Shown: positions 1-64,000 of the stretch, piece after piece
Layout: the number at the start of each line of letters is the position of its first letter
Position numbering within the stretch: the first letter of the stretch is position 1
DNA from: Nodosilinea sp. FACHB-131
GTDB lineage: Bacteria; Cyanobacteriota; Cyanobacteriia; Phormidesmidales; Phormidesmidaceae
Reading direction: 5' to 3'
DNA: 64,000 bases
Assembly (NCBI RefSeq): GCF_014695395.1
Contig: NZ_JACJOF010000026.1
Span: forward strand, 1-64,000
Translations under genes and position numbers: made by a program
The notes under the pieces: model-generated
What the model was told of the DNA's origin: nothing
The model's input: only the letters and a program-made list of their open reading frames with translations
Database searches by the model: none

Positions 1-50
1 TGGCCATTCTTGACGGTCCGTTCGGAGGTGCAGTCAGGGCAGGGCAGCAT
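1..50 (-). CDS. IS1-family InsA-like N-terminus (partial, runs off left edge)
   Basis: The minus strand from position 50 opens with an ATG and reads MLPCPDCTSERTVKNG before leaving the window. The CPxC pair followed by KNG is the start of the zinc-binding N-terminal domain of IS1-family InsA or fused IS1 transposases. Only 16 residues are visible, so intactness cannot be judged. A plausible IS1 terminal sequence lies just upstream at 78-99, in the right place for the end of this copy. The element sits downstream of the tniQ gene of a type V-K transposon, so it is probably an insertion into or beside that transposon's cargo. Confidence 0.55.
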   Translation of the reverse strand, partial: MLPCPDCTSERTVKNG

Positions 51-77
51 AGGCATCGTTGCGTAGCTTCTTAATCA

Positions 78-99
78 CCCTAACAAATTCATCATTACC
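78..99 (-). repeat. Putative terminal inverted repeat of the left IS1 copy
   Basis: Read on the minus strand this begins GGTAATGATGAATTTGTTAG, starting with GG as IS1-family ends do, about 30 bases upstream of the InsA-like start codon. The partner end lies outside the window, so the assignment rests on position and style only. Confidence 0.4.
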
Positions 100-219
100 T
101 CTAGAGTTCTACCCCTGGGCCGAAGCAGTTTGATAATTGTAAGTCTTACACTATGCAGCATTGATGTATGTCATATTCATTCGCAAACTACGCGACGATG
201 CAGCCGCAATGGGTTTTTC

Positions 220-739
220 GGGCGTTGCTGAATTAAGGCATGAACCTTAAAGGAATCGGGACATCGTCGGACTTGAGGTAGTGAAGTAACAATCGGACGG
301 AGTAAGCCAGCATGTCTACAGACTTGGAATAGCAAAGCGTTTTGCGATGCAGTCGGGCTAGATAGTGCCGTAATCGGGTGTTTTCTCCTTCTACCCGAGT
401 CATGTAGGACTTGCAGACTCTGGAATAAAGCTGGGATACACCTTCTACCCGTCGGTGACATAAAAGTAGCAATGCCAACTGGCGACCCGCGTCCAGAGGG
501 GCTGAAACGTCTTAGCACTATGGTCATCTAAGACCTAACCAAAATTCCTTTTCTGAAATGGTCAACGGCCGTCCACAGCCAAATCTTGTTTTTTGGGAGC
601 CCACGAAGGTTTCTAACTCTTCGAGTTCGCCGACCTCTGGAATCATTTCAGGGTCGTAGGCATCAGGGAACCATTCGCCTACCTGCTTTACCCAAGTAAT
701 CACTGTCGTATGATCCTTATGCAAAGTCCTATTTGACAA
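220..739 (-). pseudogene. Degenerate IS1-family transposase (InsB region)
   Basis: Three minus-strand frames together give an IS1 InsB protein. Residues WVKQVGEWFPDAYDPEM and ETFVGS come from 739 down to about 590. The frame then shifts by one at an A6C tract and reads KNKIWLWTAVDHFRKG. Further stops and shifts follow until YMTRVEGENTRLRHYLARLH and the C-terminal LLLHYLK near 250. The N-terminal zinc domain is absent, so the copy is 5' truncated as well as frameshifted. The outer edge at 220-242 carries GGCGTTGCTGAATTAAGGC, typical of an IS1-type end. It is unlikely to make a functional transposase. Confidence 0.8.
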
Positions 740-853
740 AAGTATGGATTTTTTCCAGTTGGTAATGTCAGGTCTGTATAGGAATAACGGATGAGACTTA
801 TTTGGTCATAACTTGTTCTCAGTCTACATAATTAGTTTCGTTCATAGATTGGC

Positions 854-1360
854 TTACCCTATCCTCTGGAACTCTTTCATTTGAGAAAATGAAAGTTGAC
901 ATCGACTACAGTAGTTACATTCCCAAAGGGCTGGAACTTTAAACTTGGCTTCGCAGTTCGGACATTTAGTGAGGAGCTTGAGATTGTGGCGATCGCACTT
1001 CCACACAGACTTATACTGCCACTCAATCCGGTGGCAGGGATCCTCCCCATAGCAGGCCCCACATAGCCGAATCGGCGCACACTGCATTCCCTCTCCTTGA
1101 GACGGCAGCATCCCCCACAACCGCTCTGTAGAGAGCCCTAGCACCTTCCCTAACGCCTCAAACTGCGCCTGGGTTGGGTAAGGGTTCAAATGAAACTTTT
1201 CCCAGCGGGCCACCACTGCTCCAATACTAGCCATCGTCCCTAACCCACCCGGCATCAGATGGTTTTGCCGCCGAAACCGCCCCAAGTAATGGCTCAGGCT
1301 CTCCCCCTCCAAGGGCTCTACCTCAAATAACCAGGGTTGAATACCTGCATCCACCATCAC
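854..1360 (-). CDS. tniQ: TniQ transposition adaptor (type V-K CAST)
   Basis: A 168-residue TniQ-family protein. In V-K CASTs the small TniQ caps the TnsC filament at the Cas12k R-loop and helps license insertion. Visible hallmarks are GESLSHYLGRFRRQNHL near residue 18, the segment PIRLCGACYGEDPCHRIEWQ, and a cysteine/histidine set (CGAC, KCDRH, CPNC, CSRC) that forms the zinc-binding half. The near-identical run of WQYKSVWKCDRH to ShCAST TniQ, from memory, places it in the V-K clade rather than the larger TniQ of type I or Tn7 systems. Its start overlaps the end of tnsC by four bases, indicating translational coupling. No cas12k gene follows within the window. Confidence 0.92.
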   Translation of the reverse strand: MMVDAGIQPWLFEVEPLEGESLSHYLGRFRRQNHLMPGGLGTMASIGAVVARWEKFHLNPYPTQAQFEALGKVLGLSTERLWGMLPSQGEGMQCAPIRLCGACYGEDPCHRIEWQYKSVWKCDRHNLKLLTKCPNCEAKFKVPALWECNYCSRCQLSFSQMKEFQRIG

Positions 1361-2196
1361 TTGTACTCCCTGGCCACCTCTTGCAGCACCGACTTTTCAA
1401 TCTTTTTTAGCCCCTGGCCCAGGGCACGAATTGCCGACTCCCGCAGTACCTCATCCATCCGGCCAATGTACCCTTCTGTTGCCTCCAGCAAGATTTTCTG
1501 CATTGGTTTACCGGTCAAGTTGGACGCCACCGGCAACGCCAGGACTTTTTGCTCCCATAGCTTGACCGCATTAACAAAATCCTCCCCAGAGAGCTTGCCA
1601 AAGCGATAGCAAGCCCGAAAACGGTTGTATACCTGCTCGTCGCGCTTGATGACCGCATCCAGTCGATCCGTCCCTACCAGCACCACTGAAATGGCCAGCT
1701 TGTCGTAAAAATCCCTCACATCGGCAAAGGTCTCTGGCTTGAGGCGATCTGCTTCATCCATGATGATCATCTCCACCTCACAGCCCTTCAGCACCTCAAA
1801 AGCCCGTCCCCGGAAATCTGAGACAGTTCCCTTGGCAACCCGATATTTGAGGAATTCGATGATCTCCTTAAATAGCTCCCTTGATCCGCACTTCTGCGGC
1901 GGCTGAATGTATACCACAGGGACAATCGGCTTCTTGCCTGTTTCTTGCCTAGGCTTATGCCGGTAAAAATAGGCTTCACAAGCGCTCGACTTACCCGTTC
2001 TAGACTCCCCGACAATCCGGCATGACTGCCTTGCCTTGCGTTTACCATCTAACCAATCGTGTAGCTTGCTTACATGCTCTAGGGGCAAGATGGCTTTTTT
2101 CCTTAAACGCGCTATTTCTTCTTGGAGCGAGGCCGCATCTGGCTTAGATTCTCCGAGGGCGTCAGCCCATGCCTTTGCTTGTACCATGCTCACCAA
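1357..2196 (-). CDS. tnsC: TnsC AAA+ transposition regulator (type V-K CAST)
   Basis: A 279-residue AAA+ ATPase of the TnsC/TniB group. In V-K systems it polymerises on DNA in an ATP-dependent helical filament that links the RNA-guided target complex to TnsB. Walker A is GESRTGKS (residues 63-70) and Walker B is MIIMDEAD with D147 and E148. The sensor region VVLVGTDRLDAVIKRDEQV is also present. All core motifs are intact, so it is likely active. It overlaps tnsB by seven bases upstream and tniQ by four downstream, so the three genes form one operon read leftward from the transposon end. Confidence 0.93.
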   Translation of the reverse strand: MVSMVQAKAWADALGESKPDAASLQEEIARLRKKAILPLEHVSKLHDWLDGKRKARQSCRIVGESRTGKSSACEAYFYRHKPRQETGKKPIVPVVYIQPPQKCGSRELFKEIIEFLKYRVAKGTVSDFRGRAFEVLKGCEVEMIIMDEADRLKPETFADVRDFYDKLAISVVLVGTDRLDAVIKRDEQVYNRFRACYRFGKLSGEDFVNAVKLWEQKVLALPVASNLTGKPMQKILLEATEGYIGRMDEVLRESAIRALGQGLKKIEKSVLQEVAREYK

Positions 2197-3914
2197 GCTC
2201 CACGAATATCATCAAAATCAATCGGCTCAAAGGCATCTAAGTCCAGGGCAACCTCATCCGTAGACTCCTCCTGGTCTAAATCCGTTTCAATCAGTTCTGG
2301 CTCAGGAGCTATTGTGGGCTTCGCAAGTACCTGCTCCTCCCGCTGGCGCTGCTTCCGGCTTTTCTTGGCAACCAGCGCATCTCGCTCCACCGTTTCCTGC
2401 AAAATTGACTCATTACTGATCGTCTTGCCCTTATCTCGCAAGCTTTTACTGCTTGCCTTAGCCTCTTCGTAAGAAAGCTGCTCAGTCTCCAGTCCCTGAG
2501 CATAGGCGCGGGTCAGAAAAACCTCCCCTGCTCCCTCTTTGCGATAAACCCGCACCATGGTGATGTCATTGGGGTCAAACCGAATGGAAGCTACCTCACC
2601 GGCATACCCGGCCAAGTTTTCTCCTCGATAGGTCAAATTCTCAAATTGCAGGTGTCCGCCCCGCTGCACCGTGCGACGCCCTTCTTTCATGAGACACACG
2701 TCTAGGTGCTTCTCATCAATCACCTCTGGCACCTTCGGAAGCCCTGCCTCCCAGCGCTGAAAGCGGGTTTGGTCACCCATGCGGGCATCGAGGGTTTGAT
2801 TGTATTGGTCACAAATAAATCGCACGATCAGGTACTCTAAATTTCTCAGAGTGAGGCTGGCCTCTTTCTCGGTGTCTTTGGGGCGCTGCTGAACATTGGA
2901 CCCGGTGTATCCAGGTAAGGTTGAAAACAACTGGTCATTCAACGTGCGAAAAGGCCGCTCTACAACGCCGCCCTCTGAGGGGCGATCGCGCAAGTGGCAA
3001 GCAAATCCCAAATCTGCCCCAATGCGTTGGAGGTGGTTAGAGCGAAAATCTTTACCGCCGTCGGTATAAAAATGGTCGGGCTTGCCAAACGTGCCCCACT
3101 CACAGTTGAGTTTGTACTCCGGCCCATACTTTTTAGGCAAAATAGCATGGCGCAGGGCCAGGGCTACTATCTGAGAACTAGGCGCATCAAACCCCAGGTT
3201 GATGCCCATAATGCAGCGTGAGTAGGTATCAACAACGGTCGTCAACCAAGGCCGTCCCAGAATCTTACCGTACTGGTCAACCAGCATCACATCGGCACGG
3301 GTATAGTCGCACTGCCACACATGGTTGCTGTACTCGATCGAGAGATCTTGACCATCACGAGTTTTAACCGACAGTGTTGATCCCCTCCACCCTGGGCTAC
3401 GAATGCTTTTAGCCTTTTCCTTCCGCTCAATAATGGGTTTTAGCACCCGTAGCACGGTTTTGTAGCCGGGCGGGTTGTTCTCCCCCACCTCACGCGCTTT
3501 AGCCTGCACTCTGACGGCAACTTGCTTCGGCTTCATGCGCTTACTGCTTTTGTTGCCTGCCTCGTAGGTCTTGATAATAAAGTCTTGCCAGAACTCAGAG
3601 ATTCGATGCTTGCCCTGGTCAGCTCTACCGAAGGTCACAAGGGCTGAAACCCCTTCTACCTCCCACCGCTTAACCAATCGCTGCACAGTGCGAACAGAAC
3701 ACCCCAGCTTGTCAGCCGCTTCCCGCAGCTTTTCGCCATAGGTAGCGCGATCGCATGGCTCTAGCAACGACTGAATCACCTCCAGCTTGCGCTGGGCCTC
3801 TTCGTCTAGCTGCTCAACAATCGTGATTCCTCCCGATTGATCAGGGTCTCTCTGAGCAGAAAGCACCTCTTCTATTGGTTGATCCCAATTCTTTTGGGAT
3901 ACATCTAACACCAT
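2190..3914 (-). CDS. tnsB: TnsB DDE transposase (type V-K CAST)
   Basis: A 574-residue Mu/TnsB-type transposase that binds the element ends and performs strand transfer. N-terminal helix-turn-helix segments are visible (KLGCSVRTVQRLVKRW near 70-84). The RNase H-like core carries the DDE residues D203 in VWQCDYTRAD, D285 in FYTDGGKD and E319 in GGVVERPF, spaced as in ShCAST TnsB. A beta-barrel-like region and an acidic C-terminal tail follow, the tail being the part that contacts TnsC in this family. V-K elements lack a TnsA endonuclease and none is seen here, consistent with cointegrate-forming transposition. The ATG at 3914 lies about 100 bases inside the first TnsB-site repeat. Confidence 0.93.
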   Translation of the reverse strand: MVLDVSQKNWDQPIEEVLSAQRDPDQSGGITIVEQLDEEAQRKLEVIQSLLEPCDRATYGEKLREAADKLGCSVRTVQRLVKRWEVEGVSALVTFGRADQGKHRISEFWQDFIIKTYEAGNKSSKRMKPKQVAVRVQAKAREVGENNPPGYKTVLRVLKPIIERKEKAKSIRSPGWRGSTLSVKTRDGQDLSIEYSNHVWQCDYTRADVMLVDQYGKILGRPWLTTVVDTYSRCIMGINLGFDAPSSQIVALALRHAILPKKYGPEYKLNCEWGTFGKPDHFYTDGGKDFRSNHLQRIGADLGFACHLRDRPSEGGVVERPFRTLNDQLFSTLPGYTGSNVQQRPKDTEKEASLTLRNLEYLIVRFICDQYNQTLDARMGDQTRFQRWEAGLPKVPEVIDEKHLDVCLMKEGRRTVQRGGHLQFENLTYRGENLAGYAGEVASIRFDPNDITMVRVYRKEGAGEVFLTRAYAQGLETEQLSYEEAKASSKSLRDKGKTISNESILQETVERDALVAKKSRKQRQREEQVLAKPTIAPEPELIETDLDQEESTDEVALDLDAFEPIDFDDIRGAW

Positions 3915-4016
3915 TCAGCTAGCCCTCTAATCCAAAAAGCCAACTAACCCTCACCCACTTCAATCGTTACGATCAGTGGGATGAGTAGTTCATACGTATT
4001 GTACGCCATTTGAGCA

Positions 4017-4235
4017 GAAAGCGACACTCATTCTGTCACTTACCCAGTTTTAGCTTTGAAGAAAGCCGACAAGCAGTGTGGCACTTTTACGGAAGACGAC
4101 AGTCAATGTGTTCCTTATTTACAACCTCTGAAGAGAGCAAAAACACCTGGCAAAATACTGGAAACAACTGAAAATAAAGAGATTCAGGCTGGCGACACTA
4201 ATTTGACCCGATGACAAATAACGTGTCACTGTACA
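4017..4235 (-). repeat. CAST left end with repeated TnsB-binding sites
   Basis: Five related sites share the pattern GTGACA...TGTCG on the minus strand: 4213-4235 (terminal, starting TGTACAGTGACACGTTATTT), 4192-4209, 4092-4114, 4061-4084 and 4017-4039. The inner three end in CTTTC or CTTCC, a direct-repeat flank. Multiple spaced TnsB sites with the outermost starting TGTAC are characteristic of V-K CAST ends. The outer position 4235 is the most likely cleavage end, but a second TGTACAG start lies at 4298 (see the palindrome entry). The target duplication cannot be checked because the right end is outside the window. Confidence 0.75.
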
Positions 4236-4247
4236 TTTTTTTTATGT

Positions 4248-4298
4248 TGTACAGTGACACGTTATCTGTCGTCGATGACAAATAACGTGTCCTGTACA
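4248..4298. repeat. 51-bp palindrome built from two CAST-type ends
   Basis: The plus strand from 4248 starts TGTACAGTGACACGTTATCT and the minus strand from 4298 starts TGTACAGGACACGTTATTTG. The two ends point inward at each other with almost no content between them. The plus-strand half closely resembles, from memory, the published ShCAST left end (GTGACA..TTATCTGTCGTCG). The palindrome lies 12 bases outside the tnsB-proximal end at 4235. It may be a collapsed transposon copy, a relic of a neighbouring element, or an extended end. It could also form a strong hairpin in RNA or single-stranded DNA. Confidence 0.75.
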
Positions 4299-4362
4299 AC
4301 CTGCTGTGGTATGGGTAGCTAGTAGTGCTGGCGGGCAGGGTTGGACCTGGCTGAGCCTAGGG

Positions 4363-4527
4363 ATGGCTGAGCCGGAACCGTTATCTGAAGAGGATTCAAT
4401 GCTCAGAGCGTTGCCCGAGTTCACTCGAAAGCAGATCCAACGAGGTTGTAAAACAACCGCTCAATCGAAGCGGGAGATTGCCCACCAGTTTGGGGCAAGT
4501 GAGGCGACGGTCAAACGGCTTGCCTAA
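4363..4527 (+). CDS. Small helix-turn-helix protein
   Basis: A 54-residue product starting at ATG 4363. Its C-terminal half, KREIAHQFGASEATVKRLA, fits a helix-turn-helix of the kind found in small regulators and transposon accessory proteins. The N-terminal part is acidic and featureless. The open frame extends upstream to 4306 in the CAST flank, but the extra residues look non-coding. It lies directly outside the transposon end. It may be a remnant of a longer DNA-binding protein cut by rearrangement. Function unknown. Confidence 0.4.
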   Translation: MAEPEPLSEEDSMLRALPEFTRKQIQRGCKTTAQSKREIAHQFGASEATVKRLA

Positions 4528-4550
4528 GGCATAGCAAAGGACGCTGATGG

Positions 4551-4940
4551 CTACCTCTTTGAATGACTGCGATCGAGGGCTTTCACCACGTAGTCCGGCA
4601 GCGGCTCTGCTGTGGGTGTAGGGCTGTCGGCAAAGGTAATTAGCCTTACGTAGCTAGCCTCGCCATCTTCGCCTTTGCCCATACTGCGGCTGAACCAAAT
4701 CGCCGCACCAAATTTGGGGTTACTGCCACTGCGGCGGGTGTAATGATGACCCATCCACCAAATGACGGTGGGGCCGTGGTCGTCGTGGGCGACCTCGATC
4801 GCCCCGATCGCAGCTACCCAACCATCACGATAGGCATCAAGCGGGCGTTTCCAGTTAGGTGGGTTCGTCGCGGCGATCGCCATCGTGGCGACTTCGATTT
4901 GTTTCAGTGCGCGGGCTAGGTCTGCGGTGTTGTCGGTCAT
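4551..4940 (-). CDS. Hypothetical protein (MTDNTADLA family)
   Basis: A 129-residue soluble protein with no signal peptide or membrane segment. It contains a tryptophan-rich middle (GPTVIWWMGHHYTRRSG, then AAIWFSRSMGKGEDG). I do not recognise a family. The start is ATG 4940. The 27 bases spanning its start codon (4918-4944) recur exactly at 32089-32115, where the copy is fused to an unrelated frame. This means the 5' end of the gene has been copied or recombined elsewhere. The gene is convergent with the small helix-turn-helix gene and may belong to mobile or phage-derived cargo. Confidence 0.55.
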   Translation of the reverse strand: MTDNTADLARALKQIEVATMAIAATNPPNWKRPLDAYRDGWVAAIGAIEVAHDDHGPTVIWWMGHHYTRRSGSNPKFGAAIWFSRSMGKGEDGEASYVRLITFADSPTPTAEPLPDYVVKALDRSHSKR

Positions 4941-5005
4941 GGTTCTGGGTAGGTGTGGTGTTGGTGGGGCCAGCGCAGGCTAGGCCCAGGGCGGTCTAGA
5001 GTTCG

Positions 5006-5113
5006 TCAGTAGATAGGCATTGCAACCTCGGCGTTGAAACCGTCGAGCATAAAATCGTTACTTAGCAGCTTCTCTGCGGCGGTGTAGATCGGCTCATATC
5101 TCCACACTGACAC
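5006..5113 (-). CDS. Very small hypothetical protein or gene fragment
   Basis: A 35-residue frame from a GTG at 5113, reading SVWRYEPIYTAAEKLL then a C-terminus ending EVAMPIY. Its composition looks protein-like compared with the other frames here, and it sits upstream of the 4551-4940 gene on the same strand. No convincing ribosome-binding site was found, so it may be the surviving C-terminus of a lost gene. Confidence 0.3.
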   Translation of the reverse strand: MSVWRYEPIYTAAEKLLSNDFMLDGFNAEVAMPIY

Positions 5114-5222
5114 CGATATCAGCGAATGTGTGCACAACGGCCAGAGCTACAATTGGCGGTTGGCTGCACTGCCAGATTGCGGGTACAATCGTTTCCTTTG
5201 CAGGTTCGGTTTGCGTCCTCTA

Positions 5223-5549
5223 TCAGCGTTTCTGAAGCCCTAGCAGGGATTTGTTATATCTGCCCTTTCTTAGTGGCGAAGGCAGGTGCTTGGCTTTGAC
5301 CCGTGCGATCGCAACCTGTGCAGCGATCGCAGTCTGGACAACCAGCGTCGTCATGAGGGGCGGCAGCAGCTTGGCGATCAGTGCCTCGGCTAACAGCTCC
5401 ATTAACGAGAGCCGGTTATCCTTCACCAGCACCGGCGCGGCTACCTGGGGGGTTAGGCTTTGCGGTGAACAGGCGGAGGGCAACGAACAGTCCCTGGCGG
5501 AAATTGCCATCACGGCAAGTTTCGCCAAGGGGCTGTTCCAAATCAACAA
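5223..5549 (-). CDS. Uncertain hypothetical protein
   Basis: A 108-residue minus-strand frame whose middle, LMELLAEALIAKLLPPLMTT, is helical and hydrophobic and is followed by a basic tail. A plus-strand frame (5251-5619) overlaps it and is also open, so coding strand cannot be decided by eye. HIP1 sites inside produce AIA or RSR runs in either frame and make both look more protein-like than they may be. No family recognised. Confidence 0.25.
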   Translation of the reverse strand: MLIWNSPLAKLAVMAISARDCSLPSACSPQSLTPQVAAPVLVKDNRLSLMELLAEALIAKLLPPLMTTLVVQTAIAAQVAIARVKAKHLPSPLRKGRYNKSLLGLQKR

Positions 5550-5703
5550 TATTCAGCTGTTTTGGGACCATGTAGGTTTCAAAAACCTATTCAGCAATTT
5601 TTGGCCGCTGGATTTCTAGAGGTGTTTAACAGCTTCCGTCTAGGGATAGATAGATTTCTCCTAGAACCAATTAGGCTGACAGCAGTAAAGGACTTTATAA
5701 ACT

Positions 5704-6003
5704 GTGAGTGCCTTGGCTTTTCATCAAGATTACTTAGGGATTGAACAGCCTGCTATTGGTCAACTGATTCGAGATCTGCGGCAAACCTTAAAACTGACCC
5801 AGGAGAAGTTTGCGGCTCAACTTGGAGTCTCCTTCCCTACCATCAATCGTTGGGAAAACGGACATGCCACTCCTTCTCCTTTAGCACTCAGACAAGTTGA
5901 GACCTTGCTAACCCAGTTGACGGAGTCACCTGACGGAGCTTTGCGGGAATGCAGTCAGGCAATCCAAGGAAAATACCTGCCCTTAAGGAAGTCAAAAGCA
6001 TGA
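5704..6003 (+). CDS. Xre-family transcriptional regulator (HTH_3)
   Basis: A 99-residue protein with a single Cro/CI-type helix-turn-helix: IGQLIRDLRQTLKLTQEKFA then LGVSFPTINRWENGHATPSP, where the WENG turn is diagnostic. The start is a GTG at 5704, with an AAGGA upstream at rather long spacing. Its stop codon overlaps the start of the following kinase as ATGA (6000-6003), which implies translational coupling. Because that kinase ends in a receiver domain and lacks an output domain, this regulator is a candidate for its output partner; that is inference. Confidence 0.85.
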   Translation: MSALAFHQDYLGIEQPAIGQLIRDLRQTLKLTQEKFAAQLGVSFPTINRWENGHATPSPLALRQVETLLTQLTESPDGALRECSQAIQGKYLPLRKSKA

Positions 6004-8714
6004 GGGCAGAGCAACACCAGGAGATGCCCGACGAGCCTTTTGAAGGTGGTGAGATAGAAACACTCCTGCGATCGCACGACTGGTCACAAACGCCTTTAGG
6101 GGCGGTCGAAACCTGGTCAAACAGCCTGAAAACGGCAGTGCAGAGTCGACTAGCTGAACTCAATCAAGCTCAAGGCCCCGAACCGGTGCAGCAAGCATCG
6201 GTTCCATTGCAAAGTGGTTCTCAAACAGCCACCTCACGCCAAGCTGCACAAGCCGATGCATTTCGGGTCACACTCGCCGATGCGCTGTGCCTGCTGACCG
6301 ATGCCGTTGAGATTCAAGCCACCGCTGCTCGAATCTTGGGCGAATACTTAGGAGCCAGCCGCGTTATCTACGCTGAAGTCTTGCCGGGCGGCAAGGACGT
6401 GAGCGTTCATAAAAACTACACGAACGGTGTTGCTGAGCTGATCGGGCAATATCGTCTGGAAGACTTTGGGCGTAATTTGACCGATGACCATCGAGCGGGG
6501 CGAACAGCGATCGTTGCCGACGTGGCAAACTCCCTCAACTATACAGACAGTGAAAAGGCCATGTATCGGGCGATCGATATTGCAGCCCATCTCGATGTCC
6601 CCCTAATCAAAAAGGATCAATTCGTGGCGCTGCTAGCGGTTCATCAGGCCACCCCTCGGGCATGGGCAGAGCGCGAAGTGCAATGGGTGGAAGAGACAGC
6701 AGCGCAAACCTGGGCCGCTGTCGAACGCGCCCGCGCTGAAGCCGCGCTACGTGAATCTGAAGCGAAATATCGCACGGTGTTTGAGTCGATTGACGAAGGC
6801 TTTTGCATCATTGAAGTGCTCTTTGACACTGAGACCAAGCCGTTTGATCACCGTATCTTACAAGCGAACCCAGCTTTTGAGCGGCAGTTCGGTGTTGCTA
6901 ATCTAGCGGACAAAAGAGTAAGTGAACTCGTACCGGGACCGGAACAATATTGGAATGACCTTTACGCCCAAGTCATCCGTACTGGTGAGTCCATCCGCAC
7001 TGAAGAGCGATCAGATACGCTCGATCGCTGGTTCGATGTTTTGCTGTCGCGGGTCGGCGATGCAGCGCTGCATCAGGTGGCGATTGTGTTTACCGACATT
7101 AGCGCTCGCAAACAAGCAGAAGAGTTATTGCGTCAGAGCGAATCGCACCTGCGCCTGATGATTGAAAGTGCCAAAGATTACGCCATCTTCACGCTTGATC
7201 TCAATGGCATCGTGACGAAATGGAATGCCGGTGCCGAACGCTTGCTGCAATACTCAGAAGCCGAAATTATTGGTCACAACAGTCGGATTATCTTTACACC
7301 AGAAGACAGAAAACAAGGAAAAGCCGAGCGAGAGCTGCAAATTGCTTCAACTCAAGGACGGGCCGAAAATGAACGTTGGCACCTGCGAAAAGATAGCAGT
7401 CGCTTTTGGGGCAGTGGCTTGGTAATGCCGTTGCAAGACGAAGCGGGCAACGCGCAGGGATTTGTCAAAATCATGCAGGACAAAACCGCCCAAAGACAAG
7501 CCGAAGCAGAACGAGAAGAACTGCTACAGCGCGAACAAGCCGCACGGGAAACGGCGGAACGAGCCAACCAAATCAAAGACGAATTTTTGGCGGTGCTATC
7601 CCATGAATTGCGATCGCCCCTGAACCCGATTTTGGGCTGGACAAAACTACTCCGCAGCGGCAAACTTGATGCTGCTCGTCAAATTAATGCCTTAGACACG
7701 ATCGAGCGTAACGCTAAACTACAGGTCCAACTGATTGAGGATTTGCTCGACATTTCCCGCATCATGCAAGGCAAACTCACGCTAACAGCGACGTCGGTTA
7801 GTTTGGCATTTGTGATTGCTGCCGCTAGTGAAACCGTGAAATTGGCGGCAGACGCGAAAAACATTCAAATTACGCTTGATCTTGATCCAGACGTAGCTCC
7901 GGTCTCGGGCGATGCTGCCCGACTGCAGCAAATGGTTTGGAACCTGCTCACCAATGCGATCAAGTTCACCGACAATGGCGGACAGGTGACGGTCCAACTG
8001 AGGCAAATTGCTACCGGAAGTAGTTCTGGCCATGCGATCGCCCAAATTCGAGTCATCGATACAGGAAAGGGAATCAGTCCGCAATTTCTGCCCCACGTGT
8101 TTGAGCATTTCCGGCAAGAAGACGGCTCAACAACTCGCAAATTTGGCGGTCTGGGATTGGGACTCGCGATCGTGCGGCAAATTGTGGAATTGCACGGCGG
8201 TAAGGTCAAAGCGGAAAGTAGAGGCGAGCATCAAGGTGCGGCCTTTAGCGTGCAGCTACCTGTCCTGCGACAGGCAACGCCGATTTTTTCTGAGCAAAAC
8301 CAGCCTCAATCTGGTGCAGAAGCACGTTTAGATAACGTGCAAATTTTGCTCGTCGATGACGATACCGATACTCGTGAGTTTCAGTCTTTTCTGCTAGAGC
8401 AGCATGGGGCAACCGTCGTAGCCGTTGCTTCAGGTGTAGAAGCGTTGCAAACTTTGGAGCAGTGGCTTCCCGATATCATAGTCAGCGATATTGGCATGGT
8501 AGAAATGGATGGTTACAGGCTAATACAGCAGATTCGCTCTCGCCCACCCGATCAGGGATGTAGAGTGCCAGCGATCGCGCTGACTGCCTATGCCGCCGAA
8601 ATCGACCAAGAAAAAGCGCTCCAAGCAGGCTTTCAAGCCCATTTAACGAAACCGTTAGAGCCAGAGCGCTTTGTTCGCGAGATTGTAAACCTGCTCAATC
8701 CAAGCCGAGTCTAG
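6000..8714 (+). CDS. Hybrid sensor histidine kinase (GAF-PAS-PAS-HK-REC)
   Basis: A 904-residue cytoplasmic kinase; no membrane segments are visible. Order: an N-terminal LLRSHDWSQTPLGAVETW segment common in cyanobacterial kinases, a GAF domain at about 85-250, PAS at about 255-375, PAS at about 380-500, then HisKA with the phospho-acceptor histidine at about 535 in LSHELRSPLNP. Next come HATPase_c (LTNAIKFTDNGG, DTGKGIS, GLGLGLAI) and a C-terminal REC domain with acceptor aspartate at about 830 in IIVSDIGM. All catalytic motifs are intact. An upstream in-frame ATG (5949) exists, but the ATGA overlap with the Xre gene and the AAGGAAG just before it support 6000. The ligand is unknown. Confidence 0.9.
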   Translation: MRAEQHQEMPDEPFEGGEIETLLRSHDWSQTPLGAVETWSNSLKTAVQSRLAELNQAQGPEPVQQASVPLQSGSQTATSRQAAQADAFRVTLADALCLLTDAVEIQATAARILGEYLGASRVIYAEVLPGGKDVSVHKNYTNGVAELIGQYRLEDFGRNLTDDHRAGRTAIVADVANSLNYTDSEKAMYRAIDIAAHLDVPLIKKDQFVALLAVHQATPRAWAEREVQWVEETAAQTWAAVERARAEAALRESEAKYRTVFESIDEGFCIIEVLFDTETKPFDHRILQANPAFERQFGVANLADKRVSELVPGPEQYWNDLYAQVIRTGESIRTEERSDTLDRWFDVLLSRVGDAALHQVAIVFTDISARKQAEELLRQSESHLRLMIESAKDYAIFTLDLNGIVTKWNAGAERLLQYSEAEIIGHNSRIIFTPEDRKQGKAERELQIASTQGRAENERWHLRKDSSRFWGSGLVMPLQDEAGNAQGFVKIMQDKTAQRQAEAEREELLQREQAARETAERANQIKDEFLAVLSHELRSPLNPILGWTKLLRSGKLDAARQINALDTIERNAKLQVQLIEDLLDISRIMQGKLTLTATSVSLAFVIAAASETVKLAADAKNIQITLDLDPDVAPVSGDAARLQQMVWNLLTNAIKFTDNGGQVTVQLRQIATGSSSGHAIAQIRVIDTGKGISPQFLPHVFEHFRQEDGSTTRKFGGLGLGLAIVRQIVELHGGKVKAESRGEHQGAAFSVQLPVLRQATPIFSEQNQPQSGAEARLDNVQILLVDDDTDTREFQSFLLEQHGATVVAVASGVEALQTLEQWLPDIIVSDIGMVEMDGYRLIQQIRSRPPDQGCRVPAIALTAYAAEIDQEKALQAGFQAHLTKPLEPERFVREIVNLLNPSRV

Positions 8715-8873
8715 ACACTGTGTCTCACCACAAGTAGTGCCGCTTCTTTGCACTATAGGGACACTAGACGAAAACTTTTTCTAATGACAAGTTATGTAGC
8801 TAGTTGAGTGCAGAAGGCGTAAGCGAAAGACTACTGGCGAGAGTTTGGCATCAAGCTAGTTGGAGATAGCTTG

Positions 8874-9572
8874 TTACTTGGAGGAATAGAGTTGTGTCGT
8901 GGAGATCTGTGCAACCATTTCTGCCCGTGACGAAACGTTTAGCTTACGGAACATTCGCTTCAAAGCCTGCTTGACGGAATTCTCGGTAATCCAAAGTTCA
9001 CTCCCAATCTCTGCATTGGTTCGCCCCAAAGCTACTAAATCAGCAATTTGTAGCTCGCGCGGTGTCAATCGACTGGTGCTAAATGATTGAGGCTGAGGTT
9101 GTAAAGCCGCGCTTCGTGTCAGCCGCACACTTGCAGTCCAAGCAGACAGATGCAAACAGACGGCACTCAGATCGGCTAAGTTTTGAGTATCAAAAGCAAG
9201 CATTGATTTTTCGCGGGTACACCCCACCGCACCCACCAATTGACCGCGATCGACGATCGGGCCTGCCATCACATGCCAGTGATCTGGACGCGGACAGATT
9301 AATTTCCAGGCTTTGGGTGTTGTCACCAATCCTTCGTGAACGGGGGTATGGCGTTCCGCAATGTAACGCGCCACAGGATTATGTTCAAGCGATAGGGCAA
9401 GGTTTAGAACGGTTTGAAACTTTTGGTCGGTTAACAGCTGGTCAAAGAAAAATACCCCCGCTCGCTTGGCAACAAAGTACTCTCCAATTTGTGGCGCAAG
9501 CTGCGATCGCAGGCCGTCTTCATCCTCTGCTTGCTGAATTCCTTCAAATAAAAGTTTTAGGGAAATGGTCAT
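8874..9572 (-). CDS. LuxR-family transcriptional regulator with GAF-like sensor
   Basis: A 232-residue protein. Residues 1-150 look like a GAF-type sensor (GEYFVAKRAGVFFFDQLL, AGPIVDRGQLVGAVGC). The C-terminal 65 residues are a LuxR/GerE helix-turn-helix: LTPRELQIADLVALGRTNAE then ENSVKQALKRMFRKLNVSSR. No receiver domain is present, so control is probably by ligand or redox rather than phosphorylation. It is divergent from the DJ-1/PfpI gene at 9672, with about 100 bases between the starts, so it probably regulates that gene and itself. No operator could be defined. Confidence 0.85.
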   Translation of the reverse strand: MTISLKLLFEGIQQAEDEDGLRSQLAPQIGEYFVAKRAGVFFFDQLLTDQKFQTVLNLALSLEHNPVARYIAERHTPVHEGLVTTPKAWKLICPRPDHWHVMAGPIVDRGQLVGAVGCTREKSMLAFDTQNLADLSAVCLHLSAWTASVRLTRSAALQPQPQSFSTSRLTPRELQIADLVALGRTNAEIGSELWITENSVKQALKRMFRKLNVSSRAEMVAQISTTQLYSSK

Positions 9573-9671
9573 GGCGGTGAAAAGAGTACTCGATCGAGGA
9601 CTATGCGAGGTCGGCTGCCACTTCTAGTATAAGGACAGATTTGATTGCAACCGCCACAGCGAGATGAATTC

Positions 9672-10346
9672 ATGACTGATTCAAAGCAACATATCATCGG
9701 CTTGGTCTTCTATCCTGGTATGACATCGCTTGATATTGTGGGACCGCATCAAGTTTTTAGTGCCCTTCCGGGTGTCAAACTTCATCGGATCTGGAGAACT
9801 TTAGACCCAATCACCACTGATGATGGATTGGTGATTTTGCCGGACACCACCTTTGAGGATTGCCCGCCTTTGGACGTGATTTGTGTCGGGGGTGGCTTAG
9901 AACAGCGGGCAGTCGTAGACGATCCAGAAGTGCTGGAGTTTTTCCGAGAACAGAGCAGTAATGCAAAGTTTATAACCTCTGTGTGTGGTGGGTCAGAATT
10001 TCTGGCGAAAGCGGGTTTGCTACAAGGTTATCGAGCAGCAACGCATTGGGGAATGCGCGAACATTTGATGTCACTAGGCGTTGAGGTTGGAACTGAGCGC
10101 GTCGTTGTCGATCGCAATCGCATTACGGGTGGAGGCGTGACAGCCGGAATTGATTTCGGTTTGACGATCGCGAGTATTCTCTACGGTGAGGAAACCGCCA
10201 AGATTGTTCAATTATTACTGGAGTACGATCCCGCCCCTCCATTTGATGTCGGTTCACCTGAAAAGGCGGGTCCTGAATTGGTCAACAAGGCAATACTATT
10301 TATGCAACAGATATCGAGTTTGGAACTAGCAAAACAAGTAGGCTGA
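9672..10346 (+). CDS. DJ-1/PfpI family protein (isonitrile hydratase-like)
   Basis: A 224-residue glutamine amidotransferase-like fold protein. The nucleophile elbow is seen in FITSVCGGSEFLAKAGLL, with the cysteine near position 106. The N-terminal segment FYPGMTSLDIVGPHQVFSAL carries the conserved aspartate of the isonitrile hydratase/InhA subgroup, and ATHW follows as in that group. The substrate is not known. ATG 9672 is chosen over an upstream TTG (9645) because a GAG-type ribosome-binding site lies just before it. The LuxR regulator transcribed divergently next door is the likely controller. Confidence 0.85.
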   Translation: MTDSKQHIIGLVFYPGMTSLDIVGPHQVFSALPGVKLHRIWRTLDPITTDDGLVILPDTTFEDCPPLDVICVGGGLEQRAVVDDPEVLEFFREQSSNAKFITSVCGGSEFLAKAGLLQGYRAATHWGMREHLMSLGVEVGTERVVVDRNRITGGGVTAGIDFGLTIASILYGEETAKIVQLLLEYDPAPPFDVGSPEKAGPELVNKAILFMQQISSLELAKQVG

Positions 10347-10444
10347 CATGACTCTAGAATCAAAAAAAGCCTACGGATTTTCTGATGCAACTTGGTAAAG
10401 CCTAGGTTTTACGCGGTGTTGTAACTAAACCTTAGGAGGAACCT

Positions 10445-10735
10445 GTGACAATTTCAACTCAAAGAGACGTTCGCGTTACGATCATTTCTAGAATTTGGGC
10501 ATACGCAACAGCAATGCTCCTGATTTCCATCTTGCTCACCGGTCAAGGACAAGATCAAAAGCTGCTCTTTTTACCATCAACGGTTGTGTTCGGTGTGGTA
10601 ATTAGCACGATCGTTATATTGAGAAGATTACGTTATGACCAACATGACACTCTATTTCAATCTGAAACCCTGGAGCAGCTTAAGCAGCGCATTGAGAATC
10701 TAGAGGCGATCGCCGCAACTGATGATAGGCATTGA
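10445..10735 (+). CDS. Small two-helix membrane protein
   Basis: A 96-residue protein from a GTG preceded by a strong AGGAGG at good spacing. Two hydrophobic helices (about residues 15-32 and 42-60) are separated by a short GQGQDQ loop. A basic stretch and an amphipathic C-terminal helix, LEQLKQRIENLEAIA, follow and could form a coiled coil. No family recognised. It follows the DJ-1 gene by about 100 bases on the same strand and could be cotranscribed. Confidence 0.65.
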   Translation: MTISTQRDVRVTIISRIWAYATAMLLISILLTGQGQDQKLLFLPSTVVFGVVISTIVILRRLRYDQHDTLFQSETLEQLKQRIENLEAIAATDDRH

Positions 10736-10852
10736 GATTGCTCTCCAAATCAACTCGCTCCAATAAGATCTAAGCTCACTGAACAGTTAGGTGAACAGGA
10801 CGCAGCGTAACAATGTCGTATTCCTGTTTCAAGTTAGCAACACCGAAAACGC

Positions 10853-13039
10853 TTAAGGGCTAGGAGCCGATGCCTTCAAAGTGCCGAATTTAGGCGACCA
10901 AAACTCCCCTTGGCTTTGAAAGAAGGCGACTTCCTTACACTTGCCACGGCGATTCTCAAGGAGCGAGCAGCGCAGCATGACTTTGTTTTGTCCATCCTTG
11001 GTGTAGGCATAGCGCTCAAGTAAAGCACCGCATTTTGGGCAGGGATGATCGGTAAACATCTCTGAACTGAGCGCCTGGCGCTGGGCTTGAGGTAGCTCGT
11101 AGCGTTTGGCTTGAGCATTCCAAAACATGACTGTGCCACAGCCTAGGCCTGAGCATTTGAGAAAGTGCTTAGCTTTCATCTTCTTAGACCGGGAGGGAAG
11201 TTTGGTCATCGCCTCGCCGCAGGTGGGGCATTTGGTTTTGGTCGGTTGCCCATTGGTGGGCTTGGCCTTGGTGGCTGCCGATCGCTCAGAAGACATCGCT
11301 CCTGGTGCTGGGGAATGCTCGGCAAAGGTCGGTAGGGAGAGAAGTTGGGATTTCGCTTGGGCGATCGCCGGGGCAAAATAATCCCGATTCCAGTTGAGCA
11401 GATAGGCCTGCCACTCCTGGTGCCCGGTGGCGATCGCGTCTAGGGCCGTCTCCATCTGAGCGGTAAACTCTGGCTGAATCAAATCGGGCAAGAGTTTCTC
11501 CAAGGCCCCATCAAGCTCCAACCCTAAGGCAGTGGGCTGGAGCTTACCCTGGAGCAGATCCACATATTCTCGCTGCCGCAGGGTTTTGATAGTGGGGGCA
11601 TAGGTGCTGGGGCGACCGATCCCTTTTTGCTCCATCAGCTTCACTAGCTTGGGCTCGCTGTAGCGGGGCGGCGGCTGAGTCTGCTTGGCATCCGCTTGGG
11701 CCTGCTCGAGCTGAAGGGGTTGCCCCTGGGTCAGGGCAGGCAACACTGAATCGGCGCTGAGGTTGTTCCAGTAGCGGGTGTAGCCGGCAAATTCCAGCAC
11801 CTGGCCGCGAGCTTCCCAGTAGGCGTTGCCTGACTGAGTGACAATGCGCGTTTTGCGCAGGCGCGCTGGGGCACATTGCGAGGCCACCGCCCGATTCCAA
11901 ATCAGCTCGTAGAGTCGGGCCTGCTCGGCAGAGAGTTCTCGCTGGAGGTGCTGGGGTAGGTGATTGACATCGGTGGGGCGAATCGCTTCGTGGGCTTCTT
12001 GAGATCCCTTGATGGCGCGATGCTGGGTGGCTTTGCGAGGCAAGTTAGTGGGGTCGTGCTGCTCCATGTACTGGCGCACCGCGTCACAAAAGGGGGCCGA
12101 GAGGGTGATCGAATCGGTGCGCATATAGGTAATGTGGCCCTTTTCGTAGAGCGCTTGGGCCACTTTCATGGTGTGCTCTGGGCTGAAGTGCAATTTGGAG
12201 CCAGCCGCCTGCTGCAACGTCGAGGTGACGAAGGGTGGCGGGGGCGATTGGGTGGTCTGCTTGCCTTCGATGTGCAGCACCCGATGGGGATGGGATTGGG
12301 CGATCGCCACCAGCTGATCGGCCCGCTCCTGAGAGGTCACCCGCTCAGACTCCTGCTCAGCGCCCTTATCCTCCGCATCTTTGGCCGGTGGCCGCTGTGG
12401 CTTAGGACTGCTGCGATAAAAGGCTTTAAACCCTTCGCCGTAGGTCACCCACACACTCCAGTAGTCTTGGGGCACAAAGGCCTGAATGGCTCTCTCCCTG
12501 ACGCAGAGCAAGTGCAGGGCGGCGCTCTGCACTCGACCCATAGATTTTGCGCCGTTATTGAGGGGCCAGACCACGTGGCGACTGCCCTTGTAGCCCACCA
12601 GCTTATCGAGGCAGTCGCGGGCGCGTCCGGCGGCGACCAGGCTCTGGTCAAGGGTGCGGGGCTGGGCGATCGCCGCTCTCACCGCCTGGGAGGTGATTTC
12701 GCTATAGACCACCCGCCGAGGATTTTTTAGGTTGAGCGCCTGCTGCAAGTGCCAGCCAATGGTTTCGCCTTCGCGATCGGGGTCAGTGGCAATGTAGACG
12801 CAGTCAGCGGCTTTGACCGCCTGACGCAGGTCGGCCAGCACCTTTTGAGCTCGGGCATCGCGAGGCTGGTAGCGGCAGTCGATGCCGCCCGGCCCCAGGT
12901 CAAAGCCGAGGGCATCTTCACCGTCATTGGCGAGTTCGCGCACATGGCCCATGCTGGCCTTGATCACCCAGCCCGGACCCAGGATTTGCCCCAGCTTCTT
13001 CACCTTGCCAGGGCTTTCGATCAGCAGCAAATTGGCCAT
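10853..13039 (-). CDS. topA: DNA topoisomerase I (type IA)
   Basis: A 728-residue type IA topoisomerase that relaxes negatively supercoiled DNA through a 5'-phosphotyrosine link. TOPRIM motifs LLLIESPGKVKKLGQIL (residue 4 on) and ATDPDREGETIGWHL (84 on) are intact. The catalytic tyrosine is Y305 in HITYMRTDS and MGRVQSAA is present. Two cysteine clusters near the C-terminus (CPTCGE...CSGLGCG and CPKCGA...C) are zinc ribbons. It is shorter than the usual cyanobacterial TopA of nearly 900 residues, from memory, so it could be a second, accessory topoisomerase. It sits among accessory genes, not in a replication cluster. Confidence 0.9.
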   Translation of the reverse strand: MANLLLIESPGKVKKLGQILGPGWVIKASMGHVRELANDGEDALGFDLGPGGIDCRYQPRDARAQKVLADLRQAVKAADCVYIATDPDREGETIGWHLQQALNLKNPRRVVYSEITSQAVRAAIAQPRTLDQSLVAAGRARDCLDKLVGYKGSRHVVWPLNNGAKSMGRVQSAALHLLCVRERAIQAFVPQDYWSVWVTYGEGFKAFYRSSPKPQRPPAKDAEDKGAEQESERVTSQERADQLVAIAQSHPHRVLHIEGKQTTQSPPPPFVTSTLQQAAGSKLHFSPEHTMKVAQALYEKGHITYMRTDSITLSAPFCDAVRQYMEQHDPTNLPRKATQHRAIKGSQEAHEAIRPTDVNHLPQHLQRELSAEQARLYELIWNRAVASQCAPARLRKTRIVTQSGNAYWEARGQVLEFAGYTRYWNNLSADSVLPALTQGQPLQLEQAQADAKQTQPPPRYSEPKLVKLMEQKGIGRPSTYAPTIKTLRQREYVDLLQGKLQPTALGLELDGALEKLLPDLIQPEFTAQMETALDAIATGHQEWQAYLLNWNRDYFAPAIAQAKSQLLSLPTFAEHSPAPGAMSSERSAATKAKPTNGQPTKTKCPTCGEAMTKLPSRSKKMKAKHFLKCSGLGCGTVMFWNAQAKRYELPQAQRQALSSEMFTDHPCPKCGALLERYAYTKDGQNKVMLRCSLLENRRGKCKEVAFFQSQGEFWSPKFGTLKASAPSP

Positions 13040-13054
13040 GGTTGCCTCGATAGA

Positions 13055-13366
13055 CTATCGAAGGTGTGAATGCACTAGTTTAATAGTACACCTGAACTCA
13101 GGAACTTTCACCACCTCGACTCTAACCACCCTAGTACCGCAAGGCAGAAGGCTGTAGGGCTTCGCCCATGCGAAGCAGTCCAAAGCTAGAAGGGAATTCC
13201 AGCCCCCGCGGGGAACGGGAGACCCGAGAACGTTTAGAGACAAGAGCTGCTGGGCCTCTGTCAGGTTGTTTTGGGCTAGGGTATCTTCCGCAAGCTGCAG
13301 AGCTTGCTCGTCAAGAGCGATGGCTTCTGCTAATGGCCGTTGGGTTTGATACCGGCACCCAAAGTT
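13055..13366 (-). pseudogene. Former C-terminal extension of the TPR protein
   Basis: Directly after the TAA that ends the TPR gene (13367-13369), the same frame stays open for another 103 codons. It reads TQRPLAEAIALDEQALQLAE then AQNNLTEAQQLLSLN, a pattern like the degenerate TPR linkers of cyanobacterial TPR/CHAT proteins. After about residue 45 it becomes non-TPR sequence rich in PRGGW and CFAW and looks non-coding. This suggests that the ancestral protein was longer and was cut by a nonsense mutation followed by replacement of the distal part. Confidence 0.55.
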
Positions 13367-14476
13367 TTACTGGCGAATGGCGTAGTCCGGATCGAGGCGA
13401 ATAGCCTCTTGGTAGGCAGCTTCTGCCTCCGTAAGACGCCCTTGGTCAGCCAATGTAAACCCCAAGTTGTAGTAGGCAAGGGCATAGTTTGGATCGAGGC
13501 GAATGGCCTCGTGGAAGGCGGCTTCCGCCTCCGTAAAGCGTCCCTGATCAGCCAACGCATTCCCTAAGTTGTTGTGAGTAATGGCATCGTCCGGATTGAG
13601 GCGAATGGCCTCGCGGAGAGCGGCTTCCGCCTCCACTAACCGCTCCTGGCTAGCCAACGCAATCCCAAGGTTGTAGTGAGCGAGGGCATTGTCCGGCTCG
13701 AGGCCGATAGCCTTGCGGTGGGCGACTTCCGCCTCCGCTAATCGTCCCTGGTCATACAATACAGTCCCTAAGTTGTTGTAGGCACGGGCATAGTCTGGAT
13801 TAAGGCGAATCGCCTCTTGGAGGGCGGTTTCCGCCTCCGCTAATTGCCCTTGGTCAGCTAACGCAAGCCCCAAGTTGTAGTAGGCAATGGCAAACTCCGG
13901 CTCGAGACGAATGGCCTCGCGGTAGGCGGCTTCCGCCTCCGCTAACTGCCCTTGGTCAGCCAACACAGTCCCTAAGCTGTAGTAGGCAATGGCACTATTC
14001 GAATCGAGGCGAATGGCCTCGCGGAGGGCGGCTTCTGCCTCCGCTAGTTGCCCCTGGTCAGCCAACGCATTTCCCAATTTGGTGTAGGCAATGGCATTGT
14101 CTGGATTGAGGCGGATGACCTCGCGGTAAGCGGCTTCTGCCTCCGCTAACTGCCCCTGGTCAGCCAACGTAATTCCCAGGTTGTAGTAGGCAGTGGCATA
14201 GTCGGGATTGAGGCGAGTGGCTTCGCGGAAGGCGGCTTCTGCCTTCGCTAATTGCCCCTGGTTAGCCAACGCATTCCCCAGGTTGTTGTAAGCACTGGCA
14301 TTGTCCGGATCAAGGCGCAGCACTTGGTGCCAAATTGCTTCAGCCTCAGCAGAGTTGCCAGCCGCCTGAGCAGCGCTGCCCTGGCTGAAAAGAGCTTCAA
14401 GGTTTTGGGCTTGAACCAGAGTAGGGGAACCCATTAGGGCCACACAGGCGAAGCCCCCAAGTAGTAAAGATCGCAT
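13367..14476 (-). CDS. Secreted tetratricopeptide-repeat protein
   Basis: A 369-residue protein with an N-terminal signal peptide (LLLGGFACVALMGSPTLVQAQ). It then carries ten consecutive 34-residue TPR units, most of the form AYYNLGxxLADQGQLAEAEA followed by YREAIRLNPD. The DNA therefore has a clear 102-bp period. TPR arrays act as protein-binding scaffolds, here probably in the periplasm. The gene ends abruptly one helix into an eleventh repeat, at AIRQ, after which the frame continues past the stop (see 13055-13366), so the protein is probably a truncated form. Confidence 0.85.
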   Translation of the reverse strand: MRSLLLGGFACVALMGSPTLVQAQNLEALFSQGSAAQAAGNSAEAEAIWHQVLRLDPDNASAYNNLGNALANQGQLAKAEAAFREATRLNPDYATAYYNLGITLADQGQLAEAEAAYREVIRLNPDNAIAYTKLGNALADQGQLAEAEAALREAIRLDSNSAIAYYSLGTVLADQGQLAEAEAAYREAIRLEPEFAIAYYNLGLALADQGQLAEAETALQEAIRLNPDYARAYNNLGTVLYDQGRLAEAEVAHRKAIGLEPDNALAHYNLGIALASQERLVEAEAALREAIRLNPDDAITHNNLGNALADQGRFTEAEAAFHEAIRLDPNYALAYYNLGFTLADQGRLTEAEAAYQEAIRLDPDYAIRQ

Positions 14477-14612
14477 AGTGTCATCAGCTAAAATCTGGAC
14501 GACTATAGCCTTTCTCGCTTCAACGGCGAAGTTAGAGAAATTACAAATTCCTCTGTTGTTGTCAGTAGGTTGAAGGCGATCGCATCATTCACCAGCCCAA
14601 GCAAATGACCTC

Positions 14613-14925
14613 CTAGGCGAGTTGGGTGATTATGGCTCGGTGGCGGGACAGTGCAGCGATGGCCAGTTGTGCAGGGGTGAGGGAATTTGCCGCAGTTGGC
14701 GTGAGTGCGATCGCCCCATCGAACCGAAGCGCGGAAATTACGCCTGGGGACCAGCCTTCGTACTGACCCACTACATTAGCTGTCTTAGGTAACCTGACGG
14801 TGATCCCAGGCGTCGGCGTTACACACCTGCGCTACCCAGTACGCAAGGTGTAGAGTCGGACCCTGAATCTAGGGCTGCGATCGCGTCTGCTAAGGTCAAT
14901 TGCAGCTCAGGGTTAGAAAGCTCAA
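14613..14925 (-). pseudogene. Frameshifted gene remnant of unknown family
   Basis: Minus-strand frames read LTLADAIAALDSG...CVLGSAGV to a stop. One base out of frame they then continue TPTPGITVRLPKTANVVGQ and on to SLTPAQLAIAALSRHRAIIT before a TAG at 14613. The join at about 14830 looks like a single-base frameshift, and the 5' end is missing behind a stop near 14935. No family is recognised; the plus strand has only a short open frame. Confidence 0.4.
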
Positions 14926-15344
14926 CAACAGAACACTACAGTCATCAACTCTTAATTTCAGGGGAGAATGCCGTGCTCAATGCGGTTCCACAACCATCTG
15001 AAAGGTAACGTTTGTCGTCTCCATCTCTTGTCGTAGCAAGCTAATGAGAGTATTTTTATAAGGTTGTTAGGCTTCAATCAGGCTGAAGACGAAAACTGGC
15101 AGAGCCCTCAGGCATCGGTAGAAAGTCTAATCTTTTACTTAGATTACAGGTGTAATAAACTTAACGCCACAGGGACGTGACAGAGCCCCACAGTCATCCA
15201 TATTGTTGTTATCGTGCAAATAGGCAACGCTAGAAGGTTTGCCGGCCTAGATTAATTTCTTTTGCCATTGTGAATAAGATTTAAACCTTTTTCCTAGTGC
15301 CAGTAGTTGTTATTCTCAACATGGCTCGTTCCAGGAGAGAGATT
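14926..15344. other. Intergenic region, upstream of the Crp/Fnr gene
   Basis: About 420 bases without a convincing gene. A minus-strand stretch near 14970-15050 (QEMETTNVTFQMVVEPH then stop) has a protein-like look and may belong to the decayed gene to its left. The 100 bases before 15345 are AT-rich and probably contain the promoter of the Crp/Fnr regulator. No terminator or repeat was found. Confidence 0.4.
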
Positions 15345-16061
15345 ATGTCTAACGTTGGGAGTTTTACCCCCCCTGAAAATCATTTGCTTGCGGTTTTGCC
15401 AGCAGAAGTATATGAACGGCTCGCCCCCCATTTAGAACTGGTCTCACTGACAAACTATCAGTCAATTTACGACTTTGATGAACCTATTTCCTCCGTTTAC
15501 TTTCCGCACGACTCATTGATTTCCTTAGTTACTTCAATGGAAGATGGCTCTACCATTGAGGTTAGCTTAGTAGGGCGGCAAGGAATGGCAGGTATTTTGG
15601 CCATTTTGGGCGGTAAGACCAAGTCCCATCGAGCCTACGTGCAGATTCCAGGCCAGGCTATGCGCACGAGTGCCGCAACTTTAAAGGCTGAGTTCGATCG
15701 CGGTGGACCGCTACAAACCACTCTGCTGCGCTATTGTCAAGCTCTTTTTAGCCAAGCGGCTCAGTCTATTGCTTGTAACCGATTTCACTCAACTGAGCAG
15801 CGACTGGCTCGCTGGCTCTTGCTGGTGCGCGACTGTGTGCAAAGTGATACATTCTTGTTGACTCAAGAGTTTATTGGGGAAATGTTGGGTGTTCCCCGTT
15901 CGAGTGTCACGGTAGCCGCCGGCAACCTAAGTCAACCTGGTATAATTCGCTACACCCGCGGTCAGGTCACGATTTTGGATGGTAAAGCTTTAGAAAACTG
16001 TTCCTGTGAATGCTATGGGGCCATTCGAAGCGAGTTTACTCAGCTGCTGGGTCCCCTGTAG
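15345..16061 (+). CDS. Crp/Fnr-family transcriptional regulator
   Basis: A 238-residue regulator with an N-terminal cyclic-nucleotide-binding-like barrel (about 20-130; VYFPHDSLISLVTSMEDGST, VGRQGMAGILAILGG). A C-terminal winged helix-turn-helix at about 165-220 contains LTQEFIGEMLGVPRSSVTVA. The barrel lacks an obvious cAMP-binding RxS signature, so the effector is unclear. A cysteine-rich tail (CSCEC near 224) is unusual and might bind metal or sense redox. ATG 15345 has AGGAGAG upstream and is preferred over a start at 15297. The nearby downstream REC protein suggests a signalling pair. Confidence 0.85.
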   Translation: MSNVGSFTPPENHLLAVLPAEVYERLAPHLELVSLTNYQSIYDFDEPISSVYFPHDSLISLVTSMEDGSTIEVSLVGRQGMAGILAILGGKTKSHRAYVQIPGQAMRTSAATLKAEFDRGGPLQTTLLRYCQALFSQAAQSIACNRFHSTEQRLARWLLLVRDCVQSDTFLLTQEFIGEMLGVPRSSVTVAAGNLSQPGIIRYTRGQVTILDGKALENCSCECYGAIRSEFTQLLGPL

Positions 16062-16176
16062 GTAGAAAATTCCGCCCTATGTTTAAAATTCGACCGACTT
16101 GACCGTTTAGGTTGGCTTAGGATGGCTTTGGCTTAGAAAAGCTGGCTGGCTCGTCTAAGTTAGAGTCTCATCGTGG

Positions 16177-16764
16177 GTGACTATGCAGTCAGAACATCGT
16201 CAATGCGGATACGACGACGTAATGAACTGTGCTGACTGGCTAACTCAAGATTATTTGCTGTATTTAGACAGCCCTCAAGCACTGCAAACGGATTTAGACT
16301 CAGCCAGTTTGCTAGTAGAAGACTGTCAAAGTAACTACATTAATTTCGATAGTAATCTACCCTCACTAAAGGGCTTGCGGGTTTTGTTAGTTGATGGAGA
16401 TGTTGATACTCTAGACATCTTTAGCTTTGTGCTGGAAAAAGAAGAAGCAGAGGTCTTCGGAACTACTTCGACCACCGAAGCAATTGATAAAGCAACTACT
16501 TGGTACCCAAATATTTTAATCTGTGATATCAGCCTTCCAGGTCAAGATGGCTATGCCCTGGTTCACGAACTAAGAGGTTTGCAGACCAATCCAGACAAAT
16601 TTCTGTCTGCCATCGCGGTGACAACGCTGCTTAAACAACAGGACTGTCTAAAACTTTTACCACAGAATTTTCAATCGGAAAGTTTTCAGAAGTATCTTCC
16701 CAAGCCAACTGATGTTTATGAACTCGTTGCTGCTGTTGCAGAGTTAGCAAGACTGCAAATCTAG
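16177..16764 (+). CDS. Single-domain response regulator (REC)
   Basis: A 195-residue protein with a 60-residue N-terminal extension of no recognised fold and one receiver domain. The acidic pocket is seen in LRVLLVDGDVDTLD, the phospho-acceptor aspartate in NILICDISLPGQDGY, and the conserved lysine in KYLPKP near the C-terminus. No output domain is attached. The domain resembles the REC domains at the ends of the hybrid kinases at 6000 and 32343, so it may be a detached receiver. Start is GTG 16177 or ATG 16183. Confidence 0.8.
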   Translation: MTMQSEHRQCGYDDVMNCADWLTQDYLLYLDSPQALQTDLDSASLLVEDCQSNYINFDSNLPSLKGLRVLLVDGDVDTLDIFSFVLEKEEAEVFGTTSTTEAIDKATTWYPNILICDISLPGQDGYALVHELRGLQTNPDKFLSAIAVTTLLKQQDCLKLLPQNFQSESFQKYLPKPTDVYELVAAVAELARLQI

Positions 16765-16963
16765 ACCAATAGAGCTGACTCATTGGTTTAGCTTCCAGAC
16801 TATACATCCACCACATTGACATTAGAGTTGGTCTTAGCGCGCAATGCATACCACTGCTGCTCCCGGCGTAGCTAACCATGCGCACATAGTTCTATGGCGT
16901 CCACTAAATTTTTTCAGGTGAGGGCAGACCACCGCTACGCCTTCTAGAACCTGAGGCTATGAG

Positions 16964-17470
16964 CTATTGGGCAAAGCAAAATTCCCTAGCCAACTCCCAC
17001 GGTCCTTTTTGGTAGCGCCACAGCAACAAGCCTTCTCCCCATCCTGTTATAGATTGCCATTGCGCTTCCAGTTCTTCGTACAGCTGGCGGGCTGTTTTAG
17101 AGTCCACTTTATTTTGAATGGTGATGTGCGGGCGGTAGCCCTGGCGATCTTGAGGGATGAGCCATGCGTCCCAGGTAGTCGCTAGGGTTTTGTGTACTTG
17201 CATCAGCTCAGGAGAATTGACCTTGATGGCAACGCCGTTGCCAAAAAACTGAGGCGAGGGCAAGGAAAAAGAAAAGGGCTCTGACTGAGCGCACAGGGTC
17301 TTCAGGCTGTGGCAAATAGCCGACTCTTGCTCCCCCGGTAAATGATGAAACAGAATAACGTGGGCCGGAACGACATTACGCTCTGGGGGAAAGTGCTGCT
17401 GGCGTAACGTGTTTGCTCGCTCGAAAGTGGCTTGGTCTAACTTCAGCGTCAAAATCAAAGGAGTAGTCAT
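16964..17470 (-). CDS. 2'-5' RNA ligase-type 2H phosphoesterase
   Basis: A 168-residue 2H-superfamily protein. The two HxT/S-like motifs are HVIL (H37) and HITI (H115), spaced as in the family, which act together on 2',3'-cyclic or 2'-5' phosphodiester bonds. The first motif has V-I-L rather than the usual HxT/S, so activity is not certain. The start at 17470 is preferred because the upstream extension to 17560 has low-complexity composition. Substrate unknown. Confidence 0.75.
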   Translation of the reverse strand: MTTPLILTLKLDQATFERANTLRQQHFPPERNVVPAHVILFHHLPGEQESAICHSLKTLCAQSEPFSFSLPSPQFFGNGVAIKVNSPELMQVHKTLATTWDAWLIPQDRQGYRPHITIQNKVDSKTARQLYEELEAQWQSITGWGEGLLLWRYQKGPWELAREFCFAQ

Positions 17471-17681
17471 CAGCAAAGGAATCAGAGGATGTATGGAGGG
17501 GTGAGGAGCAATGCTACTTCCCCTCAGGAATGGTTCGGCACAACATGGCTTCGCCTTCATGCTACCCGCAATGATCCGAAGCTTGGTTGAAGGCGTCAGG
17601 ATAACTGAACAGGCGTTTTGCCTACGCCATGGGTGATCGCTGTCAACTGTTATCTACATCGTTGTGCATGGGTACGCCACG

Positions 17682-17825
17682 TTAGCGATTGGCGATCGCG
17701 ACGGCCCGATTCATATAGGTGTCTATGGCGCGGGCAACCTGTTGTTCGATCGCCGTCTTTCGCCACGGCGTCTTGCCGCCGACGGTATTGCTCACAGCGT
17801 CCTGACCGGCTGTGGCGTGGGCCAT
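17682..17825 (-). pseudogene. Short C-terminal gene remnant
   Basis: A 47-residue minus-strand frame beginning MAHATAGQDAVSNTVGGK and ending IDTYMNRAVAIANR. The residue pattern is clearly protein-like, but no start signal or longer frame is present and a stop lies immediately upstream. It is probably the tail of a lost gene. Other frames in 17618-17864 look random. Confidence 0.35.
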
Positions 17826-17916
17826 TGTCGCTTAATCGGTTGCATCCCCGGTGACATTGCATAAATAGGTCAATGGTTAAGGTGAAACAGCCTTAACCAT
17901 TGACCTGTTACTTACT

Positions 17917-18642
17917 CTACTCAGCGGTTGCTGCGTGCTCTATAAGTTTGGCGACGGCATCTGGATGAGAAACCATCACGACATGGGATGCGCCGCTGAC
18001 GACCACTGTTTCTTTGGAGTTAGCGCGCTCTGCCATGAACGCGAGGGCGGCTGCCGGGATATTTAAGTCGCGATCGCCATAGATGAACCAGGACGGGATG
18101 GACTGCCAGGCCGGTGTACCCGAGGCTTCGTTAAGAGCAGCCTCCGTAATCGGTCGCTGAGTGCTAGCCATTAGCTGTGCCGCTGCGATCGGCACGTCCG
18201 CCGCAAACTGGGCGTGGAACTTGTCTTGCTGAATATAGAGATCGTTACCGCCATCCGGTGTGGCAACCGGTGGTGCCAGTGCTGGCCCAAGGGTGCTGCC
18301 CGGAAAACGTCCTGAGAGTTCGATGGCCGTCTCACCGGCATCTGGGGCAAAAGCCGCAACATAGACGAGTGCCTTTACGTTCTCATTGCCGACCACGTTG
18401 GTGATGACAGCACCGCCATAGGAGTGGCCGACCAACACTGTAGGACCTTCAATGCTTTTGAGAATGCTGGCAACATAGTCTGCATCGCTCTTCACGCTGC
18501 GTAGAGGATTAGCTATGGCAACCGTTGGGTAACCTTTCTCGTTGAGCTGGATCAATACGCCATTCCAGCTAGATGACTCAGCGAATGCACCATGAACAAG
18601 AACGATGGTGGGTTTGATATCTTGCGAGCTTGTGGTGTTCAT
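17917..18642 (-). CDS. Alpha/beta hydrolase (esterase-like)
   Basis: A 241-residue alpha/beta-hydrolase. The oxyanion motif is IVLVHGAFAESSSW (residue 13 on), the nucleophile elbow is GHSYGG near 73, the acid residue is in FIYGDRD near 190, and the catalytic histidine is in GASHVVMVSHP near 220. The form VHGAFAESSSWNGV resembles the EstC/salicylate-esterase-like group. There is no signal peptide, so it is cytosolic. It is followed downstream on the same strand by little else and preceded by the SDR gene, with which it probably shares the AraC-linked cluster. Confidence 0.85.
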   Translation of the reverse strand: MNTTSSQDIKPTIVLVHGAFAESSSWNGVLIQLNEKGYPTVAIANPLRSVKSDADYVASILKSIEGPTVLVGHSYGGAVITNVVGNENVKALVYVAAFAPDAGETAIELSGRFPGSTLGPALAPPVATPDGGNDLYIQQDKFHAQFAADVPIAAAQLMASTQRPITEAALNEASGTPAWQSIPSWFIYGDRDLNIPAAALAFMAERANSKETVVVSGASHVVMVSHPDAVAKLIEHAATAE

Positions 18643-18772
18643 GACAGTTCCTGATGAAGTGATTAGAGTGGTTCCTAAAAGCTGGGCCTCAAGTTCTCGA
18701 TAGGATGAGATGCCGCTACCGAGAACTTGAAAGCATTCATTCGGAGTTCTTCCTTACGCCCGCCTGCGCCTC

Positions 18773-19600
18773 CTACCGGTAATCAGTAGATTCAGCTAGC
18801 GCGCGCCATTGCGCCGTTTCCTGCTCAACGTAAGCGTTTTTCTTAGCAATAGCTTGCAGGGTGTCAGTCCCAAGCGGTAGTCGCAGCGGTGGCGTATCAG
18901 CATTGGCAAGCTGAAGCATCGCTTGGGCCAGCTTGATGGGGTCGCCCGGCTGTTGATAGCTCAGTTGGGAGGCGATCTGACGAACTTTACCCACGGTCTC
19001 CGCGTAATCGGGAATCTCTGCCGTGCGCTGAAGCGAGCTGCCATCGAGAAAACCGGTCCGGAAGTAGCCCGGCTCGACCACAGTGGCATGGATGCCTAAA
19101 GGCGCTAACTCATCATGCAGCGCTTCGGTAATGCCCTCAACCGCGAATTTGGTTGAGGAGTAGACGCCCCACCCCGGAGTGGAGCGATAGCCTCCAATCG
19201 ACGAAAGGTTAATAATATGTCCCGAGCGGCGCTGACGCATGCTGGGTAATACGGCACGGATCACATTCAGCAGCCCGAAGACATTGGTGCGATAGACCCG
19301 CTCAACCTCTTGGGCGCTGGTTTCTTCAATGCCGCCCAGAATGCCGAATCCGGCGTTGTTGACCAACACATCAATCTGCCCAAAGCGCTCGAGCGCTGCT
19401 GCAACCGCCCCTTGCACCTGAGCCTCATCGGTAACATCTAGGCTAAGGGTCAACACATTGGGGTTCGACTCGAATTGCTCTAAGTCAGCCTTCTTGCGAG
19501 ACGTTGCAACCAGTTGGTCGCCTGCGGCCAAAACGGCTTTTGCGATTTCGGCCCCAATTCCACGGGAAGCACCGGTAATGAACCATGTTTTCTGAGTCAT
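18773..19600 (-). CDS. Short-chain dehydrogenase/reductase
   Basis: A 275-residue classical SDR. It has the TGASRGIG cofactor loop at residues 10-17, NNAGFG, the catalytic serine (LSSIGGY) and the YSSTKFAVE YxxxK motif. R35 and K36 after the second strand (TSRKK) favour NADP. An AAAGGAGAT ribosome-binding site precedes the ATG. Its leader is duplicated at 23429-23616, where it sits between a broken SDR copy and the AraC regulator gene. That regulator is therefore a likely controller of this gene too (inference). Confidence 0.9.
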   Translation of the reverse strand: MTQKTWFITGASRGIGAEIAKAVLAAGDQLVATSRKKADLEQFESNPNVLTLSLDVTDEAQVQGAVAAALERFGQIDVLVNNAGFGILGGIEETSAQEVERVYRTNVFGLLNVIRAVLPSMRQRRSGHIINLSSIGGYRSTPGWGVYSSTKFAVEGITEALHDELAPLGIHATVVEPGYFRTGFLDGSSLQRTAEIPDYAETVGKVRQIASQLSYQQPGDPIKLAQAMLQLANADTPPLRLPLGTDTLQAIAKKNAYVEQETAQWRALAESTDYR

Positions 19601-19790
19601 CGGTCTATCTCCTTTATTGCCTTATCCTTGCATTGCCTTTCGGGCATGGGTTCATAGTAGGGTTTGGGCCAAAGGTTCTAAATACACAGACCTTGCAGAT
19701 CATTGCCTAATTTTCTCAAGCAGGAGAACGGTGCTTAGAAGCATCCTCTGTAGCAGGCGCAGCAAGACGATGAGAAAGTTACCTCACGAC
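19601..19790. promoter_or_regulatory. SDR leader, copy 1 of a duplicated regulatory region
   Basis: About 190 bases closely matching 23429-23610, including the shared CTTTATTGCCTTATCCTTGC and CAGATCATTGCCT blocks. In copy 2 the same DNA separates the SDR pseudogene from the AraC gene, so the region should hold divergent promoters and the regulator's operator. The AraC-side TATAAT of copy 2 is changed here (CTGTAGCAG), as expected where no AraC gene follows. The rest of the gap to 19930 shows nothing recognisable. Confidence 0.65.
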
Positions 19791-19930
19791 CTGCCACGCC
19801 GCTAAGTGTTTACGAAGACACCGGATGGCAAGTGAATTTTTAAAGCACGAGACTATGATTTTCGCTGCCGTGCACTTGCCGTCTTCGCATCGTGTTCATT
19901 GCTTCGACTCCACTCAAGGTTGATGGCACA

Positions 19931-20392
19931 CTACTGAGCAGACAGGGGTGTGCCAACGATCCAAGTGTCGTGCTGGCAGGCAAGCTCTGCCCAGCCTTCG
20001 GGTGGCGTTTGACCGATTTGAGGGAAGAATTCATCGATACCACCGGGTACGAAGGTGAAGAGCAACCGAGCCCTTCCGGGTCCAAGATTCACCCAGCCAT
20101 GCACGGTGTTACGGGGCACCACAACCGAGGTTCCGGGTCCAACCTCAAACTCCTCACCCTCGACGTGAAAGCGAAATCTGCCTTCAAGGATTTCAAAGAT
20201 CTCTTCCCGATCTTGGTGATAGTGGAGTGGTGGCCCCACGAACGGTGGAACATTCACTTCGATAATGGTGAACGCTCCGTTGACATCTTTACTGTGGACG
20301 CGGATCGCCATCTGCTCGCCGGGCACTGTGTCGAACCACTCAAGGTTCTCGCTTTGTCCAACAATTGCAACTTTGCTTTGACTGATGTTCAT
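19931..20392 (-). CDS. Cupin-domain protein
   Basis: A 153-residue single cupin. Metal-binding motif 1 is in PPLHYHQDREEIFEILEG (HxH...E) and motif 2 is in VVVPRNTVHGWVNLG. Such single cupins may be enzymes (dioxygenases, isomerases) or binding proteins, and the substrate cannot be told. A GTG at 20404 lies inside the hydrolase gene upstream, but ATG 20392, just after the hydrolase stop, is equally placed for coupling with an AGGA before it. The pair (hydrolase then cupin) is clearly one transcription unit. Confidence 0.8.
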   Translation of the reverse strand: MNISQSKVAIVGQSENLEWFDTVPGEQMAIRVHSKDVNGAFTIIEVNVPPFVGPPLHYHQDREEIFEILEGRFRFHVEGEEFEVGPGTSVVVPRNTVHGWVNLGPGRARLLFTFVPGGIDEFFPQIGQTPPEGWAELACQHDTWIVGTPLSAQ

Positions 20393-20396
20393 AATG

Positions 20397-21122
20397 TTAG
20401 TCACGTCCTGCTGCGATAATCTTTTCTGCTAAGCCACCCGGATTAGAAAACATCACCTCGTGGCTACCAGACATTTGTACGAATCGAAATAGTCCCAATC
20501 GACTAGACATTCTGGGATGCCAGCTCCACTCACCTTGCGGGAGAGCATTATCCTCCGTACAGTAGAGATAACTTTTAGGAATGGACAGCGAGTAAAACTT
20601 CTGCAAGTCCAAATTGTCAATCCACGGTTGATAGGGTTCAGGCGATAGTTGCGCGTAAGTTGATTCAGCCAATTCGAGGTCAGCATCGTTGAGAAATGCT
20701 TCTCGCCAAGTCTCAAACGGGATCATAATCGTGTTATCGCCCGATTCTCTCGCTAGCTGATCGCATAATGCTTGAGAACTTGGTGGAATGTTATCTCTGA
20801 GGCTCTCACCATCATTCAGAACAAAGGCATTGAAGAAGATCAGCCGTCGAATGCGATTGCTAATTGCTTCGGCAACTTTCGCGATAATTGTGCCGCTGAA
20901 ACTATGTCCTAATAGGACAATATCCGTTAAGTCTTTATCAACAATGTAATTGACAATCGACTGTGTGCATTGAGCATGGTTGACGTTCTTATTCACGCCC
21001 TTACCATGTCCCGCGATCGTAGGGGCAAAAGCTTGATGTCCTTTCGCTTCTAGATGTTTGATCACGGGCTTCCAGGCAGAACCATCGTGCCATAAGCCGT
21101 GAATTAAGACAAAAGTTGTCAT
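20397..21122 (-). CDS. Alpha/beta hydrolase (MenH/HNL-like fold)
   Basis: A 241-residue hydrolase with the start FVLIHGLWHDGSAWKPVIKH, nucleophile elbow GHSFSG near 92, and a late histidine in SGSHEVMFSNP. This arrangement is typical of the esterase/hydroxynitrile-lyase group of alpha/beta hydrolases. It is unlike the 17917 hydrolase in sequence beyond the fold. It is first of a two-gene unit with the cupin. Substrate unknown. Confidence 0.85.
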   Translation of the reverse strand: MTTFVLIHGLWHDGSAWKPVIKHLEAKGHQAFAPTIAGHGKGVNKNVNHAQCTQSIVNYIVDKDLTDIVLLGHSFSGTIIAKVAEAISNRIRRLIFFNAFVLNDGESLRDNIPPSSQALCDQLARESGDNTIMIPFETWREAFLNDADLELAESTYAQLSPEPYQPWIDNLDLQKFYSLSIPKSYLYCTEDNALPQGEWSWHPRMSSRLGLFRFVQMSGSHEVMFSNPGGLAEKIIAAGRD

Positions 21123-21551
21123 TGAATGACTCCTTACAACGAGGCATGGAAATTAAGTTTGTGCGTAAGCATTTGCTAGTGTTGCAACATCTTTACTGCG
21201 TAGCTGCTGCAACATATGAACAAATCACCTAGGCTCCTAATTTGACTTTGATCAAAAGTTTTTCTGCACTTTGCAAAGTGAGCAGAACTGGGTGACTATG
21301 GACAGCAATAGATATAGAACCCAGAGACCCTGTACCACCTGCTGCGCGGGCGGCACAGGGTTTAGAATCTGGTTTTTAATTTGGTCTATCTACGGATGGT
21401 CAAGGTTCCAGGAGTTTTGTCAGTCAATCAGGTGAACAGGGTAAAGCGCCTCATCAGTTTCCCGTAAAACCTGTAACCTACCCTGTGATTGATTGGGCCT
21501 CGATACCCGTAGTATGCGGAAGCCCAACCTACAGGGGACACAAAGCAAATG
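21123..21551. other. Intergenic region with a hairpin
   Basis: About 430 bases without a gene. An imperfect inverted repeat at 21327-21361 (arms ACCCTGTACC and GGCACAGGGT) lies 190 bases beyond the stop of the FAD oxidase gene and could end its transcript, although no long U-tract follows on that strand. A second weak repeat, GTTGCAAC/CTGCAAC, lies near 21180-21215. No small frame looks coding. Confidence 0.4.
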
Positions 21552-23045
21552 CTATAAACTCACTGGAGCAGCAAGTGTCGCTGGGGCAACCGTGGGTTTG
21601 ATATTCTGGTTGCGATGAAACAGATTGGTGGGGTCATACTGATTCTTGAGCGCGACGAGTCGCTCGTATGTGGCAGTCGGATAGACCTCACGAATCCGCT
21701 GCTCACCCTCATTCGCCAGGAAGCCCACATAAGCGCCGTTGGCATAGGGTAAGAGTGCCTGAAAGACTCGCTGGGTGCGGGCATCGAGACTGGCAGCATC
21801 AGCAAATAATGGTGCGAAGTGAGTGACCAACACCATGCCTTGTTTATCGCGATGAGCAAAGGCTGTTGCATCGGGCGCAACCCGACTCATCGCACCACCC
21901 AAAACCCGTAGAGTGATCAGCGTTTCAGGAGACAGGACAGATTGAGTGGATTCAACTAATGCGTGGATCATCTCATCTGAAAACGTCTCGAAGAATTGCG
22001 ATCGCGAATGATGCTGAAAGCCAGGGATCTCACCCACCGCTGTGAAGGCAAAAATAGCCGAATAGGGCATGGGGGCAATCAGGTCGGCGATCGGGGTAGC
22101 AAGCTGACGCAGCGGAGCTACAACCCGCTCACCCTCGCTGATATCCCCGGTGTAGCAGACCATAATCGCGACAACTGGGGTGCCCTGCTTATTGGGTGGG
22201 ATGAAGGGGGCAGGCGGTGCCAGCATGACCAGAACTTCAGTGGAAAGTTCGTCTGGTGCTGCCGCTGCTAGACGGGTATACTCTCGCAAGATGCGCTCTG
22301 CCTCGGTTGCCTCATAAAAGACGGCACCGCCCAGAACAGTTCCACCGGGATGCAGGTTTACCTCGAAAGCCGTCGCAATACCAAAGTTTCCACCGCCACC
22401 GCGCAATCCCCAAAACAGTTCGGGATTCTCGTCAGCGCTGGCACGCAGCAGTTGTCCATCTGCCGTAACCAGTTCCACGGCTTGTAGGCGATCGATCGTT
22501 AAACCGTAAGCGCGAACCATCCAACCGATGCCACCGCTGAGCAGCAAGCCACCCACACCCACAGAGGCAACGTCGCCTGCCGTCAATGCTAATCCAAAGG
22601 GCTGGAGCTTTTCGGCGACTTCACCCCAGGTCAGACCGGGTTCCAGACGGGCTGTGTGACGTTCTGGGTCAACCGTCATCGCCTTCATGTGGGAAAGATC
22701 GATCACCAATCCACCAGTATTGGTGCCATGCCCGGCTGCACTATGTCCGCCGCTCCGCACAGAGAGCGTCATTGCGTACTCACGGGCAACATTGACGGCA
22801 GTTTTGACATCTTCTGCATCAGCACAGCGCACGATCGCAGCCGGATAGCCATCAGCGAGACCATTCCAAACTTTTCGTTCTGCTTCATAAGCAGGGTTGC
22901 CAGGAAGGATTAGTTCACCTCGAAGCTTTGAGGCAAGTATTGCGATCGCCTCTTCGTAATCATGCCGATCCTCCTTTGGGGATGTCATTTGAACATAAGT
23001 CTGTTCATTCTGCTCGTATTGAGCAATGCCTTGATCTTGTAACAT
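21552..23045 (-). CDS. Berberine-bridge-type FAD-dependent oxidoreductase
   Basis: A 497-residue PCMH/VAO-fold flavoprotein. The FAD-binding N-terminal domain shows VRSGGHSAAGHGTN, where the histidine normally carries 8-alpha covalent FAD, and GDVASVGVGGLLLSGGIGW. Between 190 and 240 come GLTIDRLQAVELVTADG and GLRGGGGNFGIATAFE. The C-terminal BBE segment is YDPTNLFHRNQNI. Enzymes of this group oxidise sugars, aromatic or alkaloid-like substrates with O2. The second covalent cysteine of bicovalent BBEs is not obvious. There is no signal peptide, so it is probably cytosolic. Confidence 0.88.
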   Translation of the reverse strand: MLQDQGIAQYEQNEQTYVQMTSPKEDRHDYEEAIAILASKLRGELILPGNPAYEAERKVWNGLADGYPAAIVRCADAEDVKTAVNVAREYAMTLSVRSGGHSAAGHGTNTGGLVIDLSHMKAMTVDPERHTARLEPGLTWGEVAEKLQPFGLALTAGDVASVGVGGLLLSGGIGWMVRAYGLTIDRLQAVELVTADGQLLRASADENPELFWGLRGGGGNFGIATAFEVNLHPGGTVLGGAVFYEATEAERILREYTRLAAAAPDELSTEVLVMLAPPAPFIPPNKQGTPVVAIMVCYTGDISEGERVVAPLRQLATPIADLIAPMPYSAIFAFTAVGEIPGFQHHSRSQFFETFSDEMIHALVESTQSVLSPETLITLRVLGGAMSRVAPDATAFAHRDKQGMVLVTHFAPLFADAASLDARTQRVFQALLPYANGAYVGFLANEGEQRIREVYPTATYERLVALKNQYDPTNLFHRNQNIKPTVAPATLAAPVSL

Positions 23046-23156
23046 CAGTTACTTCCTTTCATTGTTTAGAGACAGTAAGAACACTCCTGTTAATCAACAA
23101 TCTGTGTTATGAACAGTGATTGATTCATACCAACACCCCGCCCTCACCACCCTTTG

Positions 23157-23182
23157 TAATGGCGTAGTTAATTACGCCATTA
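23157..23182. promoter_or_regulatory. Perfect 10-bp inverted repeat upstream of the FAD oxidase
   Basis: Arms TAATGGCGTA and TACGCCATTA flank a 6-base centre. It lies about 110 bases upstream of the oxidase start and 60 bases beyond the end of the SDR pseudogene. The symmetry and spacing suit a dimeric repressor operator. There is no U-run after it, so a terminator is less likely. Confidence 0.45.
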
Positions 23183-23239
23183 ATCAAGCTCAATTGTTCC
23201 GTAAAAGACTAGAAGTGCCGAAACAAATCCGCAGTTTCC

Positions 23240-23428
23240 CTACATCCGAGCCTTAACGGCAATATCTACGCTAAGCTTCGGTATATTGAGATTCGACTCA
23301 AAGCGGTGCAAAGTATTCTGTTCGTAGGCAGTCGCCGTTAACCAATTCGCTGCTGCTAAAACGGCGGTTATGATTCCGGCTTCAATTCCACGATAAGCAC
23401 CTGGAATAAGCCCTGCTTTCTGAGCCAT
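23240..23428 (-). pseudogene. Truncated SDR pseudogene
   Basis: A 62-codon frame parallel to the first 62 residues of the SDR at 18773. MAQKAGLIPGAYRGIEAGI aligns with MTQKTWFITGASRGIGAEI, and RFESNLNIPKLSVDI with QFESNPNVLTLSLDV. The cofactor motif TGASRGIG is degraded to PGAYRGIE and everything after the first beta-alpha units is gone, so it cannot be functional. It sits in the expected ancestral place, divergent from the AraC gene. Confidence 0.8.
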
Positions 23429-23616
23429 CGGTCGCTCTCCTTTATTGCCTTATCCTTGCATTGCCTTTCGGGCATGGATTCATAGTAAGCTTTGGTGAAA
23501 AGGCTCTGAGTACATAAATCTCGCAGATCATTGCCTGATTTTCTCAAGCAAGGGAATAGTGCTTAAAATAACCCTATATAATAGGTGCAGCGAAGCGATG
23601 AGAGAGATTTAATAAT
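23429..23616. promoter_or_regulatory. AraC/SDR divergent leader, copy 2 of the duplicated region
   Basis: Matches 19601-19790 over about 180 bases. A good TATAAT (23577-23582) faces the AraC start at 23617. The opposite strand has the same ribosome-binding region as the functional SDR, so it once drove the now broken SDR gene. The bases shared by both copies are the best candidates for the AraC operator. Confidence 0.6.
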
Positions 23617-24561
23617 ATGCCCCTAAGCGGAGAACTCAGTAGGGTAGATGAATCCCTAACGCATGCGACCACAATTAATGCCTGTCAAGAACTAACGAAA
23701 CTAGTGGCCCGCCACACGGATGGCAAGGGGAACGGCATCCATTCAACGGCGATCGCTCAGCTAGAATTGATGCGTGAATCTGCGGCTCCTACAACACTCT
23801 GCTCGGTGTATGAGCCGACGCTTTGCATTATTCTTCAGGGTAAAAAAGAAACCTTACTGGGTAAGGAAACCTACCACTACGGTGCGGCCCAATACATTGT
23901 GGTCACAGTCGATCTGCCGCTCAGTGGAACTATTGTCGAAGCGGCACCGGACAAGCCGTATCTCTGCTTTAAGCTCAGCCTAGACGCGACTCAGCTTTGG
24001 GATATTATCGATCAGATCCAGCGCAGTTCGGATAAACAAGAAAGCTCAGTGAGAGGCTTGTTCGTCAGCGATGCCAATGCCCCATTGCTTGACTGTGCCA
24101 CTCGGCTTACCCGGCTTCTGGATACGCCTGAGGATATTCCATTCCTGGCACCAATGATGATTCGCGAAATTTACTACCGTCTTCTAATGGGCGACCAGAG
24201 TGAGGCGGTTTGGCAGATTGCGACCTCCGGTAGCCATATGCAGCGCATTGCAGCGGTAATTAAACAGATCAAAGCTGAGTTCACCAAGTCATTGCGCGTT
24301 GATGAGTTGGCCGAGCAAGCGAGTATGTCTTCGGCATCATTTCATCGGCACTTCAAGGCCGTGACTTCGATGAGTCCATTGCAATATCAAAAGCAGTTGA
24401 GGTTGTTGGAAGCCCGGCGTTTGATGCTGGCTGAAGACGCGGATGCGACCTACGCGGCGTATCAGGTGGGCTATGAGAGCCCTTCTCAGTTCAGTCGCGA
24501 ATATTCCCGCATGTTTGGTACCCCGCCAAAAAAGGATATTGAGCGGCTACGAGTGGCTTAA
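23617..24561 (+). CDS. AraC-family transcriptional regulator
   Basis: A 314-residue regulator with an AraC_N-type N-terminal domain (ESAAPTTLCSVYEPTLCIIL, QYIVVTVDLPLSGT) and a C-terminal double helix-turn-helix. The latter shows LRVDELAEQASMSSASFHRH and AAYQVGYESPSQFSREYSRM near 280-300. This is the subtype usually seen next to aldehyde or short-chain dehydrogenase genes. It is divergent from an SDR relic and shares its leader with the intact SDR at 18773. It probably activates that SDR and perhaps the oxidase and hydrolase genes nearby; this is inference. Confidence 0.88.
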   Translation: MPLSGELSRVDESLTHATTINACQELTKLVARHTDGKGNGIHSTAIAQLELMRESAAPTTLCSVYEPTLCIILQGKKETLLGKETYHYGAAQYIVVTVDLPLSGTIVEAAPDKPYLCFKLSLDATQLWDIIDQIQRSSDKQESSVRGLFVSDANAPLLDCATRLTRLLDTPEDIPFLAPMMIREIYYRLLMGDQSEAVWQIATSGSHMQRIAAVIKQIKAEFTKSLRVDELAEQASMSSASFHRHFKAVTSMSPLQYQKQLRLLEARRLMLAEDADATYAAYQVGYESPSQFSREYSRMFGTPPKKDIERLRVA

Positions 24562-24617
24562 GTATGGCCTGTTCGGCGATCGCACAGCAATGGGCCAGCT
24601 GCTGATGGGTTTAAACC

Positions 24618-25826
24618 TTACAAAGCTGGATGGGTAAGGGGGTAAATGACCAGGCCTAGCAGGGCAGAGACTAGCACAATTAGCGGCTCAGGCAGCTTCT
24701 TTTTGAAGGTCAGCAGCAAAGCCAGGGTGACAACAGCCACGATGACTGTAGGAATATCTACCAGCGATCGCTTCCCGAGCACCACTACCGCTCCGGTGAT
24801 CGCCCCGATCGCCGCCACCGTCACCCCTTCGACAAAGGCTGCTACCCCCGGCTGCTTGCCGTGCTTTTTGAAGTACGGTGCTGGAATAATCGTAAACAGA
24901 TAGCAGGGCAGAAACGTTGCCAGCGTCGCCACCACTGCCCCGGCCAGCCCCGCCACCAAAAACCCAATAAACCCAACTGTAATCACAATGGGCCCTGGTG
25001 TAATCATTGCCACCGCCACGGCATCGACAAATTGTTCAGAATTTAGCCACTGCAACTCATTCACCAGTCCGCCGTAGAGAAAGGGCACGATCGCCAGGCC
25101 ACTGCCAAACACAAACGCCCCTGCCTTAATAAAGAAGGTGAAGATTTGCCAGAGGATGCCTGGCTCGGTGGCTGGAATAGCCATCAGAGTCGGCAGGAAA
25201 GGCACTACAGCAAAACTAGATAGCCGTTTAGGACGCCACTGCTTGGGGGGAGCCTTCACCAACCACACCAGCACTCCCGCCGCCAAAATCAGAGCAATTT
25301 TCTCAGACTCGGTGATCACCGTGACCGCCGCCGAGACAATGTAAATCGCCCAAAACAGCCAGTCTTGGCCGATAGTTTTGACCGTGAGCTTATAGCTGCT
25401 GTTGGCAATGATGCCGATTACCGCGGCACCGACCGTGTAAAAAATAGCCTGCATCCAGGGCAAGCCACCATACACTGTGTAGGCCCACCCCAGCGCCAGC
25501 ACCATCAAAAAGGCCGGTAGGGGAAAGATTAGCCCCGTCAGCGTTGCCCCCAGAGTGCCGTAGTGGACATAGCCCATGTAGATCGCTAGCTGCTCGGCCA
25601 ATGGGCCAGGGGCCAACTGCGCCAGCGATAAACCTTCTTTGTAGTCTGACTCAGAAATCCAGCCGCGCTCCTCTACCAGGTCGCGTTTCATATAGCCCAC
25701 CAGGGCAATGGGGCCGCCAAAACCCCAGGTGCCCAACTTGAGGAAGTACAGCACTATCTGCCCTAGAGAATAAGGCGGTGACGCTTCGGGTTGGGGTTCT
25801 GCTTGCGGATCTAGGGCATCGGCCAT
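24618..25826 (-). CDS. chrA: Chromate transporter ChrA
   Basis: A 402-residue CHR-family inner-membrane protein with two homologous halves, each with a hydrophobic block. The signature FLKLGTWGFGGPIALVGYM near 28 and GLSLAQLAPGPLAEQLAIYMG near 65 are diagnostic. The second half repeats FIKAGAFVFGSGLAIVPFL and VAVAMITPGPIVITVGFIG. It exports chromate, and possibly other oxyanions, from the cytoplasm. It follows chrB by about 130 bases on the same strand. Two-domain (long-chain) CHR proteins of this size are usual. Confidence 0.93.
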   Translation of the reverse strand: MADALDPQAEPQPEASPPYSLGQIVLYFLKLGTWGFGGPIALVGYMKRDLVEERGWISESDYKEGLSLAQLAPGPLAEQLAIYMGYVHYGTLGATLTGLIFPLPAFLMVLALGWAYTVYGGLPWMQAIFYTVGAAVIGIIANSSYKLTVKTIGQDWLFWAIYIVSAAVTVITESEKIALILAAGVLVWLVKAPPKQWRPKRLSSFAVVPFLPTLMAIPATEPGILWQIFTFFIKAGAFVFGSGLAIVPFLYGGLVNELQWLNSEQFVDAVAVAMITPGPIVITVGFIGFLVAGLAGAVVATLATFLPCYLFTIIPAPYFKKHGKQPGVAAFVEGVTVAAIGAITGAVVVLGKRSLVDIPTVIVAVVTLALLLTFKKKLPEPLIVLVSALLGLVIYPLTHPAL

Positions 25827-25954
25827 GGGTTGATTTTTATGATGACAGAACAGTGCTCTCTGAAACTATTCAGAAAATGGTCAATCAAAACTGTAAGGCT
25901 TGTTTCTTTTAAGAGCAACACCTGTTGCATAAAGTTTGGGGTGTCTGACCTAGC

Positions 25955-26920
25955 TCACTGCTCAGCAGCTTGAGGGGCAGAGGAATCCAGTGGAGTGGCC
26001 CGCTCCTGAGCCAGGGTGGCGTACAGCCCTTCAAACAGAGCGATGCCGTGCATCTCTAGGGCAGCATCAGAGAAATTGGCCAGTAGCCAGCCCCGCAGCA
26101 GGGCATCGACCCCCGCAGTTTGGGGCTGGCGGTATTGACCATCGCGCAGGTCAATTTCATGCACGATCTGGCCCAGCACCTGTAGAGCTGGATTGTCGTC
26201 TAAACCAAAGGCTCTGACCATAACCTCAAAGGTGCACAGATTGCCCTGGTGCTGAAAGTCGCCCTGGCTCATGTCAAAGGTGACTTCGTCGGCTGCCGCC
26301 GTTTTGGCATAGCGAATTACGGCGTTGGGATCAATGAAGCGGCGAATCAGCCAGATGCAGGCCAGGCGATCGACGTGGGGCCGGGGCCGAGTCACCCACG
26401 ATCGCTGCTGATACTGGTCTAGGGCGGCAGGGGCAATGGCGATCGCCCCCGGTGCAGGCGTCAAGGCTTCAACCATCTGGTTGAGGTAGGCCATCACTTG
26501 CGCCCCCTCAGGACAGTCAAAAAAGTCGATGCGGCGGATGTCGGCATAGTGTCTATAGAGCTTTTCGAGGCGCTCCTGTAGATCGCCTCGCGCCTCAAGG
26601 TCAAGGGAGTTGGCCAGCGCTGTCGCCTGGGCCTCTAGCTCGGCGTAGTCGTCACGCCGAGCGGCGCGAAACCGCTCGACAATCTCAGAGTCGGACAGGC
26701 CCTCAAACTGCTCAACCCGCATGATCAGCGCTTCTCCACTGGCTTTTTGCACCTCCTGGGCTAGCCACTGAAACGCTTCGAGGCACTCATCGCGCTCGGG
26801 CAGCACCTGAACACTGTTGAAGGCGATCGCACCCAGGCGCTTCAGCCGCCGCCACAGGGTTACCCTCGGGCTCGATGAGGCTTTCGAGGGCAAAGAATAG
26901 GAAAAAACCAGCCAACTCAC
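25955..26920 (-). CDS. chrB: Chromate resistance protein ChrB
   Basis: A 321-residue ChrB-like protein. The N-terminal region LWRRLKRLGAIAFNSVQVLP and the C-terminal half WVTRPRPHVDRLACIWLIRR, then FDMSQGDFQHQGNLCTFEVM and HEIDLRDGQYRQP, are the conserved blocks. In other bacteria ChrB acts as a chromate-responsive regulator of chrA, and a cytosolic role is expected here. GTG 26920 is chosen because AGAGGT precedes it; a TTG at 26938 is the alternative. Encoded first in a chrB-chrA unit. Confidence 0.87.
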   Translation of the reverse strand: MSWLVFSYSLPSKASSSPRVTLWRRLKRLGAIAFNSVQVLPERDECLEAFQWLAQEVQKASGEALIMRVEQFEGLSDSEIVERFRAARRDDYAELEAQATALANSLDLEARGDLQERLEKLYRHYADIRRIDFFDCPEGAQVMAYLNQMVEALTPAPGAIAIAPAALDQYQQRSWVTRPRPHVDRLACIWLIRRFIDPNAVIRYAKTAAADEVTFDMSQGDFQHQGNLCTFEVMVRAFGLDDNPALQVLGQIVHEIDLRDGQYRQPQTAGVDALLRGWLLANFSDAALEMHGIALFEGLYATLAQERATPLDSSAPQAAEQ

Positions 26921-27001
26921 GCCATGACCTCTACTCAAGAGCCAGAGTAACGGATATAGCTATGAGGGGCAACAGGTGTTGCGATGCGCCTGTGAAACTC
27001 C

Positions 27002-27215
27002 GTTTACGCCAAACAGCTTATCTCTGCTACCGCCCCCACTGACGAGGGCATCCTAGGCAAGTAACAGGCAGAAGGCCTGAATCGGTAGATGCACCCTGAG
27101 AACTAACCCCCACCAGCACCATTAGCCCGTGGGGGTTTTTGTTTGGTCTCTGCGCAGGCACTACCCCACCTCTATCCCTAGTCCCTTCTGCATGCACGCG
27201 ATCGCATTGGAGTGA
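27002..27215. repeat. Duplicated module, copy 1 (terminator plus decayed gene end)
   Basis: About 210 bases matching 36525-36745 with scattered changes, including the block CTACCGCCCCCACTGACGAG. It contains the hairpin at 27105-27140. On the minus strand it retains a weak echo of the last 25 codons of the small gene at 36682. The gap from here to 27417 shows nothing else. Confidence 0.7.
27105..27140 (+). terminator. Rho-independent terminator in module copy 1
   Basis: AACCCCCAC and GTGGGGGTT arms with a run of T after the second arm. The U-tract lies on the plus strand, but no plus-strand gene ends here, so the upstream transcript is unidentified. Confidence 0.6.
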
Positions 27216-27417
27216 TGCAACTATTTGCTTGTCTAATGAATTGGTTAAGCAGTCAGTTGACTGAGCACCTTTCCAATTTGCGAAGAGTTGTCGAGCGTTG
27301 TGATGATAGCCGATGTCTCGCCTTTAGACGGTAGGGGCAAGCTGTTCTTAGTAGGGGGCACAAGCTGGTAGAACTTGCTGATTAAGTTGCTGGTCAATTC
27401 GCCGGTTAATCAACCAG

Positions 27418-27693
27418 CTACTCAATGTCATCTAACTCCTCAGGCCCCCAGAAGGTTAACCATTCCTCGTCTGACGGTCCCCAGAACCTCATCCAGTCGG
27501 GTTCTATTGCGGGGGCCTGAGGTGAGTTGCCGCTAGGGCGCTGAGCAACGGGCGTAGGTGGCTCAAAGTCAGGGCATCGCTGCTGCTCTGGCCCGGCTGG
27601 ATGCACCCCACAGACCAGGTAGGGACTGCGCGCGTTAAAACGACAGCTCCGGCATTGCCGCGTAGAGGAGAGGTTGATAGAAACGTTGACCAT
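27418..27693 (-). CDS. Small cyanobacterial cysteine-rich protein (DUF6464-like)
   Basis: A 91-residue protein whose N-terminal half has CRSCRFNARSPYLVCGVHPA and QQRCPDFE, four cysteines with a VHP motif. This resembles a small conserved cyanobacterial family (DUF6464). The C-terminal half is proline-rich, then acidic with two repeated WGP..EEW motifs. Probably a small metal-binding or interaction protein. Function unknown. Confidence 0.6.
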   Translation of the reverse strand: MVNVSINLSSTRQCRSCRFNARSPYLVCGVHPAGPEQQRCPDFEPPTPVAQRPSGNSPQAPAIEPDWMRFWGPSDEEWLTFWGPEELDDIE

Positions 27694-28066
27694 TGCCGAT
27701 GCACAGCTGCTGTCTACGCGAGTTGATAAGCCAATTTTAGCCCTTACCTAGTTCAGTACCCATTCCAAGCTGGGCACTAGGGAACTTTTGGGTTCTGTAA
27801 GTGACAGGAGTCACAGTTTACCGAAAGGTTGAGGGACTTTGGGTGCAAACCAAGTTTTGATGAATAGAACCAGGAACTCTGTCTACGGTCTTGAGTCTAA
27901 GGCATTGTAAGAGAGGCAGCAGCCACTCCTTCTAACACAGTCGGCTTATAACGAACTCTATATAGTGAAACCGCCCCCGGTGCCTTGTGCACTGGGGGTT
28001 ATTTAATGGGAGCACCCAAAGCACTGGTTCGATTCGGTTGTCCACCGTTAAATTCACGGGCATCGC
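27694..28066. other. Intergenic region containing a hairpin
   Basis: About 370 bases. The first 250 hold no coding-looking frame. Near the right end a stem with arms CCCCCGGTGC and GCACTGGGGG (27974-27998) lies beyond the stop of the glycoside hydrolase gene and is the likely end of that transcript. Confidence 0.45.
27974..28001. terminator. Hairpin terminator beyond the GHL10 gene
   Basis: Ten-base-pair stem with one G-T pair and a five-base loop. The U-tract is weak on either strand, so it may act bidirectionally or only as a processing stop. Confidence 0.5.
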
Positions 28067-29341
28067 TCAACTTCTAGTCACGGCTGGCCTGGGGCTGTTG
28101 GCAATGCTGGGGCGCTGTCGGGGAGTGACAAACAGGCGCTGCATGGCCTGGGTGCGATCGCTACTGGTTTCTCCCTCCGCCACTGTCCACACCGTGTCGT
28201 AGAAGAAGAATGAGACCCCAGCGAAGCCCATACCCCGGGCCGTCTGCACCTGCTGTTGGATCAGCGCCATGGGCACAGGTCGATCCTTCAACCCGCTGAG
28301 AATGCCAACGCCGGTGGGAATATGGCGACGAGCCTGCTGAAGGGCGCGATCGCGCAGGGCGTTGCGAAAGCTGGCCAGGTTATCGCGGTAAATCTGAACG
28401 ACTAGCTCTTCGATGTACCCCTTTTCCCGCCAGCGGGGCCAGTCTTGGAGATGGTGGGTATAGGCAAAGGTGGCCGGGTTAGGTGAAACCGATAGCACCG
28501 CGTTGGGTCGTCTTGCTTTGACCGTCCAAAACACCTGCTCGACAAATGCGGTGATTTTGTCGGCCCGCCAGCGGGTCCACTCGGCGTCGTAGGGGTTGGC
28601 TGGTGGCGCTTGGCCTCGATGCTCCTGGCGATACAGGTTGATGGTGTAAGGGTCGTAGCCAAAGGCCACCGGCAAGCTGAAGTGATCATCGAGCTGTAGC
28701 CCGTCTACCTCATAGTTATCCATCAGCTCGGCAACCAGGTCGAGAATGAACTGTTGCACCTCTGGGTGAAACGGATTGAGCCACACTCGGGGGTGTCTAC
28801 CCTCCTGCTCTCGGCTGGCTGCGGGCAGAACCCCCTGCTTTTGGGTCAGCCAGTCAGGATGGCGCTGCGCCAAGGGTGAGTCGGTCGGGGCCATGAAGCC
28901 AAACTCAAACCAAGGGATCACGCTGAGGCCGAGGTCTTTAGCGGTTTGAGCCACTTCGAGCAGCATGTCGCGATCGCCCTGGGCCGCTTCTAAGGCCTCA
29001 TTGCGCCCCTGGTTCTCTAAGTCGGGATAGAGACCCTGTTTATAGCCCGTTGCACGTTCTGCCACCTGACTGGGGTAGAGTGTGTAGCCCCAGCTCCACA
29101 CCGCTGGGTAGACAGTGTTGAAGCGGTTGTTGGCCAGCTGTTGCAGCGAGTCTTTGACCGCTTGCTCTGAAAAGAGCACTTGGCTGTCGACATTGGTCAG
29201 CCAGACTCCCCGAATTTCGGCGGGTGCATTGGCAATGGCCTGCGCTGGCAACAACCCGATCGCGCCTTGAGCGATCCCGATCACCAGGGCTGTCAATACA
29301 GCGAGACCTAAATAGCAAAACCGTCTCATGGCATTTCCCAA
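28067..29341 (-). CDS. Family 10-like glycosyl hydrolase (GHL10)
   Basis: A 424-residue exported protein. A signal peptide or anchor (about residues 6-35) is followed by a GHL10/DUF187-type TIM barrel. Blocks are EIRGVWLTNVDSQVLF, FNTVYPAVWSWGYTLYPS, LSVIPWFEFGFMAPTDSPLA, GLQLDDHFSLPVAFGYDPYT and GFAGVSFFFYDTVW. The aspartates in LQLDDH are the likely catalytic or substrate-binding residues. The family acts on polysaccharide or peptidoglycan-linked glycans, but the substrate here is unknown. Probably periplasmic or outer-envelope. Confidence 0.87.
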   Translation of the reverse strand: MGNAMRRFCYLGLAVLTALVIGIAQGAIGLLPAQAIANAPAEIRGVWLTNVDSQVLFSEQAVKDSLQQLANNRFNTVYPAVWSWGYTLYPSQVAERATGYKQGLYPDLENQGRNEALEAAQGDRDMLLEVAQTAKDLGLSVIPWFEFGFMAPTDSPLAQRHPDWLTQKQGVLPAASREQEGRHPRVWLNPFHPEVQQFILDLVAELMDNYEVDGLQLDDHFSLPVAFGYDPYTINLYRQEHRGQAPPANPYDAEWTRWRADKITAFVEQVFWTVKARRPNAVLSVSPNPATFAYTHHLQDWPRWREKGYIEELVVQIYRDNLASFRNALRDRALQQARRHIPTGVGILSGLKDRPVPMALIQQQVQTARGMGFAGVSFFFYDTVWTVAEGETSSDRTQAMQRLFVTPRQRPSIANSPRPAVTRS

Positions 29342-29652
29342 ATAGCCCTGCGGGCGTTCTCGAATCTATTACTAAATGCCAGTATTTCGGATCGATTTTC
29401 TGAACTCGTCAGCCTGATATTCAACTGGTACACAGGTCTGAGAGATGGTTTAGAAATCGCCTAGGCGCTCCTTGCAGCAGGCGGGTTGAGTAAAGTGCTC
29501 CCGCAAGACCAAGTCTGTCAATACACGCTTTGGAGGGCAAGGATATTACTCTAGAGTCGGGAGTATTTATTGTGATGCCCGCCAACGCGCCCAAACTCTG
29601 AAGGCGATCGCAAATCTGGCCTTCTTACCCTGCCTTAGTTCAAATCCAAAAA
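29342..29652. other. Intergenic region, nothing recognised
   Basis: About 310 bases. The portion next to 29341 should hold the promoter of the GHL10 gene. No repeat, hairpin or coding-like frame was seen. Confidence 0.5.
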
Positions 29653-30174
29653 CTAACAACCAGCGTCACCTAAAACTGGAATTTCCGTCATTTCTCCGTT
29701 CTGCTGAAGTTGCAGGGTGCCTTCTACAGAGACCGACTCAATTTCTCCCGGGTCACCCTGGGTGACATCGACTTGCAGCTCAATGGCGTTATCTGGGCTG
29801 GCAAAAGTTTGCGAGGTCTGTTGTCCGTAAAACTCATCACCCGATGCGGCGATGCGACGAAAGCGGATAAACTCGCCATCGAGTTTCATGAGGGCAACGG
29901 CATCGGTTGAGGGTTGAGCTAAGCCGTTAAAGAAGAGATACCCCGTTGCGCGCAGGCCATCATCCCGGTGCCATAGCGTCATGCCGCAGCCACCTCCATC
30001 TTGAGCAAACAGTTCGTCAAGGGTAAATTGATCAATTACCGGGAGCGTGGGATTAGAGGTAGGGTCGCTCACTGGTGACGATGGGGTTTGGGGCCGGTTG
30101 CCTACTGGAGTGCAAGCCACGACCACGGGCGTCAATAGCAGAGCCAGCAGCAGGGATGGTAGTCGTTTCATCAC
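29653..30174 (-). CDS. Hypothetical lipoprotein
   Basis: A 173-residue protein with a lipoprotein signal: a hydrophobic LLLALLLTPVVVACT with the lipobox cysteine near position 21. A proline/serine-rich linker and a beta-rich domain (GGGCGMTLWHRDDG, GYLFFNGLA) follow. Cysteines in GGCG and the final GC may pair. Attached to a membrane facing the periplasm. Family not recognised. Confidence 0.7.
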   Translation of the reverse strand: MMKRLPSLLLALLLTPVVVACTPVGNRPQTPSSPVSDPTSNPTLPVIDQFTLDELFAQDGGGCGMTLWHRDDGLRATGYLFFNGLAQPSTDAVALMKLDGEFIRFRRIAASGDEFYGQQTSQTFASPDNAIELQVDVTQGDPGEIESVSVEGTLQLQQNGEMTEIPVLGDAGC

Positions 30175-30485
30175 TGGGTTGCCTCACGATAGACAGCGTA
30201 ACTAGAGACTACTCAGGACTATCACAATTCATCGAGGTTTACAGACTTGTGAGGGCATCTTCTTAAGCTGGAGTTCCTGACGCCCATAAGCTATGTACAA
30301 ATAGTAGAATTCATAACTCAGAGCTTAGGATAAGGCATCGGGACTTTGATCTAGAACCGCCAGAGCTTCTCGTCTCAGGCGCGTTTGGGCCCGATTTTGC
30401 GTAGGGAAACGAGCATAAGGGCGATCGCCAGACAGCTGTAGACCCTAACAACGCACTGTAGGCAACAGATAGCCTTATCGCTGCT
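30175..30485. other. Intergenic region with a coding-like relic
   Basis: About 310 bases. Minus-strand 30330-30440 reads SGDRPYARFPTQNRAQTRLR and then EALAVLDQSPDALS, which looks like the tail of a lost protein. A stop codon lies immediately before it and no start is seen. Nothing else is recognised. Confidence 0.3.
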
Positions 30486-31736
30486 CTAGCTCTCTGCAAC
30501 AGCCTCATTTGCCAACATCGGGTCAGCGGCAAACAACTGCTGCCACCACCGCTGCACCTCTTGCGACGAGGCGTCTAGCAGGGCATTCCCCTGGGCGATC
30601 GCCTCCGCGTACTGAGCCTTGGCCTCATCCCCACAGCCGCCCGCCTCCACATGGCGAACAATCGACTGCACAATCGGCAGCGCAATGCCTACCCCAAACA
30701 ACGCATTGAAGCCGACAACCACCGCAGGAGCCGACAAAACCACCACAATCTCAGGGAACAGCGCCATCACCGCCACCAAAATGAGAAAGAAGATCGGCGT
30801 AGCAACGCCCGCACTGACCGCCGCTGCCACAATTTTGTCGCGAAACTCATCTGCGGTAATGTCACCTCGGTAGAGGTCTAGGGTGTAGGCCAGTGCCGTC
30901 ACCAGCGCTTGAGTTAGCACCGCCGTGCCCGTGGCCGCCAGACCCAGTTGCGCGATCGTTGCTGAGTTTTTGAGCACCGAATCCACGGCGTTATAGAAGC
31001 GAATGTAGGTCTGCTCACCCCCAGTCATTGTGGCCGAGCCGCGGCGAATATTGTCTGCGCCCAGCTCCCACACAACATTCTCGGCCCCATTGCTGCCCCC
31101 CTTAGCGTGAGCCTGAATGTGGCTGCCATGTTTGTCCGACAAAAAGACCCGAATATCCCACTCGCTGGCCCCAAGTTTAGACGTACCAGGGATTTTATCG
31201 AACAGCCCCATCACGTCGGCATCCGATCGCGGCGCATCACTCAACCGGGTGCCCGCCCTTTGCAATCGACGCGCCAAAGCCGGCATTTCCTGGGCCAGCT
31301 CTTGAGCGGTGCGGGGCAGAGCTTTGAGGGCATTGGCCGTGACCATGCCAGAGGTGCCTAAAGCTGCGATCGCCCCCTGCCACTCTTCCAGGGCCTTACC
31401 CATCGCTTCTAGGCTTTGCTGCGACTGCTTTTGCCCCGTCTCCTGTAGATCACGAAGCGTGGCCAGACTGGTTACGGTCAGCTCTTGAGCAGTTTGCTGA
31501 GCACCTTCGCCAGCAATTTTGACATACCCCAGCGCACTGTCTATCCCCTCAGCCCCTTGTTCAACCGTTTTTTGAGCAATCTGCTGGGCCTGTTGCAAGG
31601 TCTGCGCACTGGTAGTCGCGAGATCTTCGGTGGCCTGCTGGGCTGCGGCGACGGCTTTATCAATTTGGCCGTTGATGTGCTGGTTGGTTGCCGATGCTGC
31701 GTCTGCAAGCTGTTTAGCGCGATCCCAAAGGTTCAT
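30486..31736 (-). CDS. Coiled-coil / HNH-like / membrane protein
   Basis: A 416-residue protein of unusual build. Residues 1-140 are alanine/glutamine-rich amphipathic helices of apolipoprotein type (TSAQTLQQAQQIAQKTVEQG). About 170-235 is an HNH-like segment, SHIQAHAKGGSNGAENVVWE followed by NIRRG, with the H...H...N...N layout of HNH nucleases. About 250-370 are three or four hydrophobic helices (FFLILVAVMALFPEIVVVLS and neighbours), then a soluble tail. ATG 31736 is used; longer starts add an implausible extension. A nuclease joined to a membrane region and a helical arm might act as an effector or toxin. The nuclease call is by motif only. Confidence 0.55.
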   Translation of the reverse strand: MNLWDRAKQLADAASATNQHINGQIDKAVAAAQQATEDLATTSAQTLQQAQQIAQKTVEQGAEGIDSALGYVKIAGEGAQQTAQELTVTSLATLRDLQETGQKQSQQSLEAMGKALEEWQGAIAALGTSGMVTANALKALPRTAQELAQEMPALARRLQRAGTRLSDAPRSDADVMGLFDKIPGTSKLGASEWDIRVFLSDKHGSHIQAHAKGGSNGAENVVWELGADNIRRGSATMTGGEQTYIRFYNAVDSVLKNSATIAQLGLAATGTAVLTQALVTALAYTLDLYRGDITADEFRDKIVAAAVSAGVATPIFFLILVAVMALFPEIVVVLSAPAVVVGFNALFGVGIALPIVQSIVRHVEAGGCGDEAKAQYAEAIAQGNALLDASSQEVQRWWQQLFAADPMLANEAVAES

Positions 31737-31889
31737 CAGGTTATTTCCCCATCCAGAGGGGGCAAAAAATATTGTCAAAACGGGACAGTTCCCTGTTACT
31801 AGACTGCCCTTTAAGCGTGCTGGGACGCTGCCATTGTCCAAGCCCTTTGCAGAGTCCTCACAAACAGGGGAAGGGCGCTACTTGGGTGA

Positions 31890-32111
31890 TCATCGGGTTG
31901 CGATCGCCTCCACCTCCTCCTCCAACACAACCAGATACCGCTGTGGCGCCGCCATCGACGACCACCCGCCTAAGTTTTGAATCATTTTTAGCCTTATCCA
32001 AGCGGGTCGCCCAAGTGCGCCGGTTACTATGGGTGCGGTAGTTCCGCAATCCTGGAGGTCGCACGCCTTTCTCAACGGTGAACGGGCCAGGTCTGCGGTG
32101 TTGTCGGTCAT
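31890..32111 (-). pseudogene. Tyrosine-recombinase C-terminal fragment fused to a copied 5' end
   Basis: The minus strand reads NYRTHSNRRTWATRLDKA and, after a one-base frame change, KMIQNLGGWSSMAAPQRYL then EEEVEAIATR and a stop. This is the end of a XerC/D-type integrase: the catalytic arginine lies in HSNRRTWAT and the tyrosine in QRYL. Upstream, 27 bases (32089-32115) are identical to the start of the gene at 4551-4940. The result is a chimeric 73-codon frame, MTDNTADLARSPL and so on. No intact recombinase is present. Confidence 0.6.
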
Positions 32112-32342
32112 GGTTTTGGATAGGTGAAGTGTGCGGTGGGCAGTCAGAGGCCCACTGACCGCTTGTCGGACTAAGAGTTGTCAAAAGGGAGATGTGTTGA
32201 AACTTTTTGACCTATATGGTTGTGCCAGAAGAGCACAATGGTAGATATAACGTTTCAGAACATTTTTAGTTCTGAAACTCAGCGTGCTTGTATTGTTCGT
32301 CACTTCTTTTAACAAATTACTTAATGCATCATTTTTGCTTTC

Positions 32343-35300
32343 ATGGATTTAAATCCTTCAGTTAGAACCGATGCGCCATTTCCGATTGTGGGGATGGCTG
32401 CTTCTGCGGGCGGCCTGGAAGCGTTCATAAACCTGATCTCTAACTTGCCAGCCGACACGGGCATGGCATTTGTGCTGATTCAGCACCTAGCGCCTGACCA
32501 TGAGAGCCAGCTGGCTGAGATCTTGGGCAGAGTCACCCCAATGGCGGTGCAGCAGGTGCAAGACCAGATGGCGATCGCGCCCAACCAGATTTACGTGATT
32601 CCGCCTAACACTCAAATGACGTTGATAGATGGGGCCTTTTGTCTGGCGGCGCGCCAAAAAACTCAGGGCAAATATATGCCGGGGGATGCGTTTTTTGAGT
32701 CGTTGGCTGCGGATTGGGGCAATAAAGCGATCGCAGTCGTGCTGTCGGGCATGGATGGCGACGGTTCGCAGGGGTTAAAAGCGATTAGGGTGGCGGGCGG
32801 TGTGACCTTTGCCCAGTGCGAAGACAGCGCCAGGTATGACAGTATGCCGAATACGGCGGTTGCTACCGGAGACGTTGATTTTGTGCTGCCGCCCGAGGCG
32901 ATCGCCGCAGAGTTGGTCAACATCAGCCGCAGCCCGCTGTTGACCGTCTCAGAGCCGCTTCAGGGCGTGAAGGAGCTGCCTCAGGCGGACGATGCCTTGA
33001 CCACCATTTTTGCGCTGCTGCGAACGATGAAGGGCGTTGACTTCACGTTTTACAAATCTAAGACGATCGATCGCCGCATGCAGCGCCGGATGCTGCTGTA
33101 TAAACTCGACACCTTGGAAGACTATGCTCAGCACCTGCAAGAGCACCCGGCTGAGGTGCAAGCTCTACATGATGAGATTCTGATCCACGTCACGAGTTTC
33201 TTCCGGGACCCGGACACTTTTGAGCAGCTAAAAGCACAGGTTTTTCCAACCATTAGCCAAAACAAAGCCGCAGACACGCCCATTCGAATCTGGGTGGCGG
33301 GGTGCTCGACGGGGGAAGAAGTCTACTCGATCGCCATTTGCCTACTAGAGTTTTTTAGCGATCGCGCCACTGTTCCGCCGATTCAGATTTTTGCCACCGA
33401 CATCAGCGAAGCCGCGATCGCCAAAGCTAGGGCAGGCGTTTACTTAGAAAGCCAAATGGGGGGCGTCTCGCCCGAGCGGCTCAGCCGCTTTTTCTTCCCG
33501 GTGGCCGCCGGAGGCTACCAAATTAGCAGCGCTGTCCGAGAACTCTGTGTCTTTGCGCGGCACGATTTAGGCAGCGATCCGCCGTTCTCTAATCTTGACC
33601 TGATTAGCTGTCGCAACGTGCTGATTTATTTATCGAGTGCGTTGCAAGAGCGCATCATCGCTATTTTTCACTACAGTCTCAACCTCAACGGCTTTCTCGT
33701 GCTGGGCGCGTCTGAAAGCGTCAAAACCGCCTCAGACCTATTTGCGTCGGTTCACGAGGCCGCCAAAATTTATGCGCGCAAGCTGACCTTGACTCGTCCT
33801 CTGTTTTCATTCACCACCAGGGTTCACCCCGCTGTCGGTAGCGATCGCCCGCCGCGAGTGATTGAAACCACCAGCAATAATTTTGATGTAGTGCGAGAAG
33901 TTGACCAGCTCATCGCCGCTCGCTACGCCCCGGTGTCTGTAATTATCAACGACCAAATGCAGATTCTCCACCTGCGCGGCGACACCGACCCCTATCTGAA
34001 GCTACCCACTGGCACCACTGACCTCAACGTGTTGATGATGGCCCGAGAAGGGCTAATACTGCCCCTGCGCACCGCTATCTATCAAGCTCAAACTCAAAAC
34101 ATTGTGGTGCGACAAGAACAGATTCAGCTGGAATCTGGTGAGGACTCAGCGTACCTCAACCTAGAAGTAATTCCATTTCAGCCGACCACTGCATCCACAG
34201 TTTATTTTTTGGTGATCTTTGAAGCGGTTTTGCTACCGGTTCTCCCCACCTCAGCGGCGGCTGAGCGTCAGGAACCGGAAGACCTAGAGCGCGAGAACTT
34301 GCAGCTTCGTCAAGCTCTGTCTGCTGCAATCCAGCGAGAACTTTCGGCGCAGGCGCATTTGCAGACGGTGATTGAGGAACACAGCCACCTCAACCAAAAT
34401 CTGCGAGTAGCCAATGAAGAAATCCTGTCGAGCAACGAGGAGTTGCAAAGCACTAACGAAGAGCTTCAAACGGCCAAAGAAGAGATTCAAGCTGCCAATG
34501 AAGAACTCTCTACCACCAACGACGAACTTCGCAGCCGCCACCTGCAACAAATTCGAGACAATAGTGATCTCAACAACCTGGTTGACAGCATCAGTGTGCC
34601 AATTTTAATTCTCGACAATGAGCTAAAAATTCGCCGGCTTACGACCACAGCGCAGCGTTTGTTCAACTTCATTCCTAGCGATGTCGGCAGACCGTTTAGC
34701 GACCTGCGCACCGATTTTGACGTTTCCAGCTTGGAGTCTATGGCGTTAGAGGTGCTAGAGACGCTCAACACCAAAGAACAGGAGATTCAAACCCGCACCG
34801 GCCATTGGTATTCCCTGCGGATTCGTCCCTATCGCACGACAGAAAACCTGATTGACGGCGTAACCATAGTTTTTCTCGACATCGACGCGCTCAAACGCCA
34901 TGCTGCCGTCTTAGAGGCGGCTCGTGACTATGCAGAAGCGATCATCGAGACGGTACCCACCCCCTTAGTTGTGCTAGATGCCGCTCTGCGAGTGGACATG
35001 GTCAATCGCGCGTTCCGCGACATGTTTCAGACGTCAGCATCAACGTTTGTGCGCTCGTCCCTGTTTGACCTCAGCAACGGACAGTGGAATAGTCCCCAAC
35101 TGCGATCGCGCTTAGCAGACGTGCTCAGCCATGACAGTCGGCTGCAAAATTTTGAGATGGACTATTGGTCTGAGCCAACTGGGCAAAAAACGCTGCTGCT
35201 CAATGCCTGCAAGCTACAACGTGACGATGAGACGGCGATGGTTTTGCTCGCGATCGAAGACATTACCGAGCGCCAGCGGTTTGAAAGCGAGCGATCCCAA

Positions 35301-36491
35301 CTCCTCGCCCAAGAACAGACCGCCCGTCAGCAGGCCGAAACAGCCAACCTCGCCAAAGATGAGTTCCTCTCCAACCTCTCCCACGAACTCCGCAATCCTC
35401 TCAACGCCATACTCGGCTGGGCGCAGCAGCTTCGTGCGCGTGCCCTCGAAGAGACGACTATTATCCGTGCTTTAGAGACGATTGAGCGCAATGCCAGGAT
35501 GCAATCCCAACTGATTGAGGATATTTTAGATACCTCTCGGATTGTTAACGGCAGGCTCATTCTTCGCCCGGCTCCGCTCGAACTGCGCTCAGTGGTGCAG
35601 GCTGCGATCGAGACCGTTCAACTTTCAGCCGACGCCAAACAGATTGAAATTGTGGCTCAGCTCAATGCTGGAACGGTAGTTGGGGATGCCAATCAATTGC
35701 AGCAAGTCTTTTGGAATTTGCTGTCAAACGCGATTAAATTTACCCCGCCCAACGGACGCATTGAAATCACCCTAGAGCGGGTGCAGGGGCAGGCTCAAAT
35801 TCGGGTTACTGACACCGGGCAGGGCATTACAGCCGATTTATTGCCGCATGTTTTTGAGCGCTTCCGTCAGGGTGACTCTAGCACCACCAAAGCAAAGCCC
35901 GGTTTGGGCCTAGGGCTCGCGATCGCCCAGCAGCTAGTAGAACTGCACGGCGGTACCCTGCAAGCCACCAGCCCCGGTGAAGGCCAAGGCGCCACGTTCA
36001 TTGTCAGGTTGCCGCTAGACGGGCGCTCCCAAGCACCGCCATTCACTGATTTAGAGTCGCCTGCATTAGAAGGTTCAAGCGCTCCAGTTGCGTCGGTAGA
36101 CGGCCTGCAAATTTTGGCAGTAGATGACGAAATTGATACCCTTGAGCTATTCAAATTTGTGCTAGGAAACTATGGGGCTAACGTGGCAACTGTGGCCTCT
36201 GCCAGCGAAGCCCTAGCGGCTCTAAGTGATAATTCCAATCGGTACAACGTGCTAATTTGCGATATTGGCATGCCCGAGCAAGACGGCTATTGGTTGATTC
36301 AGCAAGTGCGATCGCTGAGTGCAGATGCCGACGGGCAAATTCCAGCCATCGCGCTGACGGCCTATGTGGATGAGGCCGACCGACAACGGGCGATCGCCGC
36401 CGGATTTCAGCGTCATCTGGCGAAACCTGTGGACCCAGAGGACCTTATCAGAGCGATCGTGTCGCTCCATAGCAGTTCTAGTGAATCGTGA
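32343..36491 (+). CDS. CheB-CheR-PAS-histidine kinase-REC fusion
   Basis: A 1382-residue cytosolic signalling protein. Order: CheB methylesterase (1-190; S21 in ASAGG, histidine in IQHLAPDH, aspartate in GMDGDG); CheR methyltransferase (205-480; SAM motif AGCSTGEEVYS at 319, DLISCRNVLIYL). A long coiled coil follows at 650-735 (repeated SNEELQSTNEELQTAKEEIQ), then two PAS regions. HisKA has H1014 in LSHELRNPLN, then HATPase_c (LLSNAIKFT, GLGLGLAI) and a C-terminal REC with D1307 in LICDIGMPEQDGY. All catalytic motifs are present. Such CheBR-kinase fusions control non-flagellar outputs such as light or general stress responses; the specific signal is unknown. Confidence 0.92.
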   Translation: MDLNPSVRTDAPFPIVGMAASAGGLEAFINLISNLPADTGMAFVLIQHLAPDHESQLAEILGRVTPMAVQQVQDQMAIAPNQIYVIPPNTQMTLIDGAFCLAARQKTQGKYMPGDAFFESLAADWGNKAIAVVLSGMDGDGSQGLKAIRVAGGVTFAQCEDSARYDSMPNTAVATGDVDFVLPPEAIAAELVNISRSPLLTVSEPLQGVKELPQADDALTTIFALLRTMKGVDFTFYKSKTIDRRMQRRMLLYKLDTLEDYAQHLQEHPAEVQALHDEILIHVTSFFRDPDTFEQLKAQVFPTISQNKAADTPIRIWVAGCSTGEEVYSIAICLLEFFSDRATVPPIQIFATDISEAAIAKARAGVYLESQMGGVSPERLSRFFFPVAAGGYQISSAVRELCVFARHDLGSDPPFSNLDLISCRNVLIYLSSALQERIIAIFHYSLNLNGFLVLGASESVKTASDLFASVHEAAKIYARKLTLTRPLFSFTTRVHPAVGSDRPPRVIETTSNNFDVVREVDQLIAARYAPVSVIINDQMQILHLRGDTDPYLKLPTGTTDLNVLMMAREGLILPLRTAIYQAQTQNIVVRQEQIQLESGEDSAYLNLEVIPFQPTTASTVYFLVIFEAVLLPVLPTSAAAERQEPEDLERENLQLRQALSAAIQRELSAQAHLQTVIEEHSHLNQNLRVANEEILSSNEELQSTNEELQTAKEEIQAANEELSTTNDELRSRHLQQIRDNSDLNNLVDSISVPILILDNELKIRRLTTTAQRLFNFIPSDVGRPFSDLRTDFDVSSLESMALEVLETLNTKEQEIQTRTGHWYSLRIRPYRTTENLIDGVTIVFLDIDALKRHAAVLEAARDYAEAIIETVPTPLVVLDAALRVDMVNRAFRDMFQTSASTFVRSSLFDLSNGQWNSPQLRSRLADVLSHDSRLQNFEMDYWSEPTGQKTLLLNACKLQRDDETAMVLLAIEDITERQRFESERSQLLAQEQTARQQAETANLAKDEFLSNLSHELRNPLNAILGWAQQLRARALEETTIIRALETIERNARMQSQLIEDILDTSRIVNGRLILRPAPLELRSVVQAAIETVQLSADAKQIEIVAQLNAGTVVGDANQLQQVFWNLLSNAIKFTPPNGRIEITLERVQGQAQIRVTDTGQGITADLLPHVFERFRQGDSSTTKAKPGLGLGLAIAQQLVELHGGTLQATSPGEGQGATFIVRLPLDGRSQAPPFTDLESPALEGSSAPVASVDGLQILAVDDEIDTLELFKFVLGNYGANVATVASASEALAALSDNSNRYNVLICDIGMPEQDGYWLIQQVRSLSADADGQIPAIALTAYVDEADRQRAIAAGFQRHLAKPVDPEDLIRAIVSLHSSSSES

Positions 36492-36524
36492 AAATCTGTA
36501 GGGCAGATGCTCTGCCTGCCTCTA

Positions 36525-36745
36525 TTTTCGCCAAACAGCTTACCCCTGCTACCGCCCCCACTGACGAGGGCATCTTAGACAAGTAATAGGCAGAAGTCCT
36601 GAATCATAGATACCTCCTGAGAACTAACCCCCACCGGCACCGCTAGCCCGTGGGGGTTTTTGTTTGGTTTCTGCATAGGCACTACCCCACCGTCCATCCC
36701 TTAGTTTTTTCTGCCCTCACGCGATCGTGTTGAGACAACACAACT
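36525..36745. repeat. Duplicated module, copy 2
   Basis: Partner of 27002-27215, differing by scattered substitutions. It carries the terminator at 36626-36661 and the last codons of the small gene at 36682-36849. This copy lies between the end of the CheBR kinase gene and that gene, and is probably the source copy because the gene is intact here. Confidence 0.7.
36626..36661 (+). terminator. Terminator downstream of the CheBR kinase gene
   Basis: Stem AACCCCCAC/GTGGGGGTT with a T run on the plus strand, 135 bases after the kinase stop. It fits as that gene's terminator. It is the same hairpin as at 27105-27140. Confidence 0.75.
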
Positions 36746-36849
36746 ATGCCATCTAGTTCTTTCAGCAGCGTTTCAGCAGTCCCCGTGTCTCCGTCCTCTG
36801 AGGCCTGAGCGTAGGCCTCTAGCAAAATGCGAAATTCGTTGTTGATCAT
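36682..36849 (-). CDS. Small helical hypothetical protein
   Basis: A 55-residue protein from ATG 36849 with GAGGA at good spacing. A GTG at 36903 would lengthen it to 73. It is one long amphipathic helix pair: NEFRILLEAYAQASEDGDTG then AETLLKELDGIVVLSQHDR. No family recognised. Its 3' end is included in the duplicated module, and a decayed echo remains at about 27170. Confidence 0.45.
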   Translation of the reverse strand: MINNEFRILLEAYAQASEDGDTGTAETLLKELDGIVVLSQHDRVRAEKTKGWTVG

Positions 36850-37095
36850 TTGCCAATCCTCGTAGTGCTCGTCAGGTCGATTGCTCCGTCTACGGGGTAA
36901 CACTCGTAGTTATCGAGGAGTCATGACCGAACGGCGGATTTCCTAAGAAGTCCTACTCTTGGTGAAGACTGTGCTGGCAATCGACATTGGCTTGGGTTGG
37001 AGGCTTAAACGAAACATTCGCAAAATTAGCTGGTTCTTTCCGAAGTGATGGTTCCTCGTGCTGTAGTTCTCTTTAGCAAAGTTGAAGTTGAGTCA

Positions 37096-37139
37096 CCCTG
37101 CCCCCTCGATATAGCTATATCGAGGGGGCAGGGGTTTTT
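37096..37139 (+). terminator. 38-nt perfect palindromic terminator
   Basis: CCCTGCCCCCTCGATATAGC and its exact complement form an uninterrupted palindrome (37096-37133), followed by G and five T on the plus strand. The T-run makes it a plus-strand terminator, but no plus-strand gene lies between 36904 and 37095. An unannotated small RNA or leader could end here. A tiny frame with GAGGAG before ATGACCGAACGGCGG (near 36922) is the only translation signal seen. Confidence 0.7.
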
Positions 37140-37150
37140 ATTGATAATTA

Positions 37151-37903
37151 CTAGGGCAGCTGCCCAGAGGGCGTTAAAGCTTTGCTGGAAGCAGAGCGCG
37201 CCAGCTCTTCCTGGAGCAGGTTTTCATAGACACGAGGCAGTCGGGCGGTCATGCTGTTTGACTCGATGCCGTAGCCAAGGCTGGTCCAGGTGCCAGAAAG
37301 ACGGCGCAGCACCTCATCTAGGCGACCGTCCCGCAGGGCGCTAGGAATATCCAAATTCCAGGCGGAGGTGTCTCTGAGCCAGTGGTAGACCACCAGATCT
37401 TGCGATTCGGGGTCAAAGCTGTAGTCGCCCCAGGCGCTAAACCAGCTAGAGGCTTTGGGATGGTACTGCTGGGCTTTTTCTTGCCAGGTGCCGGTCAAAA
37501 ACTGGTAGCGCCCGGCAGCGGTGGTGCAGTGCCCCTGATTGGGCCCCGCCACAATCTCCACGCAGATGTTGGGATGGCGGCTGAGCTGCTGCACGGTGTT
37601 GCCGCCGTAGAGCACGTTGTAGGGCTGATTGGTGTTTGACTCGGCGGCAGAAATCGTGCGCATCAGGGCGCGAACGTAGGGATCGCCCCCGGCCATAGCC
37701 AGCGGTTCAGGGTGGCTGACCCACACGGTCTCTTGAATTTGCCGCAGTGAGGGATGGGGCAGCGATCGCACGCCCACAAACCCTGCACCCAGCAGCAGCA
37801 GGGCGATAAATAGCGCTCGCCGCTGCTTTGCCTTCTGAATCCGGCGCTGCCGGGCGAGGGTAGGAGAGGGGCTGGAGGGCAGTGAGGTCACAGGCAGCGG
37901 CAT
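37151..37903 (-). CDS. Membrane-anchored lysozyme-like glycoside hydrolase (GH104-type)
   Basis: A 250-residue protein with a short cytosolic N-terminus, one membrane helix (ALFIALLLLGAGFVGVR, about 29-45) and an exported domain. This shows ALMRTISAAESNTNQPYN, where the glutamate in AAES is the probable catalytic acid, then AAGRYQFLTGTW and SQDLVVYHWLRD. The layout matches lambda-R-type lytic transglycosylases of family GH104, which are often phage endolysins or cell-wall remodelling enzymes. No phage genes are beside it, so a host wall role is favoured. Confidence 0.8.
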   Translation of the reverse strand: MPLPVTSLPSSPSPTLARQRRIQKAKQRRALFIALLLLGAGFVGVRSLPHPSLRQIQETVWVSHPEPLAMAGGDPYVRALMRTISAAESNTNQPYNVLYGGNTVQQLSRHPNICVEIVAGPNQGHCTTAAGRYQFLTGTWQEKAQQYHPKASSWFSAWGDYSFDPESQDLVVYHWLRDTSAWNLDIPSALRDGRLDEVLRRLSGTWTSLGYGIESNSMTARLPRVYENLLQEELARSASSKALTPSGQLP

Positions 37904-38039
37904 GATTCAGGAACAGGGGGCTAGATGCACCCAGCGCAGGGAACAGGACAAGCGCCCGCCGCCGCCCTTGAGACAGTGCAAGTCTAGGCCATTGCAATGG
38001 TAGCTCATCGGCCCAGAAACCTGAGCCGGGGTGTGGCCC

Positions 38040-39224
38040 CTAGCGATCTACCGACCCCATGATGATGTCGATACTGCCTAGAATGGCCATAATGTCAGCC
38101 ACCTTCACCCCTTTCAACAGGTGGGGCAAAATTTGCAGGTTGTTGAAGTCAGCAGCACGAACCTTAAAGCGCCAGGGGAAAATGTTGTCGTTGCCCATGA
38201 TAAAGACGCCCAGTTCGCCCTTGCCGCTCTCTAGGCGCACATAGTGTTCCCCAGCCGGAATCTTGAAGGTGGGAGCAATCTTTTTGCCAATAAATTGATA
38301 GTCAAAATTGTTCCACTCAGATTTCGGGCCTTCGGCCATGCGCTTGGCCTCAAGGTTCTCAAAGGGGCCGCCCGGAATTTGAGCACAGGCCTGCCGCAGG
38401 ATTTTAACGGACTCCCGCATTTCGCGAATGCGGACCTGGTAGCGGGCCATGCAGTCGCCAGCGGTTTCGTAGTGCACGTCCCAATCAAAGTCGTCATAGC
38501 ATTCGTAGTGGTCGACCTTGCGAAGATCCCACTTGACGCCAGAGCCGCGCAGCATGGGGCCTGAGAGCCCCCAGGCAATTGCTTCGTCGCGGGTGATGGT
38601 GCCAATGCCCTCAATCCGGCGGCGAAAGATGGGGTTGTTGGTGATTAGCTTTTCGTACTCATCGACCTTGGGCAAAAAGTAGTCGCAAAAGTCGAGGCAC
38701 TTGTCGAGCCAGCCGTAGGGTAGGTCAGCGGCCACGCCACCAATGCGGAAGTAGTTGTTGTTGACCATGCGGTAGCCGGTCGCGGCTTCCCACAGGTCAT
38801 AGATCATCTCGCGCTCGCGGAAGATGTAGAAGAAAGGGGTCTGAGCGCCGACGTCAGCCAGAAAGGGGCCAAGCCACAGTAGGTGGTTGGCAATGCGGTT
38901 AAGCTCCAGCATGATGACGCGAATGTAGCTGGCCCGCTTGGGCACCTCAATGTTGGCCAGCTTTTCAGGGGCGTTGACGGTAATGGCTTCGTTAAACATG
39001 CCCGCCGCGTAGTCCCACCGGCTTACGTAGGGCACAAACATTAGGTTGGTGCGGCTTTCAGCGATTTTCTCCATGCCTCGGTGCAGGTAGCCAATCACCG
39101 GCTCGCAGTCGATCACGTCTTCGCCGTCGAGGGTGACAATCAACCGCAGCACCCCGTGCATGGAGGGATGGTGGGGCCCCATGTTGAGCACCATGGGTTC
39201 GGTCTTGGTTTCAATAATCGACAT
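38040..39224 (-). CDS. ndhH: NAD(P)H-quinone oxidoreductase subunit H
   Basis: A 394-residue subunit of the cyanobacterial NDH-1 complex, equivalent to complex I NuoD / 49-kDa, sitting in the peripheral arm by the quinone site on thylakoid membranes. Blocks are [56 protein letters not shown] and a C-terminus [10 protein letters not shown]. Starting at ATG 39224 gives the usual length; the frame opens 25 codons earlier. It faces rsmH head to head, 99 bases apart. This gene firmly marks a cyanobacterial chromosome. Confidence 0.97.
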
Positions 39225-39323
39225 AGGGGCTACCCAATCGTCAAAATCTAGTTCTGCTGTATCTTTGAGTATCTTAATGGGTATCGCCTCAGTTGGCATA
39301 CGAAGCAGGGATTGAGATTACTG

Positions 39324-40196
39324 ATGGCAGAGCCAGAGTTTTATCACGTGCCGGTGCTGCCTGAGGCGGTGCTGGAAGGGCTTAACATTCAGCCTGGTGG
39401 GCGGTATTTAGATGCGACTGCCGGTGGCGGTGGCCACAGTCGGCTGATACTCGAAGCTGACTCCACCGTGAGGGTGGTGGCTGTGGATCAGGATGCGGCG
39501 GCGATCGCGGCTACCCAAGCCAATCTGGCCGAGTTTGGCGACCGAGTTTCGCTGTGGCACGGCAATTTTGCCGACTATACCCCCTCCGGAGACTTATTCA
39601 ACGGTGTTTTGGCTGATTTGGGAGTGAGCTCGGTGCAGCTCGATGTGGGCGATCGCGGCTTTAGCTTTCGCCAAACCGCCCCCCTCGACATGCGCATGGA
39701 CCCGCGCCAAGACCTCACCGCCGCCGACATCGTCAACCACTGTGATGAAACCGAGCTGGCGAACTTGATCTATACCTACGGCGAAGAGCGGCTTTCCCGC
39801 CGGATTGCCCGCAAAATCGTTGACCAGCGCCCCTGGCAGACCACCACCGATTTGGCTGAAGCGATTTCCTACTGCGTGCCGCGCAGCTATCGCTACGGTC
39901 GAATTCATCCGGCTACACGCACCTTTCAGGCGTTGCGAATTGCGGTCAATCAGGAGTTGAAAGTGTTAGAAACGCTGCTGAAAGTTGCCCCTACCTGGCT
40001 AACTCTTGGTGGACGGCTGGTGATCATCAGTTTCCACAGTTTGGAAGATCGCCTGGTTAAGCACACCCTAAAAGACTCTCCCGATCTCAAGGTAATCACT
40101 AAAAAACCCGTGATCGCCACCGAAACTGAAGTGGGCCAAAATCCTCGCGCCCGCTCGGCCAAGCTGCGAGTGGCCGAACGCGTTGTCGCGCTGTAG
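39324..40196 (+). CDS. rsmH: 16S rRNA (cytosine-1402 N4) methyltransferase
   Basis: A 290-residue RsmH (MraW). The SAM-binding motif is [16 protein letters not shown], with [10 protein letters not shown] after it. Family signatures are [49 protein letters not shown] and [16 protein letters not shown]. It methylates N4 of C1402 in the ribosomal P site. ATG 39324 is chosen over 39312. It is divergent from ndhH, not in a division cluster as in many bacteria; cyanobacterial rsmH is often solitary. Confidence 0.95.
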
Positions 40197-40397
40197 CCTA
40201 GCGCTCAAAGCTGCGATCGTTACGTTTATTGATGAAGAATTTGCCCTAAACGTAGCTGAGGTAACAATCTCGAAACCTAGGGTAAAGATTAAAATTAATT
40301 CGCAAGAAAAAGACTTGCCTCACAGTTGCTTCATATAGGATTAAAAAACAGGAAATAAGTTCCTGCTCAAATTTCAATTCTCCTATAAGAAACCACC

Positions 40398-40586
40398 ATG
40401 AACACCCTGAGCGACAAAGGTTACTGCTTTTCTGTACTTCCTGGAACTCGCGATCATCGAGGCTTTTTTGTGCAAGATACGACCTATGAACTAGTTGACG
40501 TCAGTGCGGCTGGCTGGGCGCGTATCTGTTTAGACAGCTCCGCTTGCTACTACGTAGACCCCGCTAATATCAAAGCCTTTTGTTAG
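40398..40586 (+). CDS. Small hypothetical protein
   Basis: A 62-residue protein starting MNTLSDKGYCFSVLPGTRD, with several aromatic residues and a C-terminal CYYVDPANIKAFC. It looks like a small beta-rich protein. A clear ATG follows CTATAAGAAACCACC but the ribosome-binding site is weak. It stands alone in the rsmH to UbiH gap together with the next small gene. Function unknown. Confidence 0.5.
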   Translation: MNTLSDKGYCFSVLPGTRDHRGFFVQDTTYELVDVSAAGWARICLDSSACYYVDPANIKAFC

Positions 40587-40729
40587 TTCAAGTGGGTTTA
40601 ATCAGCTGAATTCTGACCATCGGTAGAGTTTACGCCAGCCAGGTCTGGGCTTTGCCTTTGGTTTGAATTAATTAATGTGTGAGAAATCGTTATTCCACCC
40701 ATAATTCTTGCGAAAGATCGTTAACCATC

Positions 40730-40939
40730 ATGAACGCTGCCACCCGAGTTTTTTCTGTATACGTGTCAGATTTCGCCATTGAGCTTCGAGACGATGGCAA
40801 TCAATACTCTGGGGATGGGCGACTGGTTTGTAGACAGCGCAACTACGACAGTCTGTTTAAGTTTGCTAAAAATATGGCCCTCAACCGCGCCGTTCCCCTG
40901 CGGGATTACACCCGTTCAGAAGCCCAGTATCAGTACTAG
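40730..40939 (+). CDS. Small hypothetical protein
   Basis: A 69-residue protein, AATRVFSVYVSDFAIELRDD and NYDSLFKFAKNMALNRAVPL, basic and probably one small alpha/beta domain. ATG 40730 is preferred to an earlier in-frame start at 40679. It follows the other small gene by 140 bases on the same strand. Family not recognised. Confidence 0.5.
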   Translation: MNAATRVFSVYVSDFAIELRDDGNQYSGDGRLVCRQRNYDSLFKFAKNMALNRAVPLRDYTRSEAQYQY

Positions 40940-41215
40940 GTAGATGGGCATTGCGCTATCTCGCGCTCCGTTCCCTACCTCGTTAGATGAGGAAATCTAT
41001 TAGCATTGCAACTCTTAAAACTAAAGGGCTGCAATGCTAGCGGGATGTGTTGAATACCGATGAAAAAAGTATTAGGCTGTTACGCAAACGGCTGGTCTGT
41101 AGTGAATAGCCGAAGTTGCTTGTCCACCTAATCTCCCCAACTTAGATAACCTTGAGCCTTCAAGGTTTCCTCGATTTAAGGGGAAGTTTGCTGGCGGAAT
41201 GGATTACATGGTGGT

Positions 41216-42514
41216 TCATAGGGCAGAATCATACCCTTGCCGACCCAGCTGGGCCAGGCGAGGTACTCGTCCTAAGCGACCGGTCATCAGCCGTAGAGCC
41301 AGACGTTTGAGGGGAGAGACGTAGCTGAGCATCCAAAGCCCACTGCGTCGTAGCACTACTACAGGCAGCAGTCGGTTTGAAAAAATGCGGGTCAGTCCAT
41401 CGGTGAAACTGAGAATGACCCAGTTTTCTAACCGTCGCCAACGTTCATAGCGGCGCAGCACGGGCAGGCTACCCAGGTCTTGGCCCTGCTGATGGGCAGA
41501 CGTCAGAACTTCGGCCAGGGCCGCCGCGTCGCGAATCCCCATATTTAGCCCCTGCCCGCCCACGGGGTGGCAACTGTGGGCGGCGTCTCCGACTAGGGCC
41601 AAGCGGGGCAAGACGTAGCGATCGCACTGCATCAGCTGCACTGGGAACATTGCTGGCGCGGTCAGTCGCTTGAGTTGCCCCATCTGGCTACCGTAGCGCT
41701 GCTGTAGTTCAGCCATAAACTCGGCTTCGGGCAGGTGCAAAATAGCCTCGGCCTCGGCGTGGGGGGCGGTCCACACTACCTGGCAGCGCTGGCCGGGCAG
41801 GGGCAGAATGGCAAAGGGGCCGCTGGGCCAAAAGCGTTCGTAGGCGGTGTTTTGGTGGGAGTGCTCAGGTTCTAAAACAGTAGTCACACAGGACTGGCGG
41901 TAGCGCCAGCCAAGGCTGCCAATGCCAGCCCGTTGGCGTAGGGAAGAGCCCTTGCCGTCGGCGGCAACAAAAAGGGGCGATCGCACCGTGACATGGCCCT
42001 CCGGCGTGCTCACCTCTGCTACGGTGCATTCTCTGTGGTTGTGGGTTGCCCCTAGAGTGGCTGAGCAGAGGTAGTGAATGTTGGGGAAAGTTGCGATCGC
42101 GCCCTGGAGCGCCGCCATCAGCACACCGTGCTCGGCACCGTAGTAGACCGCATCGGTACCCAAATCGCTGGGCAAAAACCGCACGACCTTGCCGTAGTCA
42201 CCATCGGAGAGCTGCACCTGGTCAAAATGACAGATGTGCGGCCCAACCTGAGGCCATAGCCCTAGCCCCTTAAAAATATCTGCTGAGGTTAGCGAGAAGG
42301 CGTAGGCCCGCTGCCGCGAAGCCGCCGCTACCGCTGTTTGAGCTTCAATCACAGCAATTTGCATACCGCTGTCGCCCAGGGCCGCCGCCAGCGTCAGTCC
42401 CACAATGCCGCCACCGACAATAGCTACATCCACCGTTAGCTCCGATTGTTGAGCACTTAAACTGGGCTGATCGGACGGAGCAGGGGACCCAAATTGTGGG
42501 GTGGTGGCAGTCAT
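41216..42514 (-). CDS. UbiH/COQ6-type FAD hydroxylase
   Basis: A 432-residue class A flavin monooxygenase. FAD motifs are VAIVGGGIVGLTLAAALGD (GxGxxG, near 30), ADGKGSSLRQRAG (DG motif) and LALVGDAAHSCHPVGGQGLN (GD motif near 312). This is the ubiquinone hydroxylase group. In cyanobacteria homologues are proposed to act on quinone or related ring substrates, but cyanobacteria make plastoquinone, so the exact substrate is open. There is no signal peptide; a hydrophobic C-terminal part suggests membrane association. Confidence 0.88.
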   Translation of the reverse strand: MTATTPQFGSPAPSDQPSLSAQQSELTVDVAIVGGGIVGLTLAAALGDSGMQIAVIEAQTAVAAASRQRAYAFSLTSADIFKGLGLWPQVGPHICHFDQVQLSDGDYGKVVRFLPSDLGTDAVYYGAEHGVLMAALQGAIATFPNIHYLCSATLGATHNHRECTVAEVSTPEGHVTVRSPLFVAADGKGSSLRQRAGIGSLGWRYRQSCVTTVLEPEHSHQNTAYERFWPSGPFAILPLPGQRCQVVWTAPHAEAEAILHLPEAEFMAELQQRYGSQMGQLKRLTAPAMFPVQLMQCDRYVLPRLALVGDAAHSCHPVGGQGLNMGIRDAAALAEVLTSAHQQGQDLGSLPVLRRYERWRRLENWVILSFTDGLTRIFSNRLLPVVVLRRSGLWMLSYVSPLKRLALRLMTGRLGRVPRLAQLGRQGYDSAL

Positions 42515-42639
42515 GGGAGCAGGTTATTTGCCGTTGCTGTAGCTTTATTCTGGCCTGATGTTCTGCAAGAAATCAAGGTAAATCAGTACCTTCAACGGTT
42601 CGCGCCCAGGTGTTTCGGCCCGCAGTAGGGCTGATGCAG

Positions 42640-43350
42640 CTAATCTTCTGGTTCTATGCCCGCTGCCCGGAGCTGAGCCGCCAGACGTTCGGCGCGCTGG
42701 TGCTCTTGCTCGGCTCGCTCTTTGCCCCAGGGGAGCATCTCGCCGCGATCGCTCCACCAGCGGAGCCAGTAGCCAGTGCGATTTTCGCGAGTGCCCTGCC
42801 AAAGACCTAGGGATAAGCCAATCTCATCAATCCAGAAACGTTGTTGATCGTTGGCTGGACTGAGCTGGTAGTGACCTGACTCGCCCAAACGATAGACCTC
42901 TAGCGCCCCCCCTTCGGGTTCGAAGATGATGTAGTGGGATACCTGTAGCACTTGCTCATAGAAGAACCACTTGCCAGGGGGGTAGGTGGGTTTGTTGGAA
43001 TATTCTCCGCCCTCGGTATCAGAGAGAAATTCCATCACGATGGTGGGGAAGTCGCCTTGTAGTTGAGGGGTGTAGCTGCGCGTCACCTCGTCTCTTGGCA
43101 CACGAATCTCGGGCACATAACCCCAGTCGGGAGCTTTGACCACAGTTTTGCTGTTGACGGTTGCGCACAGGCCGTAGTTGGTTGTCACTAATGACTGAGC
43201 CGGTAAGAGCCCGGCTAACTCCAGGCTTTCGGTCAGGGCGGCGGCAATGGCAGGCTGGTTGATGTTATCCACTGGTTCATCGTCAAGGATGAAGTCGTCG
43301 GGTAGTTTCTCCCAGGTCACCCCCCAAGATGATTGGGAAGCTACAACCAT
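42640..43350 (-). CDS. Uma2 family endonuclease-like protein (DUF820)
   Basis: A 236-residue protein with the PD-(D/E)XK-like pattern of Uma2 proteins, which are highly multiplied in cyanobacteria. Blocks are VVKAPDWGYVPE (D of the active site), PTIVMEFLSDTEGGEYSNKP and GKWFFYEQVLQVSHYIIFEP. The C-terminal end is a charged coiled helix (KERAEQEHQRAERLAAQLRA) typical of the family. The activity is predicted only from the fold. The gene sits between UbiH-like and sqdX genes on the same strand. Confidence 0.85.
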   Translation of the reverse strand: MVVASQSSWGVTWEKLPDDFILDDEPVDNINQPAIAAALTESLELAGLLPAQSLVTTNYGLCATVNSKTVVKAPDWGYVPEIRVPRDEVTRSYTPQLQGDFPTIVMEFLSDTEGGEYSNKPTYPPGKWFFYEQVLQVSHYIIFEPEGGALEVYRLGESGHYQLSPANDQQRFWIDEIGLSLGLWQGTRENRTGYWLRWWSDRGEMLPWGKERAEQEHQRAERLAAQLRAAGIEPED

Positions 43351-43401
43351 AGCTAACCTCGCAAACAGCAGTATATGGCTTGAACCTATAGTTTAGGAGA
43401 C

Positions 43402-44535
43402 CTAGGCGGCCATGGGCAGCGATCGCTGCGCCAGCACCTGACGGTAGAACTGCTGAAGCTGACGGGTTGCAGCCGCCCAGCCCCACTGTTCTGCCTCGGC
43501 AACGGCATTACGACGCATCAGCTCCCGCTCATCTTTGGCCTCGATTAGACGGCGAGTGGCGTTTATGGCTCCTGCCTCATCGAGCGGGTCGAAGAGAAAG
43601 CCATTGACACCATCGGTCACAATGTCGGGAATGCCGCCGGAGTTGGCCGCTACTACCGGGCAGCCGGCCGCCATCGCCTCCAGCAAGACTAAGCCCAGTG
43701 TCTCAGTGCGGGAGGGGAACACAAAGGCATCGGCCGATGCGTAGGCAGAGGCCAGATCTTCTCCGCCCAGGTAGCCCACAAAATTGGTGGGAGTCTCGGC
43801 AAAGTGGGCCTCTAGCTCGGCGCGGTAGGGGCCATCGCCTACCAAGGCCAAACGGGCCCCGGGGATAGCTTGAAGTACGGGCTTGATGCGATCGATTTCT
43901 TTTTCGGCGGAGAGGCGACCGATGTAGAGCAGCAGTGGAGCTTCGGGATGCCCTTGGGAAAGGCGATCGCGCATTTCGGCACTGGCTAGCTCAGGGCGAA
44001 ACAGCTCGGTATCAACCCCACGCTGCCACACCTCGATATTTTCTACACCATGCTCTGACAACTCAGACTTCATGGCGGTGGAGGTGACTAGGTTGATCTG
44101 AGCCTTGTTGTGCATGGCTTTGATTAGCTCCCACATCAGCCCTTCAAGCATGCCTAGGCCATAGTGCTCTAAGTATTTGGGGAGGTGAGTGTGGTAGGAC
44201 GCCACCAGCGGCAGATCTAAGGTTTTGCTGTAGTAAATGCCCGCCAATCCAAGGACTGCCGGGTTCACAACATGGACTAAGTCAGGCTGAAAGCTCTCTA
44301 GCGCTTCACCAATGGACGGGCGCGGCAAAGCCAGCTTTAGCTCTGGGTAAAGCGGCAGCGGAAACCCAGATACGCCATGAATTTTTGCCCCTCGATACTC
44401 AGTTAAGCCTCCCTCTGGGGAGAACACTAAAACCTGGTTGCCCTGGCGCTGCAAGTGATCAACGGTGTGCTTAAGACGGGTCACAATGCCGTCTACTTTC
44501 GGCAAAAAGGTCTCGGTGAAGAGAGCAATCCGCAT
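43402..44535 (-). CDS. sqdX: Sulfoquinovosyldiacylglycerol synthase (glycosyltransferase)
   Basis: A 377-residue GT4-family glycosyltransferase. It has the N-terminal MRIALFTETFLPKVDGIVTR and HVVNPAVLGLAGI, and a C-terminal nucleotide-sugar site LLLYIGRLSAEKEID and FPSRTETLGLVLLEAMAAGC. SqdX transfers sulfoquinovose from UDP-sulfoquinovose to diacylglycerol, forming thylakoid sulfolipid. ATG 44535 gives the expected length and is preferred to an upstream start at 44604 that would overlap the hairpin. It follows sqdB, which makes its substrate, on the same strand, as in other cyanobacteria. Confidence 0.93.
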   Translation of the reverse strand: MRIALFTETFLPKVDGIVTRLKHTVDHLQRQGNQVLVFSPEGGLTEYRGAKIHGVSGFPLPLYPELKLALPRPSIGEALESFQPDLVHVVNPAVLGLAGIYYSKTLDLPLVASYHTHLPKYLEHYGLGMLEGLMWELIKAMHNKAQINLVTSTAMKSELSEHGVENIEVWQRGVDTELFRPELASAEMRDRLSQGHPEAPLLLYIGRLSAEKEIDRIKPVLQAIPGARLALVGDGPYRAELEAHFAETPTNFVGYLGGEDLASAYASADAFVFPSRTETLGLVLLEAMAAGCPVVAANSGGIPDIVTDGVNGFLFDPLDEAGAINATRRLIEAKDERELMRRNAVAEAEQWGWAAATRQLQQFYRQVLAQRSLPMAA

Positions 44536-44586
44536 AACAATTGAGGGGGCTAAGTGAAGATGATTGAAAATAGAAGAATAAATTTG

Positions 44587-44625
44587 TAAATAGGCCAAAA
44601 TCACAGCGTGATTTTGGCCTATTTA
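44587..44625. terminator. Hairpin between sqdB and sqdX
   Basis: Eighteen-base-pair perfect stem (TAAATAGGCCAAAATCAC and its complement) with a three-base loop, five bases past the sqdB stop and 52 bases before the sqdX start. No strong U-tract follows, so it may act as an attenuator or RNA-stabilising element that lowers sqdX relative to sqdB rather than a full stop. Confidence 0.6.
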
Positions 44626-44629
44626 CTTA

Positions 44630-45793
<1,164 letters not shown>

Positions 45794-46051
45794 TCAATCT
45801 CTTTGCCGATACCAAGACAATCTACCAGGTTTGGAGGACCTGTAAACCACCGAACGAAAGATTGGGGAACCGGAAAGATTTTTTTACAGAAGCCAAGTCC
45901 AGCGTCAGCTTAAGGCCATTCCTAGGGTTTTCGTCTGAGGTTTTGGGGCTGCTTTAATCGATGCGCTTGATTCGACTACAACTGCCCCACAGTTGAGAGA
46001 TAGTAAGCTAACCTAACTATTAGCTAACCTAACTACTGATAAAGAGCTTGT

Positions 46052-46516
46052 TTGCTTTTGGTTACCCAAGCCCCTACCTCAATCCAGTGCGCGGCAGACA
46101 TGATGACGACAATACCGGCGGTAACGCGGTTTTTGCGGGCGGGCATTCGTTGCCACGGCAAACCACAACTGTCGCTGTCACAACTACGGGTGCTGTATTT
46201 TTTGCGGCGGCGATCGCAGGCTTCCCTCTCAGAGGTGGCTGACTATTTAGATGTCACCCGGCCTACCATGTCGGCCATGGTGGAGCGCCTAGTGCAGCGG
46301 GGGCTGGTCAGCCGAATCAGCGATCCGGTTGAGCGGCGGCGGATCATTCTCACCCTGACTGCCGCAGGCGCAGCGGAGATGGAGCGAGTTTACGACGCAA
46401 CGTTGCAGACAGTAGCCCGTCGTCTAGAGGGTTTGTCTGTGGCCCAGCTTCAGCAGGTACAGGCGGGGCTGACCATCTTGGGCGACCTATTTGATGAACC
46501 CAAAGGGCAGGAATAA
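46052..46516 (+). CDS. MarR-family transcriptional regulator
   Basis: A 154-residue winged-helix regulator. LSLSQLRVLYFLRRRSQASL, EVADYLDVTRPTMSAMVERL and the wing RISDPVERRRIILTLTAAGA are visible. The start is uncertain: a TTG at 46052 preserves an N-terminal helix matching the family, while ATG 46100 gives 138 residues. It is followed by an ABC exporter pair on the same strand, so it probably regulates that pair in response to a small molecule. Confidence 0.85.
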   Translation: MLLVTQAPTSIQCAADMMTTIPAVTRFLRAGIRCHGKPQLSLSQLRVLYFLRRRSQASLSEVADYLDVTRPTMSAMVERLVQRGLVSRISDPVERRRIILTLTAAGAAEMERVYDATLQTVARRLEGLSVAQLQQVQAGLTILGDLFDEPKGQE

Positions 46517-46619
46517 GAGAACAAATTTTAAGTGTTGAGTGTTGAGCTTTGAATCAAAGCCCACCTCCTCAACTCGAAACTCAAAACCAAGCACTCAAAA
46601 CTCTCCCATTCAATGACCT
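46517..46619. other. Short spacer with inverted-repeat-like sequence
   Basis: The gap between the MarR and ABC genes holds AAGTGTTGAGTGTTGAGCTT and a partly complementary run, CAAGCACTCAAAACTC. These can pair to a loose hairpin of about 80 bases. This looks like a decayed intergenic repeat of the kind common in cyanobacteria. Whether it stops transcription before the ABC genes is not clear. Confidence 0.35.
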
Positions 46620-47423
46620 ATGGCAATGATTGAAATTCAGGAACTGACCAAACGCTTTGGCACCAAAACAGCCGTCGATGGGTTTAGCCTCACCGTTGAG
46701 CCGGGGGAAGTCTTTGGCCTGCTAGGACCAAACGGGGCGGGCAAAAGCACGCTGATTAAAATGCTCACCACCCTGCTGCCTGCTAGCAGTGGACGGGCCA
46801 CGATCGCCGGATGCGAGGTTGGTCGCCAGTCTGCCGGGGTGCAGCGACGGATTGGCTATGTGCCCCAGGCGCTGTCGGTAGATGGCACCCTGACCGGCTA
46901 CGAGAACCTGCTGATTTTGGCCAAGCTCTACGGTGTGCCCAGGCGGCAGCGGCTCGATCGCATCCATGCCGCTCTGAACTATGTAGGACTTGATACGGTG
47001 GCGAATCGCCTGGTCAATACCTACTCCGGCGGCATGATTCGGCGACTGGAGATGGCCCAGGCCACCCTGCACCGTCCGCCGGTTTTATTCCTCGATGAGC
47101 CCACGGTGGGGCTTGACCCAGTGGCCCGTAAAACCATGTGGGACCTGATTTTGCAGCTGCGGCGCGACTACCAGACTACGGTGTTTCTCACTACCCACTT
47201 TATGGAAGAGGCAGATGTGCTGTGCGATCGCATCGCCATGCTCTACAACGGCCAACAGGTGGCCATGGGCACCCCAGCAGCGCTCAAAGCCACCGTGCCC
47301 CACCCCGAAGCCACCATGGATGATGTCTTCATCCATTACACCCGCAATCTCCTAACCACTGACAACGAAGGAAGCTATCGTGACACGTCAACTACACGAC
47401 GCACCGCTCAACGACTGGGCTAA
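46620..47423 (+). CDS. ABC transporter ATP-binding protein (DrrA-like)
   Basis: A 267-residue nucleotide-binding subunit. Walker A is GLLGPNGAGKSTLIKML, the Q-loop is YVPQALSVDGT, the signature is NTYSGGMIRRLEMAQ, Walker B is VLFLDEPTVGLDP and the H-loop is TTHFMEEAD. This form, with the permease overlapping downstream, is typical of ABC-2 drug or lipid exporters of the daunorubicin-resistance type. The substrate is unknown. Its 3' end overlaps the permease start by 44 bases. Confidence 0.92.
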   Translation: MAMIEIQELTKRFGTKTAVDGFSLTVEPGEVFGLLGPNGAGKSTLIKMLTTLLPASSGRATIAGCEVGRQSAGVQRRIGYVPQALSVDGTLTGYENLLILAKLYGVPRRQRLDRIHAALNYVGLDTVANRLVNTYSGGMIRRLEMAQATLHRPPVLFLDEPTVGLDPVARKTMWDLILQLRRDYQTTVFLTTHFMEEADVLCDRIAMLYNGQQVAMGTPAALKATVPHPEATMDDVFIHYTRNLLTTDNEGSYRDTSTTRRTAQRLG

Positions 47424-48216
47424 CCGAGGCCGAGTGACCGCCCCGGTGGAAGATTTTATCGCCAAGGCTCTGGTAGCTGCCGAGCTGGAAGTGCGCAAGC
47501 TGCGCCATGACCCCGTTCAACTGTTTACCCGAGCGGTGCAGCCGGTGCTGTGGCTGACCATTTTTGGCCAGGTGTTTACCCAGGTGCGGGGCATCCCCAC
47601 TGGCAACCTCAGCTACATCGACTTTATGACGCCGGGCATCTTGGCCCAGAGCGTTCTATTTATGTCAATCTTCACCGGGCTGCTGGTGATTTGGGAAAAA
47701 GACCTCGGCATTTTGCACAAGCTGATGGTCAGCCCAGCGCCGAAGCCGGCCCTGGTGCTGGGTAAGGCGATCGGGGCGGGGGTGCGGTGCCTATCGCAGC
47801 TGCTGATCATCTATATTGTGGCGGCTCTCATGGGCGTGGCCATTAACTGGAGCCCGCTGGCGATGCTGGGTGTGGCCCTGGTGGTGATGCTGGGCGCAGC
47901 GCTATTCTCAACCTTCTCGCTAATCGTGGCCTGCTGGGCGCAGACCCACGAGCGAGTGATGGGCGTGGGGCAACTGATGATGATGCCGCTGTTCTTTGCC
48001 AGCAACGCGATCTATCCAATCTCGATTATGCCTGCCTGGCTACAGGTGGTGTCGCAACTCAACCCCTTGACCTATATGGTCGATGCCCTGCGCAACCTGA
48101 TGCTGGTGGAACCGGCGGGCAGCTACAGCCTGGGGCTGAGCGTCTCAATTTTGGTGAGTGTGGCCGCGGTGCTGATCGCCTTTTGCGGTCGTCTGTATCC
48201 TCGCCTGGTGCGATAG
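47380..48216 (+). CDS. ABC-2 type transporter permease (DrrB-like)
   Basis: A 278-residue membrane subunit with about six helices. Blocks RAVQPVLWLTIFGQVFTQVR, YIDFMTPGILAQSVLFMSIF and the cytosolic ABC-2 loop GILHKLMVSPAPKPALVLGK are characteristic. GTG 47380 has GAAGGAAG just upstream. It forms an exporter with the ATPase before it; MarR is the likely regulator. Confidence 0.9.
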   Translation: MTRQLHDAPLNDWANRGRVTAPVEDFIAKALVAAELEVRKLRHDPVQLFTRAVQPVLWLTIFGQVFTQVRGIPTGNLSYIDFMTPGILAQSVLFMSIFTGLLVIWEKDLGILHKLMVSPAPKPALVLGKAIGAGVRCLSQLLIIYIVAALMGVAINWSPLAMLGVALVVMLGAALFSTFSLIVACWAQTHERVMGVGQLMMMPLFFASNAIYPISIMPAWLQVVSQLNPLTYMVDALRNLMLVEPAGSYSLGLSVSILVSVAAVLIAFCGRLYPRLVR

Positions 48217-48241
48217 CCCTTAGGGTCTAGCCCCGACAATC

Positions 48242-48949
48242 CTAAGCCTTCACGAGTTCATCCGATGCAATATCGAGAGGCTCAATGCAGTCTGGAGAAT
48301 CATTTTGGGGCTTGTTGACCACCGTCGAAACCGGGTAGCGATCCATTGCTCCATCGTCGTAGGGGCGCAGCATCTCCTGGAGCGCTTGGGGCTGGTAATA
48401 GTCAGGGTCGAGCCAGGCAGCGTAGTCTTCGGGGGCCAAAATCACCGGCATGCGATTGTGGATTGGCTCCATCAACTCGTTGGGTGTGGTGGTGAGAATG
48501 GTGCAAGTTTGTAGTTCGCCGCCGCTGGCTGGGTCGCTCCAGTGCTCCCACAGCCCGGCAAAGGCAAAGGGCGTGTGCTCCTTTAAAAAGATGTAGTGAG
48601 GCTGCTTGGTTTTGCGGCCAGAAATTGTCTCCCACTCATAAAATCCGTCGGCCAAAATCAGGCAGCGCCGACGCTTGAAGGCGGCACGAAAGGACGGCTT
48701 TTCGACCACGGTTTCGGCGCGAGCGTTGATCATTCGGCTGCCAATGGCAGGGTCTTTGGCCCAACTAGGCACCAGTCCCCACAGCAAAAAGTCGAAGTGA
48801 GGCTTTGGATTTTCGGAGGTAGCCACCACCGTTGCGATGGGCTGAGTAGGGGCAACGTTGTAACGCGGCACGACGGGGGGAGAGGACCGCAGCAAAAAGT
48901 CATCAGCTAGGTCATCGCCGGTTTTGTTGAGACTGAACCGTCCACACAT
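48242..48949 (-). CDS. SRAP-domain abasic-site processing protein (HMCES/YedK)
   Basis: A 235-residue SRAP protein. The catalytic cysteine is C2, at MCGRF, which forms a thiazolidine crosslink with abasic sites in single-stranded DNA. PRYNVAPTQPI, WGLVPSWAKDPAIGSRMINA, LADGFYEWE and HNRMPVIL are the expected blocks. The N-terminal methionine must be removed for activity, as is usual. It protects abasic DNA at stalled replication forks. It converges with the ABC permease gene. Confidence 0.93.
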   Translation of the reverse strand: MCGRFSLNKTGDDLADDFLLRSSPPVVPRYNVAPTQPIATVVATSENPKPHFDFLLWGLVPSWAKDPAIGSRMINARAETVVEKPSFRAAFKRRRCLILADGFYEWETISGRKTKQPHYIFLKEHTPFAFAGLWEHWSDPASGGELQTCTILTTTPNELMEPIHNRMPVILAPEDYAAWLDPDYYQPQALQEMLRPYDDGAMDRYPVSTVVNKPQNDSPDCIEPLDIASDELVKA

Positions 48950-49419
48950 TGCCCCGTCTTCCTATTTGCACGCTATCACTATGGTAACAACTGGGTGGGG
49001 TCGCCCTGGTCTGCTATTAGGTGGATGGTGTGGGGTTTATTAGGGCATAGGGCAAAACTACCTGATCCCTTACACCCTCACTACAAAACCTTTAAATAGA
49101 TCGATCAGTTTCTGTTGTGAGAGCACAGCTTGCGCTGTTCAAAAGTCTTAGAAAAGCATTGAGCGCGAAGCAGTTAGAGACATTATTTTTGCTCCAGCGG
49201 ACTGTGGGCTGACTATTTGCCAACTACAGGAAGACAGACAAACCCAGGAACGAGGGGAGTTGGCCTAGCGCATAGTTTTTGCTCAGCCACTACAAACGGT
49301 AGAGATAGCTTTCAGCTTGAACCCTTCTAAAGAGGGAGGGTGCCTCTGAATTCTCGCGGAATTATAAAGATTGTGAGCAATGACACACTTATTAAACTTC
49401 TAGTTAGGAAATACATCTA
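48950..49419. other. Intergenic region, nothing recognised
   Basis: About 470 bases upstream of the helical protein gene. It contains no coding-looking frame or clear hairpin. The last 80 bases are AT-rich with AGGA 11 bases before the ATG at 49420 and probably hold that gene's promoter. Confidence 0.5.
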
Positions 49420-49974
49420 ATGACTGATACAACAACCTTAGCAACTAAGCTTGCCGACCTGAAGCTTTTTCAAAATGTCTTGATTGATATTGAGCAAAAG
49501 CTAATGACGGCCACCGATGACCACACCATTCGCGAGCGTCTTGAGGGAATGCTGAAGAGCGATCGCGCAAACCTCAGCAATATCGAAGAGGCTGTGACTA
49601 AGCTAGGTTCTACAGCAGAGCCACGTGACATCACCCAAAAACATGCTGAGGCCGTCACTAAGATGACGGATAGTTCAGAACTATCTTTATACGACAAGTT
49701 TTTTCAGCTTGAATTGCTGAAGCACCAGCAGACGATGAATGGTTTGGTGCTGCACAAAGTCGGTCAAACCCTGAGCGATTCGCTGCAAGATGCCATGGAG
49801 CCGCTCAACAAGGTTAACTTTGAAAATCGGGCCCACCAAGAAGTTCTTAAGGGCGTTCTTTACTTTGTTGGCACTCGTGAAATAGCGGGTCAAGAGCCTG
49901 ATATGGGCCTGTGGGCCAGTGTCGAGCAGGGTGTTGCAGCTCTGAAAGGGGCGATCGGCAGTGCTGTTAGCTAA
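49420..49974 (+). CDS. All-helical cyanobacterial protein (hemerythrin/ferritin-like)
   Basis: A 184-residue all-helical protein with features of a conserved cyanobacterial stress family: TIRERLEGMLKSDRANLSNI, ELSLYDKFFQLELLKHQQTM and NFENRAHQEVLKGVLYFVGT. Glutamates and histidines (YDKFFQLELLKHQ, ENRAHQE) are spaced as in four-helix metal-binding bundles. Metal binding is inferred. It stands alone and ends at a strong terminator. The long 5' region hints at regulation. Confidence 0.55.
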   Translation: MTDTTTLATKLADLKLFQNVLIDIEQKLMTATDDHTIRERLEGMLKSDRANLSNIEEAVTKLGSTAEPRDITQKHAEAVTKMTDSSELSLYDKFFQLELLKHQQTMNGLVLHKVGQTLSDSLQDAMEPLNKVNFENRAHQEVLKGVLYFVGTREIAGQEPDMGLWASVEQGVAALKGAIGSAVS

Positions 49975-50018
49975 TTTTCTTTCGATGTAAACGTAGCAAT
50001 AGTAGATGCGATCGCTCA

Positions 50019-50114
50019 ATCCAGCGGCGGCTACAGCAGCTTCTCTATAGCCGTCGCTGGATCGGTAGCGCAATATTCTCTAGGCAGGGGGCTCAATTCA
50101 TTGGCCCCTTTTTT
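50019..50114 (+). terminator. Two-hairpin terminator after the 49420 gene
   Basis: An upstream hairpin (arms ATCCAGCGGCGGCTA and TAGCCGTCGCTGGAT, 50019-50062, with one mismatch) is followed by a second with arms GGGGCTCAAT and ATTGGCCCC (50089-50108, one bulge) and a run of six T. The second is the rho-independent terminator. Confidence 0.75.
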
Positions 50115-50128
50115 GTGTGATAGAAACA

Positions 50129-51295
50129 CTACATCCGCAAACGCAGCAGAATCAGCTGGGTAGCGCGATCGCCCTCAAAGTTGTTGTCGCTGACCATCAG
50201 CAGGCTCTGGCTACCGTCGGGCAGGCGCGGGCCTAGGGTCATACCTTCCAGGTTATCCACCGCCAGGGGCGTCTCAGCAAAATCGAGCACTAGCTGCTTG
50301 CGAATAGGTGAACTGCCCGACACATCCCCGCTCAGGCTAGGAATTGTCGACGTATCAGTCGCACCGCCGGTGGCCAGTTGATAGAGCTTCACCTGCAACC
50401 CGCGCAGGCCCGCGGCCCGCTCTATCGCCAGAAAGTGCCCGGCTGGGTCGATCGCCAGCAGGTCGGTGAGGCCATTCACCACCGCGCCAGAGGGTTCTAA
50501 ATCGAGGGGATAGCGGTGCTCGGCAATCAGCGTATTCTGGTCGTCGCCAATCAGGTAGTGCAAAAAGCGGCTGTTGAGGGGCTGGCTGGGGTCATCGTTA
50601 TAGTCTTGTACCAGAGCTGACTCAGTGGCAGCAAAGAGGCGAAAGGGCTCAGTCATGCCGGCTCCACTGGGCGACCCGGTGACGGTGAGGGCCTCTAGGC
50701 TGAGGTTGTTTTGCACCCCCTGGGTGGGGCGATCGGGGTCGTCGGGCAGGTATCGCTTAGGCAGCGGTAGGGTGGCGATCGCTTGGCCCGTCTCGCGGTC
50801 AAACTCGCCGATAAAGGGCGGCACATTCTGCTGAACATCTCCCTCGCTGGCAATGAACAACGTGTCGCGGGGCGATAAAGCGATGCCCTCGGGGTCAAGG
50901 CTGCCCTGGGGATAGGGGTTGCCCTCGGCATTGAGCAGCGGGGTAAAGGCTTCGAGGGTGACGGTGTCAAACTTGGGCGGGCCGCTGCGCTTTAGGGTAA
51001 TGGCGAAGGTATAAAAGCGGGCGGGGCCAGACTGACCACGGTCGTCGGAGAGCACATAGAGCCGATCGCGGGGGCGATCGTAGGCTAGGGCCGACAGCCC
51101 ACCCACCGTGGTGCCTTCGAACTCCTGGGGCGGCAGGGTATATACATCTAGCAGTTCAACGGTGAGAGGCAAAAACAGCCGGTCTTCAGCCTTAATCTGG
51201 GGTATGGCACAACTGGTTAGCACTAGCACTAAGAGGAGGGCGAGCGATCGCCACTGCCAAATTCGCCGTAGCATCTGGTTCATCCACTCTGCCAT
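50129..51295 (-). CDS. Phytase-like esterase lipoprotein
   Basis: A 388-residue lipoprotein: hydrophobic LALLLVLVLTSC with the lipobox cysteine near residue 29, then a beta-propeller of the esterase-like-phytase type. Motifs are GTTVGGLSALAYDRPRDRLY, VLSDDRGQSGPARFYTFAIT, DPEGIALSPRDTLFIASEGD, NLSLEALTVTG and NLEGMTLGPRLPDGSQSLL. The conserved acidic residues of this fold bind calcium. Start ATG 51295 has GAGGGGG before it. Attached to the outer or inner membrane; the physiological substrate is unknown. Confidence 0.82.
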   Translation of the reverse strand: MAEWMNQMLRRIWQWRSLALLLVLVLTSCAIPQIKAEDRLFLPLTVELLDVYTLPPQEFEGTTVGGLSALAYDRPRDRLYVLSDDRGQSGPARFYTFAITLKRSGPPKFDTVTLEAFTPLLNAEGNPYPQGSLDPEGIALSPRDTLFIASEGDVQQNVPPFIGEFDRETGQAIATLPLPKRYLPDDPDRPTQGVQNNLSLEALTVTGSPSGAGMTEPFRLFAATESALVQDYNDDPSQPLNSRFLHYLIGDDQNTLIAEHRYPLDLEPSGAVVNGLTDLLAIDPAGHFLAIERAAGLRGLQVKLYQLATGGATDTSTIPSLSGDVSGSSPIRKQLVLDFAETPLAVDNLEGMTLGPRLPDGSQSLLMVSDNNFEGDRATQLILLRLRM

Positions 51296-51515
51296 CAATA
51301 CCCCCTCACCCATCGCTCAGCACCCTCTAGGATAGGTCAAGGCTGTGTTTACTGAGCTACGGGTAAAATTTAGCCCTAGCGAGCGATCGCGTTGCCGGTA
51401 GTTGCCCCTACAGAAGTTCCCATTTCGCAGAACAGCTCAGAAAGCTAATATTCGAGCTTATTGGGCGTTTTCTTCTCGGTCTTCTATTTTCGTTCTTTCG
51501 CTCTACCTATTTGAA

Positions 51516-53582
51516 TTACCAAGTAAATTTCAGACCCTGCTCGATCAAAAACTGTTGTAGAGCAGGCATTTGCCCAGTCACTACCACCTGGGCCGGGGTC
51601 AGATCAGTGGGCTTGGCGTAGCGTAGCATCCAGCCCGCCGTCGCTCCCGCCGCCCCGCCGATGCTCCATTCGCCGTAGTGCACCCGCGTCACGCCGTTGA
51701 CGATGTGGCTGGCGGCCACACTCTTACCGCCAATCAGCACATTGTCGACTCCCTGGGGTACCAACGCCTCTAGGGGAACCTGCAACGGCCGCACCACAAA
51801 TTCTTTAATGCTGGCCCCTGCTGCCTCGTACGAGGGGCGCCAGGATCGGTAGCGGCAGCCGTGGATATCAATATCGTAGTGGGCCAGGGCCACAGCAGTG
51901 GCTCTAAAATCACGCCCCCCGGTCATGTCTTCCCGCAGGTCAGCCTCCACCGCCATAAAGCTGTCTTGACCGTAGGCAGGGCGGCCCAAAATGCGGCGAC
52001 CCTCGCGAATGTAGGGCACTATGCTGAGGCCGGACTGAGTACCTAGGGGTGAATCCTCCCCCCGCAGAAACGTCAGCGATAGCTTGTTGGTGCTCTCATT
52101 TTCCAGCAGCCACTCAGCAAACTGGAGCGCATGAACTTCACCATAGTTAAGTGATTCAGTCGATAACCCGCCGAGCCAATCTTGGCGCTGCCCTGACAAG
52201 CGAATATCCTCTTCGGTAAACACCAAAGGCGGGTCCATAAAGTGCCAGTCGTTGCCCTTGTTCCAGTTGATTAAGGTAATTTCGCCGGGCTGGGTGCGGT
52301 TGACGTTTGAGTCCCCTGCCCGCTGGCTGACAATGCGGCGATAGTTAAACACACTGCCAAAGTCGAAGAATGGAAACCCTTCCAAACTAAACTCTTTGCG
52401 ATGCTCGGCCTTTGACAGAGCTGGCTCTAGCTTTTGCAGCTCCTTGAGGCTCTCATTTTTGTCGTCAAGGGTAGCTAATACAAAGGGATAGGTGTAAGCC
52501 TGGGTACAGTCGGGATTATCCTGCGGCGGCGCGTTGACTTCGCCGGTAAACCCCTGGCCGTCAGAGCCTAGGCGGTGGGGTAGGTTGGCCCAGCCCACCA
52601 GCTCGCCGGTATCCGTCGCATCGATCACGATCATGGAGCGATTCGGCGGCGGCTGTAAGCGAATGGGAATTTTGTTGTAGGCTTCATCATCTGACCAGGC
52701 ATACCACCGCTCTAGCTCCTGGGAGAGCCGCCCCGTCGGCACATAGTTTGGATCGAGAGGAACGCGCCGCACCCCATATACCGCTGTCACATATCGGCCA
52801 GAAGCATCAAAGGCAGCTCCTTTAAAGGCGGTAGAGGTGGCCCAGCGACTCTCGGGGGCATGCTGTGCGGCGTCTCGCATCCACATTTCTGCCGCTGTGG
52901 CCCCGGCGCGGGGGGTAAAGCACAGTTCACCAACCCAGCAGCTATTGGTTCTCTCGACCGGCAGCTGGGCGGGCATACCCGTCCAATCGGGGAGGTAGAC
53001 AGGCTGGCGCTTAATCAGATTCTTAAATGCCTCCCAGCTAGGGGAAAAGTTGCGTCGCCACCGCATTGCCCGCGACTCGTCGATCGCCGAGACTCCTTGG
53101 GAACTGATCTGCCCACCTAGCCACGGGGTGAGCTCAATCAGGCAGGTGGTGACGCCAGTTTTCATCGCGTGGGAGGCAGCGGCAACCCCACCCAGGGTAC
53201 CGCCAATAACCACCACTTCGCAGGTCCAAACCTCTTCGGCCAGAGGCAAAGGGTTGAGAGTCGGCCGGCCATTGGCAGTTTGAATCTGGCGAATGCCAGT
53301 GGCAACCTCGGCCCGGTTGACAATCTGCCCTACCGGACGCTGGCTAAATTCGAGAGGCTGACGCCAGTATTCGCTGGCACCACGAAAAGCAACCAGCAAC
53401 AGGGTGCTGCTGATCAGGGCCATCATCATCAACCGAGGTCTGCGGGATCGCCGCCGCTTGCGCTTGGGATGAGAGTTTGATAGCACTGAACGATGGCGAG
53501 GGCGCTCTAGCATGGACAAGGGCGGCATACCTAGGGCATTGGTCGTCTGTGAGTGTAGCAACGAAATTGAGAAACGACGCAA
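51516..53582 (-). CDS. Membrane-anchored FAD-dependent oxidoreductase
   Basis: A 688-residue protein. After a basic N-terminus (RKRRRSRRPR) there is one membrane helix (LMMMALISSTLLLVAFRG, about 51-68). A Rossmann FAD domain follows: CEVVVIGGTLGGVAAASHAM, then WLGGQISSQGVSAIDESRAM and ATDTGELVGWANLP. It is of the FAD_oxidored (PF12831-like) group, with unknown substrate. The first ATG is ambiguous: TTG 53582, ATG 53528 or ATG 53513 all fit, and no start is supported by a ribosome-binding site. Confidence 0.75.
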   Translation of the reverse strand: MRRFSISLLHSQTTNALGMPPLSMLERPRHRSVLSNSHPKRKRRRSRRPRLMMMALISSTLLLVAFRGASEYWRQPLEFSQRPVGQIVNRAEVATGIRQIQTANGRPTLNPLPLAEEVWTCEVVVIGGTLGGVAAASHAMKTGVTTCLIELTPWLGGQISSQGVSAIDESRAMRWRRNFSPSWEAFKNLIKRQPVYLPDWTGMPAQLPVERTNSCWVGELCFTPRAGATAAEMWMRDAAQHAPESRWATSTAFKGAAFDASGRYVTAVYGVRRVPLDPNYVPTGRLSQELERWYAWSDDEAYNKIPIRLQPPPNRSMIVIDATDTGELVGWANLPHRLGSDGQGFTGEVNAPPQDNPDCTQAYTYPFVLATLDDKNESLKELQKLEPALSKAEHRKEFSLEGFPFFDFGSVFNYRRIVSQRAGDSNVNRTQPGEITLINWNKGNDWHFMDPPLVFTEEDIRLSGQRQDWLGGLSTESLNYGEVHALQFAEWLLENESTNKLSLTFLRGEDSPLGTQSGLSIVPYIREGRRILGRPAYGQDSFMAVEADLREDMTGGRDFRATAVALAHYDIDIHGCRYRSWRPSYEAAGASIKEFVVRPLQVPLEALVPQGVDNVLIGGKSVAASHIVNGVTRVHYGEWSIGGAAGATAGWMLRYAKPTDLTPAQVVVTGQMPALQQFLIEQGLKFTW

Positions 53583-53773
53583 CCAAAACCCCAGCCCGCC
53601 GAATCCTAAATCCGCAATGCCTATAGAGTGTTTGCCGGCGGAGCGACTTCAAATCCTAGAGCCGACTATATGTAGACTCTTTTAGTTCTCGAAGCAACCC
53701 AGAAATTTAGGCCATAATGGGCACGATCTCGTGCCCTTGGGCAAATTTGTCTCCAATTAATCTTTCACAATCT

Positions 53774-54223
53774 ATGCAATTTCACCTTCGGCTACGGCGC
53801 AACCTGCTGCTTCCTCTGGCATTAACTACCCTGGCGCTAACTTCGCTGCCAGCCAAGGCGCAGACGACAGTTTATTCTCCTATTTCGCTACCGGCATCTC
53901 GAGAAGTCAACGATGCCCTGAGCAATAGCGACATCCCGACCGGTACCGGTGGGTTTGCCCGCGACTATACAGTCAATCTGGAGGCGGGGGACCAAGTAGC
54001 GGTCGATGTCACCTCTGAAGAGTTTGACACCCTGGTTATTTTGATGAACAAAGACGGCGTCACCGTGGGCGAAAACGATGACGGCCCGGACGGTACCACT
54101 AATTCTCTACTGTTTGCCCGCATTGGCGAGTCAGGCACCTACACAGTCCGAGTAAGCGCCTACGCCGGGCAAGGTGCCGGTAATTTTTACCTCAAAGTGG
54201 CCCGCCTGCGAGAGGTTCAGTAG
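53774..54223 (+). CDS. Secreted PPC-domain protein
   Basis: A 149-residue exported protein with a signal peptide ending SLPAKAQ. One bacterial pre-peptidase C-terminal (PPC) domain follows: GFARDYTVNLEAGDQVAVDV, SEEFDTLVILMNKDGVTVGE, SLLFARIGESGTYTVRVSAY and GAGNFYLKV. PPC domains occur on secreted proteases but also as stand-alone proteins in cyanobacteria. No catalytic part is present. ATG 53774 is chosen because the hydrophobic signal follows it directly. Confidence 0.82.
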   Translation: MQFHLRLRRNLLLPLALTTLALTSLPAKAQTTVYSPISLPASREVNDALSNSDIPTGTGGFARDYTVNLEAGDQVAVDVTSEEFDTLVILMNKDGVTVGENDDGPDGTTNSLLFARIGESGTYTVRVSAYAGQGAGNFYLKVARLREVQ

Positions 54224-54308
54224 AGAAGGGCAGTAATTTTTCCCGATAGCCTTGTCAGGGGTGACATCAGCTTGCTATCTTAATTGAGCGCTGAAATTTG
54301 CGCCCCTA

Positions 54309-54381
<73 letters not shown>

Positions 54382-54440
54382 TACATTCTAGCCGTTGGCC
54401 CATGCAGGGAATGTTAATTTCCCCCAATGGATCCTTAAAA

Positions 54441-54484
54441 AATAGGCCCCCTCTTATCCGCAGCGTTGGCTAAGGGGGGCTATT
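54441..54484 (+). terminator. Hairpin downstream of tRNA-Phe
   Basis: Arms AATAGGCCCCCT and AGGGGGGCTATT with one mismatch, 60 bases beyond the tRNA. A long T run is lacking. Confidence 0.5.
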
Positions 54485-54522
54485 GATGGCATCTACGGTG
54501 GGAACTTGCTCTCAGGAACTCG

Positions 54523-54559
54523 CTGCCCGCCTATGATGCCCTTGTCGGTAGGCGGGCAG
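54523..54559. repeat. 11-bp perfect inverted repeat in the tRNA-pentapeptide gap
   Basis: CTGCCCGCCTA and TAGGCGGGCAG flank a 15-base loop. The function is unknown; it might be a transcript end or regulatory hairpin before the 54695 gene. Confidence 0.4.
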
Positions 54560-54694
54560 TGCCAAGGCTGAGTGCAGTCAGCGATCTGGCTGAGCTAACG
54601 CCTTTAGCTAAAGCCGCTACGCTGCCCGTTGGGTCTGGCCACCCTGCTGAACTGCGGCAGTACACTTAGCCAATATCATTAGCCACAAGCCAGC

Positions 54695-55783
54695 ATGCTT
54701 AAGCCTCAGACAGACAGGAAAAGGTTGTGGTGGTTGGGTTCAACAGCAGTTCTTTTGCTCCTGGTGGGTTTCATCTGGAGAGTTCCTCAGTGGGGTCTTT
54801 CCCGATCTATTACTGATGAGAAGGTAAAAGCCGAACTACTAAATGCCAATCGAGACAATGCCCTAAAAGTCATTCAGACCATAGGAGGGCTAGGCTTTAT
54901 CGGCACAGCCTATCTGGCTTGGAGAAACTTACAGCTTGCTGAGGATAAAAACGTCACAGACCGTTTTAGCAAGGCTGTTGAGATGCTGGCTGATGACAAG
55001 CTAGAAGTCAGGCTTGGTGGTATCTACTCCCTTGAACGAATCGCAAGAGACTCTAAAGCAGATCACGCTGTGGTGATGGAAGTCCTAACAGCTTTCGTTA
55101 GGGCTAAAAGTACACCTAGGGAAGAAGAACTAACCTTGTCCCAGGACATTCAAAGCACTCTAACCGTCATTGGACGGCGTACACCTATAGAAAACGAACA
55201 GCCAATAGACCTTAGAGGAGCTCTCCTCAGCTATGCCGATCTCAACGGAGCTTTCCTCAGCTGGGTCAATCTCAGCTGGGCCAACCTCAGCGGTGCCAAG
55301 CTCTTCAATACCAATCTCACCAGTGCCAACCTCGTCGGTGCCAATCTCATTAATGCCAATTTCAGCTTCGCCAATCTCAGCAGTGCCAGCCTTAGCTGGA
55401 CCAAGCTCAACGGTGCCAGCCTCAGCGGTGCCAATCTCAGCGAGGCCAAGCTCAGCGGTGCCAAGCTCAACGGTGCCAACCTCGTCGGTGCCAATTTCAG
55501 CGATGCTGACCTCAGCAGAGCTAACCTCATCGATGCCGACGTCAGAGGAGCTAACCTCACTGATGTCGACCTCAGCGAGGCCGACCTTAGCAATGCCGAC
55601 CTCAGCGGTGCTAACCTCAGCGGTGCTGACCTCAGCAATGCCGACCTCGAAGGCGTCAGTTTTGACGAGAAAACAATTTGGCCAGATAAAACCGAAGTGG
55701 CCAAGGCAACAAATATCCCAACCACGGTCAAAACACGGCTAGGCATCGAGGTCACGCCGCCTGCTGGGCCTGAACACCCTTAA
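54695..55783 (+). CDS. Pentapeptide-repeat membrane protein
   Basis: A 362-residue protein. Two hydrophobic segments near the N-terminus (WWLGSTAVLLLLVGFIWRVP and TIGGLGFIGTAYLAW) are followed by RFSKAVEMLADDKLEVRLGG, a short helical region. About 24 to 27 consecutive pentapeptides of form A(N/D)L(S/T)X fill about 170-325, making a right-handed quadrilateral beta-helix. The tail FDEKTIWPDKTEVAKAT is typical of this cyanobacterial class. The helical segment plus pentapeptides suggests a signalling scaffold. The DNA has a 15-bp period. Confidence 0.88.
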   Translation: MLKPQTDRKRLWWLGSTAVLLLLVGFIWRVPQWGLSRSITDEKVKAELLNANRDNALKVIQTIGGLGFIGTAYLAWRNLQLAEDKNVTDRFSKAVEMLADDKLEVRLGGIYSLERIARDSKADHAVVMEVLTAFVRAKSTPREEELTLSQDIQSTLTVIGRRTPIENEQPIDLRGALLSYADLNGAFLSWVNLSWANLSGAKLFNTNLTSANLVGANLINANFSFANLSSASLSWTKLNGASLSGANLSEAKLSGAKLNGANLVGANFSDADLSRANLIDADVRGANLTDVDLSEADLSNADLSGANLSGADLSNADLEGVSFDEKTIWPDKTEVAKATNIPTTVKTRLGIEVTPPAGPEHP

Positions 55784-56029
55784 TTGCGCCGCTGTCCATC
55801 TCATAGTCCAGCGAGGTTAGCTGCTGAGTGAAGCAACTAATCAAAGGCCCTGCCTGTGGTCTGAGCCCCTTCTCTGATGAAGCTTTTGCCGTCTTTGGGA
55901 TGGTGTCCTCCGCTCACCCTCTGTTTAACGAGAGAATGCGGGTTTTGCCCTTGTGCCAGTTGTGCCATTTAGGCCGCTTTTAGTCCAAGCCCGAAATTGG
56001 GGGAATTTCTCCTAATCAAAACTCGGGGA

Positions 56030-56219
56030 TTATGGGCCGCCTGGCGCGGGCGGCATAGTGTTTGTAGATGATGGCGGTGCTCACTCTGGCCAGGTAGCTC
56101 ACATCCTGCACCGATTGCCGACAACCCGGTGCCGTTTTCTGGGCATCACTTGCCGATACGTCTCCCAAGCGTTGGTGTAGATGACAGCATACTGTCGATA
56201 GACATTGGGCAAGGAATCC
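56030..56219 (-). pseudogene. IS1-family transposase relic
   Basis: The minus strand reads DSLPNVYRQYAVIYTNAWET then RQVMPRKRHRVVGN, the InsB pattern of an IS1-family DDE transposase. The frame then shifts and reads SVQDVSYLARVSTAIIYKHY with decayed ending. Only the central third is recognisable and stops interrupt it. It differs from the relic at 220-739. Confidence 0.6.
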
Positions 56220-56249
56220 TAGAGGCGTGGCGCACTCTAGGCAGAGCAG

Positions 56250-56296
56250 CCTTTGACGCTGAAATCTGTGAGATTATCGGGTCTCAGCGTCAAAGG
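56250..56296. repeat. 13-bp perfect inverted repeat
   Basis: CCTTTGACGCTGA and TCAGCGTCAAAGG with a 21-base loop, about 330 bases upstream of the SWIM gene and next to the IS1 relic. It might be a terminal repeat of a mini-element or a transcription stop. Confidence 0.5.
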
Positions 56297-56623
56297 CCAA
56301 CCAGAGCCATTGTTTGTGCCTATGTGGTCAAAAGTGACCAAAATTCGTCGTATTGCACGGTTAAAAGGCCTTTTTTTAGTCGTATCAAATTTGTCACTAC
56401 CTTTAGTGTTTTACCCGTCGCAGTAGTGTCTTGAGCAACCCTGTTTCATCTTTTGCTTCAATTTTGATGACGTTCGCTTTGCTCCAAAGATTTCTTCAAT
56501 TTGCTCTCACAGTCAATCATGGTACATTTGAACTAAATCTTTCGTAAGAATACGGATGACACCCCTCAACCGAAAACGTTACGAAGGCGTTGAGACGTTG
56601 CATGAGTTTGACGGGGAGTTTCT

Positions 56624-57985
56624 ATGCCTGCCCAATGGACAGCAGATCAGGTATTAGCGCTGGCACCTGATGCAGCCTCTGCAAAAAATGGGCGTGGGTT
56701 GGCAACCCGTCAGAAGTGGATTGCTCTGGGTCAGCAACAGTCCGTGATTTGGGGTGAGTGTCAGGGAAGTGGCAAGAATCCTTATCAGACGCAGATTGAT
56801 CTGAGCGAACCGGCGTTTCGTTGTAGCTGCCCTAGCCGCAAATTTCCCTGCAAACATGGGTTGGGACTGTTTTTGTTGCTAGCAGAGCAACCGGGGGAGA
56901 TGGTTGAGACAGATCCCCCTGCTTGGGTTGCAGAATGGTTAGCCAGCAGGTCGCAGCGGGCGGAGAAGCAAGCAGAGAAGCAGACGAAACGACAGGACCA
57001 GACAGCCGATCCGATCGCACAAGCCAAGCGGGTAGCAGAACGGCAGCGTAAGGTGAGTGCAGGCATTCAAGAATTGCGCTTATGGTTAGACGATCGAGTC
57101 CGGCAGGGGTTGGCAACGTTGCCGCAGGAGTCTTATCAAATGTGGGATACGATCGCTGCCCGAATGGTTGATGCTCAGGCGCCCGGTCTGGCACGACAGT
57201 TACGAGAGCTGGCTGGAATCATCCATACGGGTGCAGATTGGAGCGATCGCGTGCTGGAGCGGTTGGGGCGGCTATATCTGCTGATTGAAGGCTTTGAGCG
57301 GATTGAAACCTTGCCAACTGCTGTACAAGCTGACCTGCGGACTCAAATTGGCTGGTCACTGAATCAGGAGGAGGTCTTGACCGGGCAGGCTCATACAGAT
57401 CTGTGGCTGGTAATTGGGCAACGCACCCAGGAGGAAGAGCGGTTGCGGGTACGGCGAACCTGGCTCTACGGCATTGCCACTCACACCTTTGCCCTCTTGC
57501 TGGATTTTGCCCACGGTCATCAACCGTTTGAGCAAAGCCTTTTACCAGGAACCTGTCTGGAAGCGGAGTTGGTGTTTTATCCCAGTGCTTACCCTTTACG
57601 TGCCCTGATCAAAACTCGTCAGGAATCAGCTGTCCTCCCAAAACCCCCACCCGGTATTGAGTTGATTGCAGAAGCGGTATGCCCTTCAGGCATTAGCGAA
57701 GCGATCGCCACTTACAGTAAGGCATTGGCAAACTGCCCCTGGCTAGAACGATTTCCTCTATTGCTGCAAGATGTGATTCCCCGGCAGGAGGAGAAGGGCT
57801 GGCTGCTTCAGGATCAACAGGGTATAGTGTTGCCCCTCTCCCGTCGAATGGAAGCAACTCAAGGATGGCAACTCCTAGCCCTGAGTGGAGGGCATGCCCT
57901 TTCGGTGTTTGGTGAGTGGGATGGGGCGTTTTTAACGGTGTTGAGCGTTTGGGTAGAGGATTCTTACTATGGCTTTGGCAACTGA
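56624..57985 (+). CDS. SWIM zinc finger protein
   Basis: A 453-residue protein. The SWIM motif is FRCSCPSRKFPCKHGLGLFL with C67, C69, C76 and H78 (CxCx6CxH). SWIM fingers bind DNA or proteins. Residues 95-145 are charged and helical (EKQAEKQTKRQDQ), and the rest resembles the SWIM protein of the E. coli yehLMPQ set (YehQ), from memory. Its gene overlaps the next by 17 bases, so the two are coupled. It is first in a five-gene operon with MoxR and VWA genes. Confidence 0.85.
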   Translation: MPAQWTADQVLALAPDAASAKNGRGLATRQKWIALGQQQSVIWGECQGSGKNPYQTQIDLSEPAFRCSCPSRKFPCKHGLGLFLLLAEQPGEMVETDPPAWVAEWLASRSQRAEKQAEKQTKRQDQTADPIAQAKRVAERQRKVSAGIQELRLWLDDRVRQGLATLPQESYQMWDTIAARMVDAQAPGLARQLRELAGIIHTGADWSDRVLERLGRLYLLIEGFERIETLPTAVQADLRTQIGWSLNQEEVLTGQAHTDLWLVIGQRTQEEERLRVRRTWLYGIATHTFALLLDFAHGHQPFEQSLLPGTCLEAELVFYPSAYPLRALIKTRQESAVLPKPPPGIELIAEAVCPSGISEAIATYSKALANCPWLERFPLLLQDVIPRQEEKGWLLQDQQGIVLPLSRRMEATQGWQLLALSGGHALSVFGEWDGAFLTVLSVWVEDSYYGFGN

Positions 57986-59531
57986 TGACCCTTGGCAGAC
58001 GATCGCCTCCGCTGCTTTGCTAGGCACAGAGCGACAACCGTTTCAACTAGCGAACATCTCCGGTAACTTAGGAAACTGCCTGTCTCAATTAAGCGCTCGT
58101 CCCAAAGAATCGGCACTCCTTTCTGCTGCTGGGATTGTGTCCCTACATCAGCGCGTTGGCTGGCTTCCCGAAGTGCGATCGGTGATTGAAGCCGAACCGT
58201 GTTCATTTGATGATCTTCCCCAGTGCAGTCCTCGTGCTGCGCGTTGTTTACAGCAAATTCTTGAGGGACAGTTTCCGCAACTGTTGAGCGAGTGGTTAGA
58301 GAAAGCTGCGATCGCCAGACAACGTGTGCCTGAGATGCTGCTCCCCTCTCTGCTAGATAAAGGACGACAGCAACGAGAATTGCGAGCAGCTATTCTACCT
58401 GTTTTAGGGCAACGGGGACGCTGGCTAGCAGCACAGAATCCTGATTGGAACTATGCAGTGGCTTTAACCACAGAAGCGGACTGGGAAACAGGAACGCCAT
58501 CAGCCCGATTGCTTTATTTGCAAGATCTGCGATCGCACCATCCTGATCACGCTAGAGAATTGCTGCAATCAACCTGGAAGCAAGAAACAGCCAGCGATCG
58601 TGCCAAATTTCTGGAAGCCTTTCGTATTGGATTAAGCATGGCAGATGAGCCATTTTTAGAAAATGGATTGGGCGATCGGAGTAAGGAAGTTCGGCGAGTT
58701 GCAGTAGATTTACTTGCGAGTCTGCCCACTTCGCGCCTGCAACACGTAACAGAACACACTTGTCGCTATCTCTCACTTGAGCGTGAGGGACCATCCTTAC
58801 ACGTGCAGCTACCCGATCATTTGGATGAAACGCTGATTCAGCTTGGGTTTGAACTAAAACCATTGTCCTCCATAAATAAGGTGGGCGAAAAAGGTTGGTG
58901 GCTTTTGCAAATGCTTGGTGCAACTCCGCTTAGCACTTGGACCGAGCAGTGGCAGATGTCACCACAGCAAATTATCAAGCTAGCCCAATCCCATGAATGG
59001 CAGAATGTTTTGCTTGATGGATTTGCATTAGCAGCCAAGCGCCAGGGAAACCATGAATGGTTGGAGGAAGTTATCAGAGTTTGGTTCGCCGGACAAACAT
59101 CAATCAATAGAGATGTAGTGCTCGTTGACCTTGGTACTGAGGCTTTGGTTGATGCGTTGTCTGGCGATCGACGTAATGCTCTCTTAATCGATCTGTTCCA
59201 GATTTTTCACAGAAGAATCAATGATTCATTAACAATTTGGTTGCTTCGCTCCAGTTCCCAACTGTGGAGCGTTGACTTAGCTCGTCTCGTTTTGGATGAA
59301 TTAGAGGAACATTTGAATCACACCAAAGATTTTTCAAATTCTGATTGGGAACTTAGATCTGCACTCAAAGAATTTGCTCGTTTTATTCCAGTTAGCCTCA
59401 CTTCAGAAGTTATTCAGTTACGTGAAAGGCTTGCAAATGATTCTCATTGGATAAACAGCATGAACGATCTGATAACGCTACTAGAATTTCGCAATGAGAT
59501 GGCACAGGCGTTAGGGAAAGATGGGGGATAG
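57969..59531 (+). CDS. DUF5691-like helical repeat protein
   Basis: A 520-residue protein with no membrane segment. Its start WQTIASAALLGTERQPFQ and later LPSLLDKGRQQRELRAAILP, LGQRGRWLAAQNPDWNYA and GDRSKEVRRVAVDLLASLP are features of the DUF5691 family, which occurs beside SWIM, MoxR and VWA genes. The central region looks like a HEAT-like helical repeat, suited for protein binding. It is the second operon gene. Function unknown; it may be an adaptor for the MoxR ATPase. Confidence 0.75.
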   Translation: MALATDDPWQTIASAALLGTERQPFQLANISGNLGNCLSQLSARPKESALLSAAGIVSLHQRVGWLPEVRSVIEAEPCSFDDLPQCSPRAARCLQQILEGQFPQLLSEWLEKAAIARQRVPEMLLPSLLDKGRQQRELRAAILPVLGQRGRWLAAQNPDWNYAVALTTEADWETGTPSARLLYLQDLRSHHPDHARELLQSTWKQETASDRAKFLEAFRIGLSMADEPFLENGLGDRSKEVRRVAVDLLASLPTSRLQHVTEHTCRYLSLEREGPSLHVQLPDHLDETLIQLGFELKPLSSINKVGEKGWWLLQMLGATPLSTWTEQWQMSPQQIIKLAQSHEWQNVLLDGFALAAKRQGNHEWLEEVIRVWFAGQTSINRDVVLVDLGTEALVDALSGDRRNALLIDLFQIFHRRINDSLTIWLLRSSSQLWSVDLARLVLDELEEHLNHTKDFSNSDWELRSALKEFARFIPVSLTSEVIQLRERLANDSHWINSMNDLITLLEFRNEMAQALGKDGG

Positions 59532-59601
59532 GGGATGGGGAATGGGTGACAAGTTTGGGTAATTTTTCTGCATTAATTTCATCAACAACAAAGCATCAAC
59601 T

Positions 59602-60750
59602 ATGGCAACCACAAAATCTAAAACTCAACACCCCGACTCTCAACCCCCAACCCCCGATCCCCCATCACCCAATTCCTCTCTCCTCCGCGAACACGCCGAA
59701 CAGCAATTTGCTCACGAACTCGAAGAACTGGCAAAAGCCGATACACGCCAACGCCCGCCAAACTGGAAGCTTTCCCCTTGGGCAGTAGCTATCTACTTAC
59801 TGGGAGGCAAACTGGACAATGGTTTTGAAGTGTCTCCTAAATACATTGGCAATCGTCGTTTGATGGAAGTTGCGATCGCAACCCTTGCCACCGATCGAGC
59901 CTTACTGCTGTATGGCGTTCCAGGTACAGCAAAGTCCTGGGTGTCTGAGCATTTGGCAGCAGCAGTTTCAGGTGATTCCACCATGCTGATTCAAGGAACC
60001 GCTGGTACGAGCGAAGAAGCCATTCGTTACGGCTGGAACTATGCTCGACTGCTGGCAGACGGTCCTTCAATGGAGGCGTTAGTTGCCAGCCCCATGATGC
60101 GGGCAATGGCAGACGGAAAAATTGCCCGTGTGGAAGAACTGACTCGCATTCCCTCAGATGTGCAAGATACATTGATTACTGTTTTGTCTGAAAAGACATT
60201 GCCCGTTCCCGAACTGAATACAGAAGTGCAGGCGACCAAGGGGTTTAGCGTGATTGCCACAGCGAATAATCGCGATCGCGGTGTCAACGAACTCTCTAGC
60301 GCCCTCAAACGTCGGTTTAATACGGTGATTCTGCCTGTTCCCAACACGATCGAAGAAGAAGTCAGCATCGTGCAACAGCGAGTGACAAGCCTGGGACGAG
60401 CCTTAGAATTGCCTGCCGAAGTGCCAGCTCTAGAGGAAATTCAGCGGGTGGTGACGATCTTTCGAGAATTGCGGGGTGGAGTCACCATTGATGGCAAAAC
60501 AAAACTCAAATCTCCCACAGGAACGCTCAGCCCAGCAGAAGCAATCTCAGTCGTGAACAGCGGCATGTCCCTCTCGGCTCACTTTGGTGATGGCTCTCTA
60601 ACGGCTAGTGATCTGATTTCTGGTTTAGTTGGAGCTGTTGTGAAAGACCCTATACAGGATCAGGTCGTCTGGAAGGAGTATCTAGAAACCGTTGTCAAAG
60701 AACGGGACGGTTGGAAAGATTTGTATCGCGCTAGCCGTGTGATGCTCTAG
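59602..60750 (+). CDS. MoxR-family AAA+ ATPase
   Basis: A 382-residue AAA+ protein. Walker A is LLLYGVPGTAKSWVSEHL (105-112). Instead of the usual acidic Walker B it has KIARVEELTRIP near 175-186, with E-E but no D. VLSEKTLPVPELN, FSVIATANNRDRGVNELSSA and LKRRFNT (arginine finger and sensors) follow. The form resembles E. coli YehL. The first 60 residues are low-complexity (SQPPTPDPPSPN). MoxR ATPases work with VWA partners as chaperones; its partner is at 63107. Confidence 0.9.
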   Translation: MATTKSKTQHPDSQPPTPDPPSPNSSLLREHAEQQFAHELEELAKADTRQRPPNWKLSPWAVAIYLLGGKLDNGFEVSPKYIGNRRLMEVAIATLATDRALLLYGVPGTAKSWVSEHLAAAVSGDSTMLIQGTAGTSEEAIRYGWNYARLLADGPSMEALVASPMMRAMADGKIARVEELTRIPSDVQDTLITVLSEKTLPVPELNTEVQATKGFSVIATANNRDRGVNELSSALKRRFNTVILPVPNTIEEEVSIVQQRVTSLGRALELPAEVPALEEIQRVVTIFRELRGGVTIDGKTKLKSPTGTLSPAEAISVVNSGMSLSAHFGDGSLTASDLISGLVGAVVKDPIQDQVVWKEYLETVVKERDGWKDLYRASRVML

Positions 60751-60761
60751 GGGCAATCCTC

Positions 60762-63110
60762 ATGTCAATTCACATTTTTGGAATTCGTCATCATGGACCC
60801 GGCTCTGCTCGCAGTCTTTGTGAAGCGTTGACGCAACTTCAGCCAGATATTGTACTGGTGGAAGGACCGCCGGATGCTGAGGCAGTTTTACCTCTGCTGA
60901 TTGATTCTCAGATGCGTCCACCTGTCGCATTGCTGGTTTATTCACCCGAAAACCCTCAGCAGGCAGCGTATTACCCTTTTGCAGTGTTTTCTCCAGAGTG
61001 GCAGGCCATTCACTATGGGTTGACTCAGCAGATTCCTGTCCGATTCATGGACTTACCCCAAACTCATCGGTTTGCCATGGGAATGGCAGACAAGGAACAG
61101 GAATTCGCGAATCAAGAACAGCCGCCGGAGGATGGAGAGAAAGCTGAAACAGAATCATTAGAAGCACTCCCTCAGCTAACTCCTAATCCCTATGATGATC
61201 CCTTGAGCCTGCTTGCCCAAGCAGCAGGATACAGCGACGGTGAACGTTGGTGGGAACATCTAGTCGAACAACGGCAGGATAGCACAGAGTTGTTTGCTGC
61301 CATTTTAGAAGCGATGACTGTGCTGCGATCGCATATTGAAACCAACCCCCAATCCCCACTTTCTAACCTCCACTCCCCACTGGAACCGTATCGAGAAGCC
61401 TATATGCGGAAGACCATCCGCGAAGCAGAAAAGCAAGGTTTTCAACGAATTGCCGTTGTCTGTGGCGCATGGCACGCGCCTGCTTTAGCAACGATGCCAC
61501 CTGCCAAAGAAGATGTTGCCCTGCTAAAGGGACTCCCAAAACTTAAGGTTGAAGCGACTTGGGTTCCCTGGACATATGGACGATTGACAATTAGCAGAGG
61601 CTACGGAGCAGGCATTGAATCTCCTGGTTGGTATCAGCATCTGTGGGAACAGGGAAAACGGAGCGTTGGCAAAGCCTCTCTTCTGAAGAATTCCACCCAA
61701 TCATCTCTTGGCACCACCAGTAGTTCGATTCGCTGGATGACGAAAGTTGCTCGACTACTGCGAAAACAAGACCTTGATGCCTCCTCTGCCAGCGTCATTG
61801 AAGCGGTTCGATTAGCTGAAACATTAGCAGCATTGCGCGATCGTCCCCTTCCAGGTCTGCCTGAGTTAAATGAAGCCACCCAGACGGTTCTTTGTTTTGG
61901 TGATTCACTGCCAATGCAGTTGATTCAGCAGCAGCTCATTGTGGGTGAACGGTTGGGTAAGGTTCCTGCCGAAACCCCAATGATTCCCCTACAACAGGAT
62001 TTACAGCGACAGCAGAAGCGACTGCGGCTGAAACCAGCAGCAACAGAAACAACTCTAGATCTGGATCTTCGTAAACCTCTAGATTTAGAGCGATCGCACC
62101 TGTTACATCGACTCAACCTATTGGAGATCCCTTGGGGGCGGCAACAATCGACAGGTAACACGAAAGGCACCTTCCGCGAATCTTGGCGGCTGCAGTGGCA
62201 ACCAGAGTTTGCTATTCACCTGATTGAGGCAGGAATCTGGGGCAATACGATTGAGACGGCTGCCATGACTTGGACGTGCGATCGCGCCAATCAAGCCAAT
62301 CTGCCCAACCTCACTAAGCTGATTGATCAAACCCTGCTGGCAAACCTCCCTCAGGCGGTCGTTCGCCTGATGAAATGTCTAGAATCAGAAGCTGCACTGG
62401 CAAGCGATATGGCACATCTGATGAATGCTTTGCCTCCTCTAGTGAACGTGACGCGCTACGGGACAGTGCGCCAGTTTGAAACGACAACAGTGGGGCATGT
62501 CGTTAACGGGCTAATCACTCGCATTTGCATTGGTCTACCGATTGCTGCGGCTTCTCTGGATGATGATGCAGCAACTCAAATGCATCAGCAGGTAAACGAC
62601 GTGAATGGCGCGATCGCGATTCTTCAACAACCTGATGCTTTAGAAATGTGGCAACAGGTTCTCCTTCAACTGGCCGACCAGCAGGGGTTACATGGGCTGG
62701 TAGCGGGGCGCTGCTGTCGCCTACTCTTTGAAGCCGGAGTCTTTCAGCCAGAAGATACGGCACGACGACTGGGGTTAGCACTCTCAACGGCCAGCGAACC
62801 TGCTCAAGCTGCCGCCTGGATTGAAGGATTTTTAGCAGGCAGTGGGTTATCGCTGCTCCATAACCCAACGCTTTGGCAAGTTTTAGATGACTGGGTGGCT
62901 CAGCTATCGAGTGAAACGTTTACTGCAATTTTGCCGCTGTTGCGTCGCACTTTTTCTACCTTCGCTGCCCCTGAACGCCGCCAGATGGGAGAGCGAGTTC
63001 GGCAGGGAAATAGTCATACCCCTGTATTCGTCAAAGCGGGTTCGTTTGATAGCGATCGCGCCGATTCCGTCCTCCCACTTGTTGCCCAATTACTTGGTAT
63101 TGCACCATGA
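60762..63110 (+). CDS. DUF5682-like protein (YehM-type)
   Basis: A 782-residue cytosolic protein. The start IFGIRHHGPGSARSLCEALT, LVEGPPDAEAVLPLL, and later QRIAVVCGAWHAPALA are the conserved blocks of DUF5682, the family that includes E. coli YehM, from memory. The paired histidine and VEGPPD motifs resemble TraB/PrgY-like or esterase active sites, but this is by eye only. It starts 11 bases after the ATPase and overlaps the VWA gene as ATGA. Function unknown; it is the conserved large partner in this operon type. Confidence 0.8.
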   Translation: MSIHIFGIRHHGPGSARSLCEALTQLQPDIVLVEGPPDAEAVLPLLIDSQMRPPVALLVYSPENPQQAAYYPFAVFSPEWQAIHYGLTQQIPVRFMDLPQTHRFAMGMADKEQEFANQEQPPEDGEKAETESLEALPQLTPNPYDDPLSLLAQAAGYSDGERWWEHLVEQRQDSTELFAAILEAMTVLRSHIETNPQSPLSNLHSPLEPYREAYMRKTIREAEKQGFQRIAVVCGAWHAPALATMPPAKEDVALLKGLPKLKVEATWVPWTYGRLTISRGYGAGIESPGWYQHLWEQGKRSVGKASLLKNSTQSSLGTTSSSIRWMTKVARLLRKQDLDASSASVIEAVRLAETLAALRDRPLPGLPELNEATQTVLCFGDSLPMQLIQQQLIVGERLGKVPAETPMIPLQQDLQRQQKRLRLKPAATETTLDLDLRKPLDLERSHLLHRLNLLEIPWGRQQSTGNTKGTFRESWRLQWQPEFAIHLIEAGIWGNTIETAAMTWTCDRANQANLPNLTKLIDQTLLANLPQAVVRLMKCLESEAALASDMAHLMNALPPLVNVTRYGTVRQFETTTVGHVVNGLITRICIGLPIAAASLDDDAATQMHQQVNDVNGAIAILQQPDALEMWQQVLLQLADQQGLHGLVAGRCCRLLFEAGVFQPEDTARRLGLALSTASEPAQAAAWIEGFLAGSGLSLLHNPTLWQVLDDWVAQLSSETFTAILPLLRRTFSTFAAPERRQMGERVRQGNSHTPVFVKAGSFDSDRADSVLPLVAQLLGIAP

Positions 63111-64000
63111 CGGACTCTCCCTCAACAGAACGATTGAGACGCTGGCGGCTCATCCTCGGTGGTGGCGCAGCGGATGGCATTTGCAGTTCAACCAACGGTA
63201 ATGGCATGGAAGGTGACGGCTTTAGTTTGGGAGGGGCAGATCAAGCGATCGATCAGACGTTGAGTGCGCTTTACGATAGCGATCGTCAAGGTGGACTGGG
63301 GGCTTCCTCTCCCAAAGTGGCGCGTTGGTTGGGTGACATTCGCACCTACTTTCCCACTTCAGTTGTAAAAGTGATGCAGCAAGATGCCTTGAATCGGCTG
63401 AACCTGCGCCAAATGTTATTGGAACCAGAACTGCTGGAGGCAGTAGAACCTGATGTGCATCTGGTCTCTAACCTGTTGTCACTAAGTGGGGTAATGCCTG
63501 GTAAGACAAAAGAAACCGCTCGAATTGTGGTCAGACGAGTCGTTGAAGATCTGATCCGCAAACTTGAAAATCCAACTCGGCAGGCAATTTTGGGTAGCCT
63601 CAATCGTTCTATCCGCAACCGTCGTCCCCGCCATCACGAAATTGATTGGCATCGGACAATTCGTGCCAATCTGAAACACTATCAGCCTCAATACCGCACC
63701 ATTATTCCTGAAACTCGGATTGGTTTTGGACGCAAACGTTCTGCCCTGCGAAACATCATTCTCTGCGTGGATCAGAGTGGTTCAATGGCAACCTCCGTCG
63801 TTTATGCCGGAATATTTAGTGCTATTTTGGCATCCCTCCCCGCAGTGCAAACCCATATGGTTGTGTTCGATACGGCAGTGGTTGACCTGACCGACTTGCT
63901 GCAAGATCCCGTTGAGGTTTTATTTGGAACTCAGCTAGGAGGCGGCACTGACATTAATCAGGCACTCGCTTACTGCCAAAGCCTGATTTGCCAACCACAG
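63107..64000 (+). CDS. VWA-domain protein, YehP-like (partial, runs off right edge)
   Basis: The first 298 residues are visible; no stop occurs before the edge. The N-terminal region is helical (RRWRLILGGGAADGICSS). A von Willebrand A domain begins near 215 with the MIDAS motif CVDQSGSMATSV (D222) and has GTQLGGGTDINQAL, the MIDAS threonine. The VWA protein is expected to bind a target and present it to the MoxR ATPase. The ATGA overlap with the DUF5682 gene shows coupling. More operon genes may follow outside the window. Confidence 0.88.
   Translation, partial: MTDSPSTERLRRWRLILGGGAADGICSSTNGNGMEGDGFSLGGADQAIDQTLSALYDSDRQGGLGASSPKVARWLGDIRTYFPTSVVKVMQQDALNRLNLRQMLLEPELLEAVEPDVHLVSNLLSLSGVMPGKTKETARIVVRRVVEDLIRKLENPTRQAILGSLNRSIRNRRPRHHEIDWHRTIRANLKHYQPQYRTIIPETRIGFGRKRSALRNIILCVDQSGSMATSVVYAGIFSAILASLPAVQTHMVVFDTAVVDLTDLLQDPVEVLFGTQLGGGTDINQALAYCQSLICQPQ

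What the first reader, a model, noticed from the sequence alone, without database searches (positions are those of the whole stretch)
56624..64000. Five-gene SWIM / DUF5691 / MoxR / DUF5682 / VWA operon
Genes overlap or are spaced by about 70 bases or less, with two ATGA-type or longer overlaps. The composition matches the E. coli yehLMPQ arrangement, with the SWIM part and a DUF5691 protein as separate genes. MoxR-VWA modules have been proposed as NTP-dependent biological conflict or quality-control systems, but what the SWIM and DUF5682 proteins do is not known. The system lies beside an IS1 relic and a 13-bp inverted repeat, as expected for a mobile or accessory module. It is the strongest candidate here for an undescribed function.
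Basis: partly seen in the sequence, partly recalled or inferred. Interest (0 to 1): 0.8.

Follow-up and report, generated by a model that had tools for sequence, protein, structure and literature searches.

The report
Five-part ATPase–hydrolase system with LexA-like site
A five-gene unit, shared by many unrelated bacteria and recently passed whole between cyanobacteria, seems to encode an ATP-driven machine built around a protease-like enzyme and a DNA-binding-type protein, and in this genome it sits behind what looks like a DNA-damage switch, so its unknown job can now be tested.

Summary
The operon is real: SWIM, DUF5691, MoxR, DUF5682 and VWA genes, tightly packed, ending at contig base 64279. 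It is a five-part unit: exact order in 51 of 80 public loci, and in 386 genomes of the phylum full DUF5682 and strong DUF5691 hits fall in the same 13. In one genus the genes are scattered yet all five were found in each of four genomes checked. The own copy is a recent acquisition (91% DNA identity to another family's copy; rpoB 76%). New readings: (1) the DUF5682 N-terminus is a TraB/TIKI-type hydrolase domain with both GX2H motifs; (2) the SWIM protein probably ends in tandem OB folds, as in DNA-binding proteins; (3) DUF5691 has weak HEAT-like repeats; (4) 88 bases before the operon lies an element also found before both recA genes and umuDC of this genome and close to the published cyanobacterial LexA box. 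Best explanation: a DNA-damage-linked, MoxR/VWA-driven hydrolase machine acting near nucleic acid; function is inferred, not shown. The anti-phage reading is weak: no defence-library match of note, near-fixed in E. coli (5162 of 5426 genomes). The YehL-type MoxR operon was known in outline; this is a new variant, now better resolved.

The parts
56484..64000 (+). Stretch shared at 91% DNA identity with a genome of another cyanobacterial family (continues to contig base 64303): the transferred unit
   Evidence: blastn to G231 (L121), 90.8% over L002 485-8303; rpoB region 75.9%
56521..56535 (+). Candidate LexA (SOS) box GGTACATTTGAACTA, 88 bases before the SWIM start codon
   Evidence: same element within 2 mismatches before two recA genes and umuDC of this genome; published cyanobacterial LexA box AGT-N4-11-ACT (PMC13416735 passages), from which this site departs by one base
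56624..57985 (+). SWIM gene (453 aa): SWIM zinc finger, helical middle, two probable OB folds
56627..56911 (+). SWIM domain (residues 2-96), C67 C69 C76 H78
   Evidence: Z 9.8 to ZSWIM8 (9rwz_N), rmsd 2.4, 94 aligned; conservation
57371..57961 (+). Probable tandem OB folds (residues 250-446)
   Evidence: rows mostly OB proteins, Z 5.3-7.2 (under 8, so cautious)
57969..59531 (+). DUF5691 gene (520 aa), weak HEAT-like repeats
   Evidence: HEAT_2 in 12 of 26 members, best E 0.0007
59602..60750 (+). MoxR-type AAA+ ATPase gene (382 aa), nearest tested relative E. coli YehL
   Evidence: (39.6% to YehL, E 7e-76)
60762..63110 (+). DUF5682 gene (782 aa)
60762..61616 (+). TraB/TIKI-type domain of DUF5682 (residues 1-285): GX2H at 7-10 and 235-238, E34, R211
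61617..63107 (+). Mostly helical C-terminal part of DUF5682, solenoid-like
63107..64000 (+). VWA gene (390 aa; continues to contig base 64279), MIDAS D222 S224 S226 T281 D307

Best explanation
The operon encodes one ATP-driven machine. MoxR (a AAA+ ring ATPase) and the MIDAS-bearing VWA protein form the usual motor and adaptor pair. They serve DUF5682, whose N-terminal domain is a TraB/TIKI-type, probably metal-dependent hydrolase or protease on a helical solenoid. The HEAT-like DUF5691 protein is a scaffold, and the SWIM/OB protein brings the machine to nucleic acid or to proteins on it. In this cyanobacterium and some relatives LexA controls the operon, so the machine would be made after DNA damage and would remodel or cut proteins on damaged DNA. 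Shown by computation: the unit, its co-occurrence, its transfer, the domain assignments (TraB/TIKI fairly strong, OB moderate), the LexA-like site. Inferred: that the hydrolase is active, that MoxR/VWA act on it or with it, that nucleic acid is bound, that LexA binds, that damage induces it.
For: Unit: exact five-gene order in 45 of 80 loci plus 6 with a DUF4132 gene behind; full-length DUF5682 and strong DUF5691 hits in the same 13 of 386 genomes, the own one included; in a 40-genome panel MoxR and SWIM strong in 13 of 13 and VWA in 12 of 13 (the miss is a 73% complete genome), no strong intact hit in the 25 negatives; all five found though scattered. TraB/TIKI: AF2 model pLDDT 90.4; the only listed VIA row confined to the N-terminal domain is 7w5z_E, Z 9.3, 182 aligned, rmsd 4.7, named 'TraB family protein'; hhalign to PrgY-type TraB P 3.4e-4, against 0.029 for the best control and 1.9e-4 for the known pair PrgY/GumN; G7, H10, E34, R211, G235, H238 each in at least 95% of 92 sequences. 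OB. LexA-like box: 21 sites within 2 mismatches in the genome against 6 for the reversed control; sites stand before recA, a second recA and a umuD/umuC pair (S24 peptidase E 2e-28, IMS E 2e-37). MIDAS and Walker A residues conserved. dN/dS 0.06-0.23 between the own and the G231 copy.
Against: No biochemical data. Strict AGT-N8-ACT stands before 5 of 15 cyanobacterial operons (shuffle mean 1.0; 6 of 500 shuffles reach 5) and 2 of 54 others, which is chance level, one of those two being a duplicate of a cyanobacterial locus; none of the five scattered genes of G054 has it; E. coli yehL-yehQ has no exact LexA box. The own site departs from AGT-N8-ACT by one base, and neither recA site fits it exactly. 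The pattern was taken from the operon itself and its regulon found afterwards; other sites stand before genes with no link to repair. Some cyanobacterial LexA proteins do not run a classical SOS response (PMC5101192 passage). OB matches are all under Z 8; Foldseek found nothing at E below 0.001 for either model. The first hhalign try, with a mixed TraB profile, gave only P 0.025, and ChaN 0.019, within the range of controls; the good PrgY score covers 35 columns at the first motif and came from a subset chosen afterwards. TraB-fold proteins need not be proteases: one is reported as an accessory subunit of a ciliate respiratory complex.
Confidence: 0.36

Rival explanations
1. MoxR and VWA are an activase for DUF5682 alone: they load its metal or mature it, as MoxR/VWA pairs do for other metal enzymes, and the enzyme then does a metabolic or stress task unrelated to DNA.
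For: Known MoxR proteins mature metal enzymes (PMC3893208 introduction, passages read); MoxR, VWA and DUF5682 are the parts common to the three layouts seen; yehM mutations arose in copper-grown E. coli (PMC12409786, passages).
Against: Does not explain the SWIM/OB protein found in all 13 five-gene genomes, nor the LexA-like site. The copper result is a list of mutations; the passages show no test.
Confidence: 0.27
2. It is an anti-phage or other conflict system of the MoxR-vWA ternary kind, with DUF5682 as the effector and SWIM/OB as the nucleic-acid sensor.
For: Patchy in the own genus (2 of 26 genomes with any DUF5682 match), moved between families, on 36 of 72,556 plasmid records, several of the 20 listed being chromosome-sized; MoxR-vWA conflict systems are described (PMC7159879, passages); some neighbours of relatives do match defence models.
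Against: No PADLOC match of note; bpMoxR below cut-off (24.2 against 27); near-fixed in E. coli; kept though scattered in one genus; 1 match in 50,697 phage records; no recurrent defence neighbour.
Confidence: 0.17
3. A general protein quality-control machine (AAA+ with a protease-like partner) for stressed or aggregated proteins, with SWIM and HEAT proteins as substrate adaptors and no special link to DNA.
For: AAA+ plus hydrolase plus repeat adaptors is the common plan of such machines (recalled); a MoxR of another subfamily protected a client protein from heat (PMC11432383, abstract as listed).
Against: Probable OB folds and LexA-like site are unexplained.
Confidence: 0.2

Closest known systems
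E. coli yehLMPQ (YehL-type MoxR operon, with yehI DUF4132 upstream)
   Same: MoxR, DUF5682 and VWA proteins homologous (39.6%, 26.5%, 35.0% identity); a SWIM gene is present
   Different: Order differs (SWIM last in E. coli); no DUF5691 match in the E. coli control genome; DUF4132 upstream instead; YehQ has two SWIM stretches and no BLASTP match to this SWIM protein; no exact LexA box
MoxR-vWA ternary conflict systems (PMC7159879, passages)
   Same: MoxR AAA+ with a VWA partner and a third protein
   Different: Third protein is a TraB/TIKI-type protein; bpMoxR model below its cut-off
TraB/TIKI superfamily (TraB, PrgY, GumN, ChaN)
   Same: Fold of residues 1-250 and both GX2H motifs
   Different: Followed by a large helical part and coupled to AAA+/VWA genes; Pfam matches to TraB and ChaN are weak and in few members
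CbbQ/CbbO, NorQ/NorD, CoxD/CoxE, RavA/ViaA
   Same: MoxR motor plus VWA partner; named from PMC3893208 and PMC7159879 passages, CbbO and NorD recalled
   Different: Clients there are other enzymes; here the likely client or partner is DUF5682

Membership tests
YehL-type MoxR operon | MoxR homologous to E. coli YehL | tested here: met
   39.6% over 361 aa, E 7e-76; other MoxR subfamilies were not put on a tree, so subfamily rank is not proven
YehL-type MoxR operon | DUF5682 (YehM-type) neighbour | tested here: met
   PF18934 E 1e-290; YehM 26.5%, E 3e-41
YehL-type MoxR operon | VWA (YehP-type) neighbour | tested here: met
   35.0%, E 3e-77
YehL-type MoxR operon | SWIM protein homologous to YehQ beyond the zinc finger | tested here: inconclusive
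   no BLASTP hit; hhalign weak, P 0.003 at the SWIM end, 0.029 in the middle, 0.16 at the OB end
YehL-type MoxR operon | E. coli gene order | tested here: not met
   SWIM first here, last in E. coli
TraB/TIKI superfamily (DUF5682 residues 1-285) | two GX2H motifs (recalled as the superfamily signature) | tested here: met
   G7-H10 and G235-H238, at least 95% of 92; G7 is P in L027
TraB/TIKI superfamily (DUF5682 residues 1-285) | shared fold | tested here: met
   7w5z_E 'TraB family protein', Z 9.3, 182 aligned, rmsd 4.7; one chain only
TraB/TIKI superfamily (DUF5682 residues 1-285) | significant sequence similarity | tested here: inconclusive
   Pfam TraB 0.0022 in 1 of 12, ChaN 0.046 in 2 of 12; hhalign P 3.4e-4 to PrgY-type, but 0.52 to GumN-type and 0.015 to ChaN; 0.025 and 0.019 in the first try
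TraB/TIKI superfamily (DUF5682 residues 1-285) | hydrolase activity | not testable with these tools
   needs purified protein
MoxR-vWA ternary conflict systems | bpMoxR model above cut-off | tested here: not met
   24.2 bits against 27
MoxR-vWA ternary conflict systems | variable effectors or diversity-generating elements beside it | tested here: inconclusive
   no recurrent specific neighbour among 641 flanking ORFs; retroelements not searched for
Known anti-phage systems | match to a PADLOC model | tested here: not met
   four proteins 0 matches at E 0.01, MoxR only IetA at E 0.002 over 30 residues
LexA regulon | LexA box before the first gene | tested here: inconclusive
   same element before recA x2 and umuDC, but one base off AGT-N8-ACT and post hoc
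LexA regulon | induction by DNA damage, LexA binding | not testable with these tools
   needs expression and binding assays
OB-fold DNA-binding proteins (SWIM protein 250-446) | tandem OB fold | tested here: inconclusive
   RPA70 tandem OB 1jmc Z 6.1 (170 aligned), HIN domains Z 5.5-6.3 (151-168), LEF-3 7ypo Z 6.4 (157), all under 8

The most novel reading that the evidence does not exclude
A LexA-controlled AAA+ machine in which a MoxR/VWA motor feeds proteins bound to damaged or single-stranded DNA, gripped by an RPA-like SWIM/OB protein, to a TraB/TIKI-type metalloprotease: a bacterial route for clearing protein from damaged DNA, and, as far as I recall, the first DNA-repair role for that enzyme superfamily.
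Probability: 0.16. Interest if true: 0.92.

Novelty: new variant of a known kind. Interest (0 to 1): 0.7.

Why it matters
YehL-type MoxR operons are found from E. coli to cyanobacteria, planctomycetes and Bacteroidota, and the searches made here found no paper that says what they do (DUF5682 and DUF5691: no paper in the library; yehL with MoxR: 4 papers; yehM/yehP/yehQ: 71 papers, of which the 30 listed are mostly unrelated words). Naming the enzyme domain, its likely catalytic residues, a probable nucleic-acid-binding partner and a candidate damage switch turns an open family into direct tests: point mutants, DNA binding, damage induction.

Tried and rejected
DUF5682-VWA fusion proteins in L104 and L085 looked like natural fusions; they are GC-rich read-through frames upstream of VWA, so rejected. 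The hhalign score between the first DUF5691 and SWIM profiles (P 1e-88) was an artefact of long frames in the SWIM profile; profiles were remade from limited domains. Other LexA patterns (the RGTAC form recalled for cyanobacteria, E. coli, Gram-positive, alpha-proteobacterial; all recalled) gave 0 of 66 upstream regions each. A PADLOC scan of 132 of 136 nearest neighbours (four long ones left out to fit the residue limit) showed no recurrent defence family but had no control set. A search of solved structures with the DUF5682 profile gave nothing of note, and with a mixed TraB profile no TraB chain at E 1; the single PrgY-type sequence L146 did find 7w5z_E. Foldseek ranks for both models were weak. 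VIA rows for DUF5682 mostly cover residues 444-750; ChaN, EreA and other members of the superfamily are not among the 50 rows listed, which excludes nothing. The SWIM-to-YehQ comparison stayed weak. One literature search returned unrelated papers. A neighbour in L169 that looked TcmP-like by eye had no Pfam match.

Rows dropped or uneven: the 80 loci are the best 80 of 563 confirmed relatives, themselves from a capped list of 592 stretches, so they lean to close relatives, and several are cut by contig ends (L032 among the seven with DUF5682 alone). L061 and L098 had a stop inside the matched stretch and were left out of alignment A2. In one search rows under 80% coverage of the window protein were left out; for DUF5691 32 rows stayed (of 74 matches), so its conservation list leans to close relatives. 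The four g30 genomes are one genus. L023/L044, L042/L116 and L047/L119 are the same DNA; L044 was counted among the 54 'others', so without it that count is 1 of 53.
Full report
At the window's end there are five co-directional genes on the + strand whose families are as named. The fifth runs 279 bases beyond the window and the operon stops there; the next long frame is on the other strand. The IS1 relic is plausible by eye and a second IS1 piece ends the contig; the inverted repeat exists, but repeat and relic lie left of the stretch shared with the nearest relative.

It is a unit. A scan of the GTDB species genomes for DUF5682 gave 563 confirmed relatives (from a capped list), of which the best 80 were kept. 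In these 80 the exact order SWIM-DUF5691-MoxR-DUF5682-VWA appears in 45, and in 6 more with a DUF4132 gene (YehI type) behind it; the other 29 lack or split a gene, some because the contig stops or a frame is broken, and 7 show DUF5682 alone. By their record titles they come from cyanobacteria, planctomycetes, Chloroflexota, acidobacteria, Bacteroidota, proteobacteria and others. Outside the five, the clusters that recur most among 641 flanking frames look like response regulators (15 loci) and ABC transporter ATPases (11 loci) by eye; others reach 4 loci at most.

Co-occurrence is tight. In 386 genomes of the phylum, the own one included, DUF5682 matches 16 at E 0.001, 13 of them strongly over much or all of the family (bits 547 to 970); the others are G221 and G426 (partial) and G105 (below cut-off). 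DUF5691 matches 26; its strong matches are in exactly those 13, the rest being short hits near positions 157-246. In a panel of 40 (these 13, G221 and G426, and 25 others) MoxR and SWIM are strong in all 13, VWA in 12. G221 and G426 have VWA and MoxR but no SWIM match. The 25 others have no strong intact match: a MoxR remnant with two stops in G260 (E 9e-18) and a few weak hits.

The unit survives without the operon. In G054, G116, G252 and G342 (one genus) and in G166 (a draft genome) the five genes lie apart, and all five are there; all 7 genomes of that genus have DUF5682. In G390 they form two halves. In the five scattered sets the SWIM gene matches only from about residue 109 or 140 onward, and no zinc-finger pattern was seen in the stretches fetched; the G166 match contains a stop. 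So the zinc finger seems dispensable there, and the helical-plus-OB part is the kept core.

It moves. In the own genus 2 of 26 genomes have DUF5682: the window genome and G016, whose copy is of the E. coli type. The operon is 91.0% identical to that of G231, from another family, while the rpoB region is 75.9% identical. The shared stretch is window 56484 to contig 64303, that is, the operon and its promoter region. The five genes differ mainly at silent sites (dN/dS 0.06 to 0.23). In E. coli, by contrast, one place covers at least 80% of yehLMPQ in 5162 of 5426 genomes; the E. coli plasmid copy looked at is a chromosome-like block between IS26 copies.

What DUF5682 is. The structure model is good (mean pLDDT 90.4, pTM 0.86): an alpha/beta N-terminal domain and a long mostly helical part. 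Among the 50 VIA rows the one confined to the N-terminal domain is 7w5z_E, Z 9.3, 182 residues, rmsd 4.7. A cyanobacterial-phylum PrgY-type TraB protein finds that chain in the PDB at E 7e-6, with the name 'TraB family protein'; a paper on the same ciliate complex mentions a TraB-family subunit (PMC10060162, passages only). Profile comparison gave little at first: P 0.025 to a mixed TraB profile, 0.019 to ChaN. With E. coli-type rows added and TraB split, the PrgY-type half gives P 3.4e-4 over 35 columns at the first motif, near the score of the accepted pair PrgY/GumN (1.9e-4) and above all controls (best 0.029); GumN (0.52) and ChaN (0.015, at the second motif) stay weak. Both GX2H motifs, a glutamate and an arginine are kept in at least 95% of 92 sequences and, apart from the first glycine in L027, in the E. 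coli-type rows that cover them. That these are catalytic residues of the superfamily is recalled, not looked up.

What the SWIM protein is. Its model is good too (pLDDT 91.1, pTM 0.75). Residues 2-96 match the SWIM domain of ZSWIM8 (Z 9.8). Residues 250-446 match mostly OB-fold proteins, among them the tandem OB proteins RPA70, HIN domains and LEF-3 over 151-170 residues at Z 5.5-6.4. These values are in the range where a common arrangement may be all there is, so nucleic-acid binding is a prediction.

The switch. Upstream regions of the operon in several cyanobacteria share a 14-base element in otherwise different surroundings: L030, L031 and L021 fit AGT-N8-ACT exactly, L002 (the window) and L121 are one base off. 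In the own genome the operon-derived pattern with up to 2 mismatches occurs 21 times, the reversed control 6 times. One site stands 66 bases before a recA gene; one stands 95 or 176 bases before a second recA gene, depending on the start codon; one stands at least 56 bases before a umuD/umuC pair. By arithmetic a given 250-base region is hit by one of 21 random sites with probability about 0.0009. Other sites stand before gyrB (181 bases, and inside another frame), a radical-SAM gene, a D12-class DNA methyltransferase, a DUF1156 gene, and genes with no known link to repair, such as a glutathione-transferase-like and a sigma-factor-like gene. The published cyanobacterial LexA box is AGT-N4-11-ACT, with AGTATATCTGCACT before recA of Chroococcidiopsis (PMC13416735, passages). 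Against: 5 of 15 cyanobacterial operons carry the strict form, other phyla are at chance, the recA sites themselves miss it by a base, and the scattered genes of G054 do not carry it. Damage control would then be a local habit, not a general feature. The lexA gene of this genome was not located.

How it most likely works: see the best explanation. The step from parts to mechanism is inference; MoxR/VWA pairs as motors or maturation factors rest on PMC3893208 and PMC7159879 (passages). A last search for papers with MoxR, LexA and cyanobacteria found three, none on this subject by title.

Noticed in passing
L169, bases 1432-1446 (G000:C14): An exact AGTACATTTGAACT lies just before a radical-SAM gene, with a divergent 437-codon frame (no Pfam match) on the other side: a possible further LexA-controlled pair.
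   Followed up: partly
L173 and L176: The genome carries two recA genes, both with the candidate LexA element (2 mismatches) upstream.
   Followed up: yes
L124 (G221), L125 (G426): A variant with VWA, MoxR and a divergent DUF5682-like protein in a frame of about 950 aa; no SWIM match in these genomes and no strong DUF5691 match.
   Followed up: partly
L027, L028, L029: Some cyanobacteria carry E. coli-type genes (DUF4132, MoxR, DUF5682, and in L027 and L028 also VWA and YehQ-like) in two diverging groups.
   Followed up: partly
G260:C66:9655-10086: A MoxR remnant with two stops in a same-family genome, perhaps a decayed copy of the system.
   Followed up: no
window 54695-55783: A pentapeptide-repeat protein lies just left of the operon on the same strand.
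   Followed up: no
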